Of a DNA stretch of 64,000 bases, positions 1 to 64,000 are shown piece after piece. Under the pieces are notes generated by a model. That model had not been told where the DNA came from, made no database searches, and was given only the letters and a program-made list of their open reading frames with translations. The stretch's first letter is position 1; each line of letters begins with the position of its first letter. The position numbers and the translations under genes were made by a program. The DNA comes from Actinotalea solisilvae (GTDB lineage: Bacteria; Actinomycetota; Actinomycetes; Actinomycetales; Cellulomonadaceae), in NCBI RefSeq assembly GCF_016464425.1, contig NZ_JADDKQ010000001.1:248001-312000 (forward strand), in the 5' to 3' direction.

Positions 1-1
1 C

Positions 2-247
2 GAGCACCGCGGCGTGCTGTGGATCGGCGGAGGCGTCATCGCTCTCGGCCTCTACGGATTCGTCGCGACGCTGCAGCCCGACGCCAACTTCGGCCGCATC
101 CTCGCTGCCTACGGCGGCATCTTCGTGGCCGGCTCGCTCGCCTGGGGCGTCGTGGTGGACAAGTTTCGACCCGACCGGTGGGACATCACGGGCGCGATCA
201 TCTGCCTCTTCGGCGTTGCCGTGATCATGTATGCACCACGCGGCTGA
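2..247 (+). CDS. YnfA/UPF0060 family small membrane protein, 5' end cut by window
   Basis: About 81 C-terminal residues of a protein that is usually about 108-110 residues long; the reading frame is open from base 2, so the start lies left of the window. The sequence is almost entirely hydrophobic and carries the family signature [20 protein letters not shown] followed by FRPDRWD and a last membrane helix ending MYAPRG. UPF0060/YnfA proteins are four-helix inner-membrane proteins related to small multidrug transporters. The substrate is not settled by sequence. It lies beside two small redox or metal-type genes on the opposite strand, which suggests a resistance cargo. Confidence 0.9.
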
Positions 248-264
248 GGACGCGGGCGCGCGGC

Positions 265-480
265 TCAAGAGTGCGCGGAGCCCAAGTCCTTCTTCTGCGC
301 CGGGGTGGGGCGCGGGAGGTGGTGCCACGGGAAGACCCAGCGGAGGCGGTTCAGGCCCGGGCGGCGGCACCAGCACTCGTCAGCGCAGCCGCACGCCAGC
401 GCCCCGAAGCGTTCCGCCAGCCCGCTACCGGCTGCTGCGAGCAGATAGAGGGCTGCGAGCAGCGCGAGGGCGCGCTTCAC
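265..480 (-). CDS. small Cys-rich exported or membrane-anchored protein
   Basis: 71 residues. Residues 4-20 form a hydrophobic signal or anchor segment, followed by a cysteine cluster CGCADECWCRR at about 29-39 and an aromatic/basic stretch (RWVFPWHH). The start codon overlaps the stop of the upstream gene by 4 nt (ATGA), which argues that this short frame is real and translationally coupled. The four cysteines within about ten residues could bind metal or form disulfides; this is inference. I do not recognise a named family. Its convergent neighbour is the YnfA-like gene. Confidence 0.55.
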   Translation of the reverse strand: MKRALALLAALYLLAAAGSGLAERFGALACGCADECWCRRPGLNRLRWVFPWHHLPRPTPAQKKDLGSAHS

Positions 481-776
481 GAGAGCGCCGTGAGGAGCTG
501 GTCGATGGTCGGCGAGCCGCGGAGACCGACCGGTGTCATGTACAGGCGGCAGGACAAGCCCACCTGCTCCTTGCCTGAGGCGAAGGGGTCCACGCCGTCA
601 ACACGGATGGACGGGGAGCCGATGAAGGCAATCGCTTCGGCTTCCGCGGCGCTCTGGACCAGGCGCCGCTCGACGGTGACGTCCTCACGACCCAGAGCCC
701 GCAACGCCTCGGCGAGTCGTTGATCGGCGATCGTCCAGTTGGGGCATCCGTCGAAGTACAGCAACTCGACCCGCAC
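477..776 (-). CDS. thioredoxin-fold DF family (seleno)protein-like
   Basis: 99 residues from a GTG start preceded by a strong AGGAGGG ribosome site. The N-terminus reads ELLYFDGCPNW, a beta strand leading to a single-cysteine CPNW site in place of a CxxC, as in the DF family (seleno)proteins and MerB-like thioredoxin-fold proteins. A second family feature is the stretch FIGSPSIRVDGVDPF. Such proteins are common in metal-resistance islands; the substrate is unknown. It forms a two-gene operon with the downstream Cys-rich protein, with a 4-nt overlap. Confidence 0.7.
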   Translation of the reverse strand: MRVELLYFDGCPNWTIADQRLAEALRALGREDVTVERRLVQSAAEAEAIAFIGSPSIRVDGVDPFASGKEQVGLSCRLYMTPVGLRGSPTIDQLLTALS

Positions 777-1087
777 CGCTCACCCTCCTGCCATCACGTT
801 CTCCCGCCCCACTCTGCCACCCTGGGCTGCGGTCGGTGGTGATGTGCCACCTGAGCTGTCGCGGACGAGCATGGCCCACCAACTCCCAGTGGATGTCGGG
901 CACCACGCTCCAGGCATCCGAGAGCCGCACCGATGACGGGACCGAGATCTCAGGCGTCGCCATCGATGACGCCCCGTCCACAGTTCGCGCGTCATCCATG
1001 ACGTCCACAGCGCGGCCCCCTCCGTCATCGCCACGTGCATAGGTCCTGAGCAACGTCGTCTCCGACCGCCACACGGAGGAGGCCACG
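777..1087. other. intergenic region without a supported gene
   Basis: About 310 bases between the start of the leftward DF-family gene and the start of the rightward gene at 1088, so it should hold two divergent promoters. No reading frame here looks protein-like. It contains several imperfect copies of a GATGACG/TCCACAG type sequence at about 967-1010, including an 11-base near-palindrome around CGTCATCCATGACG. These could be operator half-sites, but nothing in the sequence proves it. Confidence 0.4.
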
Positions 1088-1957
1088 ATGGACGACCGAG
1101 ACACGCATGCCACCGCGCCGGGATGGGGCACAGCGCCGGCCGAGCTCCGGCGCGACCGCGACGGCCTGCTCGACCACCTCGCCGCCATCGACGTCGAGGG
1201 CTGGGACGGCCCGTGCGCGACGGCTCTCCTGACCTACCTGCGCAGCCACGTCGTCCGTCCGCTCGCCGTCGACGTCGGACTTCGAGGAGCCTGCGCCGCT
1301 CACGCCGAAGCGACAGCTTGGGAGGCGGTCTGGCTACAGCTCCTCGAACCGTCCCTGCGCACATCTCGTTCCCCGTGGGGAGTCCTCTGGCAGACGGCGC
1401 GTCGAGCGATGCTCGGCGAGATCCTCGCCGACCGATGGGGAGTGTCGGCGCGCCGGGCGTGGGAGCTCGATGCCGCCGAACGGGCCGGCGGCATCCGACG
1501 CCCGCTGTCCCTCGAGCCACTCCTCACGAGCGGCTGGGAACCACACGCCGAGGGCACGCCCGGAGTGCCCGGCGGCCTGCTCGCCGCGGCCGTCCATGTT
1601 GCCGCTCAGGCGCTCCGCGAGGCGGGATGGTCTACCGACGTCGCCGTGCGGATCGCACAGGAGACGGCCGAGATGGACGGCCCCATCGGCGCCGGCGCGA
1701 CGGTCGTCGGATGGCGCCCGTTGGCCAGCCGGCTCAACCTCCCGCCGTGGCAGGCGCGGCGGCTCGTGCTGGTCCTCCGCGGTTCGGACGGCGCTGCGGG
1801 CCTCCTCGCCCGGCTGCTCACCGACGGCCCCTCTGTCGCCGAAGACCCCGAGATTCGACGGGCTCTTCAGGCGACGCGGAGGAGGCGACTGCGCTCCCCC
1901 ATGCCGGACAGCGCATCGTCGGCCCGCCTGACAGCGGAGGCACGCGCCGCCTCATGA
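1088..1957 (+). CDS. conserved hypothetical protein at head of Tad locus
   Basis: 289 residues from an ATG with GGAGG six bases upstream. The protein is helical and rich in Trp, Arg and Ala and has no membrane segment. Residues about 75-120 (AWEAVW then SPWGVLWQTARRAMLGEI) resemble the helical core of sigma-factor region 2, and residues 200-235 (PLASRLNLPPWQARRLV) look like a helix-turn-helix, but both resemblances are weak. It is cytoplasmic and precedes the pilus genes on the same strand, so a regulatory role is possible. No family is claimed. Confidence 0.6.
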   Translation: MDDRDTHATAPGWGTAPAELRRDRDGLLDHLAAIDVEGWDGPCATALLTYLRSHVVRPLAVDVGLRGACAAHAEATAWEAVWLQLLEPSLRTSRSPWGVLWQTARRAMLGEILADRWGVSARRAWELDAAERAGGIRRPLSLEPLLTSGWEPHAEGTPGVPGGLLAAAVHVAAQALREAGWSTDVAVRIAQETAEMDGPIGAGATVVGWRPLASRLNLPPWQARRLVLVLRGSDGAAGLLARLLTDGPSVAEDPEIRRALQATRRRRLRSPMPDSASSARLTAEARAAS

Positions 1958-2164
1958 CGGTGATCCACACATCGGAGCGCGGACGTGCGTCGTCTTCCCC
2001 TCTGCCTACGCACACCTGTAGTCATGACGACGCTCAAGCTCGCCCACCGCCGATTCGCAAGGGTTCACAAGTCCCGACAACGGGTGTCGAATGGTGGTCC
2101 GCGCCGTGATCGACGCGGACCTGGGCATTCTCGGCACCGTTTCTGGGGGGACGGTGGTGGCCCG

Positions 2165-2749
2165 ATGACGAGCCGACCACTTCTGCACCGCCTCGCGGCG
2201 ATGACCTTCGTCGCGATCGTCCTGTCGTCGTGCACCGCCGAAGCGCCCGATCCCACGCCCGTCCCGACCACACCGACTCCGTCATCGCCTCCCGTGACGA
2301 CCTCGCCGACCCCGACCGCGGACCCGGCCGTCGAACAGGCAGAGGCTGCGGTGCTCGCCGCCTATGACAGCTATTGGGACGTCTCCGCCCAGGCGTTGGC
2401 CGACCCGTCGGCGCCGCTGCCGGACGACTTCGACCGCTACATCGTGGACAAGGCGCGATCCGGGCTGGCCGAGTCCCTCCTCTGGGCCGAGCAGAACGAC
2501 GTCGTCATGGTGGGAGCGCCGGTGATTTCCCCAACGGTCGATTCCATCGTCATCGAGGGCGAGCGAACTGCCCATGTCGTCGACTGCGTGGACTCCACCG
2601 ACTGGGTTCTCACCCACCGCGCGACCGGGGAGCCAGCATCGTCCGCGTCCCAGCAGAACCTGCGGGTGACGGCCGATGCCTGGGCGGTCTTCTACGAGGA
2701 TCGCTGGGTCATCCGCGAGGTGACGCTCAACCGGGACCAGCCGTGCTGA
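2165..2749 (+). CDS. lipoprotein, Thr/Pro-rich linker
   Basis: 194 residues. The ATG at 2165 was chosen over upstream in-frame starts because it directly precedes a classic lipoprotein signal: basic start, hydrophobic core and lipobox LSSC, giving Cys22 as the lipidated residue. A Pro/Thr-rich linker (about 26-55) leads to a globular domain resembling the solute- or stalk-type lipoproteins of actinobacterial conjugative elements (AYDSYW near its start, WAVFYEDRWVIREV near its end). It would be anchored on the outer face of the membrane. The next gene starts inside its last codons. Confidence 0.8.
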   Translation: MTSRPLLHRLAAMTFVAIVLSSCTAEAPDPTPVPTTPTPSSPPVTTSPTPTADPAVEQAEAAVLAAYDSYWDVSAQALADPSAPLPDDFDRYIVDKARSGLAESLLWAEQNDVVMVGAPVISPTVDSIVIEGERTAHVVDCVDSTDWVLTHRATGEPASSASQQNLRVTADAWAVFYEDRWVIREVTLNRDQPC

Positions 2750-3648
2750 GGACCATCGCGGCCGGTTTCGCCCTGGTCGCCGCGCTCATGGTCGTCGTCG
2801 CGGCGCCCGCATCGGGGGCGGCTCCGGTCGAGTGCCCTCCCACGATCATCAACTGCGAGATCGAGGTCGAGAACCCCGGCAAGCCGGGCACGGGGCCCGG
2901 AGACGCACCGGGAGTAAGCGCCGGCGCCGGCCAATGTGTCACCTTCCGAGGCAGCATCGTTCCGTGCTGGCACGATCAGTGGGGCTGGTTCAACGCGAGC
3001 GACTCCTGCTATTACAGGGTTCGCGATCCCCAGCCCGCCGGCACTGACGCGGTCTGGGAGGGCCACTATCCCGACGGCGCCATCTACGACGTCTCGTGCG
3101 CGGAGCCGCTTCTGGCCCCGGGGACGAACGGGGGCTGGACGTGGTTGCCGGCTCCGCCAGCCGGCTACGGCGGCGATCCCAGGCAGCTCGCCGATAAGGC
3201 AGTCGAGCAGATGGCTTTGGAGGGCCCGGCGATCCGCACCCCTCTCGACGCGGACGAGATCGGCACTGTGGGCGTTCCGTTGTGGCTATGGACCGAGCAG
3301 GGCGCGACGACGTGGGGCCCCAACAGTGCGACGGCGTCGGTTCCTGGCCTGTCTGTCACGGCGACCGCAGTGGCCAAGTGGATCGACTGGGACCTCGGTG
3401 ACGGTTCGCGCATGCGCTGCGACGGCCCGGGCACGCCCTACATCCCCGGCCACGTCGAGTCGCCGACGTGCGACCACGTCTACACCGCTTCCTCCGCCGG
3501 GCGCCCTGACGACGCCTACACCGTCACCGGCACGACCACGTGGGATGTCACGTGGTCGGGCGGCGGCCTCGCCGGGAGCCTCGAGGTCACCCGGTCCGCC
3601 AGCACGTCCGTCCGCATCGGAGAGCTGCAGGTGCTCGGAACGAGCTAG
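2743..3648 (+). CDS. secreted protein of unknown function with PKD-like C-terminal half
   Basis: 301 residues starting at a GTG that overlaps the lipoprotein stop by 7 nt. A signal peptide occupies residues 1-27 (AAGFALVAALMVVVAAPASGAA). The mature part has Cys pairs in its first 100 residues (VECP, NCE, QCV, PCW, SCYY) and Trp-rich patches. Later parts, with WIDWDLGDGSRMRCDG and CDHVYTASS, look like a PKD or immunoglobulin-like beta fold. Probably an extracytoplasmic partner of the pilus or of the lipoprotein. No enzyme motif is visible. Confidence 0.75.
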   Translation: MLRTIAAGFALVAALMVVVAAPASGAAPVECPPTIINCEIEVENPGKPGTGPGDAPGVSAGAGQCVTFRGSIVPCWHDQWGWFNASDSCYYRVRDPQPAGTDAVWEGHYPDGAIYDVSCAEPLLAPGTNGGWTWLPAPPAGYGGDPRQLADKAVEQMALEGPAIRTPLDADEIGTVGVPLWLWTEQGATTWGPNSATASVPGLSVTATAVAKWIDWDLGDGSRMRCDGPGTPYIPGHVESPTCDHVYTASSAGRPDDAYTVTGTTTWDVTWSGGGLAGSLEVTRSASTSVRIGELQVLGTS

Positions 3649-3670
3649 CACCTGCTGATCGGGAGCCACC

Positions 3671-4354
3671 ATGGCCACCAGCACCGAGACGTACCGCCGG
3701 GAGACACCGGCGACACCCAGCGCGCGTCCGCAGCGCCTGGCGCCGGTCGTCCCGCCACGCGGGCGCCGCCGTCCCGGGCTCATCACGGCGGGAATCGCCC
3801 TCTCTGCACTTGGGGCACTCCTTGCCGTCTGGCTCGTCGCCTCGGCCGGCGACCGGACCGACGTCGTGATGCTCGCGCGCGATGTCCCCTACGGAGCGGC
3901 GATCGCCGCCGACGACCTGACGACGACGGCCGTGGCGGTCGATCCCGCCGTCGCCACGGTCGCGGCCGACGCCGGTGCGGCCCTCGTTGGGCAGCTCGCC
4001 ACGGCAAACCTCGCCGCCGGGAGCCTCCTGGCTCCCTCCGACGTCGCACCCACCGGTCCGCCCAGACCGGGCGAGGCGCTCGTGCCACTGCCGGCCACCG
4101 CGGACCGCCTCCCTGCTTCGGGACTCAGGGCAGGCGACCGACTCCTCGTCGTCGACACCCCGACCGAGGCCGCCGACCCTCCGACCGAGGACCCGGAGAC
4201 CTTCGAGGTGGTCGTGGCACGTGTCGGCACGCCGGACCTCAACGGCGTCAGCGTCGTCGACGTCGTGGCGTCCGCGGCCGACGGTCCGGCGATCGCGGCA
4301 CGCGCAGCCACCGGCCGGTTCGCACTCGTCCTCCTCGCTCACGAGGAGCCCTGA
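3671..4354 (+). CDS. SAF-domain protein, CpaB/RcpC-like pilus assembly component
   Basis: 227 residues: a basic cytoplasmic N-terminus, one membrane helix at about 36-58 (LITAGIALSALGALLAVWLV) and an extracytoplasmic SAF-like domain starting VVMLARDVPYGAAIAADDL. CpaB/RcpC proteins have this plan and serve Tad pilus assembly. Its place directly before the CpaE-like and TadA genes supports the call. Ribosome site GGGAGCC lies just upstream. The stop codon overlaps the next start by one base. Confidence 0.8.
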   Translation: MATSTETYRRETPATPSARPQRLAPVVPPRGRRRPGLITAGIALSALGALLAVWLVASAGDRTDVVMLARDVPYGAAIAADDLTTTAVAVDPAVATVAADAGAALVGQLATANLAAGSLLAPSDVAPTGPPRPGEALVPLPATADRLPASGLRAGDRLLVVDTPTEAADPPTEDPETFEVVVARVGTPDLNGVSVVDVVASAADGPAIAARAATGRFALVLLAHEEP

Positions 4355-5124
4355 TGGCCCTCTTCACGCTCTGCTCCGCGTCAGGCGCCCCGGGCGTGAC
4401 GACGACAGCCCTCGCGCTCACCCGCACGTGGTCGGGTGCCATAGCGCACCGTGTTGCTCTGCTCGTGGACGCGGATCCGGTGGGTTCGGCGTTGATCCCC
4501 GCCTTCGTCGAGGGAGGAATCCCCACCGGGGGCGGCATCCTCGGCGTGGCCGCGGAGCGAGCCGCTACGGCTGACGACGTCCTTCGCCACGCGGTCGCCC
4601 TCGACGAGTCCGCCTCCTGCCTGATCCTGACGGGCGTGTCCGAGTCGGGGCAGGCCCGGCCACTCGGCGGGGTCTGGAGCACCTTGGTCGAGGTCGCCCA
4701 CGAGCTGGAGCGCTCAGGGCTGGACGTGATCGTCGACGCGGGGCGACTCGGCCACCGCTGGGAACCTCAGCCCCTGATCGACGCTGCGGACGTCGCCGTC
4801 CTCGTGTCGCGCCCGACCCTGCCCGCGGTGGCTGCGGCGCGAACCGCCCTTGCCGAGCTTCGCTCAAGACGGCTTGCGGGGGCGGCCACCGGCGTGCTGG
4901 TCGTCGGCCGGCCCGCGCCCTACTCAGCGGGCGAGGTGGCTCGTGCGCTGGACGCGGAGGCCCTGCCCGAACTGCCGGAGGACGTGTGGGCTTCACGCGC
5001 CCTCTCGCTTCTCGGCCCGGTGACGCCGCGACTGCGGCGCTCGGCACTGGTTCGCGCCGTCACTCAGACGGCCGCCGCCCTGGCGCGCACCGCCGCACCG
5101 GCGAGGCAGGTGACCGCGCCATGA
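4354..5124 (+). CDS. CpaE/MinD-like P-loop protein with altered Walker A
   Basis: 256 residues. The N-terminus has the MinD/ParA layout: FTLCSASGAPGVTTTALAL in place of the deviant Walker A KGGxGKT, then a VALLVDADPVG Walker A' region. The conserved P-loop lysines are absent (GAPGVTTT), which is typical of an actinobacterial CpaE-like group and suggests altered nucleotide handling. A later strand, LDVIVDAGRLG, matches the Walker B position. CpaE proteins localise Tad secretion complexes in the cell. The gene overlaps both neighbours (1 nt before, 4 nt after), so it belongs to the pilus operon. Confidence 0.75.
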   Translation: MALFTLCSASGAPGVTTTALALTRTWSGAIAHRVALLVDADPVGSALIPAFVEGGIPTGGGILGVAAERAATADDVLRHAVALDESASCLILTGVSESGQARPLGGVWSTLVEVAHELERSGLDVIVDAGRLGHRWEPQPLIDAADVAVLVSRPTLPAVAAARTALAELRSRRLAGAATGVLVVGRPAPYSAGEVARALDAEALPELPEDVWASRALSLLGPVTPRLRRSALVRAVTQTAAALARTAAPARQVTAP

Positions 5125-6557
5125 CCGACGACCTGCGCCTCGCTTCCCGGAACGGACAGCACGTGCCGGGCGCACTCCCCCGCTGGATTGACGGTGAGCG
5201 TGTCATTCCCGTCGCAGCATCGGTCGACCTGGCAACCGTCCGGGACATCCGCACGACCGTCGCCGAGGCGTTGGCGACGCGTCTCCAGGCAGACGCCGTG
5301 CCGGACCCCGCAGCGCGTCGGGAGCTCGCCCGCTCGCTCCTCGCATCCGAGCTCAGCGCACGCGCTCGGGCACGCGTGCAGTCCGGTCTGGATCCCTGGC
5401 CCGTGGAGACGGAGATGGCCGTGGCCGCCGCCGTGATAGCGGCGTTGTTCGGCCTTGGTCGCCTGCAACCGCTCGTCGACGACCCGCTCGTGGAGAACAT
5501 CGAGGTGGACGGGTGCGACTCGGTGTGGATCTCCTACGCCGACGGCCGCGACCGCAGGGCCGAGCCCGTCGCCGACTCCGACGCCGAGCTCATCGAGCTG
5601 CTGCAGCTGCTGGCGGCGCGGACCGGAGCCGACGAGAGGACGTTCACGTCCGCACACCCGTCGCTCCACCTCCGCCTGGAGGACGGCTCGCGACTCGCGG
5701 CGATGGCGTGGACGACGCCGAGGCCGCACGTCGTCATCCGTAGGCACCGCGTCAAGGACGTCGATCTTGACGACCTGGTCCGGCTGGGCACGCTCGATGC
5801 CGTCCTGGCCGGCTTTCTCAGGTCCGCTGTCCGCGCCGGCAAGAACGTCGTCGTCACCGGCCTGCAGAACGCGGGCAAGACCACTCTCGTCCGTGCGCTC
5901 GCCAACGAGTTCGGGCCGATGGAGCGCTTCGCGACCATCGAGAAGGAGTACGAACTCCATCTGCATGACCTTCCCGAGCGGCATCCGCGCGTCGTCGCCA
6001 TGGAGGCGCGGGAAGGCTCGACGGAGCGCGACGCCCAGGGCAGACGCTCCGGCGAGGTGACCCTCACGGACCTGGTCACCGACGCCCTTCGAATGAACCT
6101 GCGGCGGATCATCGTCGGCGAGGTCCGCGGCGCCGAGGTGCTGCCGATGCTCGAGGCCATGTCGACCGGGGACGGCTCGATGTGCACGCTGCACGCGCGC
6201 TCGGCCCAGCACGGCATCGACCGCATCGTCACGTTGTGCCTCTCGGCCGGGATCTCCATGACGGAGTCCTTCGCGTACCGCCTCCTCGCCGGCTCCGTGG
6301 ACCTGGTCGTGCACCTGAACCTGGTCGACGAGTCCGCGGAGGGAGGCCCCAAGCGGCGCTTCGTCACTGACGTCATCGCCATCGAAGGGCTCGGCGAGTC
6401 CTCGCGTCCGGCGACGACGACGGTCTTCGGCCCCGGACCGGACGGACGCGCGGTTCCCCTCCATCGGCCGGCGTTCCTGTCCGACCTCGTACGGGTCGGG
6501 TTCGACGAACATCTGCTCGACGACGACGGCTGGATCGACCGACGGGGTGCTCGATGA
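5121..6557 (+). CDS. tadA: Tad/CpaF-type secretion ATPase (GspE/VirB11 superfamily)
   Basis: 478 residues starting at the ATG that overlaps the previous stop (ATGA). The N-terminal domain ends in PLVENIEVDGCDSVWI. The motor has Walker A GLQNAGKTTLVRAL (Lys253), an Asp-box region FATIEKEYELHLHD, Walker B NLRRIIVGEVRGAEV and a His box GDGSMCTLHARSAQHG. This is the hexameric cytoplasmic ATPase that powers Tad pilus assembly. The length is normal for CpaF. It is followed with a 4-nt overlap by the TadB-like platform protein. A second, broken CpaF-type fragment lies at 35.7 kb. Confidence 0.9.
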   Translation: MTDDLRLASRNGQHVPGALPRWIDGERVIPVAASVDLATVRDIRTTVAEALATRLQADAVPDPAARRELARSLLASELSARARARVQSGLDPWPVETEMAVAAAVIAALFGLGRLQPLVDDPLVENIEVDGCDSVWISYADGRDRRAEPVADSDAELIELLQLLAARTGADERTFTSAHPSLHLRLEDGSRLAAMAWTTPRPHVVIRRHRVKDVDLDDLVRLGTLDAVLAGFLRSAVRAGKNVVVTGLQNAGKTTLVRALANEFGPMERFATIEKEYELHLHDLPERHPRVVAMEAREGSTERDAQGRRSGEVTLTDLVTDALRMNLRRIIVGEVRGAEVLPMLEAMSTGDGSMCTLHARSAQHGIDRIVTLCLSAGISMTESFAYRLLAGSVDLVVHLNLVDESAEGGPKRRFVTDVIAIEGLGESSRPATTTVFGPGPDGRAVPLHRPAFLSDLVRVGFDEHLLDDDGWIDRRGAR

Positions 6558-7435
6558 CGACCGCCTTGCTCGCCGCCGCTGCAGGCATCCTGGTCCCGGC
6601 CGGCGTCATCGTCTGCGTCGCCGGCATCCGCCGGGCGGAACCTCGACAGCGTTCCGACCGACGGGGCCGGCGCTCAACGTGGCGTTCCTACGTCGCCTCG
6701 CGGCGCGCACGACTTCTCGTTGCCCTCTCGGTCGGGATCCTCGTGTGGGCGCTGTTCTCGTGGCCCGTCGCTGGGCTCCTCGCCGCAGCAACCGTCATCG
6801 GACTGCCTGTGGCTCTCGGGGCAGGAGCCAAGGAACAGCGGCGGATCGATCGGATCGAGGCGATCGAGGAGTGGACCCGCCGACTGTCGGACGTCCTTGT
6901 CGCTGGAGCCGGTCTCGAGCAGGCGGTCACCACGTCGGTGGCAACCGCACCCGAGGCGATCCGACGCGAGGTCTCGGCGCTCAGCGCCCGGTTGGCGGCA
7001 CGCTGGCCGGCCGAACAGGCACTCCACGCCTTCGCGGACGACATGGATGATGCGTCGGCCGACCTCGTCGTCAGCGCTCTCATTCTCGCCGCTCGGCGCA
7101 GGGGCCCCGGGCTCTCCCGGGTGCTCGTCTCGGTCGCCGACTCCGTCGCCGAGGACGTCGGCGCTCGACGCCGCGTGGAGGCCGAGCGCGCGAAGCCTCG
7201 GGCGACCGCCCGGGCGGTCACGCTGATCACGCTCGCCGTCGTCGCGATCGGCTCGCTCAATACGGCATACGTCGCGCCGTACCGGAGTGCGCTCGGCCAG
7301 ATCGTTCTCGCAGCAGTCGCCATTGGCTTCGCCGCCTGCCTCGCCTGGATCCATCGCCTCACGATCTCCGCGCCGGAGCCACGGTTCCTCGGTGGCACGA
7401 GCAACGACGCCCTCGCCGCGAGGTGGTCGCGGTGA
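6554..7435 (+). CDS. tadB: TadB-like pilus platform protein (type II secretion F domain)
   Basis: 293 residues. Two membrane helices at the N-terminus (about 1-20 and 55-90), then a cytoplasmic F-domain from about 100 (EEWTRRLSDVLVAGAGLEQAV) to 215, then two C-terminal helices (about 220-275). This four-helix plan with a central GspF domain is that of TadB. It anchors the ATPase and the growing pilus in the membrane. Both ends overlap neighbours by 4 nt. Confidence 0.85.
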   Translation: MTTALLAAAAGILVPAGVIVCVAGIRRAEPRQRSDRRGRRSTWRSYVASRRARLLVALSVGILVWALFSWPVAGLLAAATVIGLPVALGAGAKEQRRIDRIEAIEEWTRRLSDVLVAGAGLEQAVTTSVATAPEAIRREVSALSARLAARWPAEQALHAFADDMDDASADLVVSALILAARRRGPGLSRVLVSVADSVAEDVGARRRVEAERAKPRATARAVTLITLAVVAIGSLNTAYVAPYRSALGQIVLAAVAIGFAACLAWIHRLTISAPEPRFLGGTSNDALAARWSR

Positions 7436-8319
7436 TCGGCTGGGAGGTCCTCCTGGCGGGGGCGCTCGTCGGTTCCGGCATCACCGTCGTCGCAGCCGGC
7501 CTGGTTCCGAGCCGTCCCCAACTGGCCGCCGCGCTCGCACGCCTGGATCCGCGGGTCTCGCGATCGGAGACACCGCCGGCCTCGGGAGCGCTCGCCGGGG
7601 TGCGCGCCCGCACGCTCCCGAGGCTCGTGGAAGGACTCGGCCTGCGCCGCTTCAGCGCCGAGCTGGCTGTGACGGAGCAGACCGTAGAAGCGCTCGCAGC
7701 CCGCAAGGTGGGCTACGCCCTGGTCGGGCTGGCGTTCCCGCCGATGATGGCCGCTCTGCTGGCCGTTGCCGGGGTTTCCGCTCCACCGGTGCTGCCCGTC
7801 GGTGTGGGCCTCGTCAGCGCAGGTGTGCTGTCGCTTGTGCCCGACGTCGAGCTCCGTCGTCGGGCCGCGACCGCGCGAGCGGCGATGCGGCGCGCGACCT
7901 GCGTCTACCTCGAGCTGGTCGCGCTGGAGCGGGCCGCCGACGCCGGCGCGACCGAAGCCCTCGAACGCGCCGCCACCGTGGGGCGATCTCGGGAGTTCCA
8001 GCGCATCCGGGAAGCCCTCCTGACCGCGGAGGTGACCGGTCGCCCGGCGTGGGACGGCCTCTACCGACTCGCGGACGACACCGGCGTCGTGGAGCTTGCG
8101 GACCTCGCCGACATCATGCGCCTGTCCGGCACGGACGGCGCCGCCGTCTACGGCACCCTGCGCGCCCGCGCGACCTCGCTCCGCACCCAGCTGCTCGCAA
8201 CGGCCTCGGCCGACGCGAACGCGGCGTCCGAGCACATGACGATCCCCGTCGCCCTCCTGGGCGTCGCCTTCATGGCCCTCATCGCCCTCCCCGCCTTCGC
8301 ACGCATCTTCACCGGATGA
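7432..8319 (+). CDS. tadC: TadC-like pilus platform protein
   Basis: 295 residues from the GTG at 7432, chosen because it forms a GTGA overlap with the tadB stop; another in-frame GTG lies nine bases earlier. Helices at about 1-20, 95-140 and 270-293 flank a cytoplasmic domain with the F-domain-like stretch ASEHMTIPVALLGVAFMALI at the C-terminal helix. TadC pairs with TadB to form the inner-membrane platform. The stop overlaps a possible start at 8316, but the next gene more likely begins at 8343. Confidence 0.85.
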   Translation: MIGWEVLLAGALVGSGITVVAAGLVPSRPQLAAALARLDPRVSRSETPPASGALAGVRARTLPRLVEGLGLRRFSAELAVTEQTVEALAARKVGYALVGLAFPPMMAALLAVAGVSAPPVLPVGVGLVSAGVLSLVPDVELRRRAATARAAMRRATCVYLELVALERAADAGATEALERAATVGRSREFQRIREALLTAEVTGRPAWDGLYRLADDTGVVELADLADIMRLSGTDGAAVYGTLRARATSLRTQLLATASADANAASEHMTIPVALLGVAFMALIALPAFARIFTG

Positions 8320-8342
8320 CCGACCCCGCAAGGAGCCTCGAC

Positions 8343-8549
8343 ATGCTGCACACGATCGCCACGCTCACCGTCCTGCAGGGCTACGTCGCGACCGCCCGAC
8401 GAGCCGTCCGACGCCGGCTGGGAGAGAACGACGTCGGCGCATCCACGCTCGAGCTCGTGATCATCGTGCTCGGGCTCATCGCCGTCGCGACCCTCCTCGT
8501 CGTCGCCATCACCGCCGCAGTCCAGCGCCGCGTCGACCAGATCACCTGA
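8343..8549 (+). CDS. Flp-type small pilin candidate
   Basis: 68 residues from the ATG at 8343, which has AAGGAG eight bases upstream; an in-frame ATG at 8316 overlaps the tadC stop but has no comparable site. The protein is a short basic leader, then GENDVGASTLELVIIVLGLI and a single hydrophobic helix. Gly-Ala-Ser before a Glu five residues into the hydrophobic part is the pattern of class III signal peptides cleaved by prepilin peptidases. Position after tadC and before the TadE genes fits the major Flp pilin. It is abundant and structural if the guess is right. Confidence 0.7.
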   Translation: MLHTIATLTVLQGYVATARRAVRRRLGENDVGASTLELVIIVLGLIAVATLLVVAITAAVQRRVDQIT

Positions 8550-8556
8550 GGCAGCC

Positions 8557-9000
8557 GTGTCCCGCACTTCCCGTCTCGGCCGACGGGCCACCCGCCCGGC
8601 GGTCTCGTCCATGCGGGCACGCGATGACGGGTCGGTCACCATCGAGCTGTCCATCCTGTTCCCGGCACTGCTCCTTCTCGTGACGGCTCTCGTCCAGTAC
8701 GGCCTGTGGTTCCACGCCCGTTCGGTCGCACTCGCGGCAGCCCAGCAGGGGGTCGTGGCCGCAGCCGCCTACCAGGCGCCGCCCGGTGCTGGGGTCGATG
8801 GCGCGACGGCCTTCGTCGTCGCCCACGGCTCGCAGACGCTCTTCGACGCAGCGGCATCCCAAGGTGTGCCGACCCCCGGGATGGTCAGGGTCGAGGTGAG
8901 CGGCCGGTCTGTCTCGCTCCTACCCGGGACGCCCGGTCCTGCCGTGGTCCAATCAGCCACCGCTCCGGTCGAGCGGTTCACCGTGGCAGGTGGACCATGA
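8557..9000 (+). CDS. TadE-like pseudopilin
   Basis: 147 residues from a GTG start. Residues about 25-60 read DDGSVTIELSILFPALLLLV followed by QYGLWFHARSVALAAAQQG, the TadE signature: class III leader, conserved Glu at +5 and an N-terminal helix that continues into an amphipathic region. The rest is a small extracytoplasmic domain. TadE-like proteins are minor pilins of the Tad system. The stop overlaps the next start by 4 nt. Confidence 0.85.
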   Translation: MSRTSRLGRRATRPAVSSMRARDDGSVTIELSILFPALLLLVTALVQYGLWFHARSVALAAAQQGVVAAAAYQAPPGAGVDGATAFVVAHGSQTLFDAAASQGVPTPGMVRVEVSGRSVSLLPGTPGPAVVQSATAPVERFTVAGGP

Positions 9001-9431
9001 CTCCGATCAACGGTCGCGATCCCGAGCGCGGCAGCGTGACTCTCGAACTCGCGGTCCTGACCCCGGCGCTGATCATGCTGCTGGCCGCGCTCGTCCTGGC
9101 GGGGCGATTGCAGGTGGCGGCGTCGGCGGTCGAGCACGCGACTGCCGCTGCGGCTCGCGCGGCGTCGATCGAACGCACGGTCGACGGGGCGCGAGCGGCG
9201 GCTCAGCAGACGGTCGACCGGGAGACGGCCACAAGTGATCTGCGGTGCAGCTCGACCGTCGCGCAGGTCGACCCCTCAGCGCTGGCTGCGCCGCTCGGGA
9301 CGGCCGCGAGCGTGACCGTCCGGGCGAGCTGCACGGTGACCATGGCGGACCTGGCGGTGCCCGGCCTCCCAGGAAGCCGAACGCTCACCGCGGAGTCGAC
9401 CTCCGCCGTCGACAGGTACCGCACCCGATGA
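8997..9431 (+). CDS. second TadE-like pseudopilin
   Basis: 144 residues from the ATG at 8997 (ATGA overlap). Begins with a short leader ending in ERGSVTLELAVLTPALIMLL, again a Gly-Ser and +5 Glu followed by a membrane helix. A paired DLRCSSTV/ASCTVT sequence gives two cysteines that could form a disulfide outside the cell. It pairs with the preceding TadE gene and overlaps the next by 4 nt. TadF is an alternative name for such a second minor pilin. Confidence 0.8.
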   Translation: MTPINGRDPERGSVTLELAVLTPALIMLLAALVLAGRLQVAASAVEHATAAAARAASIERTVDGARAAAQQTVDRETATSDLRCSSTVAQVDPSALAAPLGTAASVTVRASCTVTMADLAVPGLPGSRTLTAESTSAVDRYRTR

Positions 9432-9880
9432 ACGGGCTCGCGTGGGTGCGGGGGCGGATGCGTGCGGACGAGCCGGACGCAGGTTCCGTGACGGTCTTCG
9501 TCGCCGTGACGGTACTTGGACTGCTCGTGCTGTGCGGCCTTGTCGTGGACGGCGGCGCGAAGCTGCGCGCCGCACAACACGCGGACCGCGTGGCGGTTGA
9601 GGCGGCGCGGGCCGCCGGTCAGGCGGTTGACCCGGCAGCCCTCGTCACGGGCGAAGTCACCGTCGATCGAGCGACCGCCGTGCGGGCCGCCCAGGAATAC
9701 CTCGGGGCGACGGGCGTACGCGGGAGCGCCGCATTCTCCGCTGACGGCACCGCCGTCGAGGTGAACACCGTCGTGTCAGCGCCCACTGTCTTCCTGGGTC
9801 TGGTCGGCGTCGGCTCCTTCACGGTCACGGGCCACGGTCGCGCAGTTCTCGTCCACGGCGTCACAGGAGACGGCACATGA
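9428..9880 (+). CDS. TadG-like/Flp minor pilus protein
   Basis: 150 residues from the ATG at 9428. The N-terminus DEPDAGSVTVFVAVTVLGLLV has the same Gly-Ser before a membrane helix, then VVDGGAKLRAAQHADRVAVEAARAAGQ, which is the pattern of TadG-like and Rv3654c-like proteins of actinobacteria. The +5 residue is Val and not Glu, so it may be a non-cleaved membrane protein. Its stop overlaps the start of the large LysM-BTAD protein. Confidence 0.75.
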   Translation: MNGLAWVRGRMRADEPDAGSVTVFVAVTVLGLLVLCGLVVDGGAKLRAAQHADRVAVEAARAAGQAVDPAALVTGEVTVDRATAVRAAQEYLGATGVRGSAAFSADGTAVEVNTVVSAPTVFLGLVGVGSFTVTGHGRAVLVHGVTGDGT

Positions 9881-12800
9881 TGGAACGCACCGAGACCCAG
9901 GTCCGACGACCCGAACCCCGCAAGGGCGGCGACCTGCTGCGCGGGCTGCTCGCCGCCGCGGCCATCGTTGCCTTCGTCATCGGCGTCCCCGCGGCGCTCT
10001 TGGTGGTCGCCCCAGTGCGAGTGCCCACGTCGCTTCCGACGTGGAGGGGCGTCATCGACGCTGCGAGCCGGCCCGATGACGGGAGCCTCCTCCTCGGCGT
10101 CGTCACCGTCATCGCGTGGCTCGCGTGGCTGGCGTTCGCACTGCCGCTCGTCATCGAGATCGCCTCGTCAGTCCGCGCAGTGCGGACGCCGCACCTCCCC
10201 CTCCTGGCGCCCGCTCAGCGGCTCGCGGCTGGGCTCGTCGCCACCGCTGGACTCCTCCTGACGCCCCCGGCCCCGACCGCTTCTGCGTGGGGACTCGGCC
10301 AGCAGACCGCTGCAGCGGTGGCAGCTCACGTCCTCCCAACCGTCGCAGCCGGCCCCTCGATGGGTCCGTCAGGGATGCCCGCTTCGCGCATGGAATCACC
10401 GGCCGCACCGTCGGTGGAGGACGGCCACGCCAGCCTGCCGTCTGTGACGGTGCTCCGCGGGGACACCCTCTGGGACCTGGCCGAGCGGCACCTCGGGTCC
10501 GGGCACCGGTACGCAGAGATTCGGGACCTCAACCTCGGCCTTCCGCAGCCCGACGGCCGAGCGCTCACGGACGCCCATTGGGTCTACCCCGGTTGGCGAC
10601 TGCTATTGCCCTCCGACGCCGTCGGGGTCGCAGGCACGGCCGCGTCGCCGTCGACTAGCGCCACCACGCCGTACACGGTCGACGCCGGTGACACGTTGTG
10701 GGACGTCGCAACCCAAGAGCTCGGCGACCCGCTGCGCTATCCGGAGATCGTCGACCTGAACGTCGGGCGCGCGCAGCCGGATGGTGACGCACTGCGGGAT
10801 CCGGACCTCATCCGGCCGGGTTGGCTCTTGGAACTGCCCGCGCCCCGGGAATCGACTCAGGCAGCGCGCGGCTCAACGGCGTCCCCCACCGATGACTCCC
10901 TCGATGACGGGACTGGCGCTCTCGATGGCGCGTCGAGGGCCGTCGATGACGCGCCGCCGAACCGTGCCAACCCCCAAGAGACGGACGATGGCGGGGCGGG
11001 CGCCGTCAGTGATGGAGCGGAGCGGACCGATGACGCGGCACCCGGTCGCCACCTGGCGATGCCGCCTGCTGAGATGTTCGAGGAAGGCAACGACGAGGAG
11101 ACGATCACCGTCAGCGCCGAGGGCGACTCCGAAGTGGAGATGCACGGGCTGTTCCTCGGGCTCACCGCGCTCGCGGCCGCCGGCGTCGTCGGAGAGATCA
11201 CGCGACGGCGTGTCATGCAGCAACGCGTGCGCCGAATCGGTCGTCGAATCCCGCTGCCGACTCCGGGCTCATCGGCCGACGACGCGGAGCGAGCCCTGCG
11301 TGCGGCCGTGCCGCCGATGACGATCGCTCGCCTCAAGGCCTCGTTCCTCGACCTGGCGACGCGCTGCTACCAAGCCGAGCGTGACCTCCCGCGCGTCGGC
11401 GCCGTCACCGTGACACCCGCTTCCGTCGTCCTGCACCTCACCGAGGACGACGACGCCCCCGTCGAGCCGTACACCGCGACGGACGCGCGGACCTGGACCG
11501 CACATGAGGCGCTCGCCGACAGGATCGACGCCGAAGACCCTGATCGCCCCGAGCCGTTCCCTGCGCTTGTCACGCTCGGCAACACGTCCGAGGGAACGGT
11601 GCTCGTGAACCTCGAAGCGGCCGGCACGCTGACGATCGCCGGTGACCGAACGGCAGCCACCGAGATCCTCCGCGCGCTTGTCGCCGAGCTCGCCACCTCC
11701 GACCTCACGGGCCGCATCGGGCTCGTCGCGACTCCTGACTTCGAACCGCTGGCGCAGGCGTGCGACCCGGCACGCCTGCAGATCGCTCCGGTGGAGGCCA
11801 TTGGTCCAACCGTCGACCGGCGAGCTCACGAAGTACGCCAGGCCACCGCGGACGCGGGAGTGGACGACACCCTCCAAGCCCGCTCCGACCGGATCGTCGG
11901 TGATGTCTGGCTGCCGGTCGTCTTCGTGACGACCGCCGCGTCGGTGGCCGTCGCGTCCCCTTGGAGCGGGGCCACCGTCGTCGCGGCCGGCACGCCGGGG
12001 GAAGACGGCTGGACGCTCATCGCGGATGGGCCCGCTGCCCGACTCGAACCGCTCGGAATCGACGTCGCTCCGCAACGGTTGACACTCGAGGATTTTGACC
12101 GCTTGGTCGAGCTGCTGACCGTCGCTGCTCCACCCACCGGCGGTGAGCCGCCCGCGGGCCACCAGCCTGTCGCGGTTGAGATCCTTGAGGCGTTCGCCGC
12201 GATGCCGGCCGCCGTCGTGAACGAAGAAGCGGGTGATGACGCGGGAGATGAACTCGGCGGCGCCCGCTCGCCCGTCCGGATCTGCGTACTGGGACCCATC
12301 ACCATCGACGGGCTGCCGAGCGGTGCTGCAAGCCTCAGTCGACGGTCGACCGAGCTCCTCGTCTACCTGGCCCTTCGAGGCCGAGCCACGGGGCCGGAAC
12401 TCGACGAGGCACTGTGGTGTGGAGCACGCGTCGACAAGCAGACGCGCAACAGCCTCGTCTATCGGACTCGACAGCGTGTCGGCGCGAACGTCCTGCCGGT
12501 CGTCGGGGCCGATGGCATCTACCGGCTCGGCGACGCTGTGACGAGCGACTGGGCGGATTTTCAGCGGAACGCACGTCGCGGGCTGGCCGCGGGGCCCCCC
12601 GCCCTCGACGACCTTCGGGCTGCGGTGGACCTCGTACGGGACCGCCCGCTCCTCGGCGTCCCGGACTCGGCCTTCACCTGGGCCGAGCACGACATTCAAG
12701 AGATGATCAGCACAATCGCGGACGTGACCCATGTGCTGACCCGCCTCCTCCTCGAGCGCGGCGAGACGCGCGCGGGTCTAGAGGTGGCGACAAGAGGGCT

Positions 12801-13005
12801 CGCGGTCGACGCCTGGTCGGAGCTTCTTCTCGGAGATGCGCTGGAGGCCGCCGTCTCGATCGACGACACCACGACGGTCAGGCGGCTCCGGGCCAAGCTG
12901 ACCGTCGACGCGGAAGAGCCTCAGCTCGAGGGCTGGCAGGCAGTCGACGCAGATTCATGGGCCGCACCAGTGGACGAGACGACCTCCCATTCTCACAGGG
13001 GTTGA
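9877..13005 (+). CDS. large membrane protein with two LysM repeats and a C-terminal BTAD domain
   Basis: 1,042 residues. Three membrane helices lie in the first 140 residues. Two LysM repeats follow at about 192-245 (GDTLWDLAERHLGSG) and 266-318 (GDTLWDVATQELGDP), then an acidic linker, another membrane helix near 425 and an alpha/beta region to about 780. From about 802 (RICVLGPITIDG) to 1,020 there is a winged-helix plus TPR-like bacterial transcriptional activator domain, as in SARP regulators. Thus a wall-binding part and a regulator-like part are fused in one membrane protein. Such proteins accompany Tad-like loci in actinobacteria; function is unknown. Last gene of the pilus operon. Confidence 0.8.
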   Translation: MMERTETQVRRPEPRKGGDLLRGLLAAAAIVAFVIGVPAALLVVAPVRVPTSLPTWRGVIDAASRPDDGSLLLGVVTVIAWLAWLAFALPLVIEIASSVRAVRTPHLPLLAPAQRLAAGLVATAGLLLTPPAPTASAWGLGQQTAAAVAAHVLPTVAAGPSMGPSGMPASRMESPAAPSVEDGHASLPSVTVLRGDTLWDLAERHLGSGHRYAEIRDLNLGLPQPDGRALTDAHWVYPGWRLLLPSDAVGVAGTAASPSTSATTPYTVDAGDTLWDVATQELGDPLRYPEIVDLNVGRAQPDGDALRDPDLIRPGWLLELPAPRESTQAARGSTASPTDDSLDDGTGALDGASRAVDDAPPNRANPQETDDGGAGAVSDGAERTDDAAPGRHLAMPPAEMFEEGNDEETITVSAEGDSEVEMHGLFLGLTALAAAGVVGEITRRRVMQQRVRRIGRRIPLPTPGSSADDAERALRAAVPPMTIARLKASFLDLATRCYQAERDLPRVGAVTVTPASVVLHLTEDDDAPVEPYTATDARTWTAHEALADRIDAEDPDRPEPFPALVTLGNTSEGTVLVNLEAAGTLTIAGDRTAATEILRALVAELATSDLTGRIGLVATPDFEPLAQACDPARLQIAPVEAIGPTVDRRAHEVRQATADAGVDDTLQARSDRIVGDVWLPVVFVTTAASVAVASPWSGATVVAAGTPGEDGWTLIADGPAARLEPLGIDVAPQRLTLEDFDRLVELLTVAAPPTGGEPPAGHQPVAVEILEAFAAMPAAVVNEEAGDDAGDELGGARSPVRICVLGPITIDGLPSGAASLSRRSTELLVYLALRGRATGPELDEALWCGARVDKQTRNSLVYRTRQRVGANVLPVVGADGIYRLGDAVTSDWADFQRNARRGLAAGPPALDDLRAAVDLVRDRPLLGVPDSAFTWAEHDIQEMISTIADVTHVLTRLLLERGETRAGLEVATRGLAVDAWSELLLGDALEAAVSIDDTTTVRRLRAKLTVDAEEPQLEGWQAVDADSWAAPVDETTSHSHRG

Positions 13006-13080
13006 TCGCCGACCGTTCTCCATAGAATTGCTCAGGGACAGGCGCAGCCGAGTCAGCGAGCGGCGCACCCTCATCGTGTT

Positions 13081-13677
13081 CTAGAGCCCGAACGCGCCGC
13101 CCTCGACGAGGATGATGACGCCCAAGGCGATGAGGACCAGCGGGAACAAGACGTGTTCCCACCGCTCGAGGAGTTCGGCGACGGGTCGTCGGGTGGCGAC
13201 GTACCTGGCGGCCAGAACGAGCGCGGCGACGAGTGCGAGGAACACGATGGCGTAAGCGGCCGTCGCTGCGGGGCCTACCGTGAGGAAGACGGGGACGTAG
13301 ACGCCGATGTTGTCGCCGCCGTTGGCAAAGGTCACGGCTGCGACGGTCCAGACGGCGACGGCCTTTCCCGGGTCGTCGTCATCGTCGTCGCCGCGGTTGC
13401 GCCATGCCTGCCACGCGGCATACAGACCGAGTAGCAGGGGGATGAGCCCGAAGTACGCGATGGCATCTTCGGGCAGGAAGGCCTTCGCGCCGAGTGCGAC
13501 CAGGACGGAGGCGATGAGGATGGCGCCGAAACCGAGGTACTGCCCGACGATGATCTTGGCAGTGGTGCCCGCGGTACCGGCGCCGCGCGCGAAGAACAGT
13601 GAAAGCACGATGATGTCGTCGATGTTGGTAACGAGGAAAAGACCGACGGCTTGCAGGGCAGCTACTGCCAGGTCCAT
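13081..13677 (-). CDS. cadD: CadD-type cadmium resistance transporter
   Basis: 198 residues with six hydrophobic segments, the first carrying TNIDDIIVLSLFFAR, the CadD signature, and a second conserved NGGDNIGVYVPVF further on. CadD proteins belong to the LysE superfamily and export cadmium or related divalent metals. A poly-Asp loop DDDDDDPGK near residue 98 is acidic and cytoplasmic. Start ATG at 13677 has GGAAGG six bases upstream. It is the last gene of a three-gene leftward group divergent from cadC, so CadC is a likely regulator. Confidence 0.85.
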   Translation of the reverse strand: MDLAVAALQAVGLFLVTNIDDIIVLSLFFARGAGTAGTTAKIIVGQYLGFGAILIASVLVALGAKAFLPEDAIAYFGLIPLLLGLYAAWQAWRNRGDDDDDDPGKAVAVWTVAAVTFANGGDNIGVYVPVFLTVGPAATAAYAIVFLALVAALVLAARYVATRRPVAELLERWEHVLFPLVLIALGVIILVEGGAFGL

Positions 13678-13718
13678 CGAGGGCCTTCCGGTTGATTACG
13701 GTGCGAAGCGCCGGAGCG

Positions 13719-14345
13719 CTACTCGCTGCTGCGGCCGAGGCGGCCGATCAGCGGGAGAAAACGGCCCACGCGTGCGGCGTAGGTGGCGTAGGCCGTCCCG
13801 TGGATTGCGACCAGGTGCGGTTCCTCCACCGCGCGCACTTGCGTCTGGATTCCTGCGAGGACGACGGCGAAGCCGATCAGCGAGATCAAGTTTGGGCAGG
13901 CAAGAGCGAGGCCAGCGAAGGTGATGAGGGCGGCAGTGAAGATCGGGTTGCGGACGACCGCGAACGGCCCTGATGTGACCAGATCGGTGCGCTCGCTGGG
14001 GTCGACACCGATGCGCCACGCGGTGCCCATGGCCAGTTGTGCGGCGTAGGTGCCTGCCACGCCGACGGCGGCGACCACGACCGCTGTGGTCCGCATGGCG
14101 GTCGCGCTGAGGAGCGCGAGCGGCTCCAGTCCCACCATGTCGGCGATGGGGCCGGCGACGCCGGCAACCACGGAACCGGCTCCACTGATGCGGTTGTCCC
14201 ACCACTGCACGGTGCCGCGGGGCGCGGCCGTGAACCGGAACCCGCTGTCACCGGTGCGCCTGCGCTGGACCAGCATGCGGCCGACCCCGGCCAGCAGCGC
14301 CCAGGCGAAGAACAGGGTCAGGGCGAGGATCGGGTAGCCGCTCAC
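13719..14345 (-). CDS. isoprenylcysteine carboxyl methyltransferase family membrane protein
   Basis: 208 residues from a GTG that overlaps the preceding stop (GTGA). Several membrane helices, then the family motif region VTSGPFAVVRNPIFTAALI followed by RAVEEPHLVAIHGTAYATYAARVGRFLP, which includes the conserved RNP, EE and TPxA-like YA elements of the ICMT/PEMT fold. Bacterial members methylate unknown lipids or thiols. Found between a small unknown gene and cadD in the metal-resistance block. Substrate not known. Confidence 0.8.
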   Translation of the reverse strand: MSGYPILALTLFFAWALLAGVGRMLVQRRRTGDSGFRFTAAPRGTVQWWDNRISGAGSVVAGVAGPIADMVGLEPLALLSATAMRTTAVVVAAVGVAGTYAAQLAMGTAWRIGVDPSERTDLVTSGPFAVVRNPIFTAALITFAGLALACPNLISLIGFAVVLAGIQTQVRAVEEPHLVAIHGTAYATYAARVGRFLPLIGRLGRSSE

Positions 14346-14581
14346 GAGCACACCCGGTCGGTGGGGGACGATTCCACGGCGACACCGCTGACGAAGCCAC
14401 TGAAGAAGCGCGTCACCGGCGCGACCGGCAACTGCCATCGGTGCAGGCGCAGCTCGGCTCCCACACCGCGCCCGTAGCCGACTTCGACGGCGTGCCTGCC
14501 TGAGATGTGCGCTCCCAAGCCCTGGAGCGATGCCCGGGGCGCGATGTCGACGAGCATCGTCTCCACGCGGTCCATCAACAC
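14342..14581 (-). CDS. small conserved hypothetical protein in cad block
   Basis: About 79 residues from the GTG at 14581, which has GGGAGG five bases upstream; an in-frame ATG at 14635 would give 97 residues but would sit on the likely -10 element of cadC. The protein shows GLGAHISGRHAVEVGYGRG and has no Cys motif or membrane segment. The stop overlaps the next start by 4 nt, supporting a real gene. I do not recognise it. It lies between the divergent cadC promoter and the methyltransferase-like gene. Confidence 0.5.
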   Translation of the reverse strand: MLMDRVETMLVDIAPRASLQGLGAHISGRHAVEVGYGRGVGAELRLHRWQLPVAPVTRFFSGFVSGVAVESSPTDRVCS

Positions 14582-14606
14582 AGCCGCCTCCCAGGGCTCG
14601 ACCCGG

Positions 14607-14641
14607 TCGAACTCACACCCGAAAGCCGCTAGCATCGACCC
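14607..14641 (+). promoter_or_regulatory. candidate leaderless promoter of cadC
   Basis: A TAGCAT hexamer at 14630-14635 ends six bases before the cadC ATG, the spacing expected for a leaderless transcript, with a weak TCGAAC-like -35 element 17 bases further upstream. No ribosome site precedes the ATG. The element overlaps the beginning of the divergent gene, so both transcripts could share one CadC operator. Confidence 0.35.
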
Positions 14642-15043
14642 ATGCCGATGATCGCCGCAAGTCCTGATGTGAGTGGCCGCGCGGAGCTCGCGCCCGCGGG
14701 GGCGTTGTTCCGAGGACTGGGCGACCCGACTCGTCTGGCGCTGGTGCGCCGTCTGGCGACGGGCGAAGCGCGGGTCGTGGACCTGTGCACCGAGCTGGGG
14801 CTGAGCCAGTCCACCGTGTCCTCGCACCTGGCCTGCCTGCGCGAGTGCGGGTTGGTCGACTACCGCGCGCAGGGACGCGCGTCGGTGTACCACCTGAGCC
14901 GCCCGGAGCTCATGGACCTTCTCGCGGTGGCCCAAGACCTGCTGGCCGCCACTGGCAACGCTGTGGCCTTGTGCCCCACCTACGCGGACCCCACCACTTC
15001 CGACCCAAGCCGGGTCGCCACGACGAAGGAGAGCGCACGATGA
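14642..15043 (+). CDS. cadC: ArsR/SmtB family metal-sensing repressor, CadC/CmtR-like
   Basis: 133 residues. Winged-helix core: LFRGLGDPTRLALVRRLATG, then DLCTELGLSQSTVSSHLACL (recognition helix) and LVDYRAQGRASVYHLS (wing). Cysteines lie at CTELG (in helix alpha-4), HLACLREC and CPTY near the C-terminus, consistent with a CmtR/CadC type Cd/Pb sensor. In this family metal binding releases DNA. It is translationally coupled to the P-type ATPase (4-nt overlap). In-frame GTG at 14669 is an alternative start. Confidence 0.85.
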   Translation: MPMIAASPDVSGRAELAPAGALFRGLGDPTRLALVRRLATGEARVVDLCTELGLSQSTVSSHLACLRECGLVDYRAQGRASVYHLSRPELMDLLAVAQDLLAATGNAVALCPTYADPTTSDPSRVATTKESAR

Positions 15044-17007
15044 GCGACGCCTGCGGCTGCAGCGACGACGAGACCACCCCAGCCGGCGACGAAGCCGGGG
15101 AGCACGAGGCCGAGCGGCTCTGGGAGGTCAGCGAGCTTCGGTTCGCCGCCGTTGCCGGCGTGCTGCTCCTGGTGGGCCTGGTCGCGGCGTCGATGGATCA
15201 GCCCGCCGTCGCGACGGTGCTGAACTCGGTGGCTCTGCTGGTCGGTGCGTGGACGTTCGTCCCCAGCACGGTGCGGCGACTGGCCAGGGGCAAGATCGGC
15301 GTCGGGACGCTGATGACGATCGCAGCGATCGGCGCGGTGCTTCTGGGTGAGGTCGCCGAGGCGGCTGCACTGGCGTTCTTGTTCTCCATCAGCGAGGGCC
15401 TGGAGGAGTACTCCCTCGCCCGAACCCGTCGCGGCCTGCGGGCGCTGCTGGATCTCGTGCCCGCTACAGCGACGGTGCTGCGCGACGGTGCCGAGACCAC
15501 GGTGGCTCCCGGTGAGCTGGGCATCGGGGACCTGATGGTCGTCAAGCCCGGGGAGCGGGTCGCCACCGACGGGGTCATCCGCACCGGTCGCACGGCCCTG
15601 GACGTCTCGGCCATCACCGGTGAGTCGGTGCCCGTGGAGGCCGGGCCCGGGGGGACCGTCTACGCGGGGTCGATCAACGGATCCGGCGTCCTCGAGGTGG
15701 AGGTGACCACCACCGCGCAGGACAACTCGCTGGCGCGGATCGTGCGGATCGTCGAGGCCGAGCAGTCCCGCAAAGGCGAAGCCCAGCGCCTGGCGGACCG
15801 CATCGCCAAGCCGCTGGTGCCCGGTGTGATGATCGCCGCGGCGCTCATCGCTGTCGCCGGCAGCCTCCTGGGTGACGCGGGCACGTGGATCGAGCGAGCC
15901 CTCGTCGTGCTCGTCGCGGCGTCACCGTGCGCCCTGGCGATCTCCATCCCGGTGTCCGTGGTCGCCGCCGTCGGTGCCGCCTCCAAGCAGGGTGTGCTCA
16001 TCAAGGGCGGTGCGGCGGTTGAGGCCCTCGGTGCCATCCGCGGGGTCGCCCTCGACAAGACCGGGACATTGACCCGCAACGCCCCCTCCGTCGTCGCCGT
16101 CGTCGCGGCGCCCGGCCACACCCAGGAGCGCGTCCTGCAGGTCGCGGCCGCCCTCGAAGCACGCAGCGAGCACCCCCTGGCGCGGGCAATCTTGGCCGCC
16201 GTTTCCGCGGTCAGCCCGGCCAGCGACGTGGAGGCCGTCCCCGGTGCGGGCCTGACCGGGACGTTCGAGGGTCGGCCCGTCCGGCTCGGGCGACCCGGCT
16301 GGGTCCAGGCCGGGTCACTGGCCGGTGAGGTGGAGCGGATGCAGCAGGCGGGGGCGACCGCCGTCCTGATCGAAGAGAACGGCTCGCTGCTCGGTGCGGT
16401 CGCCGTGCGCGACGAGCTTCGGCCCGAGGCAGCGCAGGTCGTAGCCCAGCTGCGCCGCGACGGCTACCACGTCGCCATGCTCACCGGTGACAACAGCCTC
16501 ACCGCGACCGCCCTGGCCCTCGAGGTCGGCATCGACGAGGTCCACGCAGACCTGCGCCCCGAGGACAAGGCCGCACTGGTCGCCCAGCTGCGCACCCAGC
16601 GCCGCACCGCAATGGTCGGCGACGGCGTCAACGACGCCCCCGCCCTGGCGACCGCCGACCTCGGCATCGCGATGGGCGCGATGGGCACCGACGTCGCGAT
16701 CGAGACCGCCGACGTCGCGCTCATGGGTGAGGACCTGCGTCACCTGCCCCAGGCGTTCGCCCACGCTCGCAGGGCACGGCGCATCATGCTGCAGAACGTC
16801 GGGCTGTCCCTGGCGATCATCATCGTGCTCATGCCCCTGGCGCTCTTCGGTGTTCTCGGGCTGGCCGCCGTCGTGCTCGTGCACGAGATCGCTGAGGTCC
16901 TCGTCATCGCCAACGGCGTCCGCGCCGGACGCGCCCAGCCTCTGCCGACGGACGTGACCGAAGCCATCACGGCAAGGCCCGAGCAGCCCGCGCTGGCCGC
17001 CCAGTGA
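15040..17007 (+). CDS. P1B-type heavy-metal translocating ATPase with an SPC motif
   Basis: 655 residues from the ATG at 15040 with AAGGAG upstream. Eight-helix P1B plan: actuator TGES, membrane metal site SPC (Ser295-Pro-Cys297), phosphorylation DKTGT (Asp339), HP motif SEHPLARA, and GDGVNDAP. The last helices hold VHEIAEVLVIANG. The first ten residues hold CGC but there is no full metal-binding domain. Cd/Zn exporters (P1B-2) carry CPC; SPC with a His-Glu in the last helices is the mark of P1B-4 pumps for Co, Ni, Fe or Zn. So the usual cadA name fits by context but the substrate may differ. Confidence 0.9.
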   Translation: MSDACGCSDDETTPAGDEAGEHEAERLWEVSELRFAAVAGVLLLVGLVAASMDQPAVATVLNSVALLVGAWTFVPSTVRRLARGKIGVGTLMTIAAIGAVLLGEVAEAAALAFLFSISEGLEEYSLARTRRGLRALLDLVPATATVLRDGAETTVAPGELGIGDLMVVKPGERVATDGVIRTGRTALDVSAITGESVPVEAGPGGTVYAGSINGSGVLEVEVTTTAQDNSLARIVRIVEAEQSRKGEAQRLADRIAKPLVPGVMIAAALIAVAGSLLGDAGTWIERALVVLVAASPCALAISIPVSVVAAVGAASKQGVLIKGGAAVEALGAIRGVALDKTGTLTRNAPSVVAVVAAPGHTQERVLQVAAALEARSEHPLARAILAAVSAVSPASDVEAVPGAGLTGTFEGRPVRLGRPGWVQAGSLAGEVERMQQAGATAVLIEENGSLLGAVAVRDELRPEAAQVVAQLRRDGYHVAMLTGDNSLTATALALEVGIDEVHADLRPEDKAALVAQLRTQRRTAMVGDGVNDAPALATADLGIAMGAMGTDVAIETADVALMGEDLRHLPQAFAHARRARRIMLQNVGLSLAIIIVLMPLALFGVLGLAAVVLVHEIAEVLVIANGVRAGRAQPLPTDVTEAITARPEQPALAAQ

Positions 17008-17525
17008 TGGCGATCACCACGGACGAGAAACAACTCCGCGCTGCAGGCACGTCGGCGCGGCGACGCCTGACCGCCGGCCTGGTCGCGGCCCTGGTCACGG
17101 GCATCGACCTGAGCGCCAAGGCCTGGGCGGTGGCCCAGCTGCAGGACGAGGTCGTCGGCCTTGGCGTGGTGGATCTGCGGCTGGCGTACAACTCCGGGGT
17201 GGCGTTCTCGGTGGGCGCTGGGGCGCCGGGGTGGCTGGTACTGACCGCGACGGCGCTCGTCACCCTCGGAGTCGGTGTCCTGGCGTGGCGGACCGCCGCT
17301 AGCGGCCCGGGCTCGCGGCTCATCGCGTTCGCCCTGGTCTTAGGGGGCGCGATCGCCAACCTTGCCGACCGGGCCGTCGACGGTGTCGTCACCGACTACC
17401 TGCACACAGGTTGGTTCCCCACCTTCAACCTCGCCGACATCGCCATCGTGACCGGAGCCGGCCTTCTCGTTCTCCTCGCAGCTACGGGCCGCGGCGCGGC
17501 CGGTACAGAGCCCGAGCGGGAGTGA
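17004..17525 (+). CDS. lspA: lipoprotein signal peptidase (signal peptidase II)
   Basis: 173 residues with four membrane helices. Family motifs are present: YNSGVAFSVG (third conserved block), GGAIANLADRAVDG and FPTFNLADIAIVTGAG, with the two catalytic aspartates in NLAD R and FNLAD. The GTG at 17004 overlaps the ATPase stop (GTGA); an ATG follows at 17007. Cleaves the signal peptide of diacylglyceryl prolipoproteins. This is not the housekeeping setting (next to rluD) but a copy carried with metal-resistance genes; the next gene encodes a lipoprotein-like thioredoxin that may be its substrate. Confidence 0.9.
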   Translation: MMAITTDEKQLRAAGTSARRRLTAGLVAALVTGIDLSAKAWAVAQLQDEVVGLGVVDLRLAYNSGVAFSVGAGAPGWLVLTATALVTLGVGVLAWRTAASGPGSRLIAFALVLGGAIANLADRAVDGVVTDYLHTGWFPTFNLADIAIVTGAGLLVLLAATGRGAAGTEPERE

Positions 17526-17526
17526 C

Positions 17527-18180
17527 ATGACGACCGCGACCCCGATCGGCATCGACGGGAGCACCAGCAGCCAAGCGCCGCCCCGAGCTGAGCGCCACGG
17601 CACTTTCGGCGTCCTGCTGGCGACGGTCCTCCTCGGAGCGCTTCTCGCTGGTTGCACGCCAGCGGTCACCGGGGGCTGGACCGAAGAAGGCACCGAGGCC
17701 GGGTACGTCTCCGGCGACGGCACCGTCACCACCTGGGACGCCGAGCAGCGCGGCGAGCCGGTCCGACTTGTCGGCAAGGACTTCGCCGGCGCCGACGTGG
17801 ACACGGCCGCCTGGCTCGGTGACGTCGCAGTGCTCAACACCTGGTACGCAGCGTGCCCGCCCTGTCGCGCCGAGGCACCGGATCTCGTCGCCGCAGCACA
17901 GGACTACGGCCAGGACGGGGTGCACTTCCTTGGCATCAACGGCACCGACGACGCCGGAGCCGCCCAACCCTTCGAACGCACCTTCGCCATCCCCTACCCC
18001 AGCATCGCCGACCGAGACGGCACCGCGATCGCTGCCCTCCAAGGCCGCGTGCCGATCCAGGCCGTGCCCACGACCGTGATCCTGGACCGCCAGGGTCGCG
18101 TGATGGCACGCATCATCGGCCGCGCCGACCCCACCACGCTGCGCGAGCTCATCGACGCAGCCCTCGCCGAGACGTCGTGA
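17527..18180 (+). CDS. TlpA/ResA-like membrane-anchored thioredoxin
   Basis: 217 residues. An N-terminal hydrophobic stretch ends in LLGALLAGCTP, a lipobox giving Cys45, so the protein is probably a lipoprotein. The thioredoxin domain follows from about 80, with active site WYAACPPCRAEAPDL (Cys110-Cys113) and the cis-Pro region QAVPTTVILD. TlpA/ResA proteins reduce disulfides outside the membrane, with electrons from a CcdA protein, and the next gene is ccdA. Starts one base after the lspA stop. Confidence 0.9.
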   Translation: MTTATPIGIDGSTSSQAPPRAERHGTFGVLLATVLLGALLAGCTPAVTGGWTEEGTEAGYVSGDGTVTTWDAEQRGEPVRLVGKDFAGADVDTAAWLGDVAVLNTWYAACPPCRAEAPDLVAAAQDYGQDGVHFLGINGTDDAGAAQPFERTFAIPYPSIADRDGTAIAALQGRVPIQAVPTTVILDRQGRVMARIIGRADPTTLRELIDAALAETS

Positions 18181-18947
18181 GCGGCGGCTTCTGGCAGGAC
18201 CTCGCCCAGGCGTTCCAGGAGACGGCCTTCGCCGGCCCGATGCTCCTGGCGATACCCGTCGCCATCCTCGCCGGCGTGGTGTCCTTCGCCTCTCCCTGCG
18301 TCGTCCCTTTGCTACCGGGATACTTCGCCTTCGTCACCGGTATGAGCGGAGCCGCCGCCGGGCAACGATCGAGAGGGCTCCTCCTCACCGGAGTAGGCCT
18401 CTTCGTCCTCGGCTTCTCCGTCGTGTTCGTCGTGCTCGGTGTTGCAGTCGGATCGCTGGGGGAAGCCATTCGACCCTGGCAAGGCGTCATCACCCCCGTC
18501 ATGGGAGGTGTCGTCGTCCTCATGGGCCTGGCCTTCATCGGCTGGATTCCCGGACTCCAGCAGGAGCGAAGACTGCGCCTGGCGCCTCGTCAGGGCCTGG
18601 CCGGCGCCCCGCTCCTCGGCGCGGTCTTCGCTCTCGGCTGGGCGCCCTGCATCGGACCGACGCTCGCGACCGTCCTGTCGCTGTCGCTCAACGAGGCCAG
18701 CGCCTCGCGCGGAGCTCTCCTCGCAGCCGCCTACGCCGCCGGCCTCGGGATCCCCTTCCTGCTGATCGCACTCGGCGCGCACCACTCCACAGCCGCCGTG
18801 ACCTTCCTGCGGAGTCACCGCCTCGCCATCATGCGAATTGGCGGTGCGATGCTCATCCTCATCGGCGCCGCCCTGATGACAGGGCTGTGGAACACCTGGA
18901 CCCAGAGCCTCCAGGCGCTCATCGGAGGATTCGTGACCGTCGTCTAG
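18177..18947 (+). CDS. ccdA: CcdA-type cytochrome c biogenesis/thiol transporter
   Basis: 256 residues from a GTG overlapping the previous stop. Six membrane helices with the two conserved cysteines of the family: FASPCVVPLLPGY in helix 1 and GWAPCIGPTLATV in helix 4. CcdA passes reducing power across the membrane to TlpA-like thioredoxins, here the upstream gene product. Probably maintains thiols needed for metal resistance outside the cytoplasm; that use is inference. Last gene of the cadC-to-ccdA unit. Confidence 0.9.
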   Translation: MSGGFWQDLAQAFQETAFAGPMLLAIPVAILAGVVSFASPCVVPLLPGYFAFVTGMSGAAAGQRSRGLLLTGVGLFVLGFSVVFVVLGVAVGSLGEAIRPWQGVITPVMGGVVVLMGLAFIGWIPGLQQERRLRLAPRQGLAGAPLLGAVFALGWAPCIGPTLATVLSLSLNEASASRGALLAAAYAAGLGIPFLLIALGAHHSTAAVTFLRSHRLAIMRIGGAMLILIGAALMTGLWNTWTQSLQALIGGFVTVV

Positions 18948-19151
18948 GTCCGGGGGCGCCGGACGCGGCTGCTGTGAGGGTGCTGCCAGTAGGGCGGTCG
19001 ATCATTCGGCGCACCGGATCGCAGAGTTCTCAGCGCGTCGGGGACGACGGCGTCGTACCTCGCCGACCGGGTCGCCGACCATCTTCTGCCGTCGGTTGCA
19101 CACCTCAGTCTGTGCGCGCCACCGCAGGCGCAACGGAGGTCGGGAGTTGCG

Positions 19152-19463
19152 ATGGTCACGTCTCGCTCAGCCGCCTGGTCGCTCCTCGCGGCTGATCCAG
19201 GGATCAGCCCGAACGAGAACGGGCTTCCCGGCCTTCCGGTGGTCCGTTCCATCGTCGGGGCGCTGCTGACATGGGGCCTCGTCGCCTGCGTCGCGGGCCT
19301 CGTCGTCTCGGTCATCGTCTGGGCTTTGGCCCATCAGCAGGGGAACTACCAGTACGCACAGGGCGGCAAGTCCGGTGTCGTCGTCTCGGCGGCCGGGGCG
19401 CTGCTGATCGGCGCGGCGAACGCAATCGTGGGCTTCTTCGCCGACCTCGGAGCTGGTGTTTGA
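19152..19463 (+). CDS. small two-helix membrane protein of the T4SS operon (VirB2/TrbC position)
   Basis: 103 residues with GGGAG five bases before the ATG. Two membrane helices (about 32-58 and 78-97) separated by a short polar loop QQGNYQYAQGGKSG. Small two-helix proteins at this point before the TrbL gene match the DUF6112-like family of actinobacterial conjugative elements and the size and topology of VirB2/TrbC pilins. First gene of the transfer operon. It overlaps the next gene by 8 nt. Confidence 0.7.
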   Translation: MVTSRSAAWSLLAADPGISPNENGLPGLPVVRSIVGALLTWGLVACVAGLVVSVIVWALAHQQGNYQYAQGGKSGVVVSAAGALLIGAANAIVGFFADLGAGV

Positions 19464-20604
19464 CGTGGTGCCCACCGAGCTCGACCCCTGCGTCGGACCG
19501 ATCGTCTTCGTCTGCGACCTCGCCTCGAACGCCGCGGGCTCGGCCCAGGCCGCGGCGTCGGACTACGTCCTCGGCGGAGTCGCGGGTGCCTTCGTCAACG
19601 CGGCGGCGTACCTCGGTGAGATGGCGCTGCGTCTCCTCGACTCCTCGACGGCGGTCGACCTCTCCGCCGCCTGGCTCCGCTCGAACGTCGGCGTGATCGC
19701 TGCGGTGACCCTGCCTCTCGTGGTGGCGCTCTTTGTCATCCAGGTCATCGGCTCCGTCCTCCGGCGCGAGGGCGCAGGTCTGGGTCGTGCCGTCATCGGC
19801 GTGGGAAAGGCGCTCCTCGGAGGCGCGTTGGCGCTTGCGGTCACCCAGCTCGCCCTCACCGCGGTGGATGAGATGTGCGAGGCGGTCGCCTCTGCCGCTG
19901 GGACGACGGTCGGCGCGGCCGCGGCCCAGTTCTTCAACTTCACCGCGCTCGCATCGGGGCCGTCTCCTGGGCTGCAGCTCTTCGTCGGCTTCCTGCTCTG
20001 CGTGGCGTTCCTGCTTCTGTGGGGCGTGCTGCTCTTCCGGAAGACGGCGCTCGTCCTGATCGCCGTCTTCGCGCCCGTGGCGTTCGCCGGCTCGGCATGG
20101 GACCAGACACGCGTGTGGACGCGCAGGTGGTTGGAGATCGTCGCGGCGCTCGTGTTCTCGAAGCTCGTCATCGTCGTCGTGTTCGTGGTGGGCGCCTCGG
20201 CGTTCAGCGGGACCGGACCGGATCTCGCCGGCACAGCGGAGGCGACGCCGGACGCACGATCGTTCTCCGACCTCCTCGTCGGGTTGCTCCTCATGGCCAT
20301 CGCGTTGTTCGCCCCTTGGCTCACGTGGCGGTTCGTGCACTGGTCCGGCATGGAGGCCGCCAGCCTCATGCACCAAAACGTCGCGGCGAACCCCATCTCG
20401 CGCGCCGGGCAGGCGACCGGTCGGACGGCCCGAGTCGCAGCCCAGCATGCGGCGCTCACGATGGTGACGCGCGGTGTCGGCTCCGGCGCTGCCGCCGCCC
20501 GGGGAGGGCGCGCGGCCGCCGGCGTCAAGCCCACGACAGCAGCGCCGCCACCCGCGCCACCAACGCAGCCCAGCGGAGCGTCCGGTAGGGCGGCAGGATC
20601 ATGA
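19456..20604 (+). CDS. TrbL/VirB6-like conjugal transfer membrane protein
   Basis: 382 residues with six or seven membrane segments, the central part reading LQLFVGFLLCVAFLLLWGVL and FRKTALVLIAVFAPVAFAGSAW, the TrbL signature. N-terminal Cys residues (DPCVG, FVCD) lie outside the membrane. The C-terminal 70 residues are Ala/Gly/Pro-rich and disordered. TrbL/VirB6 forms the inner-membrane channel of the transfer machine. GTG starts at 19456, 19465 and 19468 are all possible; the first overlaps the previous gene. Confidence 0.85.
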   Translation: MFDVVPTELDPCVGPIVFVCDLASNAAGSAQAAASDYVLGGVAGAFVNAAAYLGEMALRLLDSSTAVDLSAAWLRSNVGVIAAVTLPLVVALFVIQVIGSVLRREGAGLGRAVIGVGKALLGGALALAVTQLALTAVDEMCEAVASAAGTTVGAAAAQFFNFTALASGPSPGLQLFVGFLLCVAFLLLWGVLLFRKTALVLIAVFAPVAFAGSAWDQTRVWTRRWLEIVAALVFSKLVIVVVFVVGASAFSGTGPDLAGTAEATPDARSFSDLLVGLLLMAIALFAPWLTWRFVHWSGMEAASLMHQNVAANPISRAGQATGRTARVAAQHAALTMVTRGVGSGAAAARGGRAAAGVKPTTAAPPPAPPTQPSGASGRAAGS

Positions 20605-22022
20605 GCTCAGCGACGTCCACGACAGATGCGCCCTCGGTCCGCTTCGGCAGACGCGAACGCCGCGGAGTGCTCCTCGGCCTGGGCGGAGTACAGTTTGCCG
20701 TCCTCGGCACGGCAGTCTGCGTCGCCGTCATGGGCGTCTACTCCGCCGGAGGTGTCGGGCTCGCCGCCTCCGCCCTGCTCTGGCTCCCGCTGACCGTGCT
20801 CGCGCTCGCCGGGGTCGGCGGACGACCGCTCGTCGAGTGGGTGCCGCTGGGCGGCACGTGGGTGCTCCGCCGGCTCACCGGCGGAGCACGGGAGATCACC
20901 CGGCCGGTCACGCGCCCCGGGCTCTCGCTGCCAGGAGTTGGCGAAGTCCCATTCGACGTCACACCGACGCTCGGCGCAGCCCTGCTCGTCGACCGACGCG
21001 GTGGGTCGATCGTCGCGGTGGCACGCGTCAGCGGTCGCGGGTTCGTGCTCGACGACCCCGGCACGCAGGCCGTGAAGGTCGACGGCTGGGGTCGGGCGCT
21101 GGCCGCCCTCGGCCGTCGACGCGCGGTCCGCCGGGTCCAGCTGGTCCTGCGCACGGCGCAGTGCAGCGAGACGTCCGTCCACCGGTGGTGGCGGGAGAAC
21201 GCCGTCGCGGGCGGGTCGCCGGCCGGCTCCGTGCTCGCGGACCTCATGGCCGACGCCTCCTACGCGACGCGACGACCGGAGGCTCTGCTGGCGATCGCGC
21301 TGCGGCCGCCTCGCGGTGGGCTGAGACGACTTGGCCACTCGGACGTCACCACACTCGAGCAGGAGCTGACCGCCGTCGCTGATGCGCTGAGGTCGGCGGA
21401 CGTCGACATCACTGCGTGGACCACGCCGGCACAGGCGCCCGTCCTACTGCGTTCCGCCTATGACCCGGCGACGCGTCCGCTACCGGACACCGACGTCGGC
21501 AGCACCGCCCCGCCGGCGATGGGCATCGCGGAGTCGTGGAACCACGTCACGACTGACGGCGCCGTGCACGCGGTCTACTGGATCGCCGAGTGGCCGCGCT
21601 CGGAGGTGCACCCGAGCTTCCTCCAACCACTCGTGCTCTCCCCCGACTCCGTCCGGACCATCACACTCATCGCCGAGCCGCTGCCGATCGCCGCGTCCCT
21701 GCGCGAGATCCGGAGGGCGAAGGCTGAGCACACCGCCGACGCCGCGCAGCGTGCCCGCATCGGACAGGTCGAGGACGAGTCGATCCGCGCCGAGCTCGAC
21801 GACCTTCTGCGACGCGAGCAGGAGCTCGTGGCCGGCCACGGGGATCTTCGTTTCACCGGACTGGTCACCGTCTCTGCTCCCACGCTCGAGGAGCTCGACG
21901 CCGCGTGCTCCGCGACTGAGGCCGCTGCCGCACAAGCCTTGTGCGAGATGCGCAGGCTGGTCGGCCAGCAGACGACCGCCCACCTGGCCGCCACCGTCCC
22001 GCTCGCCAGGGGTGTGCTGTGA
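20601..22022 (+). CDS. SCO6880-like T4SS protein (PrgI-like N-terminus, VirB4 N-terminal-like body)
   Basis: 473 residues. Two membrane helices at about 25-70 (PrgI-like), then a soluble alpha/beta region that matches the SCO6880-type proteins of actinobacterial conjugative elements (FDVTPTLGAALLVDRRGG, YWIAEWPRSEVHPSFLQPL, a coiled region at 370-395). These behave as a VirB4 N-terminal domain detached from the ATPase, because the next gene encodes the ATPase part. Overlaps both neighbours. Confidence 0.8.
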   Translation: MSSATSTTDAPSVRFGRRERRGVLLGLGGVQFAVLGTAVCVAVMGVYSAGGVGLAASALLWLPLTVLALAGVGGRPLVEWVPLGGTWVLRRLTGGAREITRPVTRPGLSLPGVGEVPFDVTPTLGAALLVDRRGGSIVAVARVSGRGFVLDDPGTQAVKVDGWGRALAALGRRRAVRRVQLVLRTAQCSETSVHRWWRENAVAGGSPAGSVLADLMADASYATRRPEALLAIALRPPRGGLRRLGHSDVTTLEQELTAVADALRSADVDITAWTTPAQAPVLLRSAYDPATRPLPDTDVGSTAPPAMGIAESWNHVTTDGAVHAVYWIAEWPRSEVHPSFLQPLVLSPDSVRTITLIAEPLPIAASLREIRRAKAEHTADAAQRARIGQVEDESIRAELDDLLRREQELVAGHGDLRFTGLVTVSAPTLEELDAACSATEAAAAQALCEMRRLVGQQTTAHLAATVPLARGVL

Positions 22023-23281
22023 TGCGCCGCGGTGCAGCGCCGACGACGGCGCCGCCGCACGGTCGTCTCCGCCTGGCCGAATCCCTGCACCTGCCCGCCC
22101 ACCGGGCGTCATCGGTCACACTGGCGGGCGCCTACCCGTTCCTTGCCGGCCCACCCTGCACTACGGGGCCGCTCGTAGGTGTCGACGCGATGACCGGCGG
22201 GCCGTTCTGCTTCGACCCCTGGGCGCTGTACACCGCGGGCGAGCTCACCAACCCGAACACCGTGCTCGCCGGCGTCATCGGTCAGGGCAAGTCCGCACTG
22301 GCGAAGTCACTGGCCGTGCGCGCGATCGCCACCGGGCGCCGCGTCTACGTCCCTGGGGACCCCAAGGGCGAGTGGAGCTTTGTCGCCGAGGCCGTCGGCG
22401 GCGCCGTCGTCCGCCTCGGACCTGGCCTGCCGACCCGCCTGAACCCGCTCGACGCCCACGGCATGGGGACCGCCGAGGCACACGGACCCCGGCTCCGGAT
22501 CCTCGGTGCGCTCGGCGCGCTGACGCTGCGCCGCGAGCTCCGCCCGTCCGAGCACGAGGCCATGGAAGCATCCCTCGCGGCCGTGGAATCGCACCCGGAG
22601 CCAACGCTGAGCGAGATCGTCGACGCCCTCGCGGTCCACACGACCCTCGACGGCGAGGGCCGCGACCTCGAATACGCGCTACGCCGCCTGGTGCGTGGTG
22701 ACCTCGCCGGCATGTTCGACGGGACGTCCACGCAGCGGCTCGACCGGGCGGCACCCATGACGGTGCTGGACCTGTCCGGGATCGGCTCGGACGACGACGC
22801 CCTCGCGGTGGCGATGGCGTGCGCCTCAGCCTGGCTGGAGCACGCCCTGGTCGCGGGAAGTGCGAAGCGCTGGGTCATCTACGACGAGGCATGGCGGCTC
22901 ATGCGGTCCGTTCCACTCGTCCGGCGGATGCAGGCGCAGTGGAAGCTCTCGCGTGCCTACGGCATCGCGAACCTGCTCGTGCTGCACCGGCTGTCCGATC
23001 TGGACGCCGTCGGACGCGCGGGCAGTGAGGCACGGGCGCTGGCCGAAGGCCTGCTCGCGGACTGCTCCACCCGCATCGTGTACCGCCAGGAGAGCGACCA
23101 GCTGGAGCCGACGCGGAGGGCGTTGGGCCTCTCGACCGCCGAACGCGACATCCTCACCACGCTCCCTCGGGGCACCGGCCTCTGGAAGATGCCCCGCCGC
23201 AGCCACGTCGTGCACCACCACCTCACGGCCGCGGAGCTCGCGCTGTTCGACACTGACGCTGCCATGCGGGACGAGCCATGA
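22022..23281 (+). CDS. VirB4/TraC-like conjugation ATPase
   Basis: 419 residues from the ATG at 22022, one base inside the previous stop (a GTG three bases earlier also fits). Walker A is AGVIGQGKSALAKS (Lys90) and Walker B is RWVIYDEAWRLMRS with the VirB4 Glu/Trp pair; sensor region LVLHRLSDLDAVGRAGSEA follows. The N-terminal membrane/VirB4 domain is lacking and is supplied by the upstream SCO6880-like protein. Drives assembly or substrate movement of the transfer apparatus at the membrane. Confidence 0.9.
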   Translation: MRRGAAPTTAPPHGRLRLAESLHLPAHRASSVTLAGAYPFLAGPPCTTGPLVGVDAMTGGPFCFDPWALYTAGELTNPNTVLAGVIGQGKSALAKSLAVRAIATGRRVYVPGDPKGEWSFVAEAVGGAVVRLGPGLPTRLNPLDAHGMGTAEAHGPRLRILGALGALTLRRELRPSEHEAMEASLAAVESHPEPTLSEIVDALAVHTTLDGEGRDLEYALRRLVRGDLAGMFDGTSTQRLDRAAPMTVLDLSGIGSDDDALAVAMACASAWLEHALVAGSAKRWVIYDEAWRLMRSVPLVRRMQAQWKLSRAYGIANLLVLHRLSDLDAVGRAGSEARALAEGLLADCSTRIVYRQESDQLEPTRRALGLSTAERDILTTLPRGTGLWKMPRRSHVVHHHLTAAELALFDTDAAMRDEP

Positions 23282-24387
23282 TTCGCCCTGACGCGGCCGC
23301 CGAGCTCGCCGAGCGAGCACTGCTGGGCTCCTTGCTGCTGGATCCGGAGGGACTCCGCGCCGTTCGTCCTTGGCTGCGGACGGCGGACTTCACCGACCCC
23401 CGGCACGGCCAGCTGTACGCCCTCCTGTGCGAGCGGCACGTCGCGGGCGAGGCCACCGACCCGATGGCGATTTCAAGTGCCTTGGTGGGGCGGCTGGCCG
23501 GCCCCTCCCCCGGCGTCATGGTGCACGACTGCCTGGAGGCCGTGCCCGCGGTCGCGAGCCCGCAGACCTACGCGCGCATCGTCGCGGAGGCCGGGCTCCG
23601 TCGCGAGATCGCAGGGCTCGGTGTTCTGCTGCGCGCCGGCGCCCTGCAGTCCTGGCTGTCTCGCGAATCGGTCCCGATGGCGTCGACGTGCGCCCTGGTC
23701 GACGCCGCGCTCGTGTCCGTGGGCCGCAGATGGGATGCAGCCACCGGCGCACCGCGCTCGCGTCAGTCGACGAGTCCGATCCAGCTGAACGCAGCGTTGC
23801 GCAACCCCAACCTCCGCGTGGGCGCCGACAAGCTGCTGCAGGCGCACCCGGACCGGGACGTCGCCGCTGAGCACCTGCATGAAGCGCTCTTCGTCGGAAG
23901 CCTGATCACCCACCCGAGGGAAGTCCCCGCCGTCGGTCGCCATCTGCGCCCTCAACGCTTCTCGTCAGGGCCGTGGCGCACGGTGTACGGCGCGACCCTC
24001 GAGCTCGCCGAACTGGGCCAGCCCGTCGACCTCGTGACGGTGGCACACGCGACGGCGCGGCTGAGTCACCACGGCCAAGCGACGCCCTCCCTCAGGGAAC
24101 TCCTCGAGGTGACCGATGCCGCCCGTCACACCGCGCCACGAGCGGCTGAGCAGGTCGTGTGGGTGGACCAACTCCGGCGGATCGCTGACAACGGTGCCGA
24201 CCAGCTTCGGAAGGGCGCGGCCAACCCCGGCCTCAACCTCACCGACCTCGTCGACACCGGGCGACTCATCACGACGGCCCTACGCGACGGCGCCGGCATG
24301 CTGCCCGAGCACGTGGGCGCCGAAACCGGGCTCGTTGCCCGGGAACGCGCCCCACAGGCCACGCGGCACGGACCGGCCGCCGGATGA
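23278..24387 (+). CDS. protein with two DnaB-helicase N-terminal-like domains and no motor
   Basis: 369 residues. Residues about 7-130 (ERALLGSLLLDPEGL... DFTDPRHGQLYALL) and about 200-320 (HEALFVGSLITHPREV... RFSSGPWRTVYGATLELAELG) each match the helical N-terminal domain of DnaB, which contacts primase and loaders. No Walker motif follows either copy. So this is a DnaB-N tandem without the RecA-like ATPase, in the middle of a conjugation operon. It might bind the host primase or act on the transferred strand; inference only. ATGA overlaps at both ends. Confidence 0.8.
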   Translation: MIRPDAAAELAERALLGSLLLDPEGLRAVRPWLRTADFTDPRHGQLYALLCERHVAGEATDPMAISSALVGRLAGPSPGVMVHDCLEAVPAVASPQTYARIVAEAGLRREIAGLGVLLRAGALQSWLSRESVPMASTCALVDAALVSVGRRWDAATGAPRSRQSTSPIQLNAALRNPNLRVGADKLLQAHPDRDVAAEHLHEALFVGSLITHPREVPAVGRHLRPQRFSSGPWRTVYGATLELAELGQPVDLVTVAHATARLSHHGQATPSLRELLEVTDAARHTAPRAAEQVVWVDQLRRIADNGADQLRKGAANPGLNLTDLVDTGRLITTALRDGAGMLPEHVGAETGLVARERAPQATRHGPAAG

Positions 24388-26207
24388 GCACCCGTCCGCG
24401 CCGCGCGAGCTACCCGCCGACCTCACGAGCTATGGGTGGGCTCGATCTGACCGGCTGGGCCTTCGCCGCGGGCTCTGCTGTCCTCGCGTTCGGCGGCGTC
24501 CTATGGTGCGGAGCCGCGCTGGCTTGCCTGCTCACGGGACTCCCCGCACCGGCCGGCGGGATCCTCGACGCCCTGCGCGCGTTGGGAGCCCCCGGCGATC
24601 CTGGTTCGGCATGGGCACAACCCTCCGAGATGCCGGGACCCGTTCCGTACTGGTCCTCCACCGGCGCGGTCATCCTGACCGCCGCCACAGGAGTAGGCCT
24701 CGCGTGGCGGTTCGCGCATCGCTGGACAGGCGACGCGACGGGTCCTGCCGCCGTGCGGTCACTGCCCGGCCTCGCGACCCCTGGTGAGGCCGGCGCAACC
24801 GCCGGTCGACGCGCACTGGTGCGGCGCGGGTCCGTCGTCCGCCCCTCCACCGGCACCCGACCCGCACCCGAGGAGGTCGGCTACCGCCTGGGCCGCTCCG
24901 GCAGCCGAGATCTCTGGTGCTCCGTGGAGGACTCGGCTCTGCTCGTGGGGCCGCCCCGGATGGGCAAGGGCCTGCACCTCGTCATCCCGTGGGTCCTGGA
25001 CGCCCCGGGCCCAGTCGTGTCGACATCCACCCGCCCGGACACGCTCGCGGTGACGATGCACGCTCGGTCGCGGCGGGGGCCGGTGGCGATCTTCGACCCG
25101 CAGCGCCTGGCCGACCTTCCCGGTGGGCTGCGGTGGTCTCCGGTACGGGGCTGCGAGACGCCCCGCACAGCGCTCGTTCGCGCACGAGGGCTCGCCGCAG
25201 GCGCCGGGTTCGGGCGCACGGTGTCGGACTCCGACTTCTGGGCCGGACAGACCGAGACCGCGCTGCGTTGCCTGCTCCACGCCGCCGCGCTCGACGGACG
25301 GCGCGCCGTCGACCTGTACCGGTGGTCCCTGAACCCCGTACTCGCTGAGGACGCCGTCACGACGCTGAACCGCCATCCCGCGGCCGCATCCGGCTGGGCC
25401 GACGCCCTCGAGGCTGCCATCCACGCCGACCCGCGCACCCGCGACTCGGTCTGGCTCGGGGTCCGCCAGTCCCTCGCCGCCCTCGCCGACCCCGACGTCC
25501 TGGCCGCCGTCGACCCAGTACCCGGCGAGGAGTTCGACCCTGCCGGCTTCCTCCGCGACTCCGGCACCCTGTACCTGCTTGCCTCGGCCGTGACATCCGG
25601 CTCGTGCGCACCGCTCGTGGCAGCGTTCGTCGAGGACATCACCGAGACCGCCCGCGCCCTGGCAGCCCGCTCCCCCGGCGCCCGGCTGGACCCGCCGCTG
25701 CTGCTGGCCCTGGACGAAATCGCCAACCTCACGCCACTTCCGTCGCTGCCGCAGCTCATGGCGGAGGGCGGCGGGTCGGGCATCACCACGCTCGCGGTGC
25801 TCCAGTCGCTGGCGCAGGCACGGAACCGGTGGGGCGAGCACGCCGCCGACGCCATCTGGGACGCCGCCACCGTCAAGCTCGTCCTCGGCGGGCTAGCCAA
25901 GTACCGCGACCTCGACGACGTCGCACGCCTCCTCGGCGAACGCGACGAGCTCACTGAGACCCGCTCCCAGGGGCGCAGTGGCGAGCGATCGACGTCGACG
26001 TCGGTGCGCATGGTGCCGGTCATGCCCCCGTCAGCGCTCCGCACCCTTCCCTTCGGCACCGGCGTCGTTCTCCTGCGCCACAGCCGACCCGTCGTCATCG
26101 ACCTCGCCGCCTGGACCACACGCCGTGATGCAGCGCCCCTGCGGGCGGACCAGAAGCGGGTGGAGGCCGCCACCGGCGGCTCCACACTCGGAGAGGAAGC
26201 CTCGTGA
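24384..26207 (+). CDS. VirD4/TraD-type coupling protein (TraM-recognition domain)
   Basis: 607 residues. Two membrane helices (about 20-55 and 85-110), then a motor domain with Walker A GPPRMGKGLHLV (Lys195) and Walker B LLLALDEIANLTPLPSLPQ, followed by GITTLAVLQSLAQARNRWG, the TraD/TraG sensor region. T4CPs bring the relaxosome to the channel. Length and order match those of actinobacterial mobile elements. It overlaps the preceding and following genes by 4 nt. Confidence 0.9.
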   Translation: MSTRPRRASYPPTSRAMGGLDLTGWAFAAGSAVLAFGGVLWCGAALACLLTGLPAPAGGILDALRALGAPGDPGSAWAQPSEMPGPVPYWSSTGAVILTAATGVGLAWRFAHRWTGDATGPAAVRSLPGLATPGEAGATAGRRALVRRGSVVRPSTGTRPAPEEVGYRLGRSGSRDLWCSVEDSALLVGPPRMGKGLHLVIPWVLDAPGPVVSTSTRPDTLAVTMHARSRRGPVAIFDPQRLADLPGGLRWSPVRGCETPRTALVRARGLAAGAGFGRTVSDSDFWAGQTETALRCLLHAAALDGRRAVDLYRWSLNPVLAEDAVTTLNRHPAAASGWADALEAAIHADPRTRDSVWLGVRQSLAALADPDVLAAVDPVPGEEFDPAGFLRDSGTLYLLASAVTSGSCAPLVAAFVEDITETARALAARSPGARLDPPLLLALDEIANLTPLPSLPQLMAEGGGSGITTLAVLQSLAQARNRWGEHAADAIWDAATVKLVLGGLAKYRDLDDVARLLGERDELTETRSQGRSGERSTSTSVRMVPVMPPSALRTLPFGTGVVLLRHSRPVVIDLAAWTTRRDAAPLRADQKRVEAATGGSTLGEEAS

Positions 26208-27448
26208 TCAGGAAGGTCATCGCACTCGGCGGGGCAGGCTGTGTCGCCATCCCAGCCATCGCGCTGCTCACCGCCATCGGCGTCGGAGCAGGCGTGACAG
26301 CGTGCATCGGAACGTCCGCAGGCGGCGCCCTCGCTCCGGACGCCCCCGTGCCCGTGGAAGCGCGCGCGTGGATCCGTGAGGCCAAGGCGGCGTGCCCGGA
26401 CTTGCCGGAGCCATGGATCGCGGCGGTCATGGCGCAGGAGTCCGGCTTCCGTCCCGATGCCTACGCGGACGACGTCAACGGCGGCACGTGGGGGCTTTTC
26501 CAGATCAACGAGTCGATCTGGACCGGCGTCTACGGCCACGGGTTCGACGCCGACCTCGACGCCAACGGCGTCCGTGACATCGCCGACCCGTCGATCCACG
26601 CCCGCGTCGGCGGGACCTACCTGTGCAACCGCCTGGGCGGGGTCCGCGAGATCCGCGCGGATCACCCCGACTGGGCGTCGTCCCGGCTACCCGTGCTGGA
26701 CGCGCTGATCATCGCGCACAACGCCGGCGAATCGAGGCTTCGCACCTACCCAACCATCCCGACCATCACCGCAAAGTTCATCGAGAACGTCAACCGCCGT
26801 GTAGCCGAGTGGAGTACCGTCCCCGACGCTGGCCTCCGCAGCGACCTCCCCGACGACGCCGCCGGGACCGGCTTCGCTAACGTCCCGACGCCCGAGCCGT
26901 CTGGCCCCCTGGACACCTCGGGCGTCGGGTGCCTACCCGGCCTCGGTTCCGGCGACGTCGTCGTCCCGGCCGGCACCCCGCACGACGTCGCCACGGCCGT
27001 CCGCACGGCGATGTCGTACGTCGGCGTCACCTCCGGGTGGCATCAGCTCTGCGACCGCCTGGCCTGCCGCGCCTACGGGTACGTCGGGTCCGGCTACCCC
27101 ACCGCCGCCGAACACTGGCGGCAGATGGTCGCCACCGGCAATGCCCACCCGGGCGACGCGTGCCCACCGCTCGGTTCGTTCGTCTTCTGGCGCACCGGCA
27201 GGCCCGCCGGCCACGTCTCGGTCGTCGTCCAGGCTGACCCGGGTTGCGACCCGGAGAAGATCATGGTGACGTCCAACGGCGTCTTCGACTCCGCGACCGG
27301 CAACCACGGCGGCGTCTACCTGCTCTCCTTCGCCCGACTCAACGCCGGGTATGTCAGAGGCGCCGGGTACCTCGGCTGGTCCAACCCGGTGTGCCAAGGT
27401 CCGGAGTTGCCCAAGAGCACTGTGCATCCGGCGCCCTCTCGGTGGTGA
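26204..27448 (+). CDS. bifunctional wall hydrolase: lytic transglycosylase plus CHAP/NlpC-like domain
   Basis: 414 residues with a hydrophobic N-terminus (5-30). Residues about 50-195 are an SLT lytic transglycosylase: AAVMAQESGFRPDAYADDVN with the catalytic Glu in QES, then GLFQINESIW and IAHNAGESRLRTYPT. Residues about 255-400 carry a papain-like fold with LCDRLACRAYGY and GHVSVVVQ, whose Cys and His suggest a CHAP or NlpC-like peptidase. A VirB1-type role, opening peptidoglycan for the transfer channel, is expected. Last gene of the transfer operon. Confidence 0.85.
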   Translation: MIRKVIALGGAGCVAIPAIALLTAIGVGAGVTACIGTSAGGALAPDAPVPVEARAWIREAKAACPDLPEPWIAAVMAQESGFRPDAYADDVNGGTWGLFQINESIWTGVYGHGFDADLDANGVRDIADPSIHARVGGTYLCNRLGGVREIRADHPDWASSRLPVLDALIIAHNAGESRLRTYPTIPTITAKFIENVNRRVAEWSTVPDAGLRSDLPDDAAGTGFANVPTPEPSGPLDTSGVGCLPGLGSGDVVVPAGTPHDVATAVRTAMSYVGVTSGWHQLCDRLACRAYGYVGSGYPTAAEHWRQMVATGNAHPGDACPPLGSFVFWRTGRPAGHVSVVVQADPGCDPEKIMVTSNGVFDSATGNHGGVYLLSFARLNAGYVRGAGYLGWSNPVCQGPELPKSTVHPAPSRW

Positions 27449-27996
27449 CGCTAGAGATCGGAGACGGTCGCGGGGCATCGGCGGAGCGCAACGCTCAAGG
27501 CACTGCACCCTCACCTCGGGAGGCGAGGGCTGACCGCCACGGCTCGGCTGAAGGCCTACTCGCGCGCGAACGTCGACGCGAGAGCCGACGGACTTCGTCG
27601 AGTGTCATAGATCTCGCCTGGTGTGGGGCGCCTGAGGGAGGCGACACGCACCAGCCCTTGCCCTCGGTGCCGCTCTCGGTGGCGGGACGGTGCCGGCTGA
27701 CGACGGCTCCATATTGGCGCCGGGTTGGCGACACGTGACGACGAGGCCAACGGCGTCCACGCTCCTCCGCAGCACTCCCCCGACGCACCAGCGACGAAGG
27801 AGGGTTGCGGCTCTGCGGTTGAGATGGCCCATGGCACGGCCCGAGCGGTGACCGTGCATCTCCAAACCTCCCGCGATCGGCGACGTGTGCGATCCCGATC
27901 CGGCCGCATCTCTATGGCGCTCCCAAACATCCCGGACGAGACTGTCAAGGAGTCGTCAGGTCCTGCCGATGGTTGCGAAGAGGGGAGGTGACGATC
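27449..27996. other. 548-base intergenic region
   Basis: No frame in this stretch has protein-like composition or a usable start. A GC-rich hairpin near its left end may end the transfer operon. The right end must hold the promoter of the next two-gene unit, and AGGGGAGG lies just before that start. Composition is less GC-rich than the flanking genes. Confidence 0.5.
27508..27529 (+). terminator. candidate hairpin after the transfer operon
   Basis: Inverted repeat CCCTC-A-CCTC / GAGG-C-GAGGG with a two-base centre, 60 bases after the stop of the wall hydrolase gene. No T run follows, so termination efficiency is uncertain. Confidence 0.35.
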
Positions 27997-28839
27997 ATGA
28001 CCATCACGCACGCAACGTCGGTCCAGGGCGAGCCGGGTGTTGAGGTACGCATCGCTCAGCGCCGCCGACTCCCCGTCAGCCAGTACATGTCGATCCTCGG
28101 CCAGGTCAACCAGAGCCTCCTCGAGCTCGACCTCCGCTCCACAAGCCGCGGTACGCCGCGCCTCACCTGGGGCATAGCCGACCTCGGACGAAGCGGAGCC
28201 GAGCTCGTCGCGCAGCTGGCTCCCGTACACATCCCGCCTCGGCGCGACGCCACTACCCTCTCAGCTCCGCCACGCGATCTCGTCGCCGGCATCCGCGCGC
28301 TGGGTACGGCACCGGAGATCCCCGAGCAGTTCAGCGCCCAGACGGTGGAGAGGATCCTCTCTATCGGACGCGGTACCGATGACGGCACCGTCGACCACAT
28401 CACCGTCACCGCCCTCGGCGACGTCGATCATGTCGACGCAGTCGTCACACACGACACCATCGAGAGCGCGAAGACCGCAGTTCGGGTCGCCAGGAGCGCA
28501 TGGGGCAGCGTGACGGGAGAACTGACGGTGCTCGATAACCGAGGGCACCGGAACGTCCGAGCTCAGGTCTACGACGCCAAGCGGCGACAGGCCGTGGTGC
28601 TCAGGGCCGAGCTCAAGATGGCGGGTGAACTCCGGGACGCCTGGGGCAAGCGTGTGGCGGCCACCGGAACGCTGACACGCAATGCCGCCGGCCAGCCCTT
28701 GAAGCTCGACCTCGCGCAGCTGGTTCTCGTCGAGACGCAGGAGGAGCGCATCTCTCCTTGGTCGATTCTCGGCGTCGACGCCGGCGCGACCGGTCATCTC
28801 ACGACCGAGGAATTCATGGAGATGATTCGTGGCCGGTAG
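27997..28839 (+). CDS. uncharacterised protein coupled to a PIN nuclease
   Basis: 280 residues from the ATG at 27997 with AGGGGAGG nine bases upstream. No membrane segment. The N-terminal part is mixed (SQYMSILGQVNQSLLELDL), and residues about 165-250 alternate short strands and turns (VTGELTVLDNRGHRNVRAQV, VAATGTLTRNAAGQPLKLDL) in a way that suggests a small beta-barrel. I know no family for it. The next gene, a PIN-domain protein, starts inside its last codons, so the two should be made in fixed ratio; an antitoxin or partner role is possible, but the protein is long for an antitoxin. Confidence 0.7.
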   Translation: MTITHATSVQGEPGVEVRIAQRRRLPVSQYMSILGQVNQSLLELDLRSTSRGTPRLTWGIADLGRSGAELVAQLAPVHIPPRRDATTLSAPPRDLVAGIRALGTAPEIPEQFSAQTVERILSIGRGTDDGTVDHITVTALGDVDHVDAVVTHDTIESAKTAVRVARSAWGSVTGELTVLDNRGHRNVRAQVYDAKRRQAVVLRAELKMAGELRDAWGKRVAATGTLTRNAAGQPLKLDLAQLVLVETQEERISPWSILGVDAGATGHLTTEEFMEMIRGR

Positions 28840-29356
28840 CGCGCCAGCACCCTTCGTCTACATGGATACCTGCCTCTTCTTCAGCGTGATCAAGAAGGAG
28901 AAGGGGTTGTGGCAGGTGCCGCTCCAGGTTTTGCTGGCAGCAGCCAGAGGAGATGTCCGACTGACCGCATCCGCGCTCTTACTCGCGGAGCTCTCAAGCT
29001 TCAAGGGTGACGTTGCCCGGAGCGAGCAAGACCGGATCATCGAGCAGTACCTCGTCCAGGGTGACATCGAGTGGGTGGAATTGGACCTCTTCACCGCCCA
29101 AGAAGCACGGAGGCTCTGCGTCGAGTATCGCCTACGCGGCGCGGACGCGGTCCACCTCGCGAGCGCAGTGAGGCGCGGCGCCGACTATTTCATGTCGAAC
29201 GACAAGCGCTTCCCCTACGGGCAGTCGATCCAGAACACCAAGGTGCGCCATCCCGAAGTGGTGTGGCCCAACACCCTTGAGGACGCTCAAGTCGAGCTCG
29301 AAGCCGGGCTCGAGCTCGACGTTTCGATCGAAGGCGGAGAGCCGGACCTCCGGTGA
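28829..29356 (+). CDS. PIN-domain ribonuclease-like protein
   Basis: 175 residues from a GTG overlapping the previous gene by 11 nt. The four PIN acidic residues are in order: Asp13 (YMDTC), Glu54 (LLAELSS), Asp106 (GADAVHLASA) and Asp125 (MSNDKRF), so a metal-dependent nuclease active site is complete. The C-terminal 35 residues are acidic. PIN proteins are often toxins of toxin-antitoxin pairs and cleave RNA. Here the partner is an unusual 280-residue protein, not a VapB-like antitoxin. Confidence 0.85.
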   Translation: MAGSAPAPFVYMDTCLFFSVIKKEKGLWQVPLQVLLAAARGDVRLTASALLLAELSSFKGDVARSEQDRIIEQYLVQGDIEWVELDLFTAQEARRLCVEYRLRGADAVHLASAVRRGADYFMSNDKRFPYGQSIQNTKVRHPEVVWPNTLEDAQVELEAGLELDVSIEGGEPDLR

Positions 29357-29473
29357 CAGGTGTCACGCCGCCAGCCTTCGTCGACCTCCGATCCGACGGT
29401 TCCATCGCCAAACACCCGAGCATGTGCGGTGTCAGGCTCCGACTGTCCGCGCGGCTCCCAGTTCTTCTCTGAG

Positions 29474-29866
29474 TCAAGCGATCGAGCGGTGTTCTGTGCC
29501 GCGGCAGCCAGTCCGCGCGACCCACTCGGCGAGTCTCGGGCGGGCATGTCCGAGACGCTCGTGCCAGGTCAGCGGAGCGTCGGCATGCGAAGTGGTGGCG
29601 TAGGCGGCTTCCCATGCGAGATGTAGGGCAGAGAGCTCCTCGATGAGCTCCCAGTGCTTGGCCCAGCATTCCGGGATGTAGCGGCGGTCGAGTCGGTAGT
29701 GGTCGATCACCCAGGTGACCCAGAGGTCCAGTTCGTCGAGGTAGTGCCGTTGTTCCTCGGGAGAGTGCGCAGCCCACAGGAGCGGTATCGGGGGCCCGCT
29801 CGGCTGGTACAGCATGGGCTCCGGGAAGAACCCATCAGGGCCGAGTCGAGGTGACGTGGCGGTCAT
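29474..29866 (-). CDS. DUF4913-like protein next to the relaxase
   Basis: 130 residues from the ATG at 29866, with GGAG nine bases before it. The core LWVTWVIDHYRLDRRYIPEC then CWAKHWELIEELSALHLAWEA fits the Trp/His-rich DUF4913 family found with TraA-type relaxases on actinobacterial elements. The function is unknown. The gene overlaps the 3' end of the relaxase gene by 32 nt, so the two are one transcript. Confidence 0.75.
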   Translation of the reverse strand: MTATSPRLGPDGFFPEPMLYQPSGPPIPLLWAAHSPEEQRHYLDELDLWVTWVIDHYRLDRRYIPECWAKHWELIEELSALHLAWEAAYATTSHADAPLTWHERLGHARPRLAEWVARTGCRGTEHRSIA

Positions 29867-32800
29867 CGTGTGACGCTCCGTTCGGTGTCGACGGCTGGAC
29901 TGTGCGTGCCCGCGATGTTGGTGGTCGCACTCCGGCGGTCCCCGTCGCGGCCTCATCGCGGACCACGTGCGCTGCGACGCGGGTGCGCCAGGCCGACCAG
30001 TCGGCCGGGTCGGCGGGCGCCGGGCCGAGTTCGACGAGCCAGTCCGGGCGAGCATCGATGGCCTGATCGGTGAGCGCTTCCGTTCGCTCAGCGATGAGCC
30101 GGTCGGCCTGACGCACGAGGTCCGCGATTTCGTCGGGCGCATCCAGCACATCGGGGATGACGCTGATCGTCGCGGGGTCGTCGACCTGGGTGCGCAGCCA
30201 ACCGTCGACCCGGTGATGCAGGACGGCGGCGACATCATGCGCAGGGGATGCATTGTCTATCGGTCGGTCGGCGATGAGGCCGGCCACAACCTGTCTCATG
30301 GGATGTCCAAGCGCGCGGCCGCGCTCCAGGGCCGTGATGAGGGGGCCGCGGGCGGGTGAGGTGGTGATCTGCTGGCACTCCGCTGTGGTGAGGCCGAGGT
30401 CGGGGAAGGTGGCGTCCCAGCGGTGGCCGGCGGCGTCGGCGATCAGGGTCTGGCGGATGGGCTCGAGTCGTCTGAGGGAAGCGACGTCGTCCTGGGAGGC
30501 GGCGATGATCTCGGTGGCGGACAGTTCCGCGGCGGAGGTGGCGAGGATCGCTGCGAAGGCGTCGTGACCGTCGGGTCCGTACTGGCCTTCTGGCAGGTGG
30601 TCGCAGGTGGGGTCGACGTCGTCAAGGGCGAGGTAGAGGTGGTTGTCGTGGCGGCCGCGGGTCATCGCGACGTAGAGGTTCTCCCGGACCATGCCGGGTG
30701 ACGCCAGGACGTGAGCCCGGTCCACGGTGATGCCTTGGGCGCGGTGCGTGGTGGTGGCGTACCCGAGCTCGACGTGCTCGGCGACGTACCAAGCCGGGAG
30801 CGTGACCTCTGCCCCGGTGGCGGTCATCGCGGAGCCGGGACGGGCGACAGGGGCGACGGTGAGTGCGCCGTCGGTGATCACGGTGACTTGCCACAGGTCG
30901 CCGTTGCGGACGTAACCGTGCGGAGCGCGCAGGCGCCGGTTGTTCGCACGAGTCAGGACACGGTCGCCGACGGCGATCTGGATCCCGTCGGCCTGGGTGA
31001 GGCCGTCGGTGGCGACAAGTCCATCGGTGACGCGGTCGTTGTGAGCGCGGGCGTTGAGAACCTCGACCGTGTGCGAGTCCGCAGCGATGAGGATCGCGGG
31101 GGTGCCGTTCTCGGTATCGGTCTGCCAGGCGGTGTAGGCGTCCTCGCACATGACCTCCGCGGGACCGGCGCTGACCCGCTCGTGCTCGGCGTAGGTCTCG
31201 ATCACGGCGGGGTCACCGGTTCGCAGGCGGCGCGTGGCGGCCGCTTCCCAGGGTTGGCTGAACCGCCACAGGGAGGTCAGGGTGGCCGCTCGAGAGCGTT
31301 CGGCGAGCAGGTGGAACGCGCCGCCGGCGTCGACAGCGGACAGCTGCTTGTGGTCGCCGACCAGCAGAACCTTGGCTCCGGCTGCGGACGCCTGAGCGGT
31401 CAGGGCATCGAGGGTGAACGTCCCGGCGAGGGACGCCTCGTCGACGATGAGCAACTGGTCGCGGCGCAGCCGGTAGCGCTCGCCCTGGGCGGTCAAGGTG
31501 TTGATCGCGGTGTCGATCGTGCGCAGCCGGCTGCGCTGGTCGACGCCCATGGCAGCGGCGCGTTCGGCGTGCAGCTGCGCCAGGAGGTCGCCACGGCGCC
31601 TGGCGCCTGGGCCGGTGGACTCGTGCAGCCACTTGGCGGTGTTCTCGCACTCGATTCCGAGGGCGTGGCCGAGCTCTGCGGCGGCGGTCGCGGACGGGGC
31701 GAGGCCGACGACGGCGCCACGGCCGTAGGTCTGCTCCCACACGCTCTTCAACGCGGCCAGCGTCGTCGTCTTGCCCGTGCCCGCCGGCCCGACGAGGACG
31801 GTCAGCCGCGCCGGTGATGCGGCGACGTGCTCGACGGCATCGACCTGGTCCGAGGCGAGCGTCACCGCGCGCCCGTCGGTGCGGTGTACCGCTCGGGAGG
31901 TCACTGCCTTCGCGACCCAGGCCGGCGCCGTGGGTGCCCCTGCGTCGATGGTCGCAGCCTCGAGGAGCCGGGCTTCGGCATCCAGGATCTGGTGGTGGGT
32001 GTACCGGTCCTCCCCCGTACGGGTGAACTGCGAGGCGCCGTCGGGCCGCGTGTATGTGGCGGGCACGGTGAGCGGGTCGGGTGCCTGCAGGCTCACGCAC
32101 GAGGCGAGGACGGCGTCGGTGACGCGCTCGAGCAGAGCGATGCGGTCGGCAGGGGTGGCCATGCGAATCGCCCTGGTGGACCGAGCTGCTTCGGCCATGA
32201 CGTTCCACCGGGTCCAGGTCGAGCGGCGCGTCATCGCCTGTCCGGTCGTGTGCTCGGCGAGGCGGACGACGACGGGCGCAGGGATCTGCTCGGCGCGCTG
32301 CGCGACAGTGTGAGACAGGCGCAGGACGGCGGCGGTGAGCTCGTTCGGCGTCTTGCCGGTGCGGCGGGTCGCCCGCGCCCGCCACACCGTCATCAGGTCT
32401 GCGAGCGGGGTGACGTGCTTGTCGGGGCGGGTGGCGCGGGTGACCTGCTGGCGGAGCCGGGAGACCTCGATACGGTTCGGGCCTCGGCCGTGGGCTGCGT
32501 AGAACTCGCCGAGGACTCCCGACATCGCCTCGTCGATCTGCGTGGTGCGGGTCGAGAACTCCGTCATCAGCGCGTCATCGACGCCGTCCAGCTCGAACCC
32601 TGGGGTGCGGCGCGGTCCGCGATGACGCCACCCGAACTGCACGGGTAGACGGCGGGCGATCTCGTCGACCAGCAGGTCGTCGTAGACCTCCGAGATCATC
32701 ACGACTGCGTGGTGCAGGGCGCGGGAGTCCACAGATAGCCACACGTCGCGCGGGCCCCTGACCTTGTTGGCGACCACGAGGTGGGTGTGCAGGTTCGGGT

Positions 32801-33443
32801 CCCCGGCGCGTGAGTCCCAGTGGTCGAACCCGGCAGCGATCAGGCCGCTGACGCGGTGCTGCTGGCATCCGTTGGTGCCCGTACGCGTGAACGCAGCTGT
32901 CTCCTCCAGGAAGGTGAGGGCCTGCTCGACGGCGGCCCGGTGGGCGCCCAGGACCGCAGCCTGGGTTGTCGATTCAGAGACGGCCCAAAGCGCCGAGATC
33001 GACTTCGGCGGGCTGAACGTGAGGTCGAACCCGGCCACCGCCGACGGCGTGTGCTTGGCCAGTTCGACGCGGGTGATCGTGGCGATCGCGGCGTCGCGGG
33101 CCTCACCGGTCAGCTGCCGCGGGAGGGCAGCGACCTGCGCGGCGATGCGCTCCGCTGCCGGCGTGTAAGTCCGGTAGGCGCGACCGAGCGGCGCACCGCT
33201 GACGGGGTCCTTGCCCTGGCCGTACAGGTTCGCCATCTGCGGCTCTGCCACCACGGTTCCGGCGGTGAGCCGCGGATCGCCCACGGCGTCCAAGCCGCGC
33301 CCGTACCAGCGGCCGGGTGGGTTGCCCGAGGCGGTGTAGTAGGCCGTCAGGTCATCCTTTGCCGACCGCTGGCAGTCGCCCGACGCAGTGTGCTTGATCA
33401 GGTACTGGTACCCGGCGCCGGCCGTCAGCCGGTGCATCGTCAT
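29835..33443 (-). CDS. traA: MobF/TraA relaxase-helicase
   Basis: 1,202 residues from the ATG at 33443 (an in-frame GTG lies six bases upstream). Residues 1-300 are a TrwC relaxase: N-terminal TAGAGYQYLIKH with the nicking Tyr region, FDLTFSPPKSISALW and the metal-binding triad segment GDPNLHTHLVVANK. Residues from about 530 are a RecD/TraI-like helicase with Walker A VLVGPAGTGKTTTLAAL (Lys558), Walker B LLIVDEASLAG and GDHKQLSAVDAGG. It nicks oriT, stays bound to the 5' end and unwinds the strand. Fully intact, and the key gene for calling the island conjugative. Confidence 0.95.
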   Translation of the reverse strand: MTMHRLTAGAGYQYLIKHTASGDCQRSAKDDLTAYYTASGNPPGRWYGRGLDAVGDPRLTAGTVVAEPQMANLYGQGKDPVSGAPLGRAYRTYTPAAERIAAQVAALPRQLTGEARDAAIATITRVELAKHTPSAVAGFDLTFSPPKSISALWAVSESTTQAAVLGAHRAAVEQALTFLEETAAFTRTGTNGCQQHRVSGLIAAGFDHWDSRAGDPNLHTHLVVANKVRGPRDVWLSVDSRALHHAVVMISEVYDDLLVDEIARRLPVQFGWRHRGPRRTPGFELDGVDDALMTEFSTRTTQIDEAMSGVLGEFYAAHGRGPNRIEVSRLRQQVTRATRPDKHVTPLADLMTVWRARATRRTGKTPNELTAAVLRLSHTVAQRAEQIPAPVVVRLAEHTTGQAMTRRSTWTRWNVMAEAARSTRAIRMATPADRIALLERVTDAVLASCVSLQAPDPLTVPATYTRPDGASQFTRTGEDRYTHHQILDAEARLLEAATIDAGAPTAPAWVAKAVTSRAVHRTDGRAVTLASDQVDAVEHVAASPARLTVLVGPAGTGKTTTLAALKSVWEQTYGRGAVVGLAPSATAAAELGHALGIECENTAKWLHESTGPGARRRGDLLAQLHAERAAAMGVDQRSRLRTIDTAINTLTAQGERYRLRRDQLLIVDEASLAGTFTLDALTAQASAAGAKVLLVGDHKQLSAVDAGGAFHLLAERSRAATLTSLWRFSQPWEAAATRRLRTGDPAVIETYAEHERVSAGPAEVMCEDAYTAWQTDTENGTPAILIAADSHTVEVLNARAHNDRVTDGLVATDGLTQADGIQIAVGDRVLTRANNRRLRAPHGYVRNGDLWQVTVITDGALTVAPVARPGSAMTATGAEVTLPAWYVAEHVELGYATTTHRAQGITVDRAHVLASPGMVRENLYVAMTRGRHDNHLYLALDDVDPTCDHLPEGQYGPDGHDAFAAILATSAAELSATEIIAASQDDVASLRRLEPIRQTLIADAAGHRWDATFPDLGLTTAECQQITTSPARGPLITALERGRALGHPMRQVVAGLIADRPIDNASPAHDVAAVLHHRVDGWLRTQVDDPATISVIPDVLDAPDEIADLVRQADRLIAERTEALTDQAIDARPDWLVELGPAPADPADWSAWRTRVAAHVVRDEAATGTAGVRPPTSRARTVQPSTPNGASHDDRHVTSTRP

Positions 33444-33817
33444 GACCACGGCCGGTCACCGCGGACCTCTGCCGCGGATCGCACTGGCCGCGCCGTTGTG
33501 CAGGCGGGCTGCAGAACCCGTCCGCTGCGTCGTCGCTGTGGTTCTCACGCCACGTGGTGTGCAGACCAGGGCTACAAGATGCGCAGCGCCCGGCGCGGCC
33601 CAACCTCGAATGCCAGACGTGTCAATGGCCTCATCGCTCCCGGCTCCTCGCCTTCGAGTGGTTGTGCACCGGTGCCCCTGCAAGCCGGCTCGTCCACAGA
33701 CGTTTCGGGCCGCCTTGCACCGACCACCCGGCCGCGCGCCGGTCATCTTCGCTCTCCGCCCCGCACACCTCAGAGCGAAGGCGGCGCGACGACGTCGCCC
33801 GCGACAAGGAGGGCGCG
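33444..33817. other. non-coding region upstream of the relaxase, possible oriT
   Basis: 374 bases between the leftward relaxase gene and a rightward operon, so both promoters lie here. No gene is seen. It holds a perfect 9-bp inverted repeat (33747-33755 CTTCGCTCT and 33772-33780 AGAGCGAAG), a GCACCGGTGC palindrome at 33672-33681 and an imperfect repeat of GTGGT...TGCA against TGCA...ACCAC. MobF elements often carry oriT next to the relaxase gene, so a nic site here is plausible but not shown. Confidence 0.4.
33747..33780. repeat. perfect 9-bp inverted repeat near the relaxase
   Basis: Arms at 33747-33755 and 33772-33780 with a 16-base loop, just upstream of the operon at 33818. It could be an operator, part of oriT, or the leader hairpin of that operon. 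Confidence 0.5.
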
Positions 33818-34237
33818 ATGACGACCTGGACCGGCCCCGCCGAGGGCCTGCTGCACGACGCCGACACCGGGTGGTCGGGCATCTGGGCGCTGACGCACAC
33901 CGCCGCGATGGGCGCGCTCAACCTGGCCATGACAGTGCCCCTGGGCGTAGGCGTGTCGATCTCCTACGCCGCCATGGACTTCCGGGAAGCCCAGGACGAG
34001 CTCGAGTGGGCTCACCCCGATGTGCGGACCACCGCTCCCCCAGTACGGCTGGGGGCCGTGCGTCCTGAGGACGCCGACCAGGCCCGCGCGGTCCTCGACC
34101 GGCTCGCCGCGGCAGCCCTGGACCGTGCAGCGGCCATGGCGGAAGTCGAGCCGGACCTCGCCGCACAGGCGGCTCTGTCCCGAGTGATGGCGCGGCTCAT
34201 CACCGGTCGGGCCAAGGTCACCGGACGCTGGTCATGA
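33818..34237 (+). CDS. hypothetical protein divergent from the relaxase
   Basis: 139 residues from an ATG with a perfect AAGGAGGG site. There is one hydrophobic stretch (about 27-50, TAAMGALNLAMTVPLGVGVS) and the C-terminal half is Ala-rich and helical (ARAVLDRLAAAALDRAAAMA). I do not recognise it. It overlaps the next gene by 4 nt. Its position opposite the relaxase promoter resembles that of small relaxosome accessory proteins, but no DNA-binding motif is visible. Confidence 0.65.
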   Translation: MTTWTGPAEGLLHDADTGWSGIWALTHTAAMGALNLAMTVPLGVGVSISYAAMDFREAQDELEWAHPDVRTTAPPVRLGAVRPEDADQARAVLDRLAAAALDRAAAMAEVEPDLAAQAALSRVMARLITGRAKVTGRWS

Positions 34238-35595
34238 CCACCTACGCCGAGCTTCTGGCGCAGGCGACCGCGCACGTGCGTAACGGCAGCACCACCCTGC
34301 GTTCGGACCGCTTCTTGAGCCCCGGGGAAGCACTGGACGCGATCGGCGACTACCACGGGCTTCTTGATGCCCTTGCGTCTCACACTCGCCGCCTGCTGTG
34401 GCCGGCGCAGCTCGGACGGATCGGACTCGCACACCACCGCGATGGCCTACCCCCCGTCGAACGAGCTGCCGTCGACCTCGCCGTCGGCATCGAGACGCTT
34501 ACCGGCGAGGCCAGACCCCACCCGTCCCAGATCGGCGGCGCAGCAACAGCGTGGGCACGGGCCGCTCTGTCTTTGCGCGCGGCCGCCGACCTGGTCGCCA
34601 CGCACTTCACGAGCGAGGGGGAGCCTCGGACTCCAGACGCCGCTCAGACCACGACGGCGACCTTCGACGCCGGCCTCGCAGATCTCGGTCAGCTGGCGAA
34701 AGCCGTGCTGGCTCAAGCAGATCCGCTCGCTCTCCGCGCGCTCCAAGCCGGCGTGCCGCGCGGGCTCGTCACTCGGCAGATCCCCGAGCTTCAGCACCTC
34801 ACCGATCTCGCCCGCGTCCTCACGACCGAGGCGCCACAACCCCTGAAGGCGCAGGTCGACGCCCTCAGTCAGGTCCCGCCGCGGCCTCGGACCGACGACC
34901 CCGCGACCGAGCTCACCGACCGGATGGTGCGGCTACGCCAGGCGACCTGGGAGCTCGCCGAGGACAGCGCAGACGCCGTGGCTTCATTGCGGACGATGGC
35001 CGGCCTCGGGGTCGCCGTCCACGCCCACGCTGCTGCTCTGCACGGGGCGGACCTCTCGGTGCGCGACGTTGTCTCCGACCGAGGAGTCGGTGCACTCGTT
35101 CAGCACGCGCGTGCGTGGCAGCGCCTCCACCACGCACTCTCCGAGTTCGCGGTGCTCACGCCCCCCTTGGCCAACATCCACGACGACGCCGCAGCGGCCG
35201 CACGCCTGCTGCGGGAGTTCGCCCCGATCGAACGCCCTCGGGCCCACGCGTCCTTCGCCCCCACTGAGCGGCACGTCGCGGCCGTTCTCAACGGCGCTGT
35301 ACAGGTCATGGCGGACATCGCCGTTCACGAGGGAGCGACGTTCGATCGGCTGACCCGAGCAGGCCTCTTGTACATGCCGGCTAGCGTGTTGCCACGAGAC
35401 CTGGTGAGTGAACAACCTGAGCTCGCCGCCGCACGCTTGGAACACCGCATCGTCCGCGCGCCCGACGCCGTCACCGCAGCCGCAGCACGGCTGTACGCCG
35501 AAGTGGCCGCTCATCCGGCCGGCGTCTCGACGCCACCGACCGCCGGCCGTGTGCCTGCCGTTCTGACGGGCGCTACCCCGATCTCCATGGCGTAG
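34234..35595 (+). CDS. large helical hypothetical protein
   Basis: 453 residues, mostly Ala/Leu/Arg-rich helices without a membrane segment, Walker motif or Cys cluster. Repeated heptad-like stretches (RAALSLRAAADLVATHF, AKAVLAQADPLALRALQAG) suggest a helical bundle. It occurs in a two-gene unit with the preceding protein, reading away from the relaxase. No function can be given; a relaxosome, replication or plasmid-maintenance accessory is possible. Confidence 0.65.
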   Translation: MTTYAELLAQATAHVRNGSTTLRSDRFLSPGEALDAIGDYHGLLDALASHTRRLLWPAQLGRIGLAHHRDGLPPVERAAVDLAVGIETLTGEARPHPSQIGGAATAWARAALSLRAAADLVATHFTSEGEPRTPDAAQTTTATFDAGLADLGQLAKAVLAQADPLALRALQAGVPRGLVTRQIPELQHLTDLARVLTTEAPQPLKAQVDALSQVPPRPRTDDPATELTDRMVRLRQATWELAEDSADAVASLRTMAGLGVAVHAHAAALHGADLSVRDVVSDRGVGALVQHARAWQRLHHALSEFAVLTPPLANIHDDAAAAARLLREFAPIERPRAHASFAPTERHVAAVLNGAVQVMADIAVHEGATFDRLTRAGLLYMPASVLPRDLVSEQPELAAARLEHRIVRAPDAVTAAAARLYAEVAAHPAGVSTPPTAGRVPAVLTGATPISMA

Positions 35596-35617
35596 TCGGC
35601 GTCGACTACACGCCGGG

Positions 35618-35908
35618 TCATACCGATGACCGAGCGATCACGCCGTCCGACAGATTGGCGGATCGAACAGTGATTCGTCGAGACCCTCGCGAAGCCTCCT
35701 TGACGAGGCGTCGCAGCGTGACGTCGCCGGTGCGCTCGAAGTCCGGCTGGCGGCACTGGAGGGCGACGACGTCGCCGTGCCCGAGCCGGAACTCGAACAC
35801 CTCGTCGCACGTGATGACCCGTTCGCGTGCGGGGATGGAACCGGCCAGCGGGCTGAGCATCGTGGTCTTGCCGACGTGTCGCAAGTCTGTCCCCATGTCA
35901 AAGCGCAC
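35618..35908 (-). pseudogene. fragment of a CpaF/TadA ATPase
   Basis: Residues matching a CpaF motor run from HVGKTTML (Walker A remnant) through IPARERVITCDEVFEF, VALQCRQPDFERTGDV and LRRLVKEA, at about 35,690-35,880. The start of the motor, the Walker B and the His-box parts are absent, and the frame ends in unrelated sequence. It is not from the intact gene at 5.1 kb: that protein reads FATIEKEYEL where this one reads VITCDEVFEF. So it is the relic of a second CpaF-like gene. Confidence 0.7.
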
Positions 35909-36094
35909 CGCCGGTGCGATCTACGTGCGGTAGCCGCCCCCTCTTGGTGCCCGTCCGTCCCAGCGACGACTTGGTGGACTAATAGCGACGTACGGGGTCG
36001 GCGTGATGTGGGAGAGCGGCGACGGGCTGATCGAAAACCTGCCCGTCTCCTGAGAGCCGCATCGTGTAGTCGCCCAGCTGCTAGGACCTAATTG

Positions 36095-37135
36095 TCAGCG
36101 CTCAGGACCGAGCAGTCCAAGGACGGTGTTCGGGAGGGATGAGCGCCCTCCCTCACGGAGGAGTGCCGCGTACACGAACAGGAAGCGCAGCAGCAGGGCA
36201 ACGCCGAGAAAGAACGCGGAGGTCACCGACCAGCGAAGCCATGGCTCGAGCGTCATTGGGCCCAGGCTCATCAGAACGACCGGAAAGCCTATCCCTAGCA
36301 TTGCCAATACGGTGAGAACCTGTAGGGCTAGGCCGAAGCCCTCCGGTTGGCGCGTCGCGTCAAGCGTCTCGGTCGCTAGGCGCTTCTCCTGGTGCAAGGC
36401 GCGCACCCCGGCCCTCGCCTCGTCGATACGATTCGTAAGTGAATTTTCGAACGCGATCTGGCGCTGGCCCTCCGCGATGCGCTCGGTGGCGCGAACCTGC
36501 GGATTGCCGTAGGAAAGCGCCGGCATGCGGATTGTGTCAAAACCTAGGCCGCCGAACGGCGATGACTTTCGCGCCGCCCTGCGCTCCTCTTCCAGCACTT
36601 CGTCTTCGCGCTCAGAGCATACGCGGTCGTAGAGCCACTCCCAGGCATGGCGATGCTCGACCGGCAGTTCGTGGTCGCGGCGGAACGTAGCCCAGTCGGG
36701 GTGCTCCTTCACCTTGGGTACGAGCGGGACGATCGCGCTCATCGCCGCCCTGAGGTCGGATGACAAATCCGCGAGCTTCGCAACAAGCAACGCTTGATTT
36801 AAATCCTCCTCCTGTTCTTCTTGCGCGGCGTCGAGGACGTCCCGCAGTGCGGGATCAAAACCACTATCGACGATGACCTCAAACACATCTTCGTCATCCA
36901 ATAACTCGTCCACGTAGTACGCGTCAAGCGCCTGTTCAGATGCCGCAAGGTGCGACTGAGCTTCCGTTTCGCGCCGCGCTAGGTCAGCCACCCTGCGGCG
37001 TGCACCCTGCTGCTCGGCGTGCAGAGCGACATAGCGGGACACCAGGAGGCCCCCGACGATGGCGATCAGGGCCGCCGAGGCTTGCGTCACCGCGCTCAGG
37101 AGCCAGTTGACGTCGGCGACTGCGGAGGCGGGCAT
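36095..37135 (-). CDS. membrane protein with coiled region, lower GC than neighbours
   Basis: 346 residues from the ATG at 37135; no clear ribosome site precedes it, so the start is uncertain. One membrane helix at about 10-33, then a coiled region (HAEQQGARRRVADLARRETE), a charged middle part and two C-terminal helices (about 268-325). Codon use is notably less GC-biased than elsewhere in the island (TTTAAATC and CAATAACTC occur within it), pointing to recent arrival from a different host. The fold and function are unknown; an immunity or defence role is only a guess. Confidence 0.65.
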   Translation of the reverse strand: MPASAVADVNWLLSAVTQASAALIAIVGGLLVSRYVALHAEQQGARRRVADLARRETEAQSHLAASEQALDAYYVDELLDDEDVFEVIVDSGFDPALRDVLDAAQEEQEEDLNQALLVAKLADLSSDLRAAMSAIVPLVPKVKEHPDWATFRRDHELPVEHRHAWEWLYDRVCSEREDEVLEEERRAARKSSPFGGLGFDTIRMPALSYGNPQVRATERIAEGQRQIAFENSLTNRIDEARAGVRALHQEKRLATETLDATRQPEGFGLALQVLTVLAMLGIGFPVVLMSLGPMTLEPWLRWSVTSAFFLGVALLLRFLFVYAALLREGGRSSLPNTVLGLLGPER

Positions 37136-37347
37136 GTGCGTCAGACTAGTGACGCGGCACCGGGGGGTTGGCTTTTCGCCGGGTGCCGGCCTGCTTCGCG
37201 CCCGAGACAAGCACGTTGAGCCTCGCGGCGACCGCCGCGGCGAGGAAGCGCGCGGCCAGGCGCATCAGCGAGCCGAGCGCGACCAGGTCGTCGAGGTGCC
37301 CGGCCGCACGACGTACTTGCGGATGTTCACGGCCCACGTCGATCGCG

Positions 37348-37940
37348 TCACGTCGGGATCGCGACGTGCAGGCGCTCGCCGCCGGGCAGCGACGCGTCGA
37401 CGAATGGCCTAGTACCCGACGGCCACTCCTGGTCCGACCTGCGGAAGCGTCCCGTGGCGTCGCGCTCACGGAGCTCCGAGCGGCACTTGGCCTTCGCCAT
37501 GAGCGTAGCCTCGCCGCGCGTCGAGACGATCCGCACCGAGTCCGGACCGACCTCGATCCGGTCGATGACCTTCGCGAGGACCATGTTCTCCTCGGCGGGC
37601 GAGGCGCCCTCGCCCAGCATCGAGTCGAAGATCCGCGCGTAGACGTCCGGCCCGGGGTCGAGGTCGTCGAGTCCGGTGAGGTCGTCGTCCAGATCCGTGC
37701 GCGCCGCGCCCCCTTGGCCTCGATCTCGGCGAGGGTGATCCGGTGCCCGGGGTCATCCAGGAACCCGTCGACCCACCCCCGCGCGAGTCTGCCCGACCGC
37801 TCGTCCAGTGACTCCAGCTGCCCCTCCAGGACCTCTCGCCGGCCCTACAGGACGATCCTGTCCCCGGACGCTGTCCGGACGATCGAGGACGCCTTCCAGA
37901 GCGTCTCGAGCGCACCCTCGACACAAGGAAGCCCGCCCGG
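37348..37940 (-). pseudogene. broken serine-recombinase-like gene, C-terminal part
   Basis: Reading leftwards, a frame with EVLEGQLESLDERSGRLARG and WVDGFLDDPGHRITLAEIEA passes through an in-frame TAG near 37850, then shifts frame at a five-C run (37709-37713) into PDVYARIFDSMLGEGASPAE, VIDRIEVGPDSVRIV and a tail ending RLHVAIPT. The coil followed by a short beta segment resembles the C-terminal part of large serine recombinases. The N-terminal catalytic domain is missing. A decayed integrase or resolvase. Confidence 0.5.
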
Positions 37941-37962
37941 TGGGATGAGCTACGGGGCGGGC
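37931..37962. terminator. hairpin GCCCGCC / GGCGGGC followed by a T-rich stretch
   Basis: A seven-base stem, extendable through GAAG/CTTC, with GTCTTCTATG directly after it on the plus strand. It has the look of an intrinsic terminator, lying at the decayed recombinase. Confidence 0.45.
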
Positions 37963-37986
37963 GTCTTCTATGTTCTGATGCGGCCA

Positions 37987-38023
37987 GCGGGGTTGCTCCG
38001 AGGTCAAGGCGGAGCAACCCCGC
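37987..38023. terminator. strong 14-bp hairpin near the DUF2188 gene
   Basis: Perfect arms at 37987-38000 and 38010-38023 with a nine-base loop, directly after the stop of the leftward DUF2188 gene. It is the strongest hairpin in this region and probably ends that gene's transcript. Confidence 0.65.
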
Positions 38024-38029
38024 TTGGCA

Positions 38030-38263
38030 TCAGCCCCGCGGCGGGTGCGGGTCAGTGCCGTAGGTGTTGCGCTCGTTGATCTGGCCGTCGGCCTTGCGGT
38101 GTCCGAGCCACTCCGAGCCAGTGTTGCGCGCGAGCTGCTGCCCGCGCTCGGAGGCGTCTGCCTTCCCGTTGTGGGTGGAGGACGCTCGAGTGTTGCCCTC
38201 GCGCCGGTTCGCCCACCGCTCGTTGTCGCTGTCCCACGTCGTATGCACGTCGCCCTTGGCCAC
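38030..38263 (-). CDS. DUF2188 family small protein
   Basis: 77 residues from the GTG at 38263, which gives the family's usual MAKGDVHT start and has GAGG eight bases upstream. The sequence continues to WANRREGNTR, THNGKADASERG and a C-terminal GQINERNTYGTDPHPPRG; the NxYGxDPxPPxG end is the DUF2188 hallmark. A small basic protein of unknown function, widespread in actinobacteria and common in genomic islands. Confidence 0.8.
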   Translation of the reverse strand: MAKGDVHTTWDSDNERWANRREGNTRASSTHNGKADASERGQQLARNTGSEWLGHRKADGQINERNTYGTDPHPPRG

Positions 38264-38419
38264 GTGAACCACCTCATTTCATGTCGTGCCCGGAGGTACC
38301 GGGCTGTGATCATGAGTCTAGGACGGTGGAACCACTAGATGTAGTGGCAGGAGCAAGATCTTCGGCCAGATGTAGGCGCCGGCGGTACATGCCCTGGTCA
38401 GAGGCATCGGCCAGTGGAG

Positions 38420-38445
38420 GGGACTGCTGCCGGATCGGTTGACAC
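38420..38445 (+). repeat. left terminal inverted repeat of the IS3 element
   Basis: Starts GGGACTGCTGCCGGA and ends GTTGACAC; differs at three positions from the right repeat. Confidence 0.9.
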
Positions 38446-38484
38446 TCCATCTGTGGGACGAGGTCCCGCTGGAAGGATGTCGCT

Positions 38485-38769
38485 GTGCCCAAGAAGTTCC
38501 CTCCCGAGTTCAAGCGTGACGTCGTGCGGGTCGCCCGCCGCGGTGACCTGACGCACGCCGAGGTCGCCTCCGACTTCGACATCTCCGTGGAGTCGGTGCG
38601 GCGCTGGGTGCGCCAAGCCGACATCGACGACGGCGTCGTGGACGGCAAGACCACCATCGAGCAGAACGAGCTGGTTCAGCTGCGCCGGGAGAAGCGTCGG
38701 CTGGAGCAGGAGAACGAGATCCTGCGCCGCGCGGCGGCCTACTTCGCCGCCGGCTCGCTCCCAAAATGA
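38485..38769 (+). CDS. IS3 OrfA, helix-turn-helix protein
   Basis: 94 residues from a GTG. Residues about 8-45 form the helix-turn-helix (FKRDVVRVARRGDLTHAEVA, VESVRRWVRQAD) and 62-85 a leucine zipper (LVQLRREKRRLEQENEILRR) that lets OrfA dimerise. Its last codons overlap the OrfB start (ATGA) just after an A4 run (CCAAAATGA), the usual place for the programmed -1 frameshift that makes OrfAB transposase. Confidence 0.9.
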   Translation: MPKKFPPEFKRDVVRVARRGDLTHAEVASDFDISVESVRRWVRQADIDDGVVDGKTTIEQNELVQLRREKRRLEQENEILRRAAAYFAAGSLPK

Positions 38770-39647
38770 GCTACCCGCTGGTCCGTGACCTGGCCGCCGA
38801 GGGCATCCCGGTGCGGTTGACCTGCGGGGTGCTCGGCCACTCGAGGCAGGCGTACTACGCCTGGCTCGCCGAGCCCGTCAGCGCGCGCGAGCTCGAGGAC
38901 GCCTACCTGACGAACGCCCTGATCGACGCCCACGGCGACGACCCGGAGTTCGGCTACCGGTTCCTGGCCGACGAGCTCGAGCGCGCCGGCCACGACGTCG
39001 GCGAGCGGCGGGTCTGGCGACTGTGCTCGCAGCAGCGGCTCTGGTCGGTGACCGTCCGCAAGGGCAGGCGCGGGGCCGGGAAGTCGCCGGGGCCGGCGGT
39101 CCACGACGACCACGTCCAGCGCAACTTCACCGCCGCCGGGCCGGACCAGGTCTGGGTCACCGACATCACCGAGCACCCCACCGCCGAGGGCAAGGTCTAC
39201 TGCTGCGCGATCAAGGACCTGTTCAGCAACCGGATCGTCGGGTACGCACTCGACGAGCGGATGACCGCCCAACTCGCGGTCACCGCGTTGCGGACCGCCG
39301 TCGCCCGGCGCGCCCCGAGCGGTGTTGTGGTGGTGCATTCGGACAGAGGATCGCAATTTCGAGCCCGGACGTTCCGGGCGGTCCTGACCGCCGCGGGGCT
39401 GCAGGGCTCGATGGGTCGCGTCGCCTCGGCCGGTGACAACGCGGCCATGGAGTCCTGGAACGCGCTGCTGCAGAAGAACGTCCTGAACCGTCGCCGCTGG
39501 GCCACCCGCGACGAGCTGCACGACGCGATCGTCTTCTGGATCGAACGCACCTACAACCGTCGCCGACGCCAACGCGCCCTCGGCAAGCTGACCCCGGTCG
39601 AGTTCGAGCTCGCCTTCACCGCCCAGAACGCCGCCCTTGCGGCATGA
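38766..39647 (+). CDS. IS3 OrfB, DDE transposase
   Basis: 293 residues. Family HTH_21 segment GYRFLADELERAGHDVGERR, then the integrase core with catalytic residues in WVTDITEH (Asp), HSDRGSQF (Asp) and AMESWNALLQKN (Glu, with Lys seven residues on). The C-terminus ends YNRRRRQRALGKLTPVEFE, the common IS3 tail. Performs cut-out and joining of the element. No frameshift or stop is seen. Confidence 0.95.
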   Translation: MSYPLVRDLAAEGIPVRLTCGVLGHSRQAYYAWLAEPVSARELEDAYLTNALIDAHGDDPEFGYRFLADELERAGHDVGERRVWRLCSQQRLWSVTVRKGRRGAGKSPGPAVHDDHVQRNFTAAGPDQVWVTDITEHPTAEGKVYCCAIKDLFSNRIVGYALDERMTAQLAVTALRTAVARRAPSGVVVVHSDRGSQFRARTFRAVLTAAGLQGSMGRVASAGDNAAMESWNALLQKNVLNRRRWATRDELHDAIVFWIERTYNRRRRQRALGKLTPVEFELAFTAQNAALAA

Positions 39648-39661
39648 TCACCACTCACCCG

Positions 39662-39687
39662 GTGTCAACTGGTCCTGCAGCAGTCCC
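39662..39687 (-). repeat. right terminal inverted repeat of the IS3 element
   Basis: Reads GTGTCAAC...GCAGTCCC on the plus strand, followed by the GAG target duplication. Confidence 0.9.
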
Positions 39688-39749
39688 GAGCGTCGCCCTG
39701 CGCCTGCGGCGTGTCCGCGTCTGCGGCGTGTCGCCGGGTCGTCTCAAAC

Positions 39750-39790
39750 GAGAAGCCCGCCCCGGTGGTCCTACCCGGAGCGGGCTTCTC
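39750..39790. terminator. 11-bp hairpin GAGAAGCCCGC / GCGGGCTTCTC
   Basis: Perfect 11-bp arms with a 19-base loop that can pair further, followed by TATGCG. Typical actinobacterial intrinsic terminator; which gene it ends is unclear because the IS lies to its left and no intact gene to its right reads towards it except the short histidine-rich frame. Confidence 0.6.
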
Positions 39791-39806
39791 TATGCGTTGA
39801 GGGCCT

Positions 39807-39965
39807 CTAGGACCCTCGGATCACCGCGGGCGGATCGTCCGGGTGGTGGTGGTCGTGGTGATCCGGATGCGGATCGGTCCACGGGTGACGGTGCGGGTGA
39901 TGCGAGTGGCCACGGGAGTGACCTCCGATCGGGCTTGCGCCCGTCTGACAGAGGAGGGAATCCAC
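39807..39965 (-). other. short His-rich open frame, possible relic or small protein
   Basis: 52 codons from a GTG at 39965: a neutral start, then GGHSRGHSHHPHRHP and DPHPDHHDHHHPDDPPA. Histidine in alternating HxH patterns is typical of metal-binding loops of zinc transporters and chaperones. The frame lacks a clear ribosome site. A second frame at 39821-39913 has GGAGG eight bases before its GTG and would give a 30-residue Arg/Thr-rich peptide. Only one, or neither, is real. Confidence 0.3.
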
Positions 39966-39978
39966 CCGCTCAGCCGGT

Positions 39979-40005
39979 GAGTCAACGTCTCGCAGACGTT
40001 GACTC
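39979..40005. repeat. perfect 12-bp palindrome with 3-base centre, operator-like
   Basis: Arms GAGTCAACGTCT and AGACGTTGACTC around CGC. It sits immediately upstream of the short leftward frame at 39965 and has the length and symmetry of a dimeric regulator site, of the kind used by MerR or ArsR proteins. No regulator gene is next to it. Confidence 0.6.
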
Positions 40006-40746
40006 CCGAGGTACGCTCAGGGTTCACGAGGCAAGTGAAGCGAAGAGCTCTGGTCGGGCGAAGAGTCCGTCTAGGGCTCTTCTGCTGTCAGGCACTAGGA
40101 TCTCACGCCAAACCGACACCCCAGCGTCCCGGAACCAAGATCTTTTTATCTCTAGGTGGCCGGACGCACGCGTACGGCTCTCGCGACCAGCATCGTTGCA
40201 GGTCACGGGCTTGCGGGGGGATTTCCGAACAGACTACCGCCGTGTAAGACGTTCTTGCGGGACGCGAGTCGCCGGGCGTGTCGTAGGCCCCCGCGTGTCG
40301 CAGAACCTCCCCAGAACGCCTCTATTGCCCCTAGGGGCCGACTTGGGTCGCCCCACGACCAGTACCTCGTTACGCGTACGCGCAGGGACTCCTAGTGCCG
40401 TTTCCGGGCCTCGATCACGAGGTAAACGAGGGACCCGACTGACCACCCGATCACGATCACGAACCCCACCAACACCGGTACGAGATCGTGGCGCTGCGAC
40501 TCGATCGCCCTCGTTCCAGGTCCGCCACGCCGAGACAGGCGTCGTCAGGGACGTGGGCTGACCGTCCAAGCGTGTCGCTATACCGCACGGAGATGCCGCT
40601 GACTGGGTGGTGTGGGGGAAGCGCCCTGCGCTCTTTGGCGGATGGAGGCCGTGGCGTTGCCGGTGTTCGATCGGGGACTGGCCGAACCCGAGCACGACGG
40701 GCGATCGCGTAGCGGCTCTAGCGCCCGCGCCGACCGGCGTCGCCAG
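40006..40746. other. 740 bases without a supported gene
   Basis: Contains stop-rich, mixed-composition sequence and appears decayed. On the minus strand near 40,392-40,500 a short frame encodes a single membrane-like helix (LVPVLVGFVIVIGWSVGSLV then RKRH and a stop), but it lacks a good start codon. Nothing else is recognised. Confidence 0.5.
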
Positions 40747-41304
40747 TCATCGATGACCTCTGGACGCCTCATTGCCTCGGGACACAAGGTGTGCCGCGAT
40801 TGCCAACATGGCGAGGTCACGCAGGCGCACCCGATCGGCTGTTCTCGGTGTGCCGGGTGGGTGACCACCCTCGAGACGCTCAAGCACCATGAGGTGCCGC
40901 CGTTGCCCCTCGAGCACTTCCTCATGTCGTTGACGCGCCTCGGCATCGGCTCTGTGGCCGATCGAGAGGTCAGCCCCGAACGTGCCCACAACGCCTACAA
41001 AGAGCGCCACCAACAGCGCGGTGAGGGAGCCGCCGTCGCGCTCGAGGGTGGCGTGCTCGACGACGATCCCAAACTCGACGGTGAACAGCGTGCCAGTCAC
41101 CGCCAGCAGGATTCCGCCGAGCAGACGCAATGCGCGCATGGCGGCGGTCGAGGGCCACGGCATGAGACACAGGAGGGCGGCGATCCCATTCGCAGCGATG
41201 AGGCGGCCTTCAACTTCATGCTCCCAGAACTGTCCCGCGAAGATGGCCGTCAGCAGCGCGATCGCTGCGATGGTCGGAATCCGGAGAGTCCCGGCGTCAG
41301 TCAC
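40747..41304 (-). CDS. small integral membrane protein, unknown
   Basis: 185 residues from the GTG at 41304, chosen for the GAGGAGG site seven bases upstream; in-frame upstream starts have none. Four membrane helices: about 6-27, 35-60 (LIAANGIAALLCLMPW), 67-90 (LLGGILLAVTGTLFTVEFG) and 102-122. The C-terminal 60 residues are charged and cytoplasmic, with a coiled part. The last gene before the tRNA. Family unknown. Confidence 0.65.
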   Translation of the reverse strand: MTDAGTLRIPTIAAIALLTAIFAGQFWEHEVEGRLIAANGIAALLCLMPWPSTAAMRALRLLGGILLAVTGTLFTVEFGIVVEHATLERDGGSLTALLVALFVGVVGTFGADLSIGHRADAEARQRHEEVLEGQRRHLMVLERLEGGHPPGTPRTADRVRLRDLAMLAIAAHLVSRGNEASRGHR

Positions 41305-41537
41305 AAGCTGGCCTCCTCTGTCGAGCTGGGCGAGCGGCATCGTACGGTCTTGCCCCGAACCGCGCGTCCGCCGATGTGCGGTGTGCCAGCCGCACGTGCG
41401 GTACCGACGCCGGGCACCTCGTCGGGCCACGCTGGCCAGGTGCCCCGCGAGCACAGCGCCCTACGGCATCACGAACGGGTTCCGGGACGCCTGTCCAGAG
41501 ACGTGCTGCCAGCGTCCGTGTTCGTCCAGGGCGTACT

Positions 41538-41559
41538 TAGGCCTACCAATAGGCCTACC
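41538..41559 (+). repeat. tandem direct repeat TAGGCCTACC
   Basis: Two exact copies at 41538-41547 and 41550-41559 separated by AA. Each contains the palindrome TAGGCCTA. Possible recombinase arm site at an island end. Confidence 0.6.
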
Positions 41560-41567
41560 GGACGCCG

Positions 41568-41601
41568 AGAGGCCCGCCCCGCCGAAGCGGTGCGGGCCTC
41601 T
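41568..41601. terminator. 10-bp perfect hairpin beside the tRNA-Pro gene
   Basis: Arms AGAGGCCCGC (41568-41577) and GCGGGCCTCT (41592-41601) with a 14-base loop, 17 bases beyond the 3' end of the tRNA. Most likely the terminator of the tRNA transcript. Confidence 0.65.
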
Positions 41602-41618
41602 GACCTGCTAAAACACTG

Positions 41619-41692
<74 letters not shown>

Positions 41693-41793
41693 ATACGACC
41701 CCCGCTGCGCGGTGGGCCTGAAGAACTCTACCGCAGCCCCACGCGGGATCTGCACACCGGCGTGAGCCCGTGCCCGCCCGACCGAGGAGTCTC

Positions 41794-42333
41794 ATGCGAC
41801 GAACGAGCATCCCCAGCGGCGTCGCGGTGCCCGCCGTGCTCCCGGTGCTCGCGGCGAGCGTGGTGCTCGGCGGGTGCACCCCCGACCCCGGCGTGGACCG
41901 GCGCGACGAGGTCGGCCGGCTCGTGAGCTCCTGGTCCGAGGCCGACCACGCCGAGCTCGGTGACCTCGACCGGACGCGCCCGGCGCTCGTGCTCGACGCC
42001 GAGGACCTCGACGACGTCACGTCGCGCTGGCCCGACGACGTCACGCTCGACGGGCTCGACGTCGACCTCGACGCGCCGGTCCTCGTCGTCGGCGCGTGGG
42101 CGCGGTGCACCGAGTCGTCGCGCGTGGTCGTCGACGACGACCGGACCACCCTCACCTTGCAGGTCGTGGACCCGCAGGAGCAGGTCGCCTGCGGATGGTC
42201 CCCGGTCCGGCTCGAGGTCTGGGAGATCTCGCGGTCCGAGCTGGGCGACGGCACCCCGCGTCTGACGGGGTACGGCCGCGGTCAGGCGGCCGGCGGTGGG
42301 CAGGTCCGCTGCCCGGAGCCTGCGCGCTGCTGA
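41794..42333 (+). CDS. lipoprotein, unknown
   Basis: 179 residues from an ATG with GAGGAG just upstream. Signal peptide with lipobox VVLGGCTP (Cys28), so it should be anchored outside the membrane. The mature part is acidic, has three more cysteines (RCTES, ACGWSPV, RCPEPARC) and a beta-type alternation (APVLVVGAWARC, TTLTLQVVDP). Codon use and GC are those of the core chromosome. No family recognised. Confidence 0.75.
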   Translation: MRRTSIPSGVAVPAVLPVLAASVVLGGCTPDPGVDRRDEVGRLVSSWSEADHAELGDLDRTRPALVLDAEDLDDVTSRWPDDVTLDGLDVDLDAPVLVVGAWARCTESSRVVVDDDRTTLTLQVVDPQEQVACGWSPVRLEVWEISRSELGDGTPRLTGYGRGQAAGGGQVRCPEPARC

Positions 42334-42425
42334 CCCCGGGCACCCGTACGCGCTCCCGTGGGGCGACATGCCGGAAATGGTGCGATTCTGGGCGGACCAT
42401 CCACCGAGGTCGCTGGGAGGTCGCC

Positions 42426-42956
42426 ATGACGACCGTCGAGGTCTTCGCCCCCACGTGGTGCCCCGCCGCCTACGTGCAGCACGACGACGAGCCCGAGGCG
42501 TGCCACTTCGCCGCCGACGTCGAGTGGCTCGCGGCGCACGGCGTCACCGTCGTCCGCGCCACGCTCTCGGAGCAACCGGGCCGGTTCGTCGAGCACGACG
42601 CGGTGCGGTTCCTCATGAACGTGCTCGGGCCCGCCGTGCTGCCGGTCGTGCTCGTCGACGGGTTCATGCGCTGGCACGGCTCGTTCCCGACGCGCGACCA
42701 GCTCGCGGCGTGGGCCGGGGTGGACGCCGAGCTCGCGGCGGAGCGGGCCGAGGCCGCCGTCGTGCACGAGCAGCAGGCGGCGAGCGAGGCGAGCCCGGCA
42801 GCGGCGACCGGACCCGCCACCGCGGCGTCCGGAGTGCCCGCTGCGTCCGGCGTGCTCGAGGCGGTCGCCCGCGACGCGGTCGCGGCGCTCGACCGCTTCG
42901 TCACGGGCCACGGCGGCGTGCAGCCGGTCCCCTCCTCGCTGCTGCACGCGAGCTGA
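42426..42956 (+). CDS. ArsD-like protein
   Basis: 176 residues. The first 110 follow the ArsD fold: VEVFAPTWCPAAYV, then FAADVEWLAAHGVTVVRATL, PGRFVEH and VLPVVLVDGFMRWHGSFPTR. ArsD passes As(III) to the ArsA pump through Cys12-Cys13, but here only one Cys is found in that region (TWCP), and no arsA or arsB is adjacent. So the chaperone role is doubtful. A 60-residue Ala-rich tail follows. Confidence 0.7.
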   Translation: MTTVEVFAPTWCPAAYVQHDDEPEACHFAADVEWLAAHGVTVVRATLSEQPGRFVEHDAVRFLMNVLGPAVLPVVLVDGFMRWHGSFPTRDQLAAWAGVDAELAAERAEAAVVHEQQAASEASPAAATGPATAASGVPAASGVLEAVARDAVAALDRFVTGHGGVQPVPSSLLHAS

Positions 42957-42971
42957 GGCGGGCGCGCCCGG

Positions 42972-44090
42972 TCAGGCGCGCGGCGACCCGGACGTGCGCG
43001 CGGCGCCGCTCTCCCGGCGCTCACGCGCCTCGTGCATCTGCGCGATCTCGGCGGCGACGAGCCCCAGGACGAGCAGGTCGACCACGAGCCCGGTCGTCGC
43101 CGCCCATTCGACCAGCCGGAAGACGAACACCTGCGTCACGAGCAGGCTGATGAGGACCGCGCGCCGGAACCGCAGGTAGCCGCGCATCCGGTCGCGCCGG
43201 ACGACGGCGAGCCCGCTCACGGCGACCCCGGCCGAGGCCGCGGCGCTGGCGAGCATCGCGACCACCATCCAGTCGGGCACGTCGGTCCCGTCGCGCCACG
43301 CGAGCACGCCCCGCGCCACGGTCCCGACGACCGTGAGGAGCAGGACGGCGACCGTCACGCGCGGCACCCACCGCGCGCTCACCATGCGCCGCGTCGTGCG
43401 GACCACGGCCCGCGCCACGGTGATCGAGGGGTTCGGGAGCTCGGTCGGCTCGTCCTCCACGGCGGCCAGCAGGGCCCGGACCTCGGCCAGGCCGGCCAGG
43501 CCTCCCCCGCCGCCCACCTCGGCCCGCTCGAGCGCCTCGCGCGCGTGCTCCCGGTGGTGCGGCGTGAATCCGCCCACCAGGCCGGCGACCGCCTCGTCCG
43601 CCGCCGCCGCGAGGTGCTCCGCGGGGTGGTGACGCACCCGACCGTGCAGCCCCTCCCCGAGCAGGACGAGCGCGACGACGACGACGTAGATGAGCGCCGC
43701 CGTCGGCTCGTAGAAGTAGTCGTTGTCCGAGGTGACGAACTTGCCCACCTCGTCGATGAAGAGCCCGAAACCCACACCGCCGAGCACCGCGCCGGCCGGC
43801 CGCACCACCGGTCCGGCGAAGGACAGGAGCACGAGGAACGCGAGCGCCATGAGCAGCCCGCCCCACAGGACGTGCGCCACGTGCAGCCCGCCGCCGCCGA
43901 TCTGCGGGTAGCCCGCCGCCGCGAGGAACGCGCGCGTGAGCAGGACGGTGGCGACCGCCGCGACCACGAAGGTCGCGAGGTTGCGCGAGGCCCCCGGGTC
44001 CCGCGGCAGCCCCCAGCGCAGCAGCAGCCCGCGCCGGGACGCGCGGTCCGCCGGTGCGTGACCGCGACCCGGCGCCGCCGGCGGCGTCAC
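42972..44090 (-). CDS. conserved integral membrane protein
   Basis: 372 residues from a GTG overlapping the der stop (GTGA). Three helices in residues 38-125 with a conserved [20 protein letters not shown] stretch between them, a soluble part at 150-215, and three or four helices from 225 to 345. The DEVGKF segment with its acidic residues may line a transport or enzyme site. Family not named. Its coupling to der suggests a conserved actinobacterial gene pair. Confidence 0.75.
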
Positions 44091-45664
44091 CGCTTGCGCT
44101 TCTCCCGGACGCGCACCGAGATCGAGATCGGCGAGCCCTCGAAGCCGAACGTCTCGCGCAGGCGGCGCTCGATGAACCGGCGGTAGCCCGCCTCGAGGAA
44201 GCCCGTCGCGAAGATGACGAAGCGCGGCGGACGGGTGTCCGCCTGGGTGGCGAAGAGGATGCGCGGCTGCTTGCCGCCCCGCAGGGGGTGCGGGTGCGCG
44301 GCCACGAGCTCGCCGAGGAACGCGTTGAGACGCCCCGTCGGGATGCGCGTGTCCCACGACGCGAGCGACCGCTCGATCGCGGGCACGAGGCGGTCCTTGT
44401 GCCAGCCCGTCTTCGCCGAGACGTTGACGCGCGGCGCCCACTGCACCTGGACGAGGTCCTGCTCGATCTCGCGCTCGAGGTACGGGCGGCGGTCCTCGTC
44501 CATGAGGTCCCACTTGTTGTACGCGATGACGAGCGCGCGTCCCGCCTCGACGACCTGCGAGATGACCCGGGTGTCCTGCTCGGTCATCTTCACGCTCGCG
44601 TCGACGAGCACGACGGCGACCTCGGCCTTCTCGATCGCCGCCTGGGTGCGCAGCGACGCGTAGAAGTCGGCGCCCGACGTCTGGTGGACACGCCGCCGGA
44701 TGCCGGCCGTGTCCACGAACCACCACGTCCTGCCCGCGAGCTCGACGAGCTCGTCGACCGGGTCCCGCGTCGTACCGGCCTCGGCGTCGACGACGACGCG
44801 CTCCTCGCCGAGGATCTTGTTGAGCAGGCTGGACTTGCCCACGTTGGGGCGCCCGACGAGCGCGACGCGGCGCGGGCCGCCCGGGCGCAGCGTGCCCTTG
44901 GCCGAGACCTCGGGCATCTTCTCGACGACCGCGTCGAGCAGGTCGCCCGTGCCGCGGCCGTGGAGGGCCGAGATGGGGTGCGGCTCGCCGAGGCCGAGGC
45001 TCCAGAGCTCGGCCGCGTCGGACTCGCCCCGCGGTCCGTCGACCTTGTTCGCGGCGAGGACCACCGGCTTGCCGGCCTTGCGCAGGAGGCGCACGACCTG
45101 CTCGTCGGTCGACGTCGCGCCCACGGTCGCGTCCACGACGAAGAGCACGACGTCGGCGAGGTCGATCGCGACCTCGGCCTGCTCGGCGACGCGCGCGTGG
45201 ATGCCCGCGACGTCGACCTCCCACCCGCCCGTGTCGACGAGCGTGAAGTTCCGGCCCGCCCACTCGGCGGGGTAGCTCACGCGGTCGCGCGTGACGCCCG
45301 GCTTGTCCTCGACGACGGCCTCGCGGCGGCCGAGGATGCGGTTGACCAGCGTCGACTTGCCGACGTTCGGGCGGCCGACGACGGCGAGCACGGGCACCGG
45401 CCCGGCCGGCGCGGCCTCGCCCTCCCCCGCCTCGCCGCCGTCGAGCAGCGCGAGGTCCTCGTCGGCGAGCTCGAACTCGCTCAGGCCGGCGCGCAGGGCC
45501 TGCTCGCGCGCGAGCTCCTCGGGCGTCTGGGGCACCGACGCGTCGGGCGCGGTGATGCCGTCGTCGTCGGCCCCGACGACCAGGTCGTCGTCGGTCTCGC
45601 CCGCCTCCGGCGCTCCGGCCGGGTCGTCGAGGTCGAGCGCGTCGTCGTGGTGCTGGTCCGTCAT
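44087..45664 (-). CDS. der: GTPase Der (EngA), double GTPase for ribosome assembly
   Basis: 525 residues from the ATG at 45664, which has GGGGAGG nine bases upstream; another ATG at 45673 lies inside that site. An acidic 75-residue extension precedes GTPase domain 1 ([28 protein letters not shown]) and domain 2 ([34 protein letters not shown]), and the C-terminal KH-like domain follows. It acts in 50S subunit maturation. The extension is common in actinobacterial Der. Confidence 0.95.
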
Positions 45665-45707
45665 GACGCCCATCCTCCCCTGCCGGACGCGTCCACGACG
45701 AACCGGC

Positions 45708-46412
45708 TCACGCGAGCGGCTCGCGCCCGCCCGTCGGTGGACGGTCGACGTCGTCCGGCAGCGCGAAGCCGGTGCGCGCGCTCACGGCCTGCACGTGCGC
45801 GCTCAGCGCGGCGCGCAGCACGTCGGTCGCGTGCGCGACGGCCGCGCGGCCGGACGCCCCGGCGGGCCGCTCGACGACCACCGGCGGTCCGAGCTCGACG
45901 TGCAGCCGGCGGCGGAACCCCGGGACGTGGCCGACCGACTCCCCCGTGCGCCGCGTGCCGAGGACGGCGACCGGGACCACGGGCGCACCCGAGTTCACGG
46001 CGAGCCAGGCGACGCCGGCGCGCGCGGTCGACGCGTCACCACGGCCGCGGTTGCCCTCGGGGAAGATGCCGACCGCTCCCCCGCGGCGCAGCACGGCGAG
46101 GGCCGCCGCGAGGGCGGGCCGGCCGCCCGTGCGGTCCACCGGGATCTGGCCCGCGGCCCGCAGCACCAGCCCCACCGGTCCGTGGAACATCTCCTCCTTG
46201 ACGAGGATGTGGGTCCCCCGCGGCACCACGCCGTGCACGAGCGGCCCGTCGATCACCCCGAGGTGGTTCGCCGCGAGGATCACCGGACCCGTGGCCGGCA
46301 CGTGCTCGCTGCCGACGACGCGCGTGTCCCACACGACGCGCGCGAGGAACCGCCCGACCCAGCGCGACCAGCGCGGCCCGGCCGGGCCCGGCGCGGCGAC
46401 CGGCCGGCTCAT
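45708..46412 (-). CDS. plsC: 1-acyl-sn-glycerol-3-phosphate acyltransferase (PlsC-like)
   Basis: 234 residues. Acyltransferase motifs: [11 protein letters not shown] (NHxxxxD form of block I), HILVKEEMF, and [12 protein letters not shown] (block III EGxR). It transfers an acyl chain to lysophosphatidic acid at the membrane. The standard neighbour set in actinobacteria is cmk-plsC-der, seen here. Start ATG at 46412. Confidence 0.9.
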
Positions 46413-46431
46413 CGCGCCGCCTGGGCGCCGG

Positions 46432-47139
46432 TCACGCCGACCGGCCGCTGACCTGCGCCACGACGGCGAGGACGGCGTCGACGGTCTGGTCGAGGTCCAG
46501 GTCGGAGGAGTCCACCGTGACGACGCCGTCGGCGGCCGTCCGGAACTCGACCACGGTCGAGTCCTGCTCGTCGCGCCGGACCACCTGGTCGCGCGTCGCG
46601 GCCACGCTCGTGGCGTCGTCGGACCCGTGCAGCTCGCGCGCGCGGCGCGCGAGGCGCGCCTCCTCGCTCGCGGTGAGCAGCACGCGCACGTCGGCGTCGG
46701 GCGCGATGACCGTCGTGATGTCGCGCCCCTCGACGACGACGCCGCGGCCCTCGCTGAACCCCTCGGGGCCGCGCTCGACCTCGATGACGCGGCGCTGGCG
46801 CGCGCCGAGGTCCGCCCGCACGTCGAGGTTCGTCGCGACCGCGCTGACGGCCGCCGAGATCTCGCCCGTGCGGATCGCCGTGCCGACGTCCGTGCTGCCG
46901 ATGCGGAAGACGGGCAGGCGCGGGTTGAGGTCCAGCTCGAGCACCATGGCGTGCACCGCCGCGGTGACGGCGGGGCCGTCCGCGAGGTCGACGCCGCGCT
47001 CGAGGCACCACCACGTCGCCGCGCGGTACATCGCGCCCGTGTCGAGGTACGCCAGGCCGAGGCGCGCCGCGACCTTGCGGCAGACGCTCGACTTCCCCGA
47101 GCCCGAGGGCCCGTCGACGGCGATGACGAGCGCGCTCAT
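46432..47139 (-). CDS. cmk: cytidylate kinase
   Basis: 235 residues from the ATG at 47139, overlapping the tyrA stop by 4 nt. P-loop AVDGPSGSGKSSVCRKVA, then LAYLDTGAMYRAATWW, EGRDITTVIAPDADVR and the LID region RARELHGSDDATSVAATRDQ with the DxxDS motif RRDEQDSTV. Phosphorylates CMP and dCMP. Normal length for Cmk. Confidence 0.95.
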   Translation of the reverse strand: MSALVIAVDGPSGSGKSSVCRKVAARLGLAYLDTGAMYRAATWWCLERGVDLADGPAVTAAVHAMVLELDLNPRLPVFRIGSTDVGTAIRTGEISAAVSAVATNLDVRADLGARQRRVIEVERGPEGFSEGRGVVVEGRDITTVIAPDADVRVLLTASEEARLARRARELHGSDDATSVAATRDQVVRRDEQDSTVVEFRTAADGVVTVDSSDLDLDQTVDAVLAVVAQVSGRSA

Positions 47140-48290
47140 CCGGCCAGCCTCCATCCGCGTGTCCGCAGCTCGTCCTCGAGCCGGCTGCCCAGTCCCTGCT
47201 GCACCGAGATCGCCGCGAGACCGACCGCGCGGTGCGGCGCGTGCTCGAGCTGCAGCTCCTCGAGGTTGATGCCCGCCGCGCCGATCTCGGCGAGCAGGCG
47301 CGCGAGCTCGCCCGGCTGGTCCGGGACGAGCACCGTGACGACGTCGTAGGCGGTCCGCGCACCGCCGTGCTTGCCGGGGATGCGGGCGACGCCCTGGTTC
47401 CCCGCGGCGATCGCGCCCGCGACCGACCCGAGCGCGCCGGCCGGCGGCGGGCTCCAGGGGCCGGTCGACGCGGCGCCGTCGAGCGCCGCGACGAGCGCGT
47501 CGAGGTCGTCGCGCAGCGCGCGCAGCACCGGCGCGACGGCCTCCGCGTTCGCCGCCAGGATCGAGGTCCACATGGCGGGGTCGCTCGCGGCGATGCGCGT
47601 GACGTCCCGCAGGCCCTGGCCGGCCAGGCCGAGCGCCGAGGGCTCGGCCTCGCGCAGCCGCGCCGCGACCAGCGAGGCCGCGATCTGCGGCACGTGCGAG
47701 ACCAGCGCGACGGCGGCGTCGTGCGCGCCCGCGTCGAGCATCACGGGGATCGCGCCGAGGTCGGACGCGAGGTCGCGCACGGCGAGCACCGCGGCGCCGG
47801 ACGACTCCCCCGAGCCGACGACGACCCACGGCCGGCCCGTGAACAGGTCCCCGCGCGCCGCCGTCGGGCCGCTGCGCTCGGAGCCGGCCATGGGGTGCGA
47901 GCCCACGTAGCGCGTGAGGTCCGCGCCGCGCTCGCGCAGCGCCTCGAGCACCGCGCCCTTGACGCTCGCGACGTCGGTCACGACCGCGTCCGGGAAGGCC
48001 GCGAGCTCGGCCAGCACGACGTCGTGCGTGACGTCCGGCGGGGCCGCGACGACGACGAGCCGCACGTCGCGGTCGTCCGGGGTGGCGACCCTGCCCGCGC
48101 CCACGTCCTGCGCGAGCAGCACGGTCGTGAGCGACGGGTCGTGCAGCACGACGTCGACGCCGAGCGCACGCAGCGCGAGCCCGATGCTCGCGCCCAGCAG
48201 CCCGGTGCCGACCACGCGGACGGGTCCGCGCGTGGCGGCGACCGGTCCGGGACCGACGTCGGCGAGCGGGCCCCGGGTCTGCCCCGTCAC
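47136..48290 (-). CDS. tyrA: prephenate dehydrogenase
   Basis: 384 residues from a GTG overlapping the chorismate mutase stop (GTGA). Rossmann fold VRVVGTGLLGASIGLALRAL, then TDVASVKGAVLEALR, YVGSHPMAGSERSG with the catalytic His, and VSHVPQIAASLVAARL. An ACT regulatory domain occupies about 300-384 (VTVLVPDQPGELARLLAEIG), suggesting feedback by tyrosine. It oxidises prephenate to 4-hydroxyphenylpyruvate. Confidence 0.93.
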   Translation of the reverse strand: MTGQTRGPLADVGPGPVAATRGPVRVVGTGLLGASIGLALRALGVDVVLHDPSLTTVLLAQDVGAGRVATPDDRDVRLVVVAAPPDVTHDVVLAELAAFPDAVVTDVASVKGAVLEALRERGADLTRYVGSHPMAGSERSGPTAARGDLFTGRPWVVVGSGESSGAAVLAVRDLASDLGAIPVMLDAGAHDAAVALVSHVPQIAASLVAARLREAEPSALGLAGQGLRDVTRIAASDPAMWTSILAANAEAVAPVLRALRDDLDALVAALDGAASTGPWSPPPAGALGSVAGAIAAGNQGVARIPGKHGGARTAYDVVTVLVPDQPGELARLLAEIGAAGINLEELQLEHAPHRAVGLAAISVQQGLGSRLEDELRTRGWRLAG

Positions 48291-48649
48291 TGGGCGAGGT
48301 CGCGACGCAGCACCGTCGCGCCGTGCAGGTACACGTGGCGCACGTCCTCGCGCGGCCGCTCGAGGTTCGCGTGCGCCATGAGCCGCACGACGCGCGGCAG
48401 CGCGCCGGGGACGTCGATCTCGACCGCGCACATGAGCGGCACGGCGCCCAGCCCCATCTCGCGCGCGGCCGCGGCGGGGAAGTCGCTGCGCAGGTCCGGC
48501 GTGCACGTGAAGAAGACGGAGATGAGCTCGTCGATGCCGAGCTCGTTCGCGGCGAGCACCTCGTGGACGAGCTCCGTCGTGCGCTCGAACAGGTGCTCGC
48601 GGTCGTCGCGGTCGAGCTGGGTCGCGCCGCGGATCGCGCGGACCGTCAT
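48287..48649 (-). CDS. aroH: AroH-type chorismate mutase
   Basis: 120 residues, the size of the Bacillus monofunctional enzyme. Motifs: VRAIRGATQLDRDD (Arg7), FFTCTPDLRSDFPA, VPLMCAVEIDV and HVYLHGATVLRRDL with the active-site Arg90/Tyr108 set. It makes prephenate, which the coupled tyrA product then uses. Ribosome site GGGGGTG lies five bases before the ATG. Confidence 0.9.
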   Translation of the reverse strand: MTVRAIRGATQLDRDDREHLFERTTELVHEVLAANELGIDELISVFFTCTPDLRSDFPAAAAREMGLGAVPLMCAVEIDVPGALPRVVRLMAHANLERPREDVRHVYLHGATVLRRDLAQ

Positions 48650-48713
48650 CGTGCACCCCCGTCCGGCCGGGCCCCGGGCGGGCGGCCGCCCGGCAGCGTA
48701 CCCACGCGCGCGC

Positions 48714-49481
48714 TCACAGCCCGACCTCGGCCATGAGCGCGCCGAGCTCCTCCCGGCCGAGCACGCGCGTGCGTCCCGGCCGGAGGTTGCCGAGGCGGAT
48801 GGGGCCGACCTGCGTCCGAACCAGGCGCGTCACCGGGTGCCCCACCTCGTCCATGAGGCGGCGCACGATGTGGTTGCGGCCCTCGTGCAGCACGATCTCG
48901 ACGAGCGTCGAGTCCGGCGACGTGTCGACGACGCGGAACTCGTCGACCTTCGCCGGCCCGTCCTCGAGGCGCACACCCGCGCGCAGCTGCTGCCCGACGG
49001 CGCCCTTGACGCGCCCCTCGACGGTCGCGAGGTAGGTCTTGGGCACGCCGTGCGACGGGTGCGCGAGCCGGTTGGCGAGCTCGCCGTCGTTCGTCATGAG
49101 CAGCAGCCCCTCGGTCTCGGCGTCGAGGCGACCGACGTGGAACAGGCGCTCCGAGCGGTCGGCGACGAGCTCGGCCAGCGAGGGCCGGCCGCGCTCGTCG
49201 TGCATCGTCGACACGACGCCGAGCGGCTTGTTGAGCGCGAGCGTCACGAGCGACGTGTCGAGCTGCAGCCGCATACCGTCCACGTGCACGACCGCGCGCC
49301 GCGGGTCGACCCGCACGCCCAGCTCCCGCACGACGACGCCGTCCACCTGCACCCGGCCCGCCGCGATGAGGTTCTCGCACGCGCGGCGCGAGCCGAGGCC
49401 GGCGGTCGCGAGCACCTTCTGCAGGCGCACGCCGTCCGGGTCGTGCACGTCGCGCTGCGGCGCGGACGCCCGGGGGCTCAT
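48714..49481 (-). CDS. rluB: rRNA large-subunit pseudouridine synthase, RluB family
   Basis: 255 residues from the ATG at 49481. An N-terminal S4 RNA-binding domain (VRLQKVLATAGLGSRRACEN), then the RsuA/RluB core with catalytic Asp in FHVGRLDAETEGLLLMTNDG and the family segment LHEGRNHIVRRLMDEVGHPV. It modifies a uridine in 23S rRNA. Placed after scpA-scpB as in most actinobacteria. Confidence 0.93.
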   Translation of the reverse strand: MSPRASAPQRDVHDPDGVRLQKVLATAGLGSRRACENLIAAGRVQVDGVVVRELGVRVDPRRAVVHVDGMRLQLDTSLVTLALNKPLGVVSTMHDERGRPSLAELVADRSERLFHVGRLDAETEGLLLMTNDGELANRLAHPSHGVPKTYLATVEGRVKGAVGQQLRAGVRLEDGPAKVDEFRVVDTSPDSTLVEIVLHEGRNHIVRRLMDEVGHPVTRLVRTQVGPIRLGNLRPGRTRVLGREELGALMAEVGL

Positions 49482-50167
49482 GCGCTCACCCCGTCCGTCG
49501 CACGGGCGTCGTCGTCGATCCCGAGCGTCTCGATGTCGGGCAGGTAGGGCGCGAGCGGTGGCAGCTCGTCGAGGCTCGTCATGCCGAGTCGCTCCAGGAA
49601 GTAGGACGTCGTCCCGTAGAGGACGGCGCCGCTCGGCTCGGTGCCGAGCTCGGCGACCAGGCCGCGCGCCGTGAGGGTGCGGACGACCGAGTCGACGTTG
49701 ACGCCCCGGACCGCGGACACCTGGCCGCGGGTCACGGGCTGGCGGTAGGCGATGACCGCGAGGGTCTCGAGCGCGGCCTGGGTGAGGCGCGCCGTCTGCC
49801 CGTCGAGCACGAAGCGCCCGACGACGTCGGCGTGCGCCGCCGCCGAGTAGAAGCGCCACCCGCCGGCGACGTGGCGGAGCTCGAAGCCGCGCGGGCGGCC
49901 TCCCCCGCCCCGGTACTCCTCGGCGAGCCCGACGAGGAGCGCCTCGACCTCCCCGGTCGGCAGGCCCAGCACGGTCGCGAGCTGGACGGCGGTCACGGGC
50001 TCGTCGGCGACCATGAGGACGGCCTCCACCGCCGCCGCGGCACCGCCCGGGAGGTCGGCGACGTCGAAGGCGAGCTCGTCCACGGCGGCCGGCGCGGCCG
50101 TGACGGGCGCGCCCTCCTCCGCGTCGACGGTCGGGCCGTCCGGGGCGTGCCCGGTGTCCTCGCTCAT
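49478..50167 (-). CDS. scpB: segregation and condensation protein B
   Basis: 229 residues from the ATG at 50167, with overlaps at both ends. After an acidic start of about 40 residues, two winged-helix domains: AVEAVLMVADEPVTAVQLA and the conserved ALETLAVIAYRQPVTRGQVS with RGVNVDSVVRTLTARGLV. ScpB joins ScpA and Smc in chromosome condensation. Confidence 0.95.
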   Translation of the reverse strand: MSEDTGHAPDGPTVDAEEGAPVTAAPAAVDELAFDVADLPGGAAAAVEAVLMVADEPVTAVQLATVLGLPTGEVEALLVGLAEEYRGGGGRPRGFELRHVAGGWRFYSAAAHADVVGRFVLDGQTARLTQAALETLAVIAYRQPVTRGQVSAVRGVNVDSVVRTLTARGLVAELGTEPSGAVLYGTTSYFLERLGMTSLDELPPLAPYLPDIETLGIDDDARATDGVSA

Positions 50168-51096
50168 GCCTGTCCCTCCTGGGTGTGGTCCGTGTCCGTC
50201 CCACCCGACGGCTCGTCGTCGTAGTCGTCGACCACCTCGACGTCGCCCTCCTCGGAGCCCGTCCACCGCACGGTCAGCTCGCCGAGCGGGTCGATCTGGT
50301 CGAACGCGACGACGCCCTCGCGGAACAGCTCGAGCAGCGCGAGGAACCGCACGACGACGACGAGCGTCGAGTCGGCGTCCTGCACCAGCGCGCGGAACGA
50401 GCCCGAGCCGGTGCGGCGCAGCCGGTCGACGAGCACCGCGGCCTGCTCGCGCACGCTCACGGCGGGCGCGTGCAGGTGCGACAGGTCGACGCCGGCCGGG
50501 GCGGCCTTGGGGCGCAGCGCGTGGGCGGCGAGGATCGCCAGCTCGGACGGGCCGATCTCGAGCACGAGCTCGGGCAGCAGCGCCGCGAGCCCGGGCTCCA
50601 TCGCGACGGCGCGCGGCAGGCTCCGCGCCTGCGTGGCGAGGCGCTCGCCGAGCGCTCCGGCGACCTCCTTGTACGCCCGGTACTGCAGCAGCCGGGCGAA
50701 GAGCAGGTCGCGCGCCTCGAGCATCTCGAGGTCCTCGGCGTCCTCGACCACGCCCGCGGGCAGGAGGCGGGCCGCCTTGAGGTCCAGCAGCGTGGCGGCG
50801 ACGACGAGGAACTCGCTGATCCGGCCGAGCTCCCACGGCTCGTCGCTGCGCTCGGCGGCGCGGACGGCGGCGATGAACTCGTCGGTCACCTGCGCGAGCG
50901 CGACCTCGGTGATGTCGAGCTTGTGCTTGGAGATGAGACCGAGCAGCAGGTCGAACGGCCCGGTGAAGTTGTCGAGGTGGACCTCGAACGCCGCCTGGCC
51001 GCCCCGTCCGCGGGCGTGGTCGGGCGCCGCGGCCGACGTCGCCGCAGGCGCGGGCGCGGGCGTGGGTCCGGTCGCGACCGCGACGTCAGGCGGCAT
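50164..51096 (-). CDS. scpA: segregation and condensation protein A
   Basis: 310 residues from the ATG at 51096, 11 nt inside the parA end. After a 40-residue Ala/Pro linker comes FEVHLDNFTGPFDLLLGLIS, KLDITEVALAQVTDEF and the C-terminal winged helix (RFLALLELFREGVVAFDQID). It is the kleisin of the Smc complex. An acidic tail of about 30 residues follows. Confidence 0.95.
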   Translation of the reverse strand: MPPDVAVATGPTPAPAPAATSAAAPDHARGRGGQAAFEVHLDNFTGPFDLLLGLISKHKLDITEVALAQVTDEFIAAVRAAERSDEPWELGRISEFLVVAATLLDLKAARLLPAGVVEDAEDLEMLEARDLLFARLLQYRAYKEVAGALGERLATQARSLPRAVAMEPGLAALLPELVLEIGPSELAILAAHALRPKAAPAGVDLSHLHAPAVSVREQAAVLVDRLRRTGSGSFRALVQDADSTLVVVVRFLALLELFREGVVAFDQIDPLGELTVRWTGSEEGDVEVVDDYDDEPSGGTDTDHTQEGQA

Positions 51097-51961
51097 CGCC
51101 GCGAGCCACCAGCTCGCGAGCGAGCTGGCGGTAGGCCGCCGCACCGGCGTGCGAGGGCGCGTAGCTCGTGATCGGCTCGGCGGCGACCGAGGAGTCGGGG
51201 AACTTCACCGTGCGCCCGATGACCGTGTGCAGCAGCTGGTCGCCGAAGGCCTCGTGCACGCGGGCGAGGACCTCGCGCGAGTGCAGGGTGCGCGGGTCGT
51301 GCATGGTCGCGAGGATGCCGTCGACCTGGAGGCGCGGGTTGAGCCGGTCGCGCACCTTCTCGACGGTCTCGACGAGCAGCGCGACACCGCGCAGCGCGAA
51401 GAACTCGCACTCGAGCGGGATGAGCACGCCGTGCGCCGCCGTGAGGGCGTTGACCGTGAGGAGCCCGAGGGACGGCTGGCAGTCGACGAGGATGACGTCG
51501 TAGTCCTGCTCGGCCGGGCGCAGCACGCGCGAGAGGATCGACTCGCGCGCGACCTCCCCGACGAGCTGCACCTCGGCCGCGGAGAGGTCGATGTTCGCCG
51601 GCAGGAGGTCCAGGCCCTCGACCGCCGTCGGGCGCACGATCTCCTCGAGCGAGGCGTGGCGCTCCATGAGCAGGTTGTACACGGTGCGCTCGAGCTCGTG
51701 CGGGCTCGTGCCGAGGCCTACCGAGGCGGCGCCCTGCGGGTCGAAGTCCACCACGAGCACGCGCCGGCCGTAGTCGGCCAGGGCCGCACCCAGGTTGATG
51801 GTCGTCGTCGTCTTGCCGACGCCGCCCTTCTGGTTGCACAGCGCGATGATGCGCGCGGGACCGTGGGAGGCCAGCGGCGCGGGCTCGGGGAAGTGCGGGA
51901 GGGTCCGGCCGACCGGGTCGGTCGCCGTGGCGACGGGGGCGTCCGGGTCCAGGCTGGTCAC
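51086..51961 (-). CDS. parA: ParA/Soj family ATPase
   Basis: 291 residues from a GTG. Walker A with the deviant signature ALCNQKGGVGKTTTTINLGA, Walker A' VLVVDFDPQGAASVGLG and Walker B YDVILVDCQPSLGLLTVNAL. A DNA-segregation ATPase. No parB is adjacent; this is the ParA paralogue fixed upstream of scpAB in actinobacteria, not the oriC-linked ParA of parAB. Role with Smc-ScpAB is inferred. Confidence 0.9.
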   Translation of the reverse strand: MTSLDPDAPVATATDPVGRTLPHFPEPAPLASHGPARIIALCNQKGGVGKTTTTINLGAALADYGRRVLVVDFDPQGAASVGLGTSPHELERTVYNLLMERHASLEEIVRPTAVEGLDLLPANIDLSAAEVQLVGEVARESILSRVLRPAEQDYDVILVDCQPSLGLLTVNALTAAHGVLIPLECEFFALRGVALLVETVEKVRDRLNPRLQVDGILATMHDPRTLHSREVLARVHEAFGDQLLHTVIGRTVKFPDSSVAAEPITSYAPSHAGAAAYRQLARELVARGDAA

Positions 51962-52063
51962 GGCCCCGAGGTTACCGCAGGGACCGGCCCCGGCCTCGCT
52001 GCAACGCCCGGCGCCGTCGGCCGGCACGCTGCCCGCCGCGGTCCGGCACGGGTCCGCGGCGGG

Positions 52064-53026
52064 TCAGCCGAGCGCGCGAGGGTGCGCCGCGGCGTAGACC
52101 TCGCGCAGCGTGTCGGGCGTCACCTGCGTGTAGATCTGCGTGGTCGTGACCGACGCGTGGCCGAGCAGCTCCTGGACGACGCGGACGTCCGCGCCGCCCG
52201 CCAGCAGGTGGGTCGCGAAGGAGTGGCGCAGGGTGTGCGGCGAGACGTCGTCGGCGCGGGCGAGGCCCGCGCGCTGCGCGGCCAGCCGCAGGACCGCCCA
52301 CGCGCTCTGCCGGCTGAGGCGCTCGCCGCGCGTGTTGAGGAAGACGGCCGGCGTGCCGCGCCCCGCGGCCGCGAGCGCCGGCCGGGCCCGCACGAGGTAT
52401 GCGTCGACCGCCTCGCGCGCGAACGAGCCGACCGGCACGACGCGCTCCTTGCGGCCCTTCCCGAACAGGCGCGCTGCGGCGGCCGCCGGGTCGAGCTCCA
52501 GGTCGTCGACGTCGAGGCCGACGACCTCGCTGATCCGGGCGCCGGTCGAGTAGAGCAGCTCGAGCAGCGCGCGGTCGCGCAGCGGCACCGGACCGTCGCC
52601 GAGGCCCGCGGCGGCGAGCAGGCGCTCGACGTCGTCGGTCGACAACGCCTTGGGCAGGCGCTTGGCCTGGGCCGGCGGACGCACGCCGCGCGAGGGGTCG
52701 TCGGCGGTGAGGCCCTCGAGCGCGCAGAAGCGGTGCCAGCCGTGGACGGCGGCGACGGTGCGCGCCGTCGAGGCCGCCGAGAGGGCCGCGGCCCCGTCAC
52801 CGCCCGTCCGGACGGCGGTGACGAAGGCGCGCACGTCCGGCTCCGTCACGTCGGCGACGCGCGTGCGCCCGAGCGCCGCCAGGTGGCTCGTGTAGCGCCG
52901 CAGGTCCCGCCGGTAGGCGGCGAGCGTGTTGGCCGCCAGGCCGCGCTCCACGGCGAGGTGGTCGAGGTACGCCTCGACCTCACCGAGGAGGGCCGGCGCC
53001 GGCCCGTCGGGCGCCTGCGTGGCCAC
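52064..53026 (-). CDS. xerD: tyrosine recombinase XerD
   Basis: 320 residues from a GTG six bases after the ctaB stop. N-terminal SAM-like domain ([20 protein letters not shown]), then the catalytic R-K-H-R-H-Y set: [16 protein letters not shown] (Arg), [10 protein letters not shown] (Lys), [17 protein letters not shown] (His, Arg), [16 protein letters not shown] (His, Tyr). Resolves chromosome dimers at dif with XerC. The long linkers and the lack of excisionase mark it as the host enzyme and not the island's integrase. Confidence 0.92.
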
Positions 53027-53031
53027 GCCGC

Positions 53032-54009
53032 TCAGACCGGCAGGAAGGGGTCGACCGCGATGGCGACGAAGAGCAGCGTGAGGTACGTGATCGAGCCGTG
53101 GAACACGCGCATCTCCCCCAGGCGCACGCCGGCGCGAGGACTCCGGGCGCGGCGCAGCAGACCCACCGTGGACGCGAGGAACCAGAGACCCAGGACGGAG
53201 GCGAGGGCCGTGTACACCCACGTCATGCCGGCGAGCGGGACGAGTGCGAGCGAGCACGCGACCATGCCGAGCGTGTACGCGACCATCTCGACCGAGACGC
53301 GCACGTCGGTCGCGACGACGGGCAGCATCGGGACGCCGGCGGCCGCGTAGTCGCGGCGGAAGCGCATGGAGAGCGGCCAGTAGTGGGGCGGCGTCCAGAA
53401 GAAGATGACGCCGAACAGCGCGACCGGGGCCCACGCGACGGAGTTCGTCACGGCGGACCAGCCGATGAGCACCGGCATGCACCCCGCCGCCCCGCCCCAG
53501 ACGATGTTCTGCGGCGTGCGGCGCTTGAGGATCATCGTGTAGCCCACGACGTACAGCAGGATCGCGGTCAGCGCGAGGACCGCCGAGAGGACGTTGACGA
53601 ACGCGAGGAACCACGCGATCGAGAACGCGCCCAGGACGAGGCCGAAGGTGAGCCCGGCCCGCGGGCTGATCTCGCCCGTGACGAGCGGACGCCGCTTCGT
53701 GCGGTTCATCACCTCGTCGATGTCCCGGTCGAGGTAGCAGTTCAGCGCGTTGGCCGAGCCCGCGGACGCCGCGCCGCCGACGAGGGTCGCGAGCACGAGC
53801 GCGACCGACGGGAACCCGCGCTCGGCGAGGATCATGGTCGGGACGGTCGTGATGAGCAGGAGCTCGATGATCCGCGGCTTGGTCAGCGCGACGTAGGCAC
53901 CGACACGGGCGAGGACGCCGGCGAGCCCCGCGGCCCGCGCGCGGGCGGGGACGCCGACCGAGGGGACGGTGGCGCCGGGGGTGTCGACGCGGCCACTGGC
54001 GGTGCGCAC
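53032..54009 (-). CDS. ctaB: protoheme IX farnesyltransferase (heme o synthase)
   Basis: 325 residues from the GTG at 54009, with GGAG nine bases upstream. Nine membrane helices; first prenyl-site motif [20 protein letters not shown] (NxxxDxxxD) and the second segment, [17 protein letters not shown]. Converts heme b to heme o for cytochrome oxidase. Divergent from tkt over a 285-bp region; ctaA is not seen in the window. Confidence 0.93.
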
Positions 54010-54294
54010 GCGGAAGGACTCCGTTCCTACAGGGGGTGCTGGCGACCATGGTAGGCCCGCCGCGGGCCCCGGGGCGTCGTGCCGTGCGCGTGCGGGCTGC
54101 CTCCGGGGGCGGCGCGTCCACCTGGCGGCCCGGGATTCGCGGGCGCGTCGCCGCAGGTAGGCTCGCAGCGTGATCCGGCGCACACCGCCGGTCCCCTCCG
54201 GCGCTCGCCAACCGGCCACTCTCGGCCCCCGACGGCGCGCGCCGCACGCACCAGGCGACGACCCGGGCGACCGTCCGGGCAGGAAGAAGGCTCC
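54010..54294. promoter_or_regulatory. divergent promoter region of ctaB and tkt
   Basis: 285 bases between the two start codons. Very GC-rich; it must hold both promoters but no clear -10/-35 pair can be set apart. No gene is seen. Confidence 0.5.
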
Positions 54295-56469
<2,175 letters not shown>

Positions 56470-56504
56470 CCTCCTGACCGCCTGCGGGCGGCTGCACGTG
56501 GAAG

Positions 56505-56530
56505 GGCCCCGGCCGACGTCGGCCGGGGCC
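56505..56530. terminator. 26-bp perfect palindrome between tkt and tal
   Basis: Fully self-complementary GGCCCCGGCCGA... with no loop, 35 bases after the tkt stop. It can form a very stable hairpin in RNA and may reduce transcription from tkt into tal. No T run follows. Confidence 0.5.
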
Positions 56531-56553
56531 GGGCCCGACCGAAGGAGCACGTC

Positions 56554-57750
56554 ATGACCGAAGCCACCGGCACCCCGACCACCACGTCCGCGACCACCAC
56601 GCCCGGGGCGACGGCGCCCGCGCCCGTCACCGCGCTGCGCGAGGCGGGCGTCGCGATCTGGCTCGACGACCTCTCGCGCGAGCTGCTGCGCAGCGGCGGG
56701 CTCGACCGCCTGGTCGCCGAGCGCGGCGTCGTGGGGGTCACCACGAACCCGACGATCTTCGCCTCGGCCCTGTCGAAGGGCAGCGCGTACGACGCCCAGC
56801 TGTCCGAGCTCGCGACCGAGGGCGTGGACGTCGACGAGGCCGTCTTCCGGATCACGACGGACGACGTGCGCGACGCGTGCGACGCGCTCGCCGCCGTCCA
56901 CGAGGCGACGGGCGGCCTCGACGGACGCGTCTCGATCGAGGTCGACCCGCGCCTCGCGCGGGACACCGAGGCGACCGTCGCCACGGCCGAGCGGCTCTGG
57001 ACGACGGTCGGCCGGCCGAACCTCTACATCAAGATCCCGGCGACGGTCGAGGGCCTGCCGGCCATCACCCGGGTGATCGCGCGCGGCATCAGCGTCAACG
57101 TGACCCTGATCTTCTCGCTCGAGCGCTACCGCGCCGTGCTCGACGCCTACATGGCCGGGCTGGAGCAGGCGCGCGAGGCCGGGATCGACCTCGGCGGCAT
57201 CGCGTCCGTCGCGTCGTTCTTCGTCTCCCGCGTCGACGCGGCGGTCGACGCCGAGCTCGACGCGATCGGCTCCCCCGAGGCCGCCGAGCTGCGCGGGTCC
57301 ATCGCGATCGCCAACGCCCGGCTCGCCTACCGGCTCTACGAGGAGGTCGTCGCGGGCGAGCGCTGGCAGTCGCTGGCCGCGGCCGGCGCGCACCCCCAGC
57401 GCCCGCTCTGGGCGTCGACCGGCGTCAAGGACAAGGCGTACAAGGACACGCGCTACGTCGACGGGCTCGTCGCTCCCGGCGTGGTCAACACGATGCCCGG
57501 GACCACCCTCGAGGCCGTCGCCGACCACGGCGAGATCCGCGGCGACACGGTCACGTCGGCGTACGACGACGCCGCCGCCGCGGTCGAGCGCCTCGGCGCG
57601 CTCGGCGTCGACCTCGACCGCGTGACCACCACGCTCGAGGAGGAGGGCGTGACCAAGTTCGAGAAGAGCTGGGCCGAGCTCCTCGCCACCGTGTCCGCCG
57701 GCCTCGCGCGCAGTGCCGTCTCGTCGAGCTCGCAGGAGGCCGCCCAGTGA
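56554..57750 (+). CDS. tal: transaldolase
   Basis: 398 residues with GAAGGAG seven bases before the ATG. TalB-type barrel: [35 protein letters not shown], the Schiff-base lysine in [16 protein letters not shown], and [11 protein letters not shown]-like region ([14 protein letters not shown]). About 25 residues longer than most family members because of an N-terminal Thr-rich leader. Stop overlaps the following mini-frame by 4 nt. Confidence 0.95.
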
Positions 57751-57788
57751 CGTCCGCGCCCGTCCGCCGCGCCGGAGCCGCGCGGTGA
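57747..57788 (+). CDS. 13-residue coupling ORF between tal and zwf
   Basis: A GTG-started frame of 13 sense codons whose first codon overlaps the tal stop (GTGA) and whose stop overlaps the zwf start (GTGA). It encodes [13 protein letters not shown]. Such double overlap would carry ribosomes from tal to zwf. It sits where many actinobacteria have pgi, so it could also be a relic of that gene. That it is translated is inference. Confidence 0.4.
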
Positions 57789-59326
57789 GCCCCGCGCGCG
57801 CCACGCCGCCCGCGAACCCGCTGCGCGACCCGCGCGACCGCCGGCTCCCCCGGATCGCCGGCCCCTGCGGGCTCGTGATCTTCGGCGTCACGGGCGACCT
57901 CGCCAAGCGCAAGCTCATGCCCGCGGTGTACGACCTCGCCAACCGGGGCCTGCTGCCACCCGGCTTCGCGCTCACCGGCTTCGCCCGGCGCGACTGGGCC
58001 ACGCAGGACTTCGCCGAGGTCGTCCACGAGGCGGTGAAGAAGAACGCGCGCACGCCGTTCCGCGAGAGCACGTGGGAGCAGCTGGCCCGCGGCATCCGCT
58101 TCGTCCAGGGCGAGTTCGACGACGACGCCGCGTTCGACCGGCTGAGCAAGACGGTCGAGGAGCTCGACGCCGAGCAGGGCACGGGCGGCAACCACGCGTT
58201 CTACCTCTCGGTGCCGCCCGGCGCCTTCCCGCTGGTCTGCCGCCAGCTCGCCCGCTCGGGCCTGTCCAGGCAGCAGGAGGGCGCCTGGCGGCGCGTCGTC
58301 ATCGAGAAGCCGTTCGGCCACGACCTGGCGAGCGCACGCGAGCTCAACGACGTCGTCTCCGAGGTGTTCGAGCCCGAGTCGGTCTTCCGGATCGACCACT
58401 ACCTGGGCAAGGAGACCGTCCAGAACATGCTGGCGCTGCGGTTCGCCAACCAGCTGTTCGAGCCGATCTGGAACGCCAACTACGTCGACCACGTGCAGAT
58501 CACCATGGCCGAGGACATCGGCATCGGGGGCCGCGCGGGGTACTACGACGGGATCGGCGCCGCTCGCGACGTCATCCAGAACCACCTACTCCAGCTCCTC
58601 GCGCTCACCGCGATGGAGGAGCCCGTGTCCTTCGACGCGCAGGACCTGCGGGCCGAGAAGGAGAAGGTGCTCTCGGCCGTCCGCGTGCCCAAGGACCTGG
58701 GCCGTCACACCGCGCGCGGTCAGTACGCCGCCGGGTGGCAGGGCGGCGAGGAGGTCGTGGGCTACCTGGACGAGGAGGGCATCGCGCCCGACTCGGGGAC
58801 CGAGACGTACGCGGCGATCCGCGTCGACATCGACACCCGCCGGTGGGCGGGCGTGCCGTTCTACCTGCGCGCGGGCAAGCGCCTGGGCCGCCGCGTCACC
58901 GAGATCGCGGTGGTCTTCAAGAAGGCGCCGCACCTGCCGTTCGAGTCGACCGCGACCGAGGAGCTCGGTCAGAACGCCCTCGTCATCCGGGTCCAGCCCG
59001 ACGAGGGCGTGACGATCCGCTTCGGCTCCAAGGTGCCCGGCACGGCGATGGAGGTGCGCGACGTCACGATGGACTTCGGGTACGGCCACGCGTTCACCGA
59101 GTCGTCCCCGGAGGCGTACGAGCGGCTCATCCTCGACGTCCTGCTCGGCGACCCGCCGCTCTTCCCGCGGCACGAGGAGGTCGAGCTCTCGTGGAAGATC
59201 CTCGACCCGATCACGTCCTACTGGGCGCGGCACGGCACGCCCGACGCCTACCGCTCGGGCACGTGGGGCCCGGCGTCGGCCGACGCGATGATGGCGCGGG
59301 ACGGCCGGGCGTGGCGCCGGCCGTGA
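57785..59326 (+). CDS. zwf: glucose-6-phosphate 1-dehydrogenase
   Basis: 513 residues from a GTG with GGAG seven bases upstream. NADP-binding [19 protein letters not shown]; active-site motif [16 protein letters not shown] with the catalytic His and Lys; [14 protein letters not shown]. First step of the oxidative pentose phosphate pathway. It is followed by opcA, whose product helps assemble or regulate this enzyme. Confidence 0.96.
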
Positions 59327-59384
59327 CGCACGGCACGAGCGCCGGCAGGCGACGCCCGACCGCACCGACCCGAAGGGACCACCG

Positions 59385-60305
59385 ATGATCATCGACCTCC
59401 CCGACACCACGACGACCGCGGTGACGCGGACGCTCGTGCGGCTGCGGGACGAGGGCGGCGCCGTCGCCCTCGGCCGCGTGCTCACGCTCGTCGTCGACGC
59501 CGAGGCCGAGGACGTCGAGCAGGCGATCGAGGCCGCGAACGACGCGAGCCGCGAGCACCCGTGCCGCGTCATCGTCCTCGCGCGCGACGCGAGCCGGACG
59601 ACGGCCCGCCTCGACGCCGAGATCCGTGTCGGCGGCGACGCGGGCGCGAGCGAGGTCATCCTCCTGCGCGCCTCGGGCGAGATGCTCGCGCACAGCGACA
59701 CCCTGGTGATGCCGCTCCTGCTGCCCGACGCGCCCATCGTCGCCTGGTGGCCCAGCGAGCTGCCCGAGCACCCCTCGGAGCACCCGATCGGCGCGATGGC
59801 CCAGCGCCGGATCACCGACTCGCTCGCCTGCTCGGACCCGCTCAGCACGCTGCGGCGGCTGCGCGAGGGCCACCGGGCCGGCGACACCGACCTCGCGTGG
59901 ACGCGGCTCACGGCGTGGCGCGGGCTCCTCGCTGCGGCGCTCGACCAGCCGCCGTACGAGCCCGTCACGCACGCCGTCGTCAGCGGCCACGAGACCCACC
60001 CGTCGGTGCCCCTGCTCGCGGCCTGGCTCGCGCACGCCCTGCGCTGCCCGGTCGACGTCGTGCGCGAGAAGGACGTCCAGGGCATCACGCGCGTCGTGCT
60101 CGAGCGCGAGTCCGGACCGGTCGTCGTCACGCGCCCGGACGGCCGCGTCGCGACCATCCAGCAGCCGGGCCAGCCCGAGCGGACGACGGCGATGCCGATG
60201 CGCTCCCTGCGCGAGTGCCTCTCCGAGGAGCTGCGCCGCCTCGACCCCGACGAGGTCTACGGCGAGGTCCTCGTCGACGGCCTCGAGCGCGTGGGCGCCG
60301 CGTGA
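59385..60305 (+). CDS. opcA: glucose-6-phosphate dehydrogenase assembly protein OpcA
   Basis: 306 residues. Family marks include IIDLPDTTTTAVTRTLVRLR at the start, ASREHPCRVIVLARD, VMPLLLPDAPIVAWWPSELP and a C-terminal LSEELRRLDPDEVYGEVL. Restricted to actinobacteria and cyanobacteria and always next to zwf. ATG with GGGACC upstream. Overlaps pgl by 4 nt. Confidence 0.95.
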   Translation: MIIDLPDTTTTAVTRTLVRLRDEGGAVALGRVLTLVVDAEAEDVEQAIEAANDASREHPCRVIVLARDASRTTARLDAEIRVGGDAGASEVILLRASGEMLAHSDTLVMPLLLPDAPIVAWWPSELPEHPSEHPIGAMAQRRITDSLACSDPLSTLRRLREGHRAGDTDLAWTRLTAWRGLLAAALDQPPYEPVTHAVVSGHETHPSVPLLAAWLAHALRCPVDVVREKDVQGITRVVLERESGPVVVTRPDGRVATIQQPGQPERTTAMPMRSLRECLSEELRRLDPDEVYGEVLVDGLERVGAA

Positions 60306-61066
60306 CCGCGCCCGCCCGCGTCGTCGTCGTCCACCCCGACGCCGCGACGCTCGCCACGGCCACGGCGGCGCGCCTCCTGCTGCGGCTCGTCGACGCCCAG
60401 AGCACCCACCGGCCGCTGCACGTCGCGCTCACGGGCGGGACGGTGGGCATCCGGACGCTCGCGGAGGTCGCCGCGTCACCGCTGCGCCACGCGGTCGACT
60501 GGACCGGCGTGCACCTGTGGTGGGGCGACGAGCGGTTCCTGCCCGCGGGCGACGCGGACCGCAACGAGACGCAGGCCCGCGCGGCCCTGCTCGACGCGCT
60601 CCCGGTCCCCGCGTCGAACGTGCACCCCGTCCCCGCCGCGGACGCGGCCGCGACCCCGGAGGAGGCGGCGGCGGCCTACGCCGACGAGCTCGCCCGGTTC
60701 GCCGCTCCCGCCGCCGACGCGGTCGACGACGCGGGCCCGGCCGTCCCCGCGTTCGACGTCGTCCTCCTGGGCATGGGTCCCGACGGCCACGTCGCGTCGC
60801 TCTTCCCGGGCCACGAGGCGCTCGACGTCGTCGACCGCACGGTCGTGGGCGTGCACGGCTCCCCCAAGCCGCCGCCGCTGCGCGTGAGCCTCACGTTCCC
60901 CGCGCTCGAGGCCGCCGACGAGGTCTGGGTCGTGGCCGCGGGCGCCGAGAAGGCGGACGCGGTCGCGCGTGCGCTCGGGGGCGACGAGGTGAGCAGCACG
61001 CCCGCCGTGGGTGCCGTCGCCCGGACCCGCACGCTCTGGCTGCTCGACGCCGCCGCCGCCGGCTGA
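60302..61066 (+). CDS. pgl: 6-phosphogluconolactonase
   Basis: 254 residues from a GTG (GTGA overlap with opcA). Motifs: ALTGGTVGIRTLAEVA, VHLWWGDERFLPAGDADRNE and VVLLGMGPDGHVASLFPGH. Hydrolyses 6-phosphogluconolactone made by Zwf. Normal length for the DevB type. Confidence 0.95.
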   Translation: MTAPARVVVVHPDAATLATATAARLLLRLVDAQSTHRPLHVALTGGTVGIRTLAEVAASPLRHAVDWTGVHLWWGDERFLPAGDADRNETQARAALLDALPVPASNVHPVPAADAAATPEEAAAAYADELARFAAPAADAVDDAGPAVPAFDVVLLGMGPDGHVASLFPGHEALDVVDRTVVGVHGSPKPPPLRVSLTFPALEAADEVWVVAAGAEKADAVARALGGDEVSSTPAVGAVARTRTLWLLDAAAAG

Positions 61067-61125
61067 GCGGCGACGCGGCGCACCACCGGGTCGCGTCCGC
61101 CGACCCCGTCCACGCAGGAGGCACC

Positions 61126-61782
61126 GTGCACGAGTGGCAGGACGTCGACGACCACCTCGCGACCCTGTTCCCCGACGACCCCGACCTCGTGGCGGCCAAC
61201 GCCGCCGCCGAGGAGGCCGGCCTGCCGGCGATCCAGGTCTCGGCGCCGCAGGGCCGCTTCCTCACGCTCCTCGCGCGCATCCACGGCGCCCAGCGCGTGC
61301 TGGAGTTCGGGACCCTCGCCGGCTACAGCACGATCTGCCTCGCGCGCGGGCTCACCGGCGAGCGCCACGTGACGACGCTCGAGCTCGACCCCGCGCACGC
61401 CGCCGTGGCGCGCGCGAACCTCGAGCGGGCCGGCCTGGCCGACGTCGTCGAGGTCCTCGTGGGACCGGCCGCCGAGACCGGCGCGGCGCTGGTCGACGCC
61501 GGCACGGCCCCGTACGACCTCGTGTTCGTGGACGCCGACAAGCCGAACAACGTCCGCTACCTCGAGCTCGCCCTCGCGCTCACCGCGCCGGGCGCCGTCA
61601 TCGTCGTCGACAACGTCGTGCGCGCGGGCGCGATCGTGCGGGCGCCGTACGACGCCGGGGCGACGGGCGCCCGCGCCGTGCTGGAGCGCGTCGCGGCGGA
61701 CCCGCGGCTCGAGGCCACGGCGCTGCAGACGGTCGGCAGCAAGGGCCACGACGGCTTCCTGCTGGTCCGCCGCACGGCCTGA
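61126..61782 (+). CDS. class I SAM-dependent O-methyltransferase (catechol O-methyltransferase-like)
   Basis: 218 residues from a GTG with GCAGGAGG six bases upstream. SAM motif I RVLEFGTLAGYSTICLARGL, motif II region HVTTLELDPAHAAVARANLE and the metal-site YDLVFVDADKPNNVRYLELA with Asp residues as in the COMT/CCoAOMT family. Methylates a catechol-like or small phenolic substrate; which one is not shown. Confidence 0.9.
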   Translation: MHEWQDVDDHLATLFPDDPDLVAANAAAEEAGLPAIQVSAPQGRFLTLLARIHGAQRVLEFGTLAGYSTICLARGLTGERHVTTLELDPAHAAVARANLERAGLADVVEVLVGPAAETGAALVDAGTAPYDLVFVDADKPNNVRYLELALALTAPGAVIVVDNVVRAGAIVRAPYDAGATGARAVLERVAADPRLEATALQTVGSKGHDGFLLVRRTA

Positions 61783-61801
61783 CCGCCCGGCGCCCGGGCG
61801 G
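61783..61801. terminator. hairpin between the convergent methyltransferase and rbpA genes
   Basis: CCGCCCG/CGGGCGG arms with a five-base loop directly after the methyltransferase stop, usable from both strands. Confidence 0.55.
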
Positions 61802-61810
61802 GTGCGGCGG

Positions 61811-62158
61811 TCAGCCGCCGCGGCGCGCGCGCAGGGCCGCGAGGGCCTCGTCGAGGATGGCCGCGCCGTCCTCGTCGCTGCGGCGCTCCTTCACGTACGC
61901 GAGGTGCGTCTTGTACGGCTCGTTGCGCGTGGGCGACGGCGGGTTGTCCTTGTCCTGGCCGGCGGGGAACCCGCAGCGCGGGCAGTCCCACGTCTCGGGG
62001 GCCTCGGCGCCGCCCTCCTCGGAGAAGCTGGGCTTGGTCTCGTGCCCGTTCGCGCACCAGTAGGACACCCAGAAGCGGGGGGCCTGCTCGCCGCGCTCGG
62101 CCTCGCCCATGGGGCCGGCTCCGACGCGGGACCCCCGGATCGCACTACCGCTCGCCAT
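61811..62158 (-). CDS. rbpA: RNA polymerase-binding protein RbpA
   Basis: 115 residues. Begins MASGSAIRGSRVGAGPMGEA, the conserved RbpA start that contacts sigma and the promoter, then zinc-type cysteines in YWCANGHETKPSF and TWDCPRCGFPA, and a basic linker (THLAYVKERRS) to a C-terminal sigma-interaction region. It stabilises open complexes in actinobacteria. Supports the phylum call. Confidence 0.96.
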   Translation of the reverse strand: MASGSAIRGSRVGAGPMGEAERGEQAPRFWVSYWCANGHETKPSFSEEGGAEAPETWDCPRCGFPAGQDKDNPPSPTRNEPYKTHLAYVKERRSDEDGAAILDEALAALRARRGG

Positions 62159-62170
62159 CTGACTTCCCCT

Positions 62171-62416
62171 TCAGGCGCTGACGCGCTGGATCAGGCCGAG
62201 CAGCACGACGACCAGGGTCCACAGGAGGGCCAGGCCGATCGTGAGCCGGTTGAGGTTGCGCTCGGCGACACCCGAGCTGCCGGCGCCGCTCGAGACGCCG
62301 CCTCCGAACATGTCCGACAGGCCGCCGCCCTTGCCCTTGTGCAGCAGCACGAGGACGACGACGAGGAAGGAGGACAGGACCAGGATGACCTGCAGGATGA
62401 TGCGCAGTGCGTCCAC
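62171..62416 (-). CDS. secG: preprotein translocase subunit SecG
   Basis: 81 residues with two membrane helices: about 3-26 (LRIILQVILVLSSFLVVVLV) and 58-78. Between them lies the family segment LLHKGKGGGLSDMFGGGVSS. Part of the SecYEG channel. Same strand as tpiA and pgk, the usual order. Confidence 0.95.
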   Translation of the reverse strand: MDALRIILQVILVLSSFLVVVLVLLHKGKGGGLSDMFGGGVSSGAGSSGVAERNLNRLTIGLALLWTLVVVLLGLIQRVSA

Positions 62417-62527
62417 GTGCTCGTACGTCCCTCGCGTCGGAAGTGCGGCGCCGGCGGGCGCCCGGTCAAGGATAGGCGACGCGCACCCGCACGGACGACA
62501 TCCGGGCCGGGTGAGAGTCGCCCGACC

Positions 62528-62559
62528 GGTCGGCGCCCCGCGCGTGCGGGACGCCGACC
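62528..62559 (-). terminator. hairpin after tpiA
   Basis: Fourteen-base arms with one mismatch and a four-base loop, 35 bases beyond the tpiA stop in the direction of transcription; likely separates tpiA from secG. Confidence 0.5.
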
Positions 62560-62593
62560 GGCGTCAGGCTGGGTCCGGGCGGGGCCGCTCGGG

Positions 62594-63394
62594 TCACAGA
62601 CCCGTCTGGTGCGACTGGTACCGCACGATCTTGGCGAACTCCTCGGGGTCGAGGCTCGCGCCGCCGACGAGCGCGCCGTCGACGTCGGGCTGGTCCATGA
62701 TCGCGGCGATGTTGCCGGACTTCACGGAGCCGCCGTAGAGCACCCGCACGCCCGCGGCGAGCTCGGGCGAGTACAGCTCGCCGAGCTTCTCGCGGATCGC
62801 GCCGCAGACCTCCTGCGCGTCCTGCGGCGTCGCGACCTCGCCCGTCCCGATGGCCCACACGGGCTCGTAGGCGATGACGACGTCCTTCGCCTGCTCGGCC
62901 GACAGGCCTGCCAGGCCGCCCTCGACCTGGGCGAGCGTGTACGCGACCTGGTCGCCCGCCTTGCGGATGTCGAGGCCCTCGCCGACGCAGAGGATCGGGA
63001 CGATGCCCTGCCCGAAGGCCGAGGCGACCTTGGCGGCGCACAGCGCGTCGTCCTCGGCGTGGAACTGGCGGCGCTCGGAGTGGCCGACGGCCACGTAGGA
63101 GACGCCGAGCTTGGCGAGCATCACGGGCGAGATCTCGCCCGTGTAGGCGCCCTCGGTGTGCGCCGAGACGTCCTGCGCGCCGTACTTCAGCTCGTACTTG
63201 TCGGCGTCGACGAGCGTCTGCACCGACCGCAGGTCGGTGAACGGCACGAGCACGGCGACCTCGACGGCCGCGTAGTCGTGCTTGGCGTCCTTGAGCGACC
63301 ACGCCAGCTTCTGCACGAGGTGCGTCGCCTGGTGGTGGTCGAGGTTCATCTTCCAGTTGCCCGCCATGAGCGGGGTCCGCGACTGCGTGGCCAT
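62594..63394 (-). CDS. tpiA: triosephosphate isomerase
   Basis: 266 residues. GNWKMN (Lys), [16 protein letters not shown] (His) and [20 protein letters not shown] (Glu) give the full catalytic set; the phosphate loop [15 protein letters not shown] follows. Interconverts DHAP and GAP. ATG at 63394 overlaps the pgk stop. Confidence 0.97.
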
Positions 63395-64000
63395 CAGGCC
63401 TCCTCCTCCAGGACGGCGATACCGGGGAGCGTCTTGCCCTCGAGGAACTCGAGGCTCGCGCCGCCGCCGGTCGAGATGTGGCCGAAGCCGGCCTCGTCGA
63501 AGCCGAGCAGGCGCACGGCCGCGGCCGAGTCACCGCCGCCGACGATGGTGAAGGCACCCTGCTCGCCCGCGTCGACGAGCGCCTGCGCGACGGCACGCGT
63601 GCCGCCCGAGAAGGCCTCGAACTCGAACACGCCGGCCGGGCCGTTCCAGACGACCGTCTTCGCATCGAGGATCTTGCTGCGGAAGAGCTCGGCCGACGCG
63701 GGGCCGATGTCGAGGCCGATCCGGCCGTCGGGGATCGCGTCCGCGGCGACGACGTCGTGCGGGGAGTCCGCCGCGAAGGCGTCCGCCACGACGATGTCGG
63801 TCGGCAGGACGATCTCCACGCCGCGCTGCTCGGCGTCCGCCAGGTAGCCCTTGACCGTGTCGATCTGGTCCTCCTCGAGCAGCGAGCTGCCCACCGAGTA
63901 GCCCTTGGCCGCGAGGAACGTGAAGACCATGCCGCCGCCGATGAGCAGGCGGTCCGCCTTGGTCAGCAGGTTCGCGATGACGCCGAGCTTGTCCGAGACC
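63394..64000 (-). CDS. pgk: phosphoglycerate kinase, C-terminal half (cut by window end)
   Basis: About 201 residues; the start lies to the right of the window. Seen are [59 protein letters not shown] and [16 protein letters not shown], the nucleotide-binding and hinge elements of Pgk. Glycolytic enzyme; coupled to tpiA by a 4-nt overlap. Confidence 0.97.

Follow-up and report, generated by a model that had tools for sequence, protein, structure and literature searches.

A conserved module, probably of the PIN toxin–antitoxin kind, with an undescribed type of partner protein in Actinotalea solisilvae

A two-gene unit in the genome of Actinotalea solisilvae, in which an open reading frame for a 280-residue protein is followed by a gene for a PIN-domain nuclease, raises the question of whether such a pair is a toxin–antitoxin module, an anti-phage system or neither. 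The unit lies in a stretch of 64,000 nucleotides of contig NZ_JADDKQ010000001.1 (hereafter the window), and its features are collected in Table 1. As the original prediction held, the two reading frames overlap by 11 nt at 28829-28839, and the residues Asp13, Glu54, Asp106 and Asp125 of the PIN protein are all intact. The overlap makes translational coupling of the two genes likely. A longer partner gene starting at TTG 27973, present in the list of open reading frames, is less likely than the ATG start adopted here.

Table 1. Features of the two-gene unit, in window coordinates
Feature	Position	Strand	Basis
Ribosome-binding sequence of the partner gene, GGGGAGGTGA	27982..27991	+	Sequence read, 5' of the ATG
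Partner gene, 280 aa; putative antitoxin of an undescribed family	27997..28839	+	ORF from ATG 27997 to TAG 28839
N-terminal part of the partner	27997..28480	+	P109 invariant and W58 nearly so in the 13-member alignment A3
OB-like C-terminal domain of the partner, covering roughly residues 170-250	28504..28746	+	Profiles compared with those of four OB families and with controls
Probable ribosome-binding sequence of the PIN gene, GGAG, lying within the partner gene	28818..28821	+	Sequence read
Overlap of partner and PIN genes, 11 nt	28829..28839	+	ORF coordinates
PIN-domain nuclease gene, 175 aa	28829..29356	+	GTG 28829 to TGA 29356; PF01850; D13/E54/D106/D125

The assignment of the second gene rests on the Pfam PIN model PF01850, which matches its product at 37.4 bits (cut-off 23.6, E 4e-9) and has no other match detected in the genome. 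Among the aligned PINs of the family described below, D13, E54 and D106 are conserved in 11 of 11 and D125 in 9 of 11, and the protein thus has the PIN domain and acidic catalytic residues of a VapBC toxin. A single-sequence search of related genomes with this protein gave matches in 6 of 99, its own genome (G000) included; the best match elsewhere (G050) is VapC-like and has a Phd-like antitoxin upstream, as judged by eye. In plasmids and viral contigs the same type of search, which reaches close relatives, gave no match.

The partner protein was far harder to place. It had no match at E 1 in Pfam, NCBIfam or PADLOC, its two matches in PHROGs had E values of 0.15 and 0.84, and a single-sequence comparison with solved structures returned nothing convincing (E 0.54), while the best match of the family profile to a solved structure had an E of 0.17. 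A Pfam scan at E 0.5 of the 13 members of alignment A3, which leaves out four further members (G985, G1077, G1069 and G234), matched no antitoxin family; six other families were matched by one member each, mutually unrelated and with a best E of 0.0037. A profile search of the partner had been named beforehand as a check, and it gave no match to a curated family and so none to a known non-defence family.

Relatives of the partner were likewise rare. In a single-sequence search of the 99 related genomes only G000 matched, the 98 others giving none. Plasmids, phages, genome contigs and viral contigs yielded no relative, whether searched with the single sequence or with other family members, nor was one found in viral contigs with a close sub-alignment of the family or a back-translated motif, and these searches, being mostly single-sequence, are weak for so divergent a family and reach close relatives only. 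A phage or plasmid origin of the unit is unsupported by these records within that reach.

Homologues were found by phylum-wide searches. With the window partner, 36 of 396 genomes matched at E 0.1, of which G000, G426 (E 3.4e-5 over residues 32-279) and G172 (E 0.01 over residues 157-246) were kept; when those matches of this search for which a locus was available were re-scored with a three-member profile, only G426 and G172 matched at E 10 besides the window. Iterated profile searches then matched 7 of 396 genomes at E 0.01, two of which (G294 and G391) were dropped as partial matches with E 6.5e-4 and 0.0068, and 4 of 249, 5 of 197 and 5 of 296 genomes at E 0.001, counts that overlap because the searches share genomes and include members already found. 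Altogether, the partner-only searches gave 16 loci in 15 genomes, or 17 loci with that of G234, which came from a PIN search. A profile of the 15 others matched residues 19-278 of the left-out window partner with a score of 84.4 bits (E 1.6e-24 for 4000 sequences); all other members passed the same leave-one-out comparison with a lowest score of 83.6 bits, the scores of G1077 and G1069 being inflated because these two are close to each other. The proteins are about 239-280 aa long in A3 and about 239-296 aa overall, with some starts set by alignment, and the 13 members share few invariant or nearly invariant residues (W58, P109, G170, G174, G224 and G259). In one genome, G734, the module is present twice, as diverged copies on separate contigs (L065 and L066).

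Because only the partner served as query, nothing in these searches favoured loci with a PIN gene, and yet one stands directly behind the partner at 15 of the 16 loci, the window included; the locus of G234 was left out of this count. A lack of co-occurrence of the two genes in other genomes was one of the refuting outcomes that the original prediction had named in advance, and 14 of 15 other loci are paired. The pairing is beyond chance, and it recurs in distantly related bacteria covered by the phylum-wide searches. In the 14 relatives the start codon of the PIN gene lies at most 14 nt inside the partner gene and at most 2 nt past its end, stop codon counted, so that in these and in the window (11 nt) the first gene overlaps or abuts the second, as an antitoxin gene of VapBC does its toxin gene. 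Moreover, the distances among partners and among PINs are correlated (Mantel r 0.86 for 13 pairs, with 0 of 20000 permutations as high; r 0.83 after one of each of two close pairs was dropped), a correlation to which shared organism descent contributes. Four PINs are absent from the PIN alignment A4, namely the two broken ones (G172 and G1069) and two that were found later (G985 and G1077).

The incomplete loci bear on which of the two proteins might be the harmful one. Thirteen of the 15 PINs in the partner-search loci are intact and two are broken, that of G172 being split across two frames and that of G1069 breaking off, in both cases with the partner open and a draft error possible. In G426 (L037 1495-2316) a partner homologue occurs with no PIN gene behind it, which might be an orphan antitoxin or have another function. 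A broken or absent PIN gene beside an open partner is as expected if the PIN protein is the harmful half, an argument that draws on three loci (G172, G1069 and G426) with possible draft errors among them.

The reverse approach, in which PINs were searched and their neighbours inspected, relates the module to VapBC. A profile of 11 PINs matched in 77 of 227 genomes, and the best 30 loci were inspected: three carry the new partner, namely those of G000, G172 and the newly found G234 (ranks 1, 4 and 3), 24 have a small VapB-like reading frame upstream, picked by eye, one (L106) has an AbrB-type reading frame, also by eye, and two lie at a contig edge. In a Pfam scan, 11 of the 24 VapB-like frames matched Phd/YefM, nine MazE/AbrB and two RHH_1, these being counts per family that are not exclusive. 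Among related PIN genes, as represented by these best 30 loci, the new partner takes the slot of VapB, but its length is roughly threefold that of the VapB-like proteins, which have 69-93 aa. The rank-2 match (G168) has an AbrB partner, and the PIN branch therefore does not split cleanly by partner type.

Could the unit then be an ordinary VapBC whose antitoxin is just too diverged to be recognised? The operon layout is the same, the PINs are related by profile, and VapB stands beside most of the other related PINs inspected. However, none of the 13 A3 members matches a Pfam antitoxin family at E 0.5, and the length of about 239-280 aa in A3 and the OB-like C-terminus described below also speak against it, which makes this explanation very improbable. 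The small upstream Phd, AbrB/MazE, RHH or HTH antitoxin of VapBC was found neither in the window partner (Pfam, E 1) nor in the 13 members (E 0.5); because this antitoxin domain is lacking, the unit stands outside VapBC in the strict sense, yet it probably works like a VapBC module. Compared with VapBC, the PIN gene is likewise second and close behind or overlapping its partner, whereas the partner of about 239-296 aa is OB-like at its C-terminus and lacks any known antitoxin domain.

An OB fold was tested because the sequence pattern of the C-terminal region suggested one, and the OB templates were picked after that idea had arisen; the other comparisons were with IspH, the PIN alignment and the N-terminus of the partner. 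Template sets of 24, 12, 11 and 6 sequences were gathered from relatives via Pfam models, three of them matching PF01336 and presumably representing AspS, DnaE and LysS, names that we assigned from sequence and length. In hhalign the 13-member C-terminal domain scored 36.3 against exonuclease VII (77 aligned columns), 27.7 against AspS (58), 21.5 against DnaE (72) and 20.2 against LysS (34), and true OB–OB pairs score 14.8-42.9. None of 60 column shuffles scored as high in any of the four comparisons, the largest reaching 18.7; reversed, N-terminal and PIN controls gave 9.7-19.2, and two IspH slices gave 15.6 and 16.2. By profile similarity above controls, the C-terminal domain therefore appears to belong to the OB superfamily; exonuclease VII and AspS provide strong evidence for this, and DnaE and LysS, which lie barely above the controls, provide marginal evidence. 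The exonuclease VII score persisted when the window protein was removed from the profile (38.2), but the window partner by itself gave no OB signal against exonuclease VII (11.8; 12.1 together with G426). The domain thus aligns with the PF13742/PF01336 OB domains of the four template families and differs from them in that the window sequence alone gives no signal and the rest of the partner is without a match. A single-sequence AlphaFold model, made with no alignment, had a pLDDT of 33 for the full-length partner and, for residues 163-255, a pLDDT of 68.5 and a pTM of 0.40 with one long helix; this helix is at odds with the OB reading and was given little weight because of the missing alignment and the pTM. 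The earlier statement that the partner has no known antitoxin fold thus stands as regards libraries, and is refined in that the C-terminal domain is OB-like by family profile.

Generally, OB folds often bind RNA or single-stranded DNA, and an OB domain together with a nuclease is a common make-up of RNA-processing enzymes. The pair might on this ground be a host RNA-processing or decay unit with no role in conflict, in which the OB protein would be the RNA-binding subunit. Such a function is improbable in view of the sparse occurrence of the family, which matched the few genomes of the partly shared iterated sets (7 of 396, with two of the seven dropped, 4 of 249, 5 of 197 and 5 of 296) and none of the 98 related genomes searched besides G000, and in view of the existence of broken PIN copies.

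In the literature, the closest precedent for a PIN nuclease paired with something other than a classic antitoxin is DS-5 of DefensePredictor, for which the passages on this system in PMC13092281 describe a PIN protein and a DUF5830/AcrIF4-like protein, both needed, and state that deleting the gene of the latter abolished defence but did not lead to unrestrained toxicity. DS-5 is likewise a two-gene system, but its partner has DUF5830 and an AcrIF4-like domain (PMC13092281), and DUF5830 was found in neither the window partner nor any of the 13 members (Pfam scans, E 0.5 for the members). Makarova et al. 2009 also predicted antitoxins from conserved PIN neighbourhoods, and the partners listed in the relevant part of that study (COG2442/DUF433, COG2880, COG1753 and truncated MerR) are 3-helical-bundle, AbrB-related, RHH and MerR proteins, with none of OB type among them (PMC2701414). 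In addition, the NetFlax study includes PIN/VapC-like toxins among the nuclease toxins validated with diverse antitoxins, PanA included; this variety of antitoxins resembles the present case, but PanA, the PrlF-like and SpnP types, RHH_6 and SynP1 are not described as OB-type in its account of them (PMC10440598). An OB-fold partner of a PIN protein was not found in the open-licence PubMed Central literature, within the portions of text retrieved from it, where several papers, such as PMC3710099 and PMC7824862, contain both terms.

The DS-5 precedent and the OB-like domain both favour an effector made of two proteins, probably directed against phages. Its OB protein would recognise RNA or single-stranded DNA that is foreign or unusual and bring in the PIN nuclease; both proteins would be required and neither would be an antitoxin. 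Two N6_N4_Mtase, two Mrr_cat and four PADLOC mad2 genes, among the matches listed for 109 neighbouring reading frames of other members (taken by a crude ORF picker; the first 25 of 123 Pfam and the first 25 of 135 PADLOC families), point the same way. However, the matches listed for the same reading frames also include some transposases and are rich in housekeeping genes, and without a background rate these counts decide nothing on a defence-island context. Moreover, the pair has no PADLOC match, and open partners beside broken or absent PIN genes are better explained by an antitoxin, so that such an effector is a possible but doubtful explanation. Upstream of the module in G411 (L040 27-740), a protein resembling the TIR-like Thoeris effectors was noted by eye.

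The genomic setting is that of a conjugative element. Upstream of the unit lie genes for a protein with a DnaB N-terminal domain, a coupling protein of the TraG type and a cell-wall hydrolase of the SLT/CHAP type (with CHAP scoring below its cut-off), and downstream, in convergent orientation, lies a TrwC-type relaxase with a helicase. The unit had been placed between a T4SS operon and a relaxase; the coupling-protein and SLT/CHAP genes on one side and TrwC on the other bear this out, and further transfer genes are represented only by a weak AAA_10 match below its cut-off. The upstream region that had been ascribed to the unit is real as a gap of 548 nt, which holds three inverted repeats with arms of 10-11 nt that are 119-395 nt apart, but searching it for promoters with a simple sigma-70 scan gave a negative result. 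The GC content is 67.0% in the partner gene and 62.5% in the PIN gene against 72.1% in the window, and this lower GC, together with the lack of a match to the single partner sequence in 98 related genomes, fits acquired cargo.

Elsewhere in the window, the gene at 23278-24387 directly precedes the coupling-protein gene, and the DnaB helicase N-terminal domain is the only one in its product to pass the cut-off. Upstream of the transfer genes, at 4986-9428, genes with T2SSE, TadE and, marginally under its cut-off, T2SSF domains make up a pilus or secretion cluster of the Tad type. Between these two groups, genes for a P-type ATPase, signal peptidase II, a redoxin and a DsbD-like membrane protein occupy 14785-18947 and might be metal-resistance cargo.

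The unit is a real, conserved module, probably of the PIN toxin–antitoxin kind, whose partner is of an undescribed type. Given the position, the overlap and the incomplete loci, the simplest reading makes the partner the antitoxin and the PIN protein a ribonuclease toxin, and gene order, overlap, co-divergence and the presence of VapB in the same slot beside most other related PINs all support a toxin–antitoxin reading. The reading preferred here, with a probability of roughly 0.55, is that of a VapBC-like toxin–antitoxin module which a conjugative element carries as cargo of lower GC and whose antitoxin represents a new family of OB type. Counting against the antitoxin reading, no DNA-binding domain was recognised in the partner, and no plasmid or phage record carrying it was found, which is unusual for an addiction module, within searches that are weak for so divergent a family. 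The unit had been proposed as a new toxin–antitoxin or anti-phage pair; the first half of that proposal is the one favoured by these lines of evidence, and its anti-phage half found no direct support, the pair lacking a PADLOC match and its neighbourhoods being mixed.

In such a VapBC-like module, the second gene would encode a PIN-fold, metal-dependent ribonuclease acting as the toxin, and the first, overlapping gene would encode a long antitoxin made up of an N-terminal part and the C-terminal OB-like domain. The partner would be made first, with PIN translation coupled to it via the overlap, and it may then bind the PIN protein and block the acidic active site or keep RNA off. The OB domain might serve regulation by contacting the operon or its transcript, or it might hold substrate RNA, and as cargo of a conjugative element the module may stabilise the element or protect the host.

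A recurrent OB-like partner that has no match in Pfam, NCBIfam or PADLOC would be a further type of antitoxin or sensor, and the family profile built here would allow the module to be annotated in other genomes. A speculative and rather unlikely extension is that the OB partner is a nucleic-acid sensor which holds the PIN protein inactive until RNA or single-stranded DNA of a phage or an incoming element is bound, so that the antidote would also be the trigger. If this were true, the pair would represent a class of PIN defence distinct from both VapBC and DS-5 and carried by a conjugative element.
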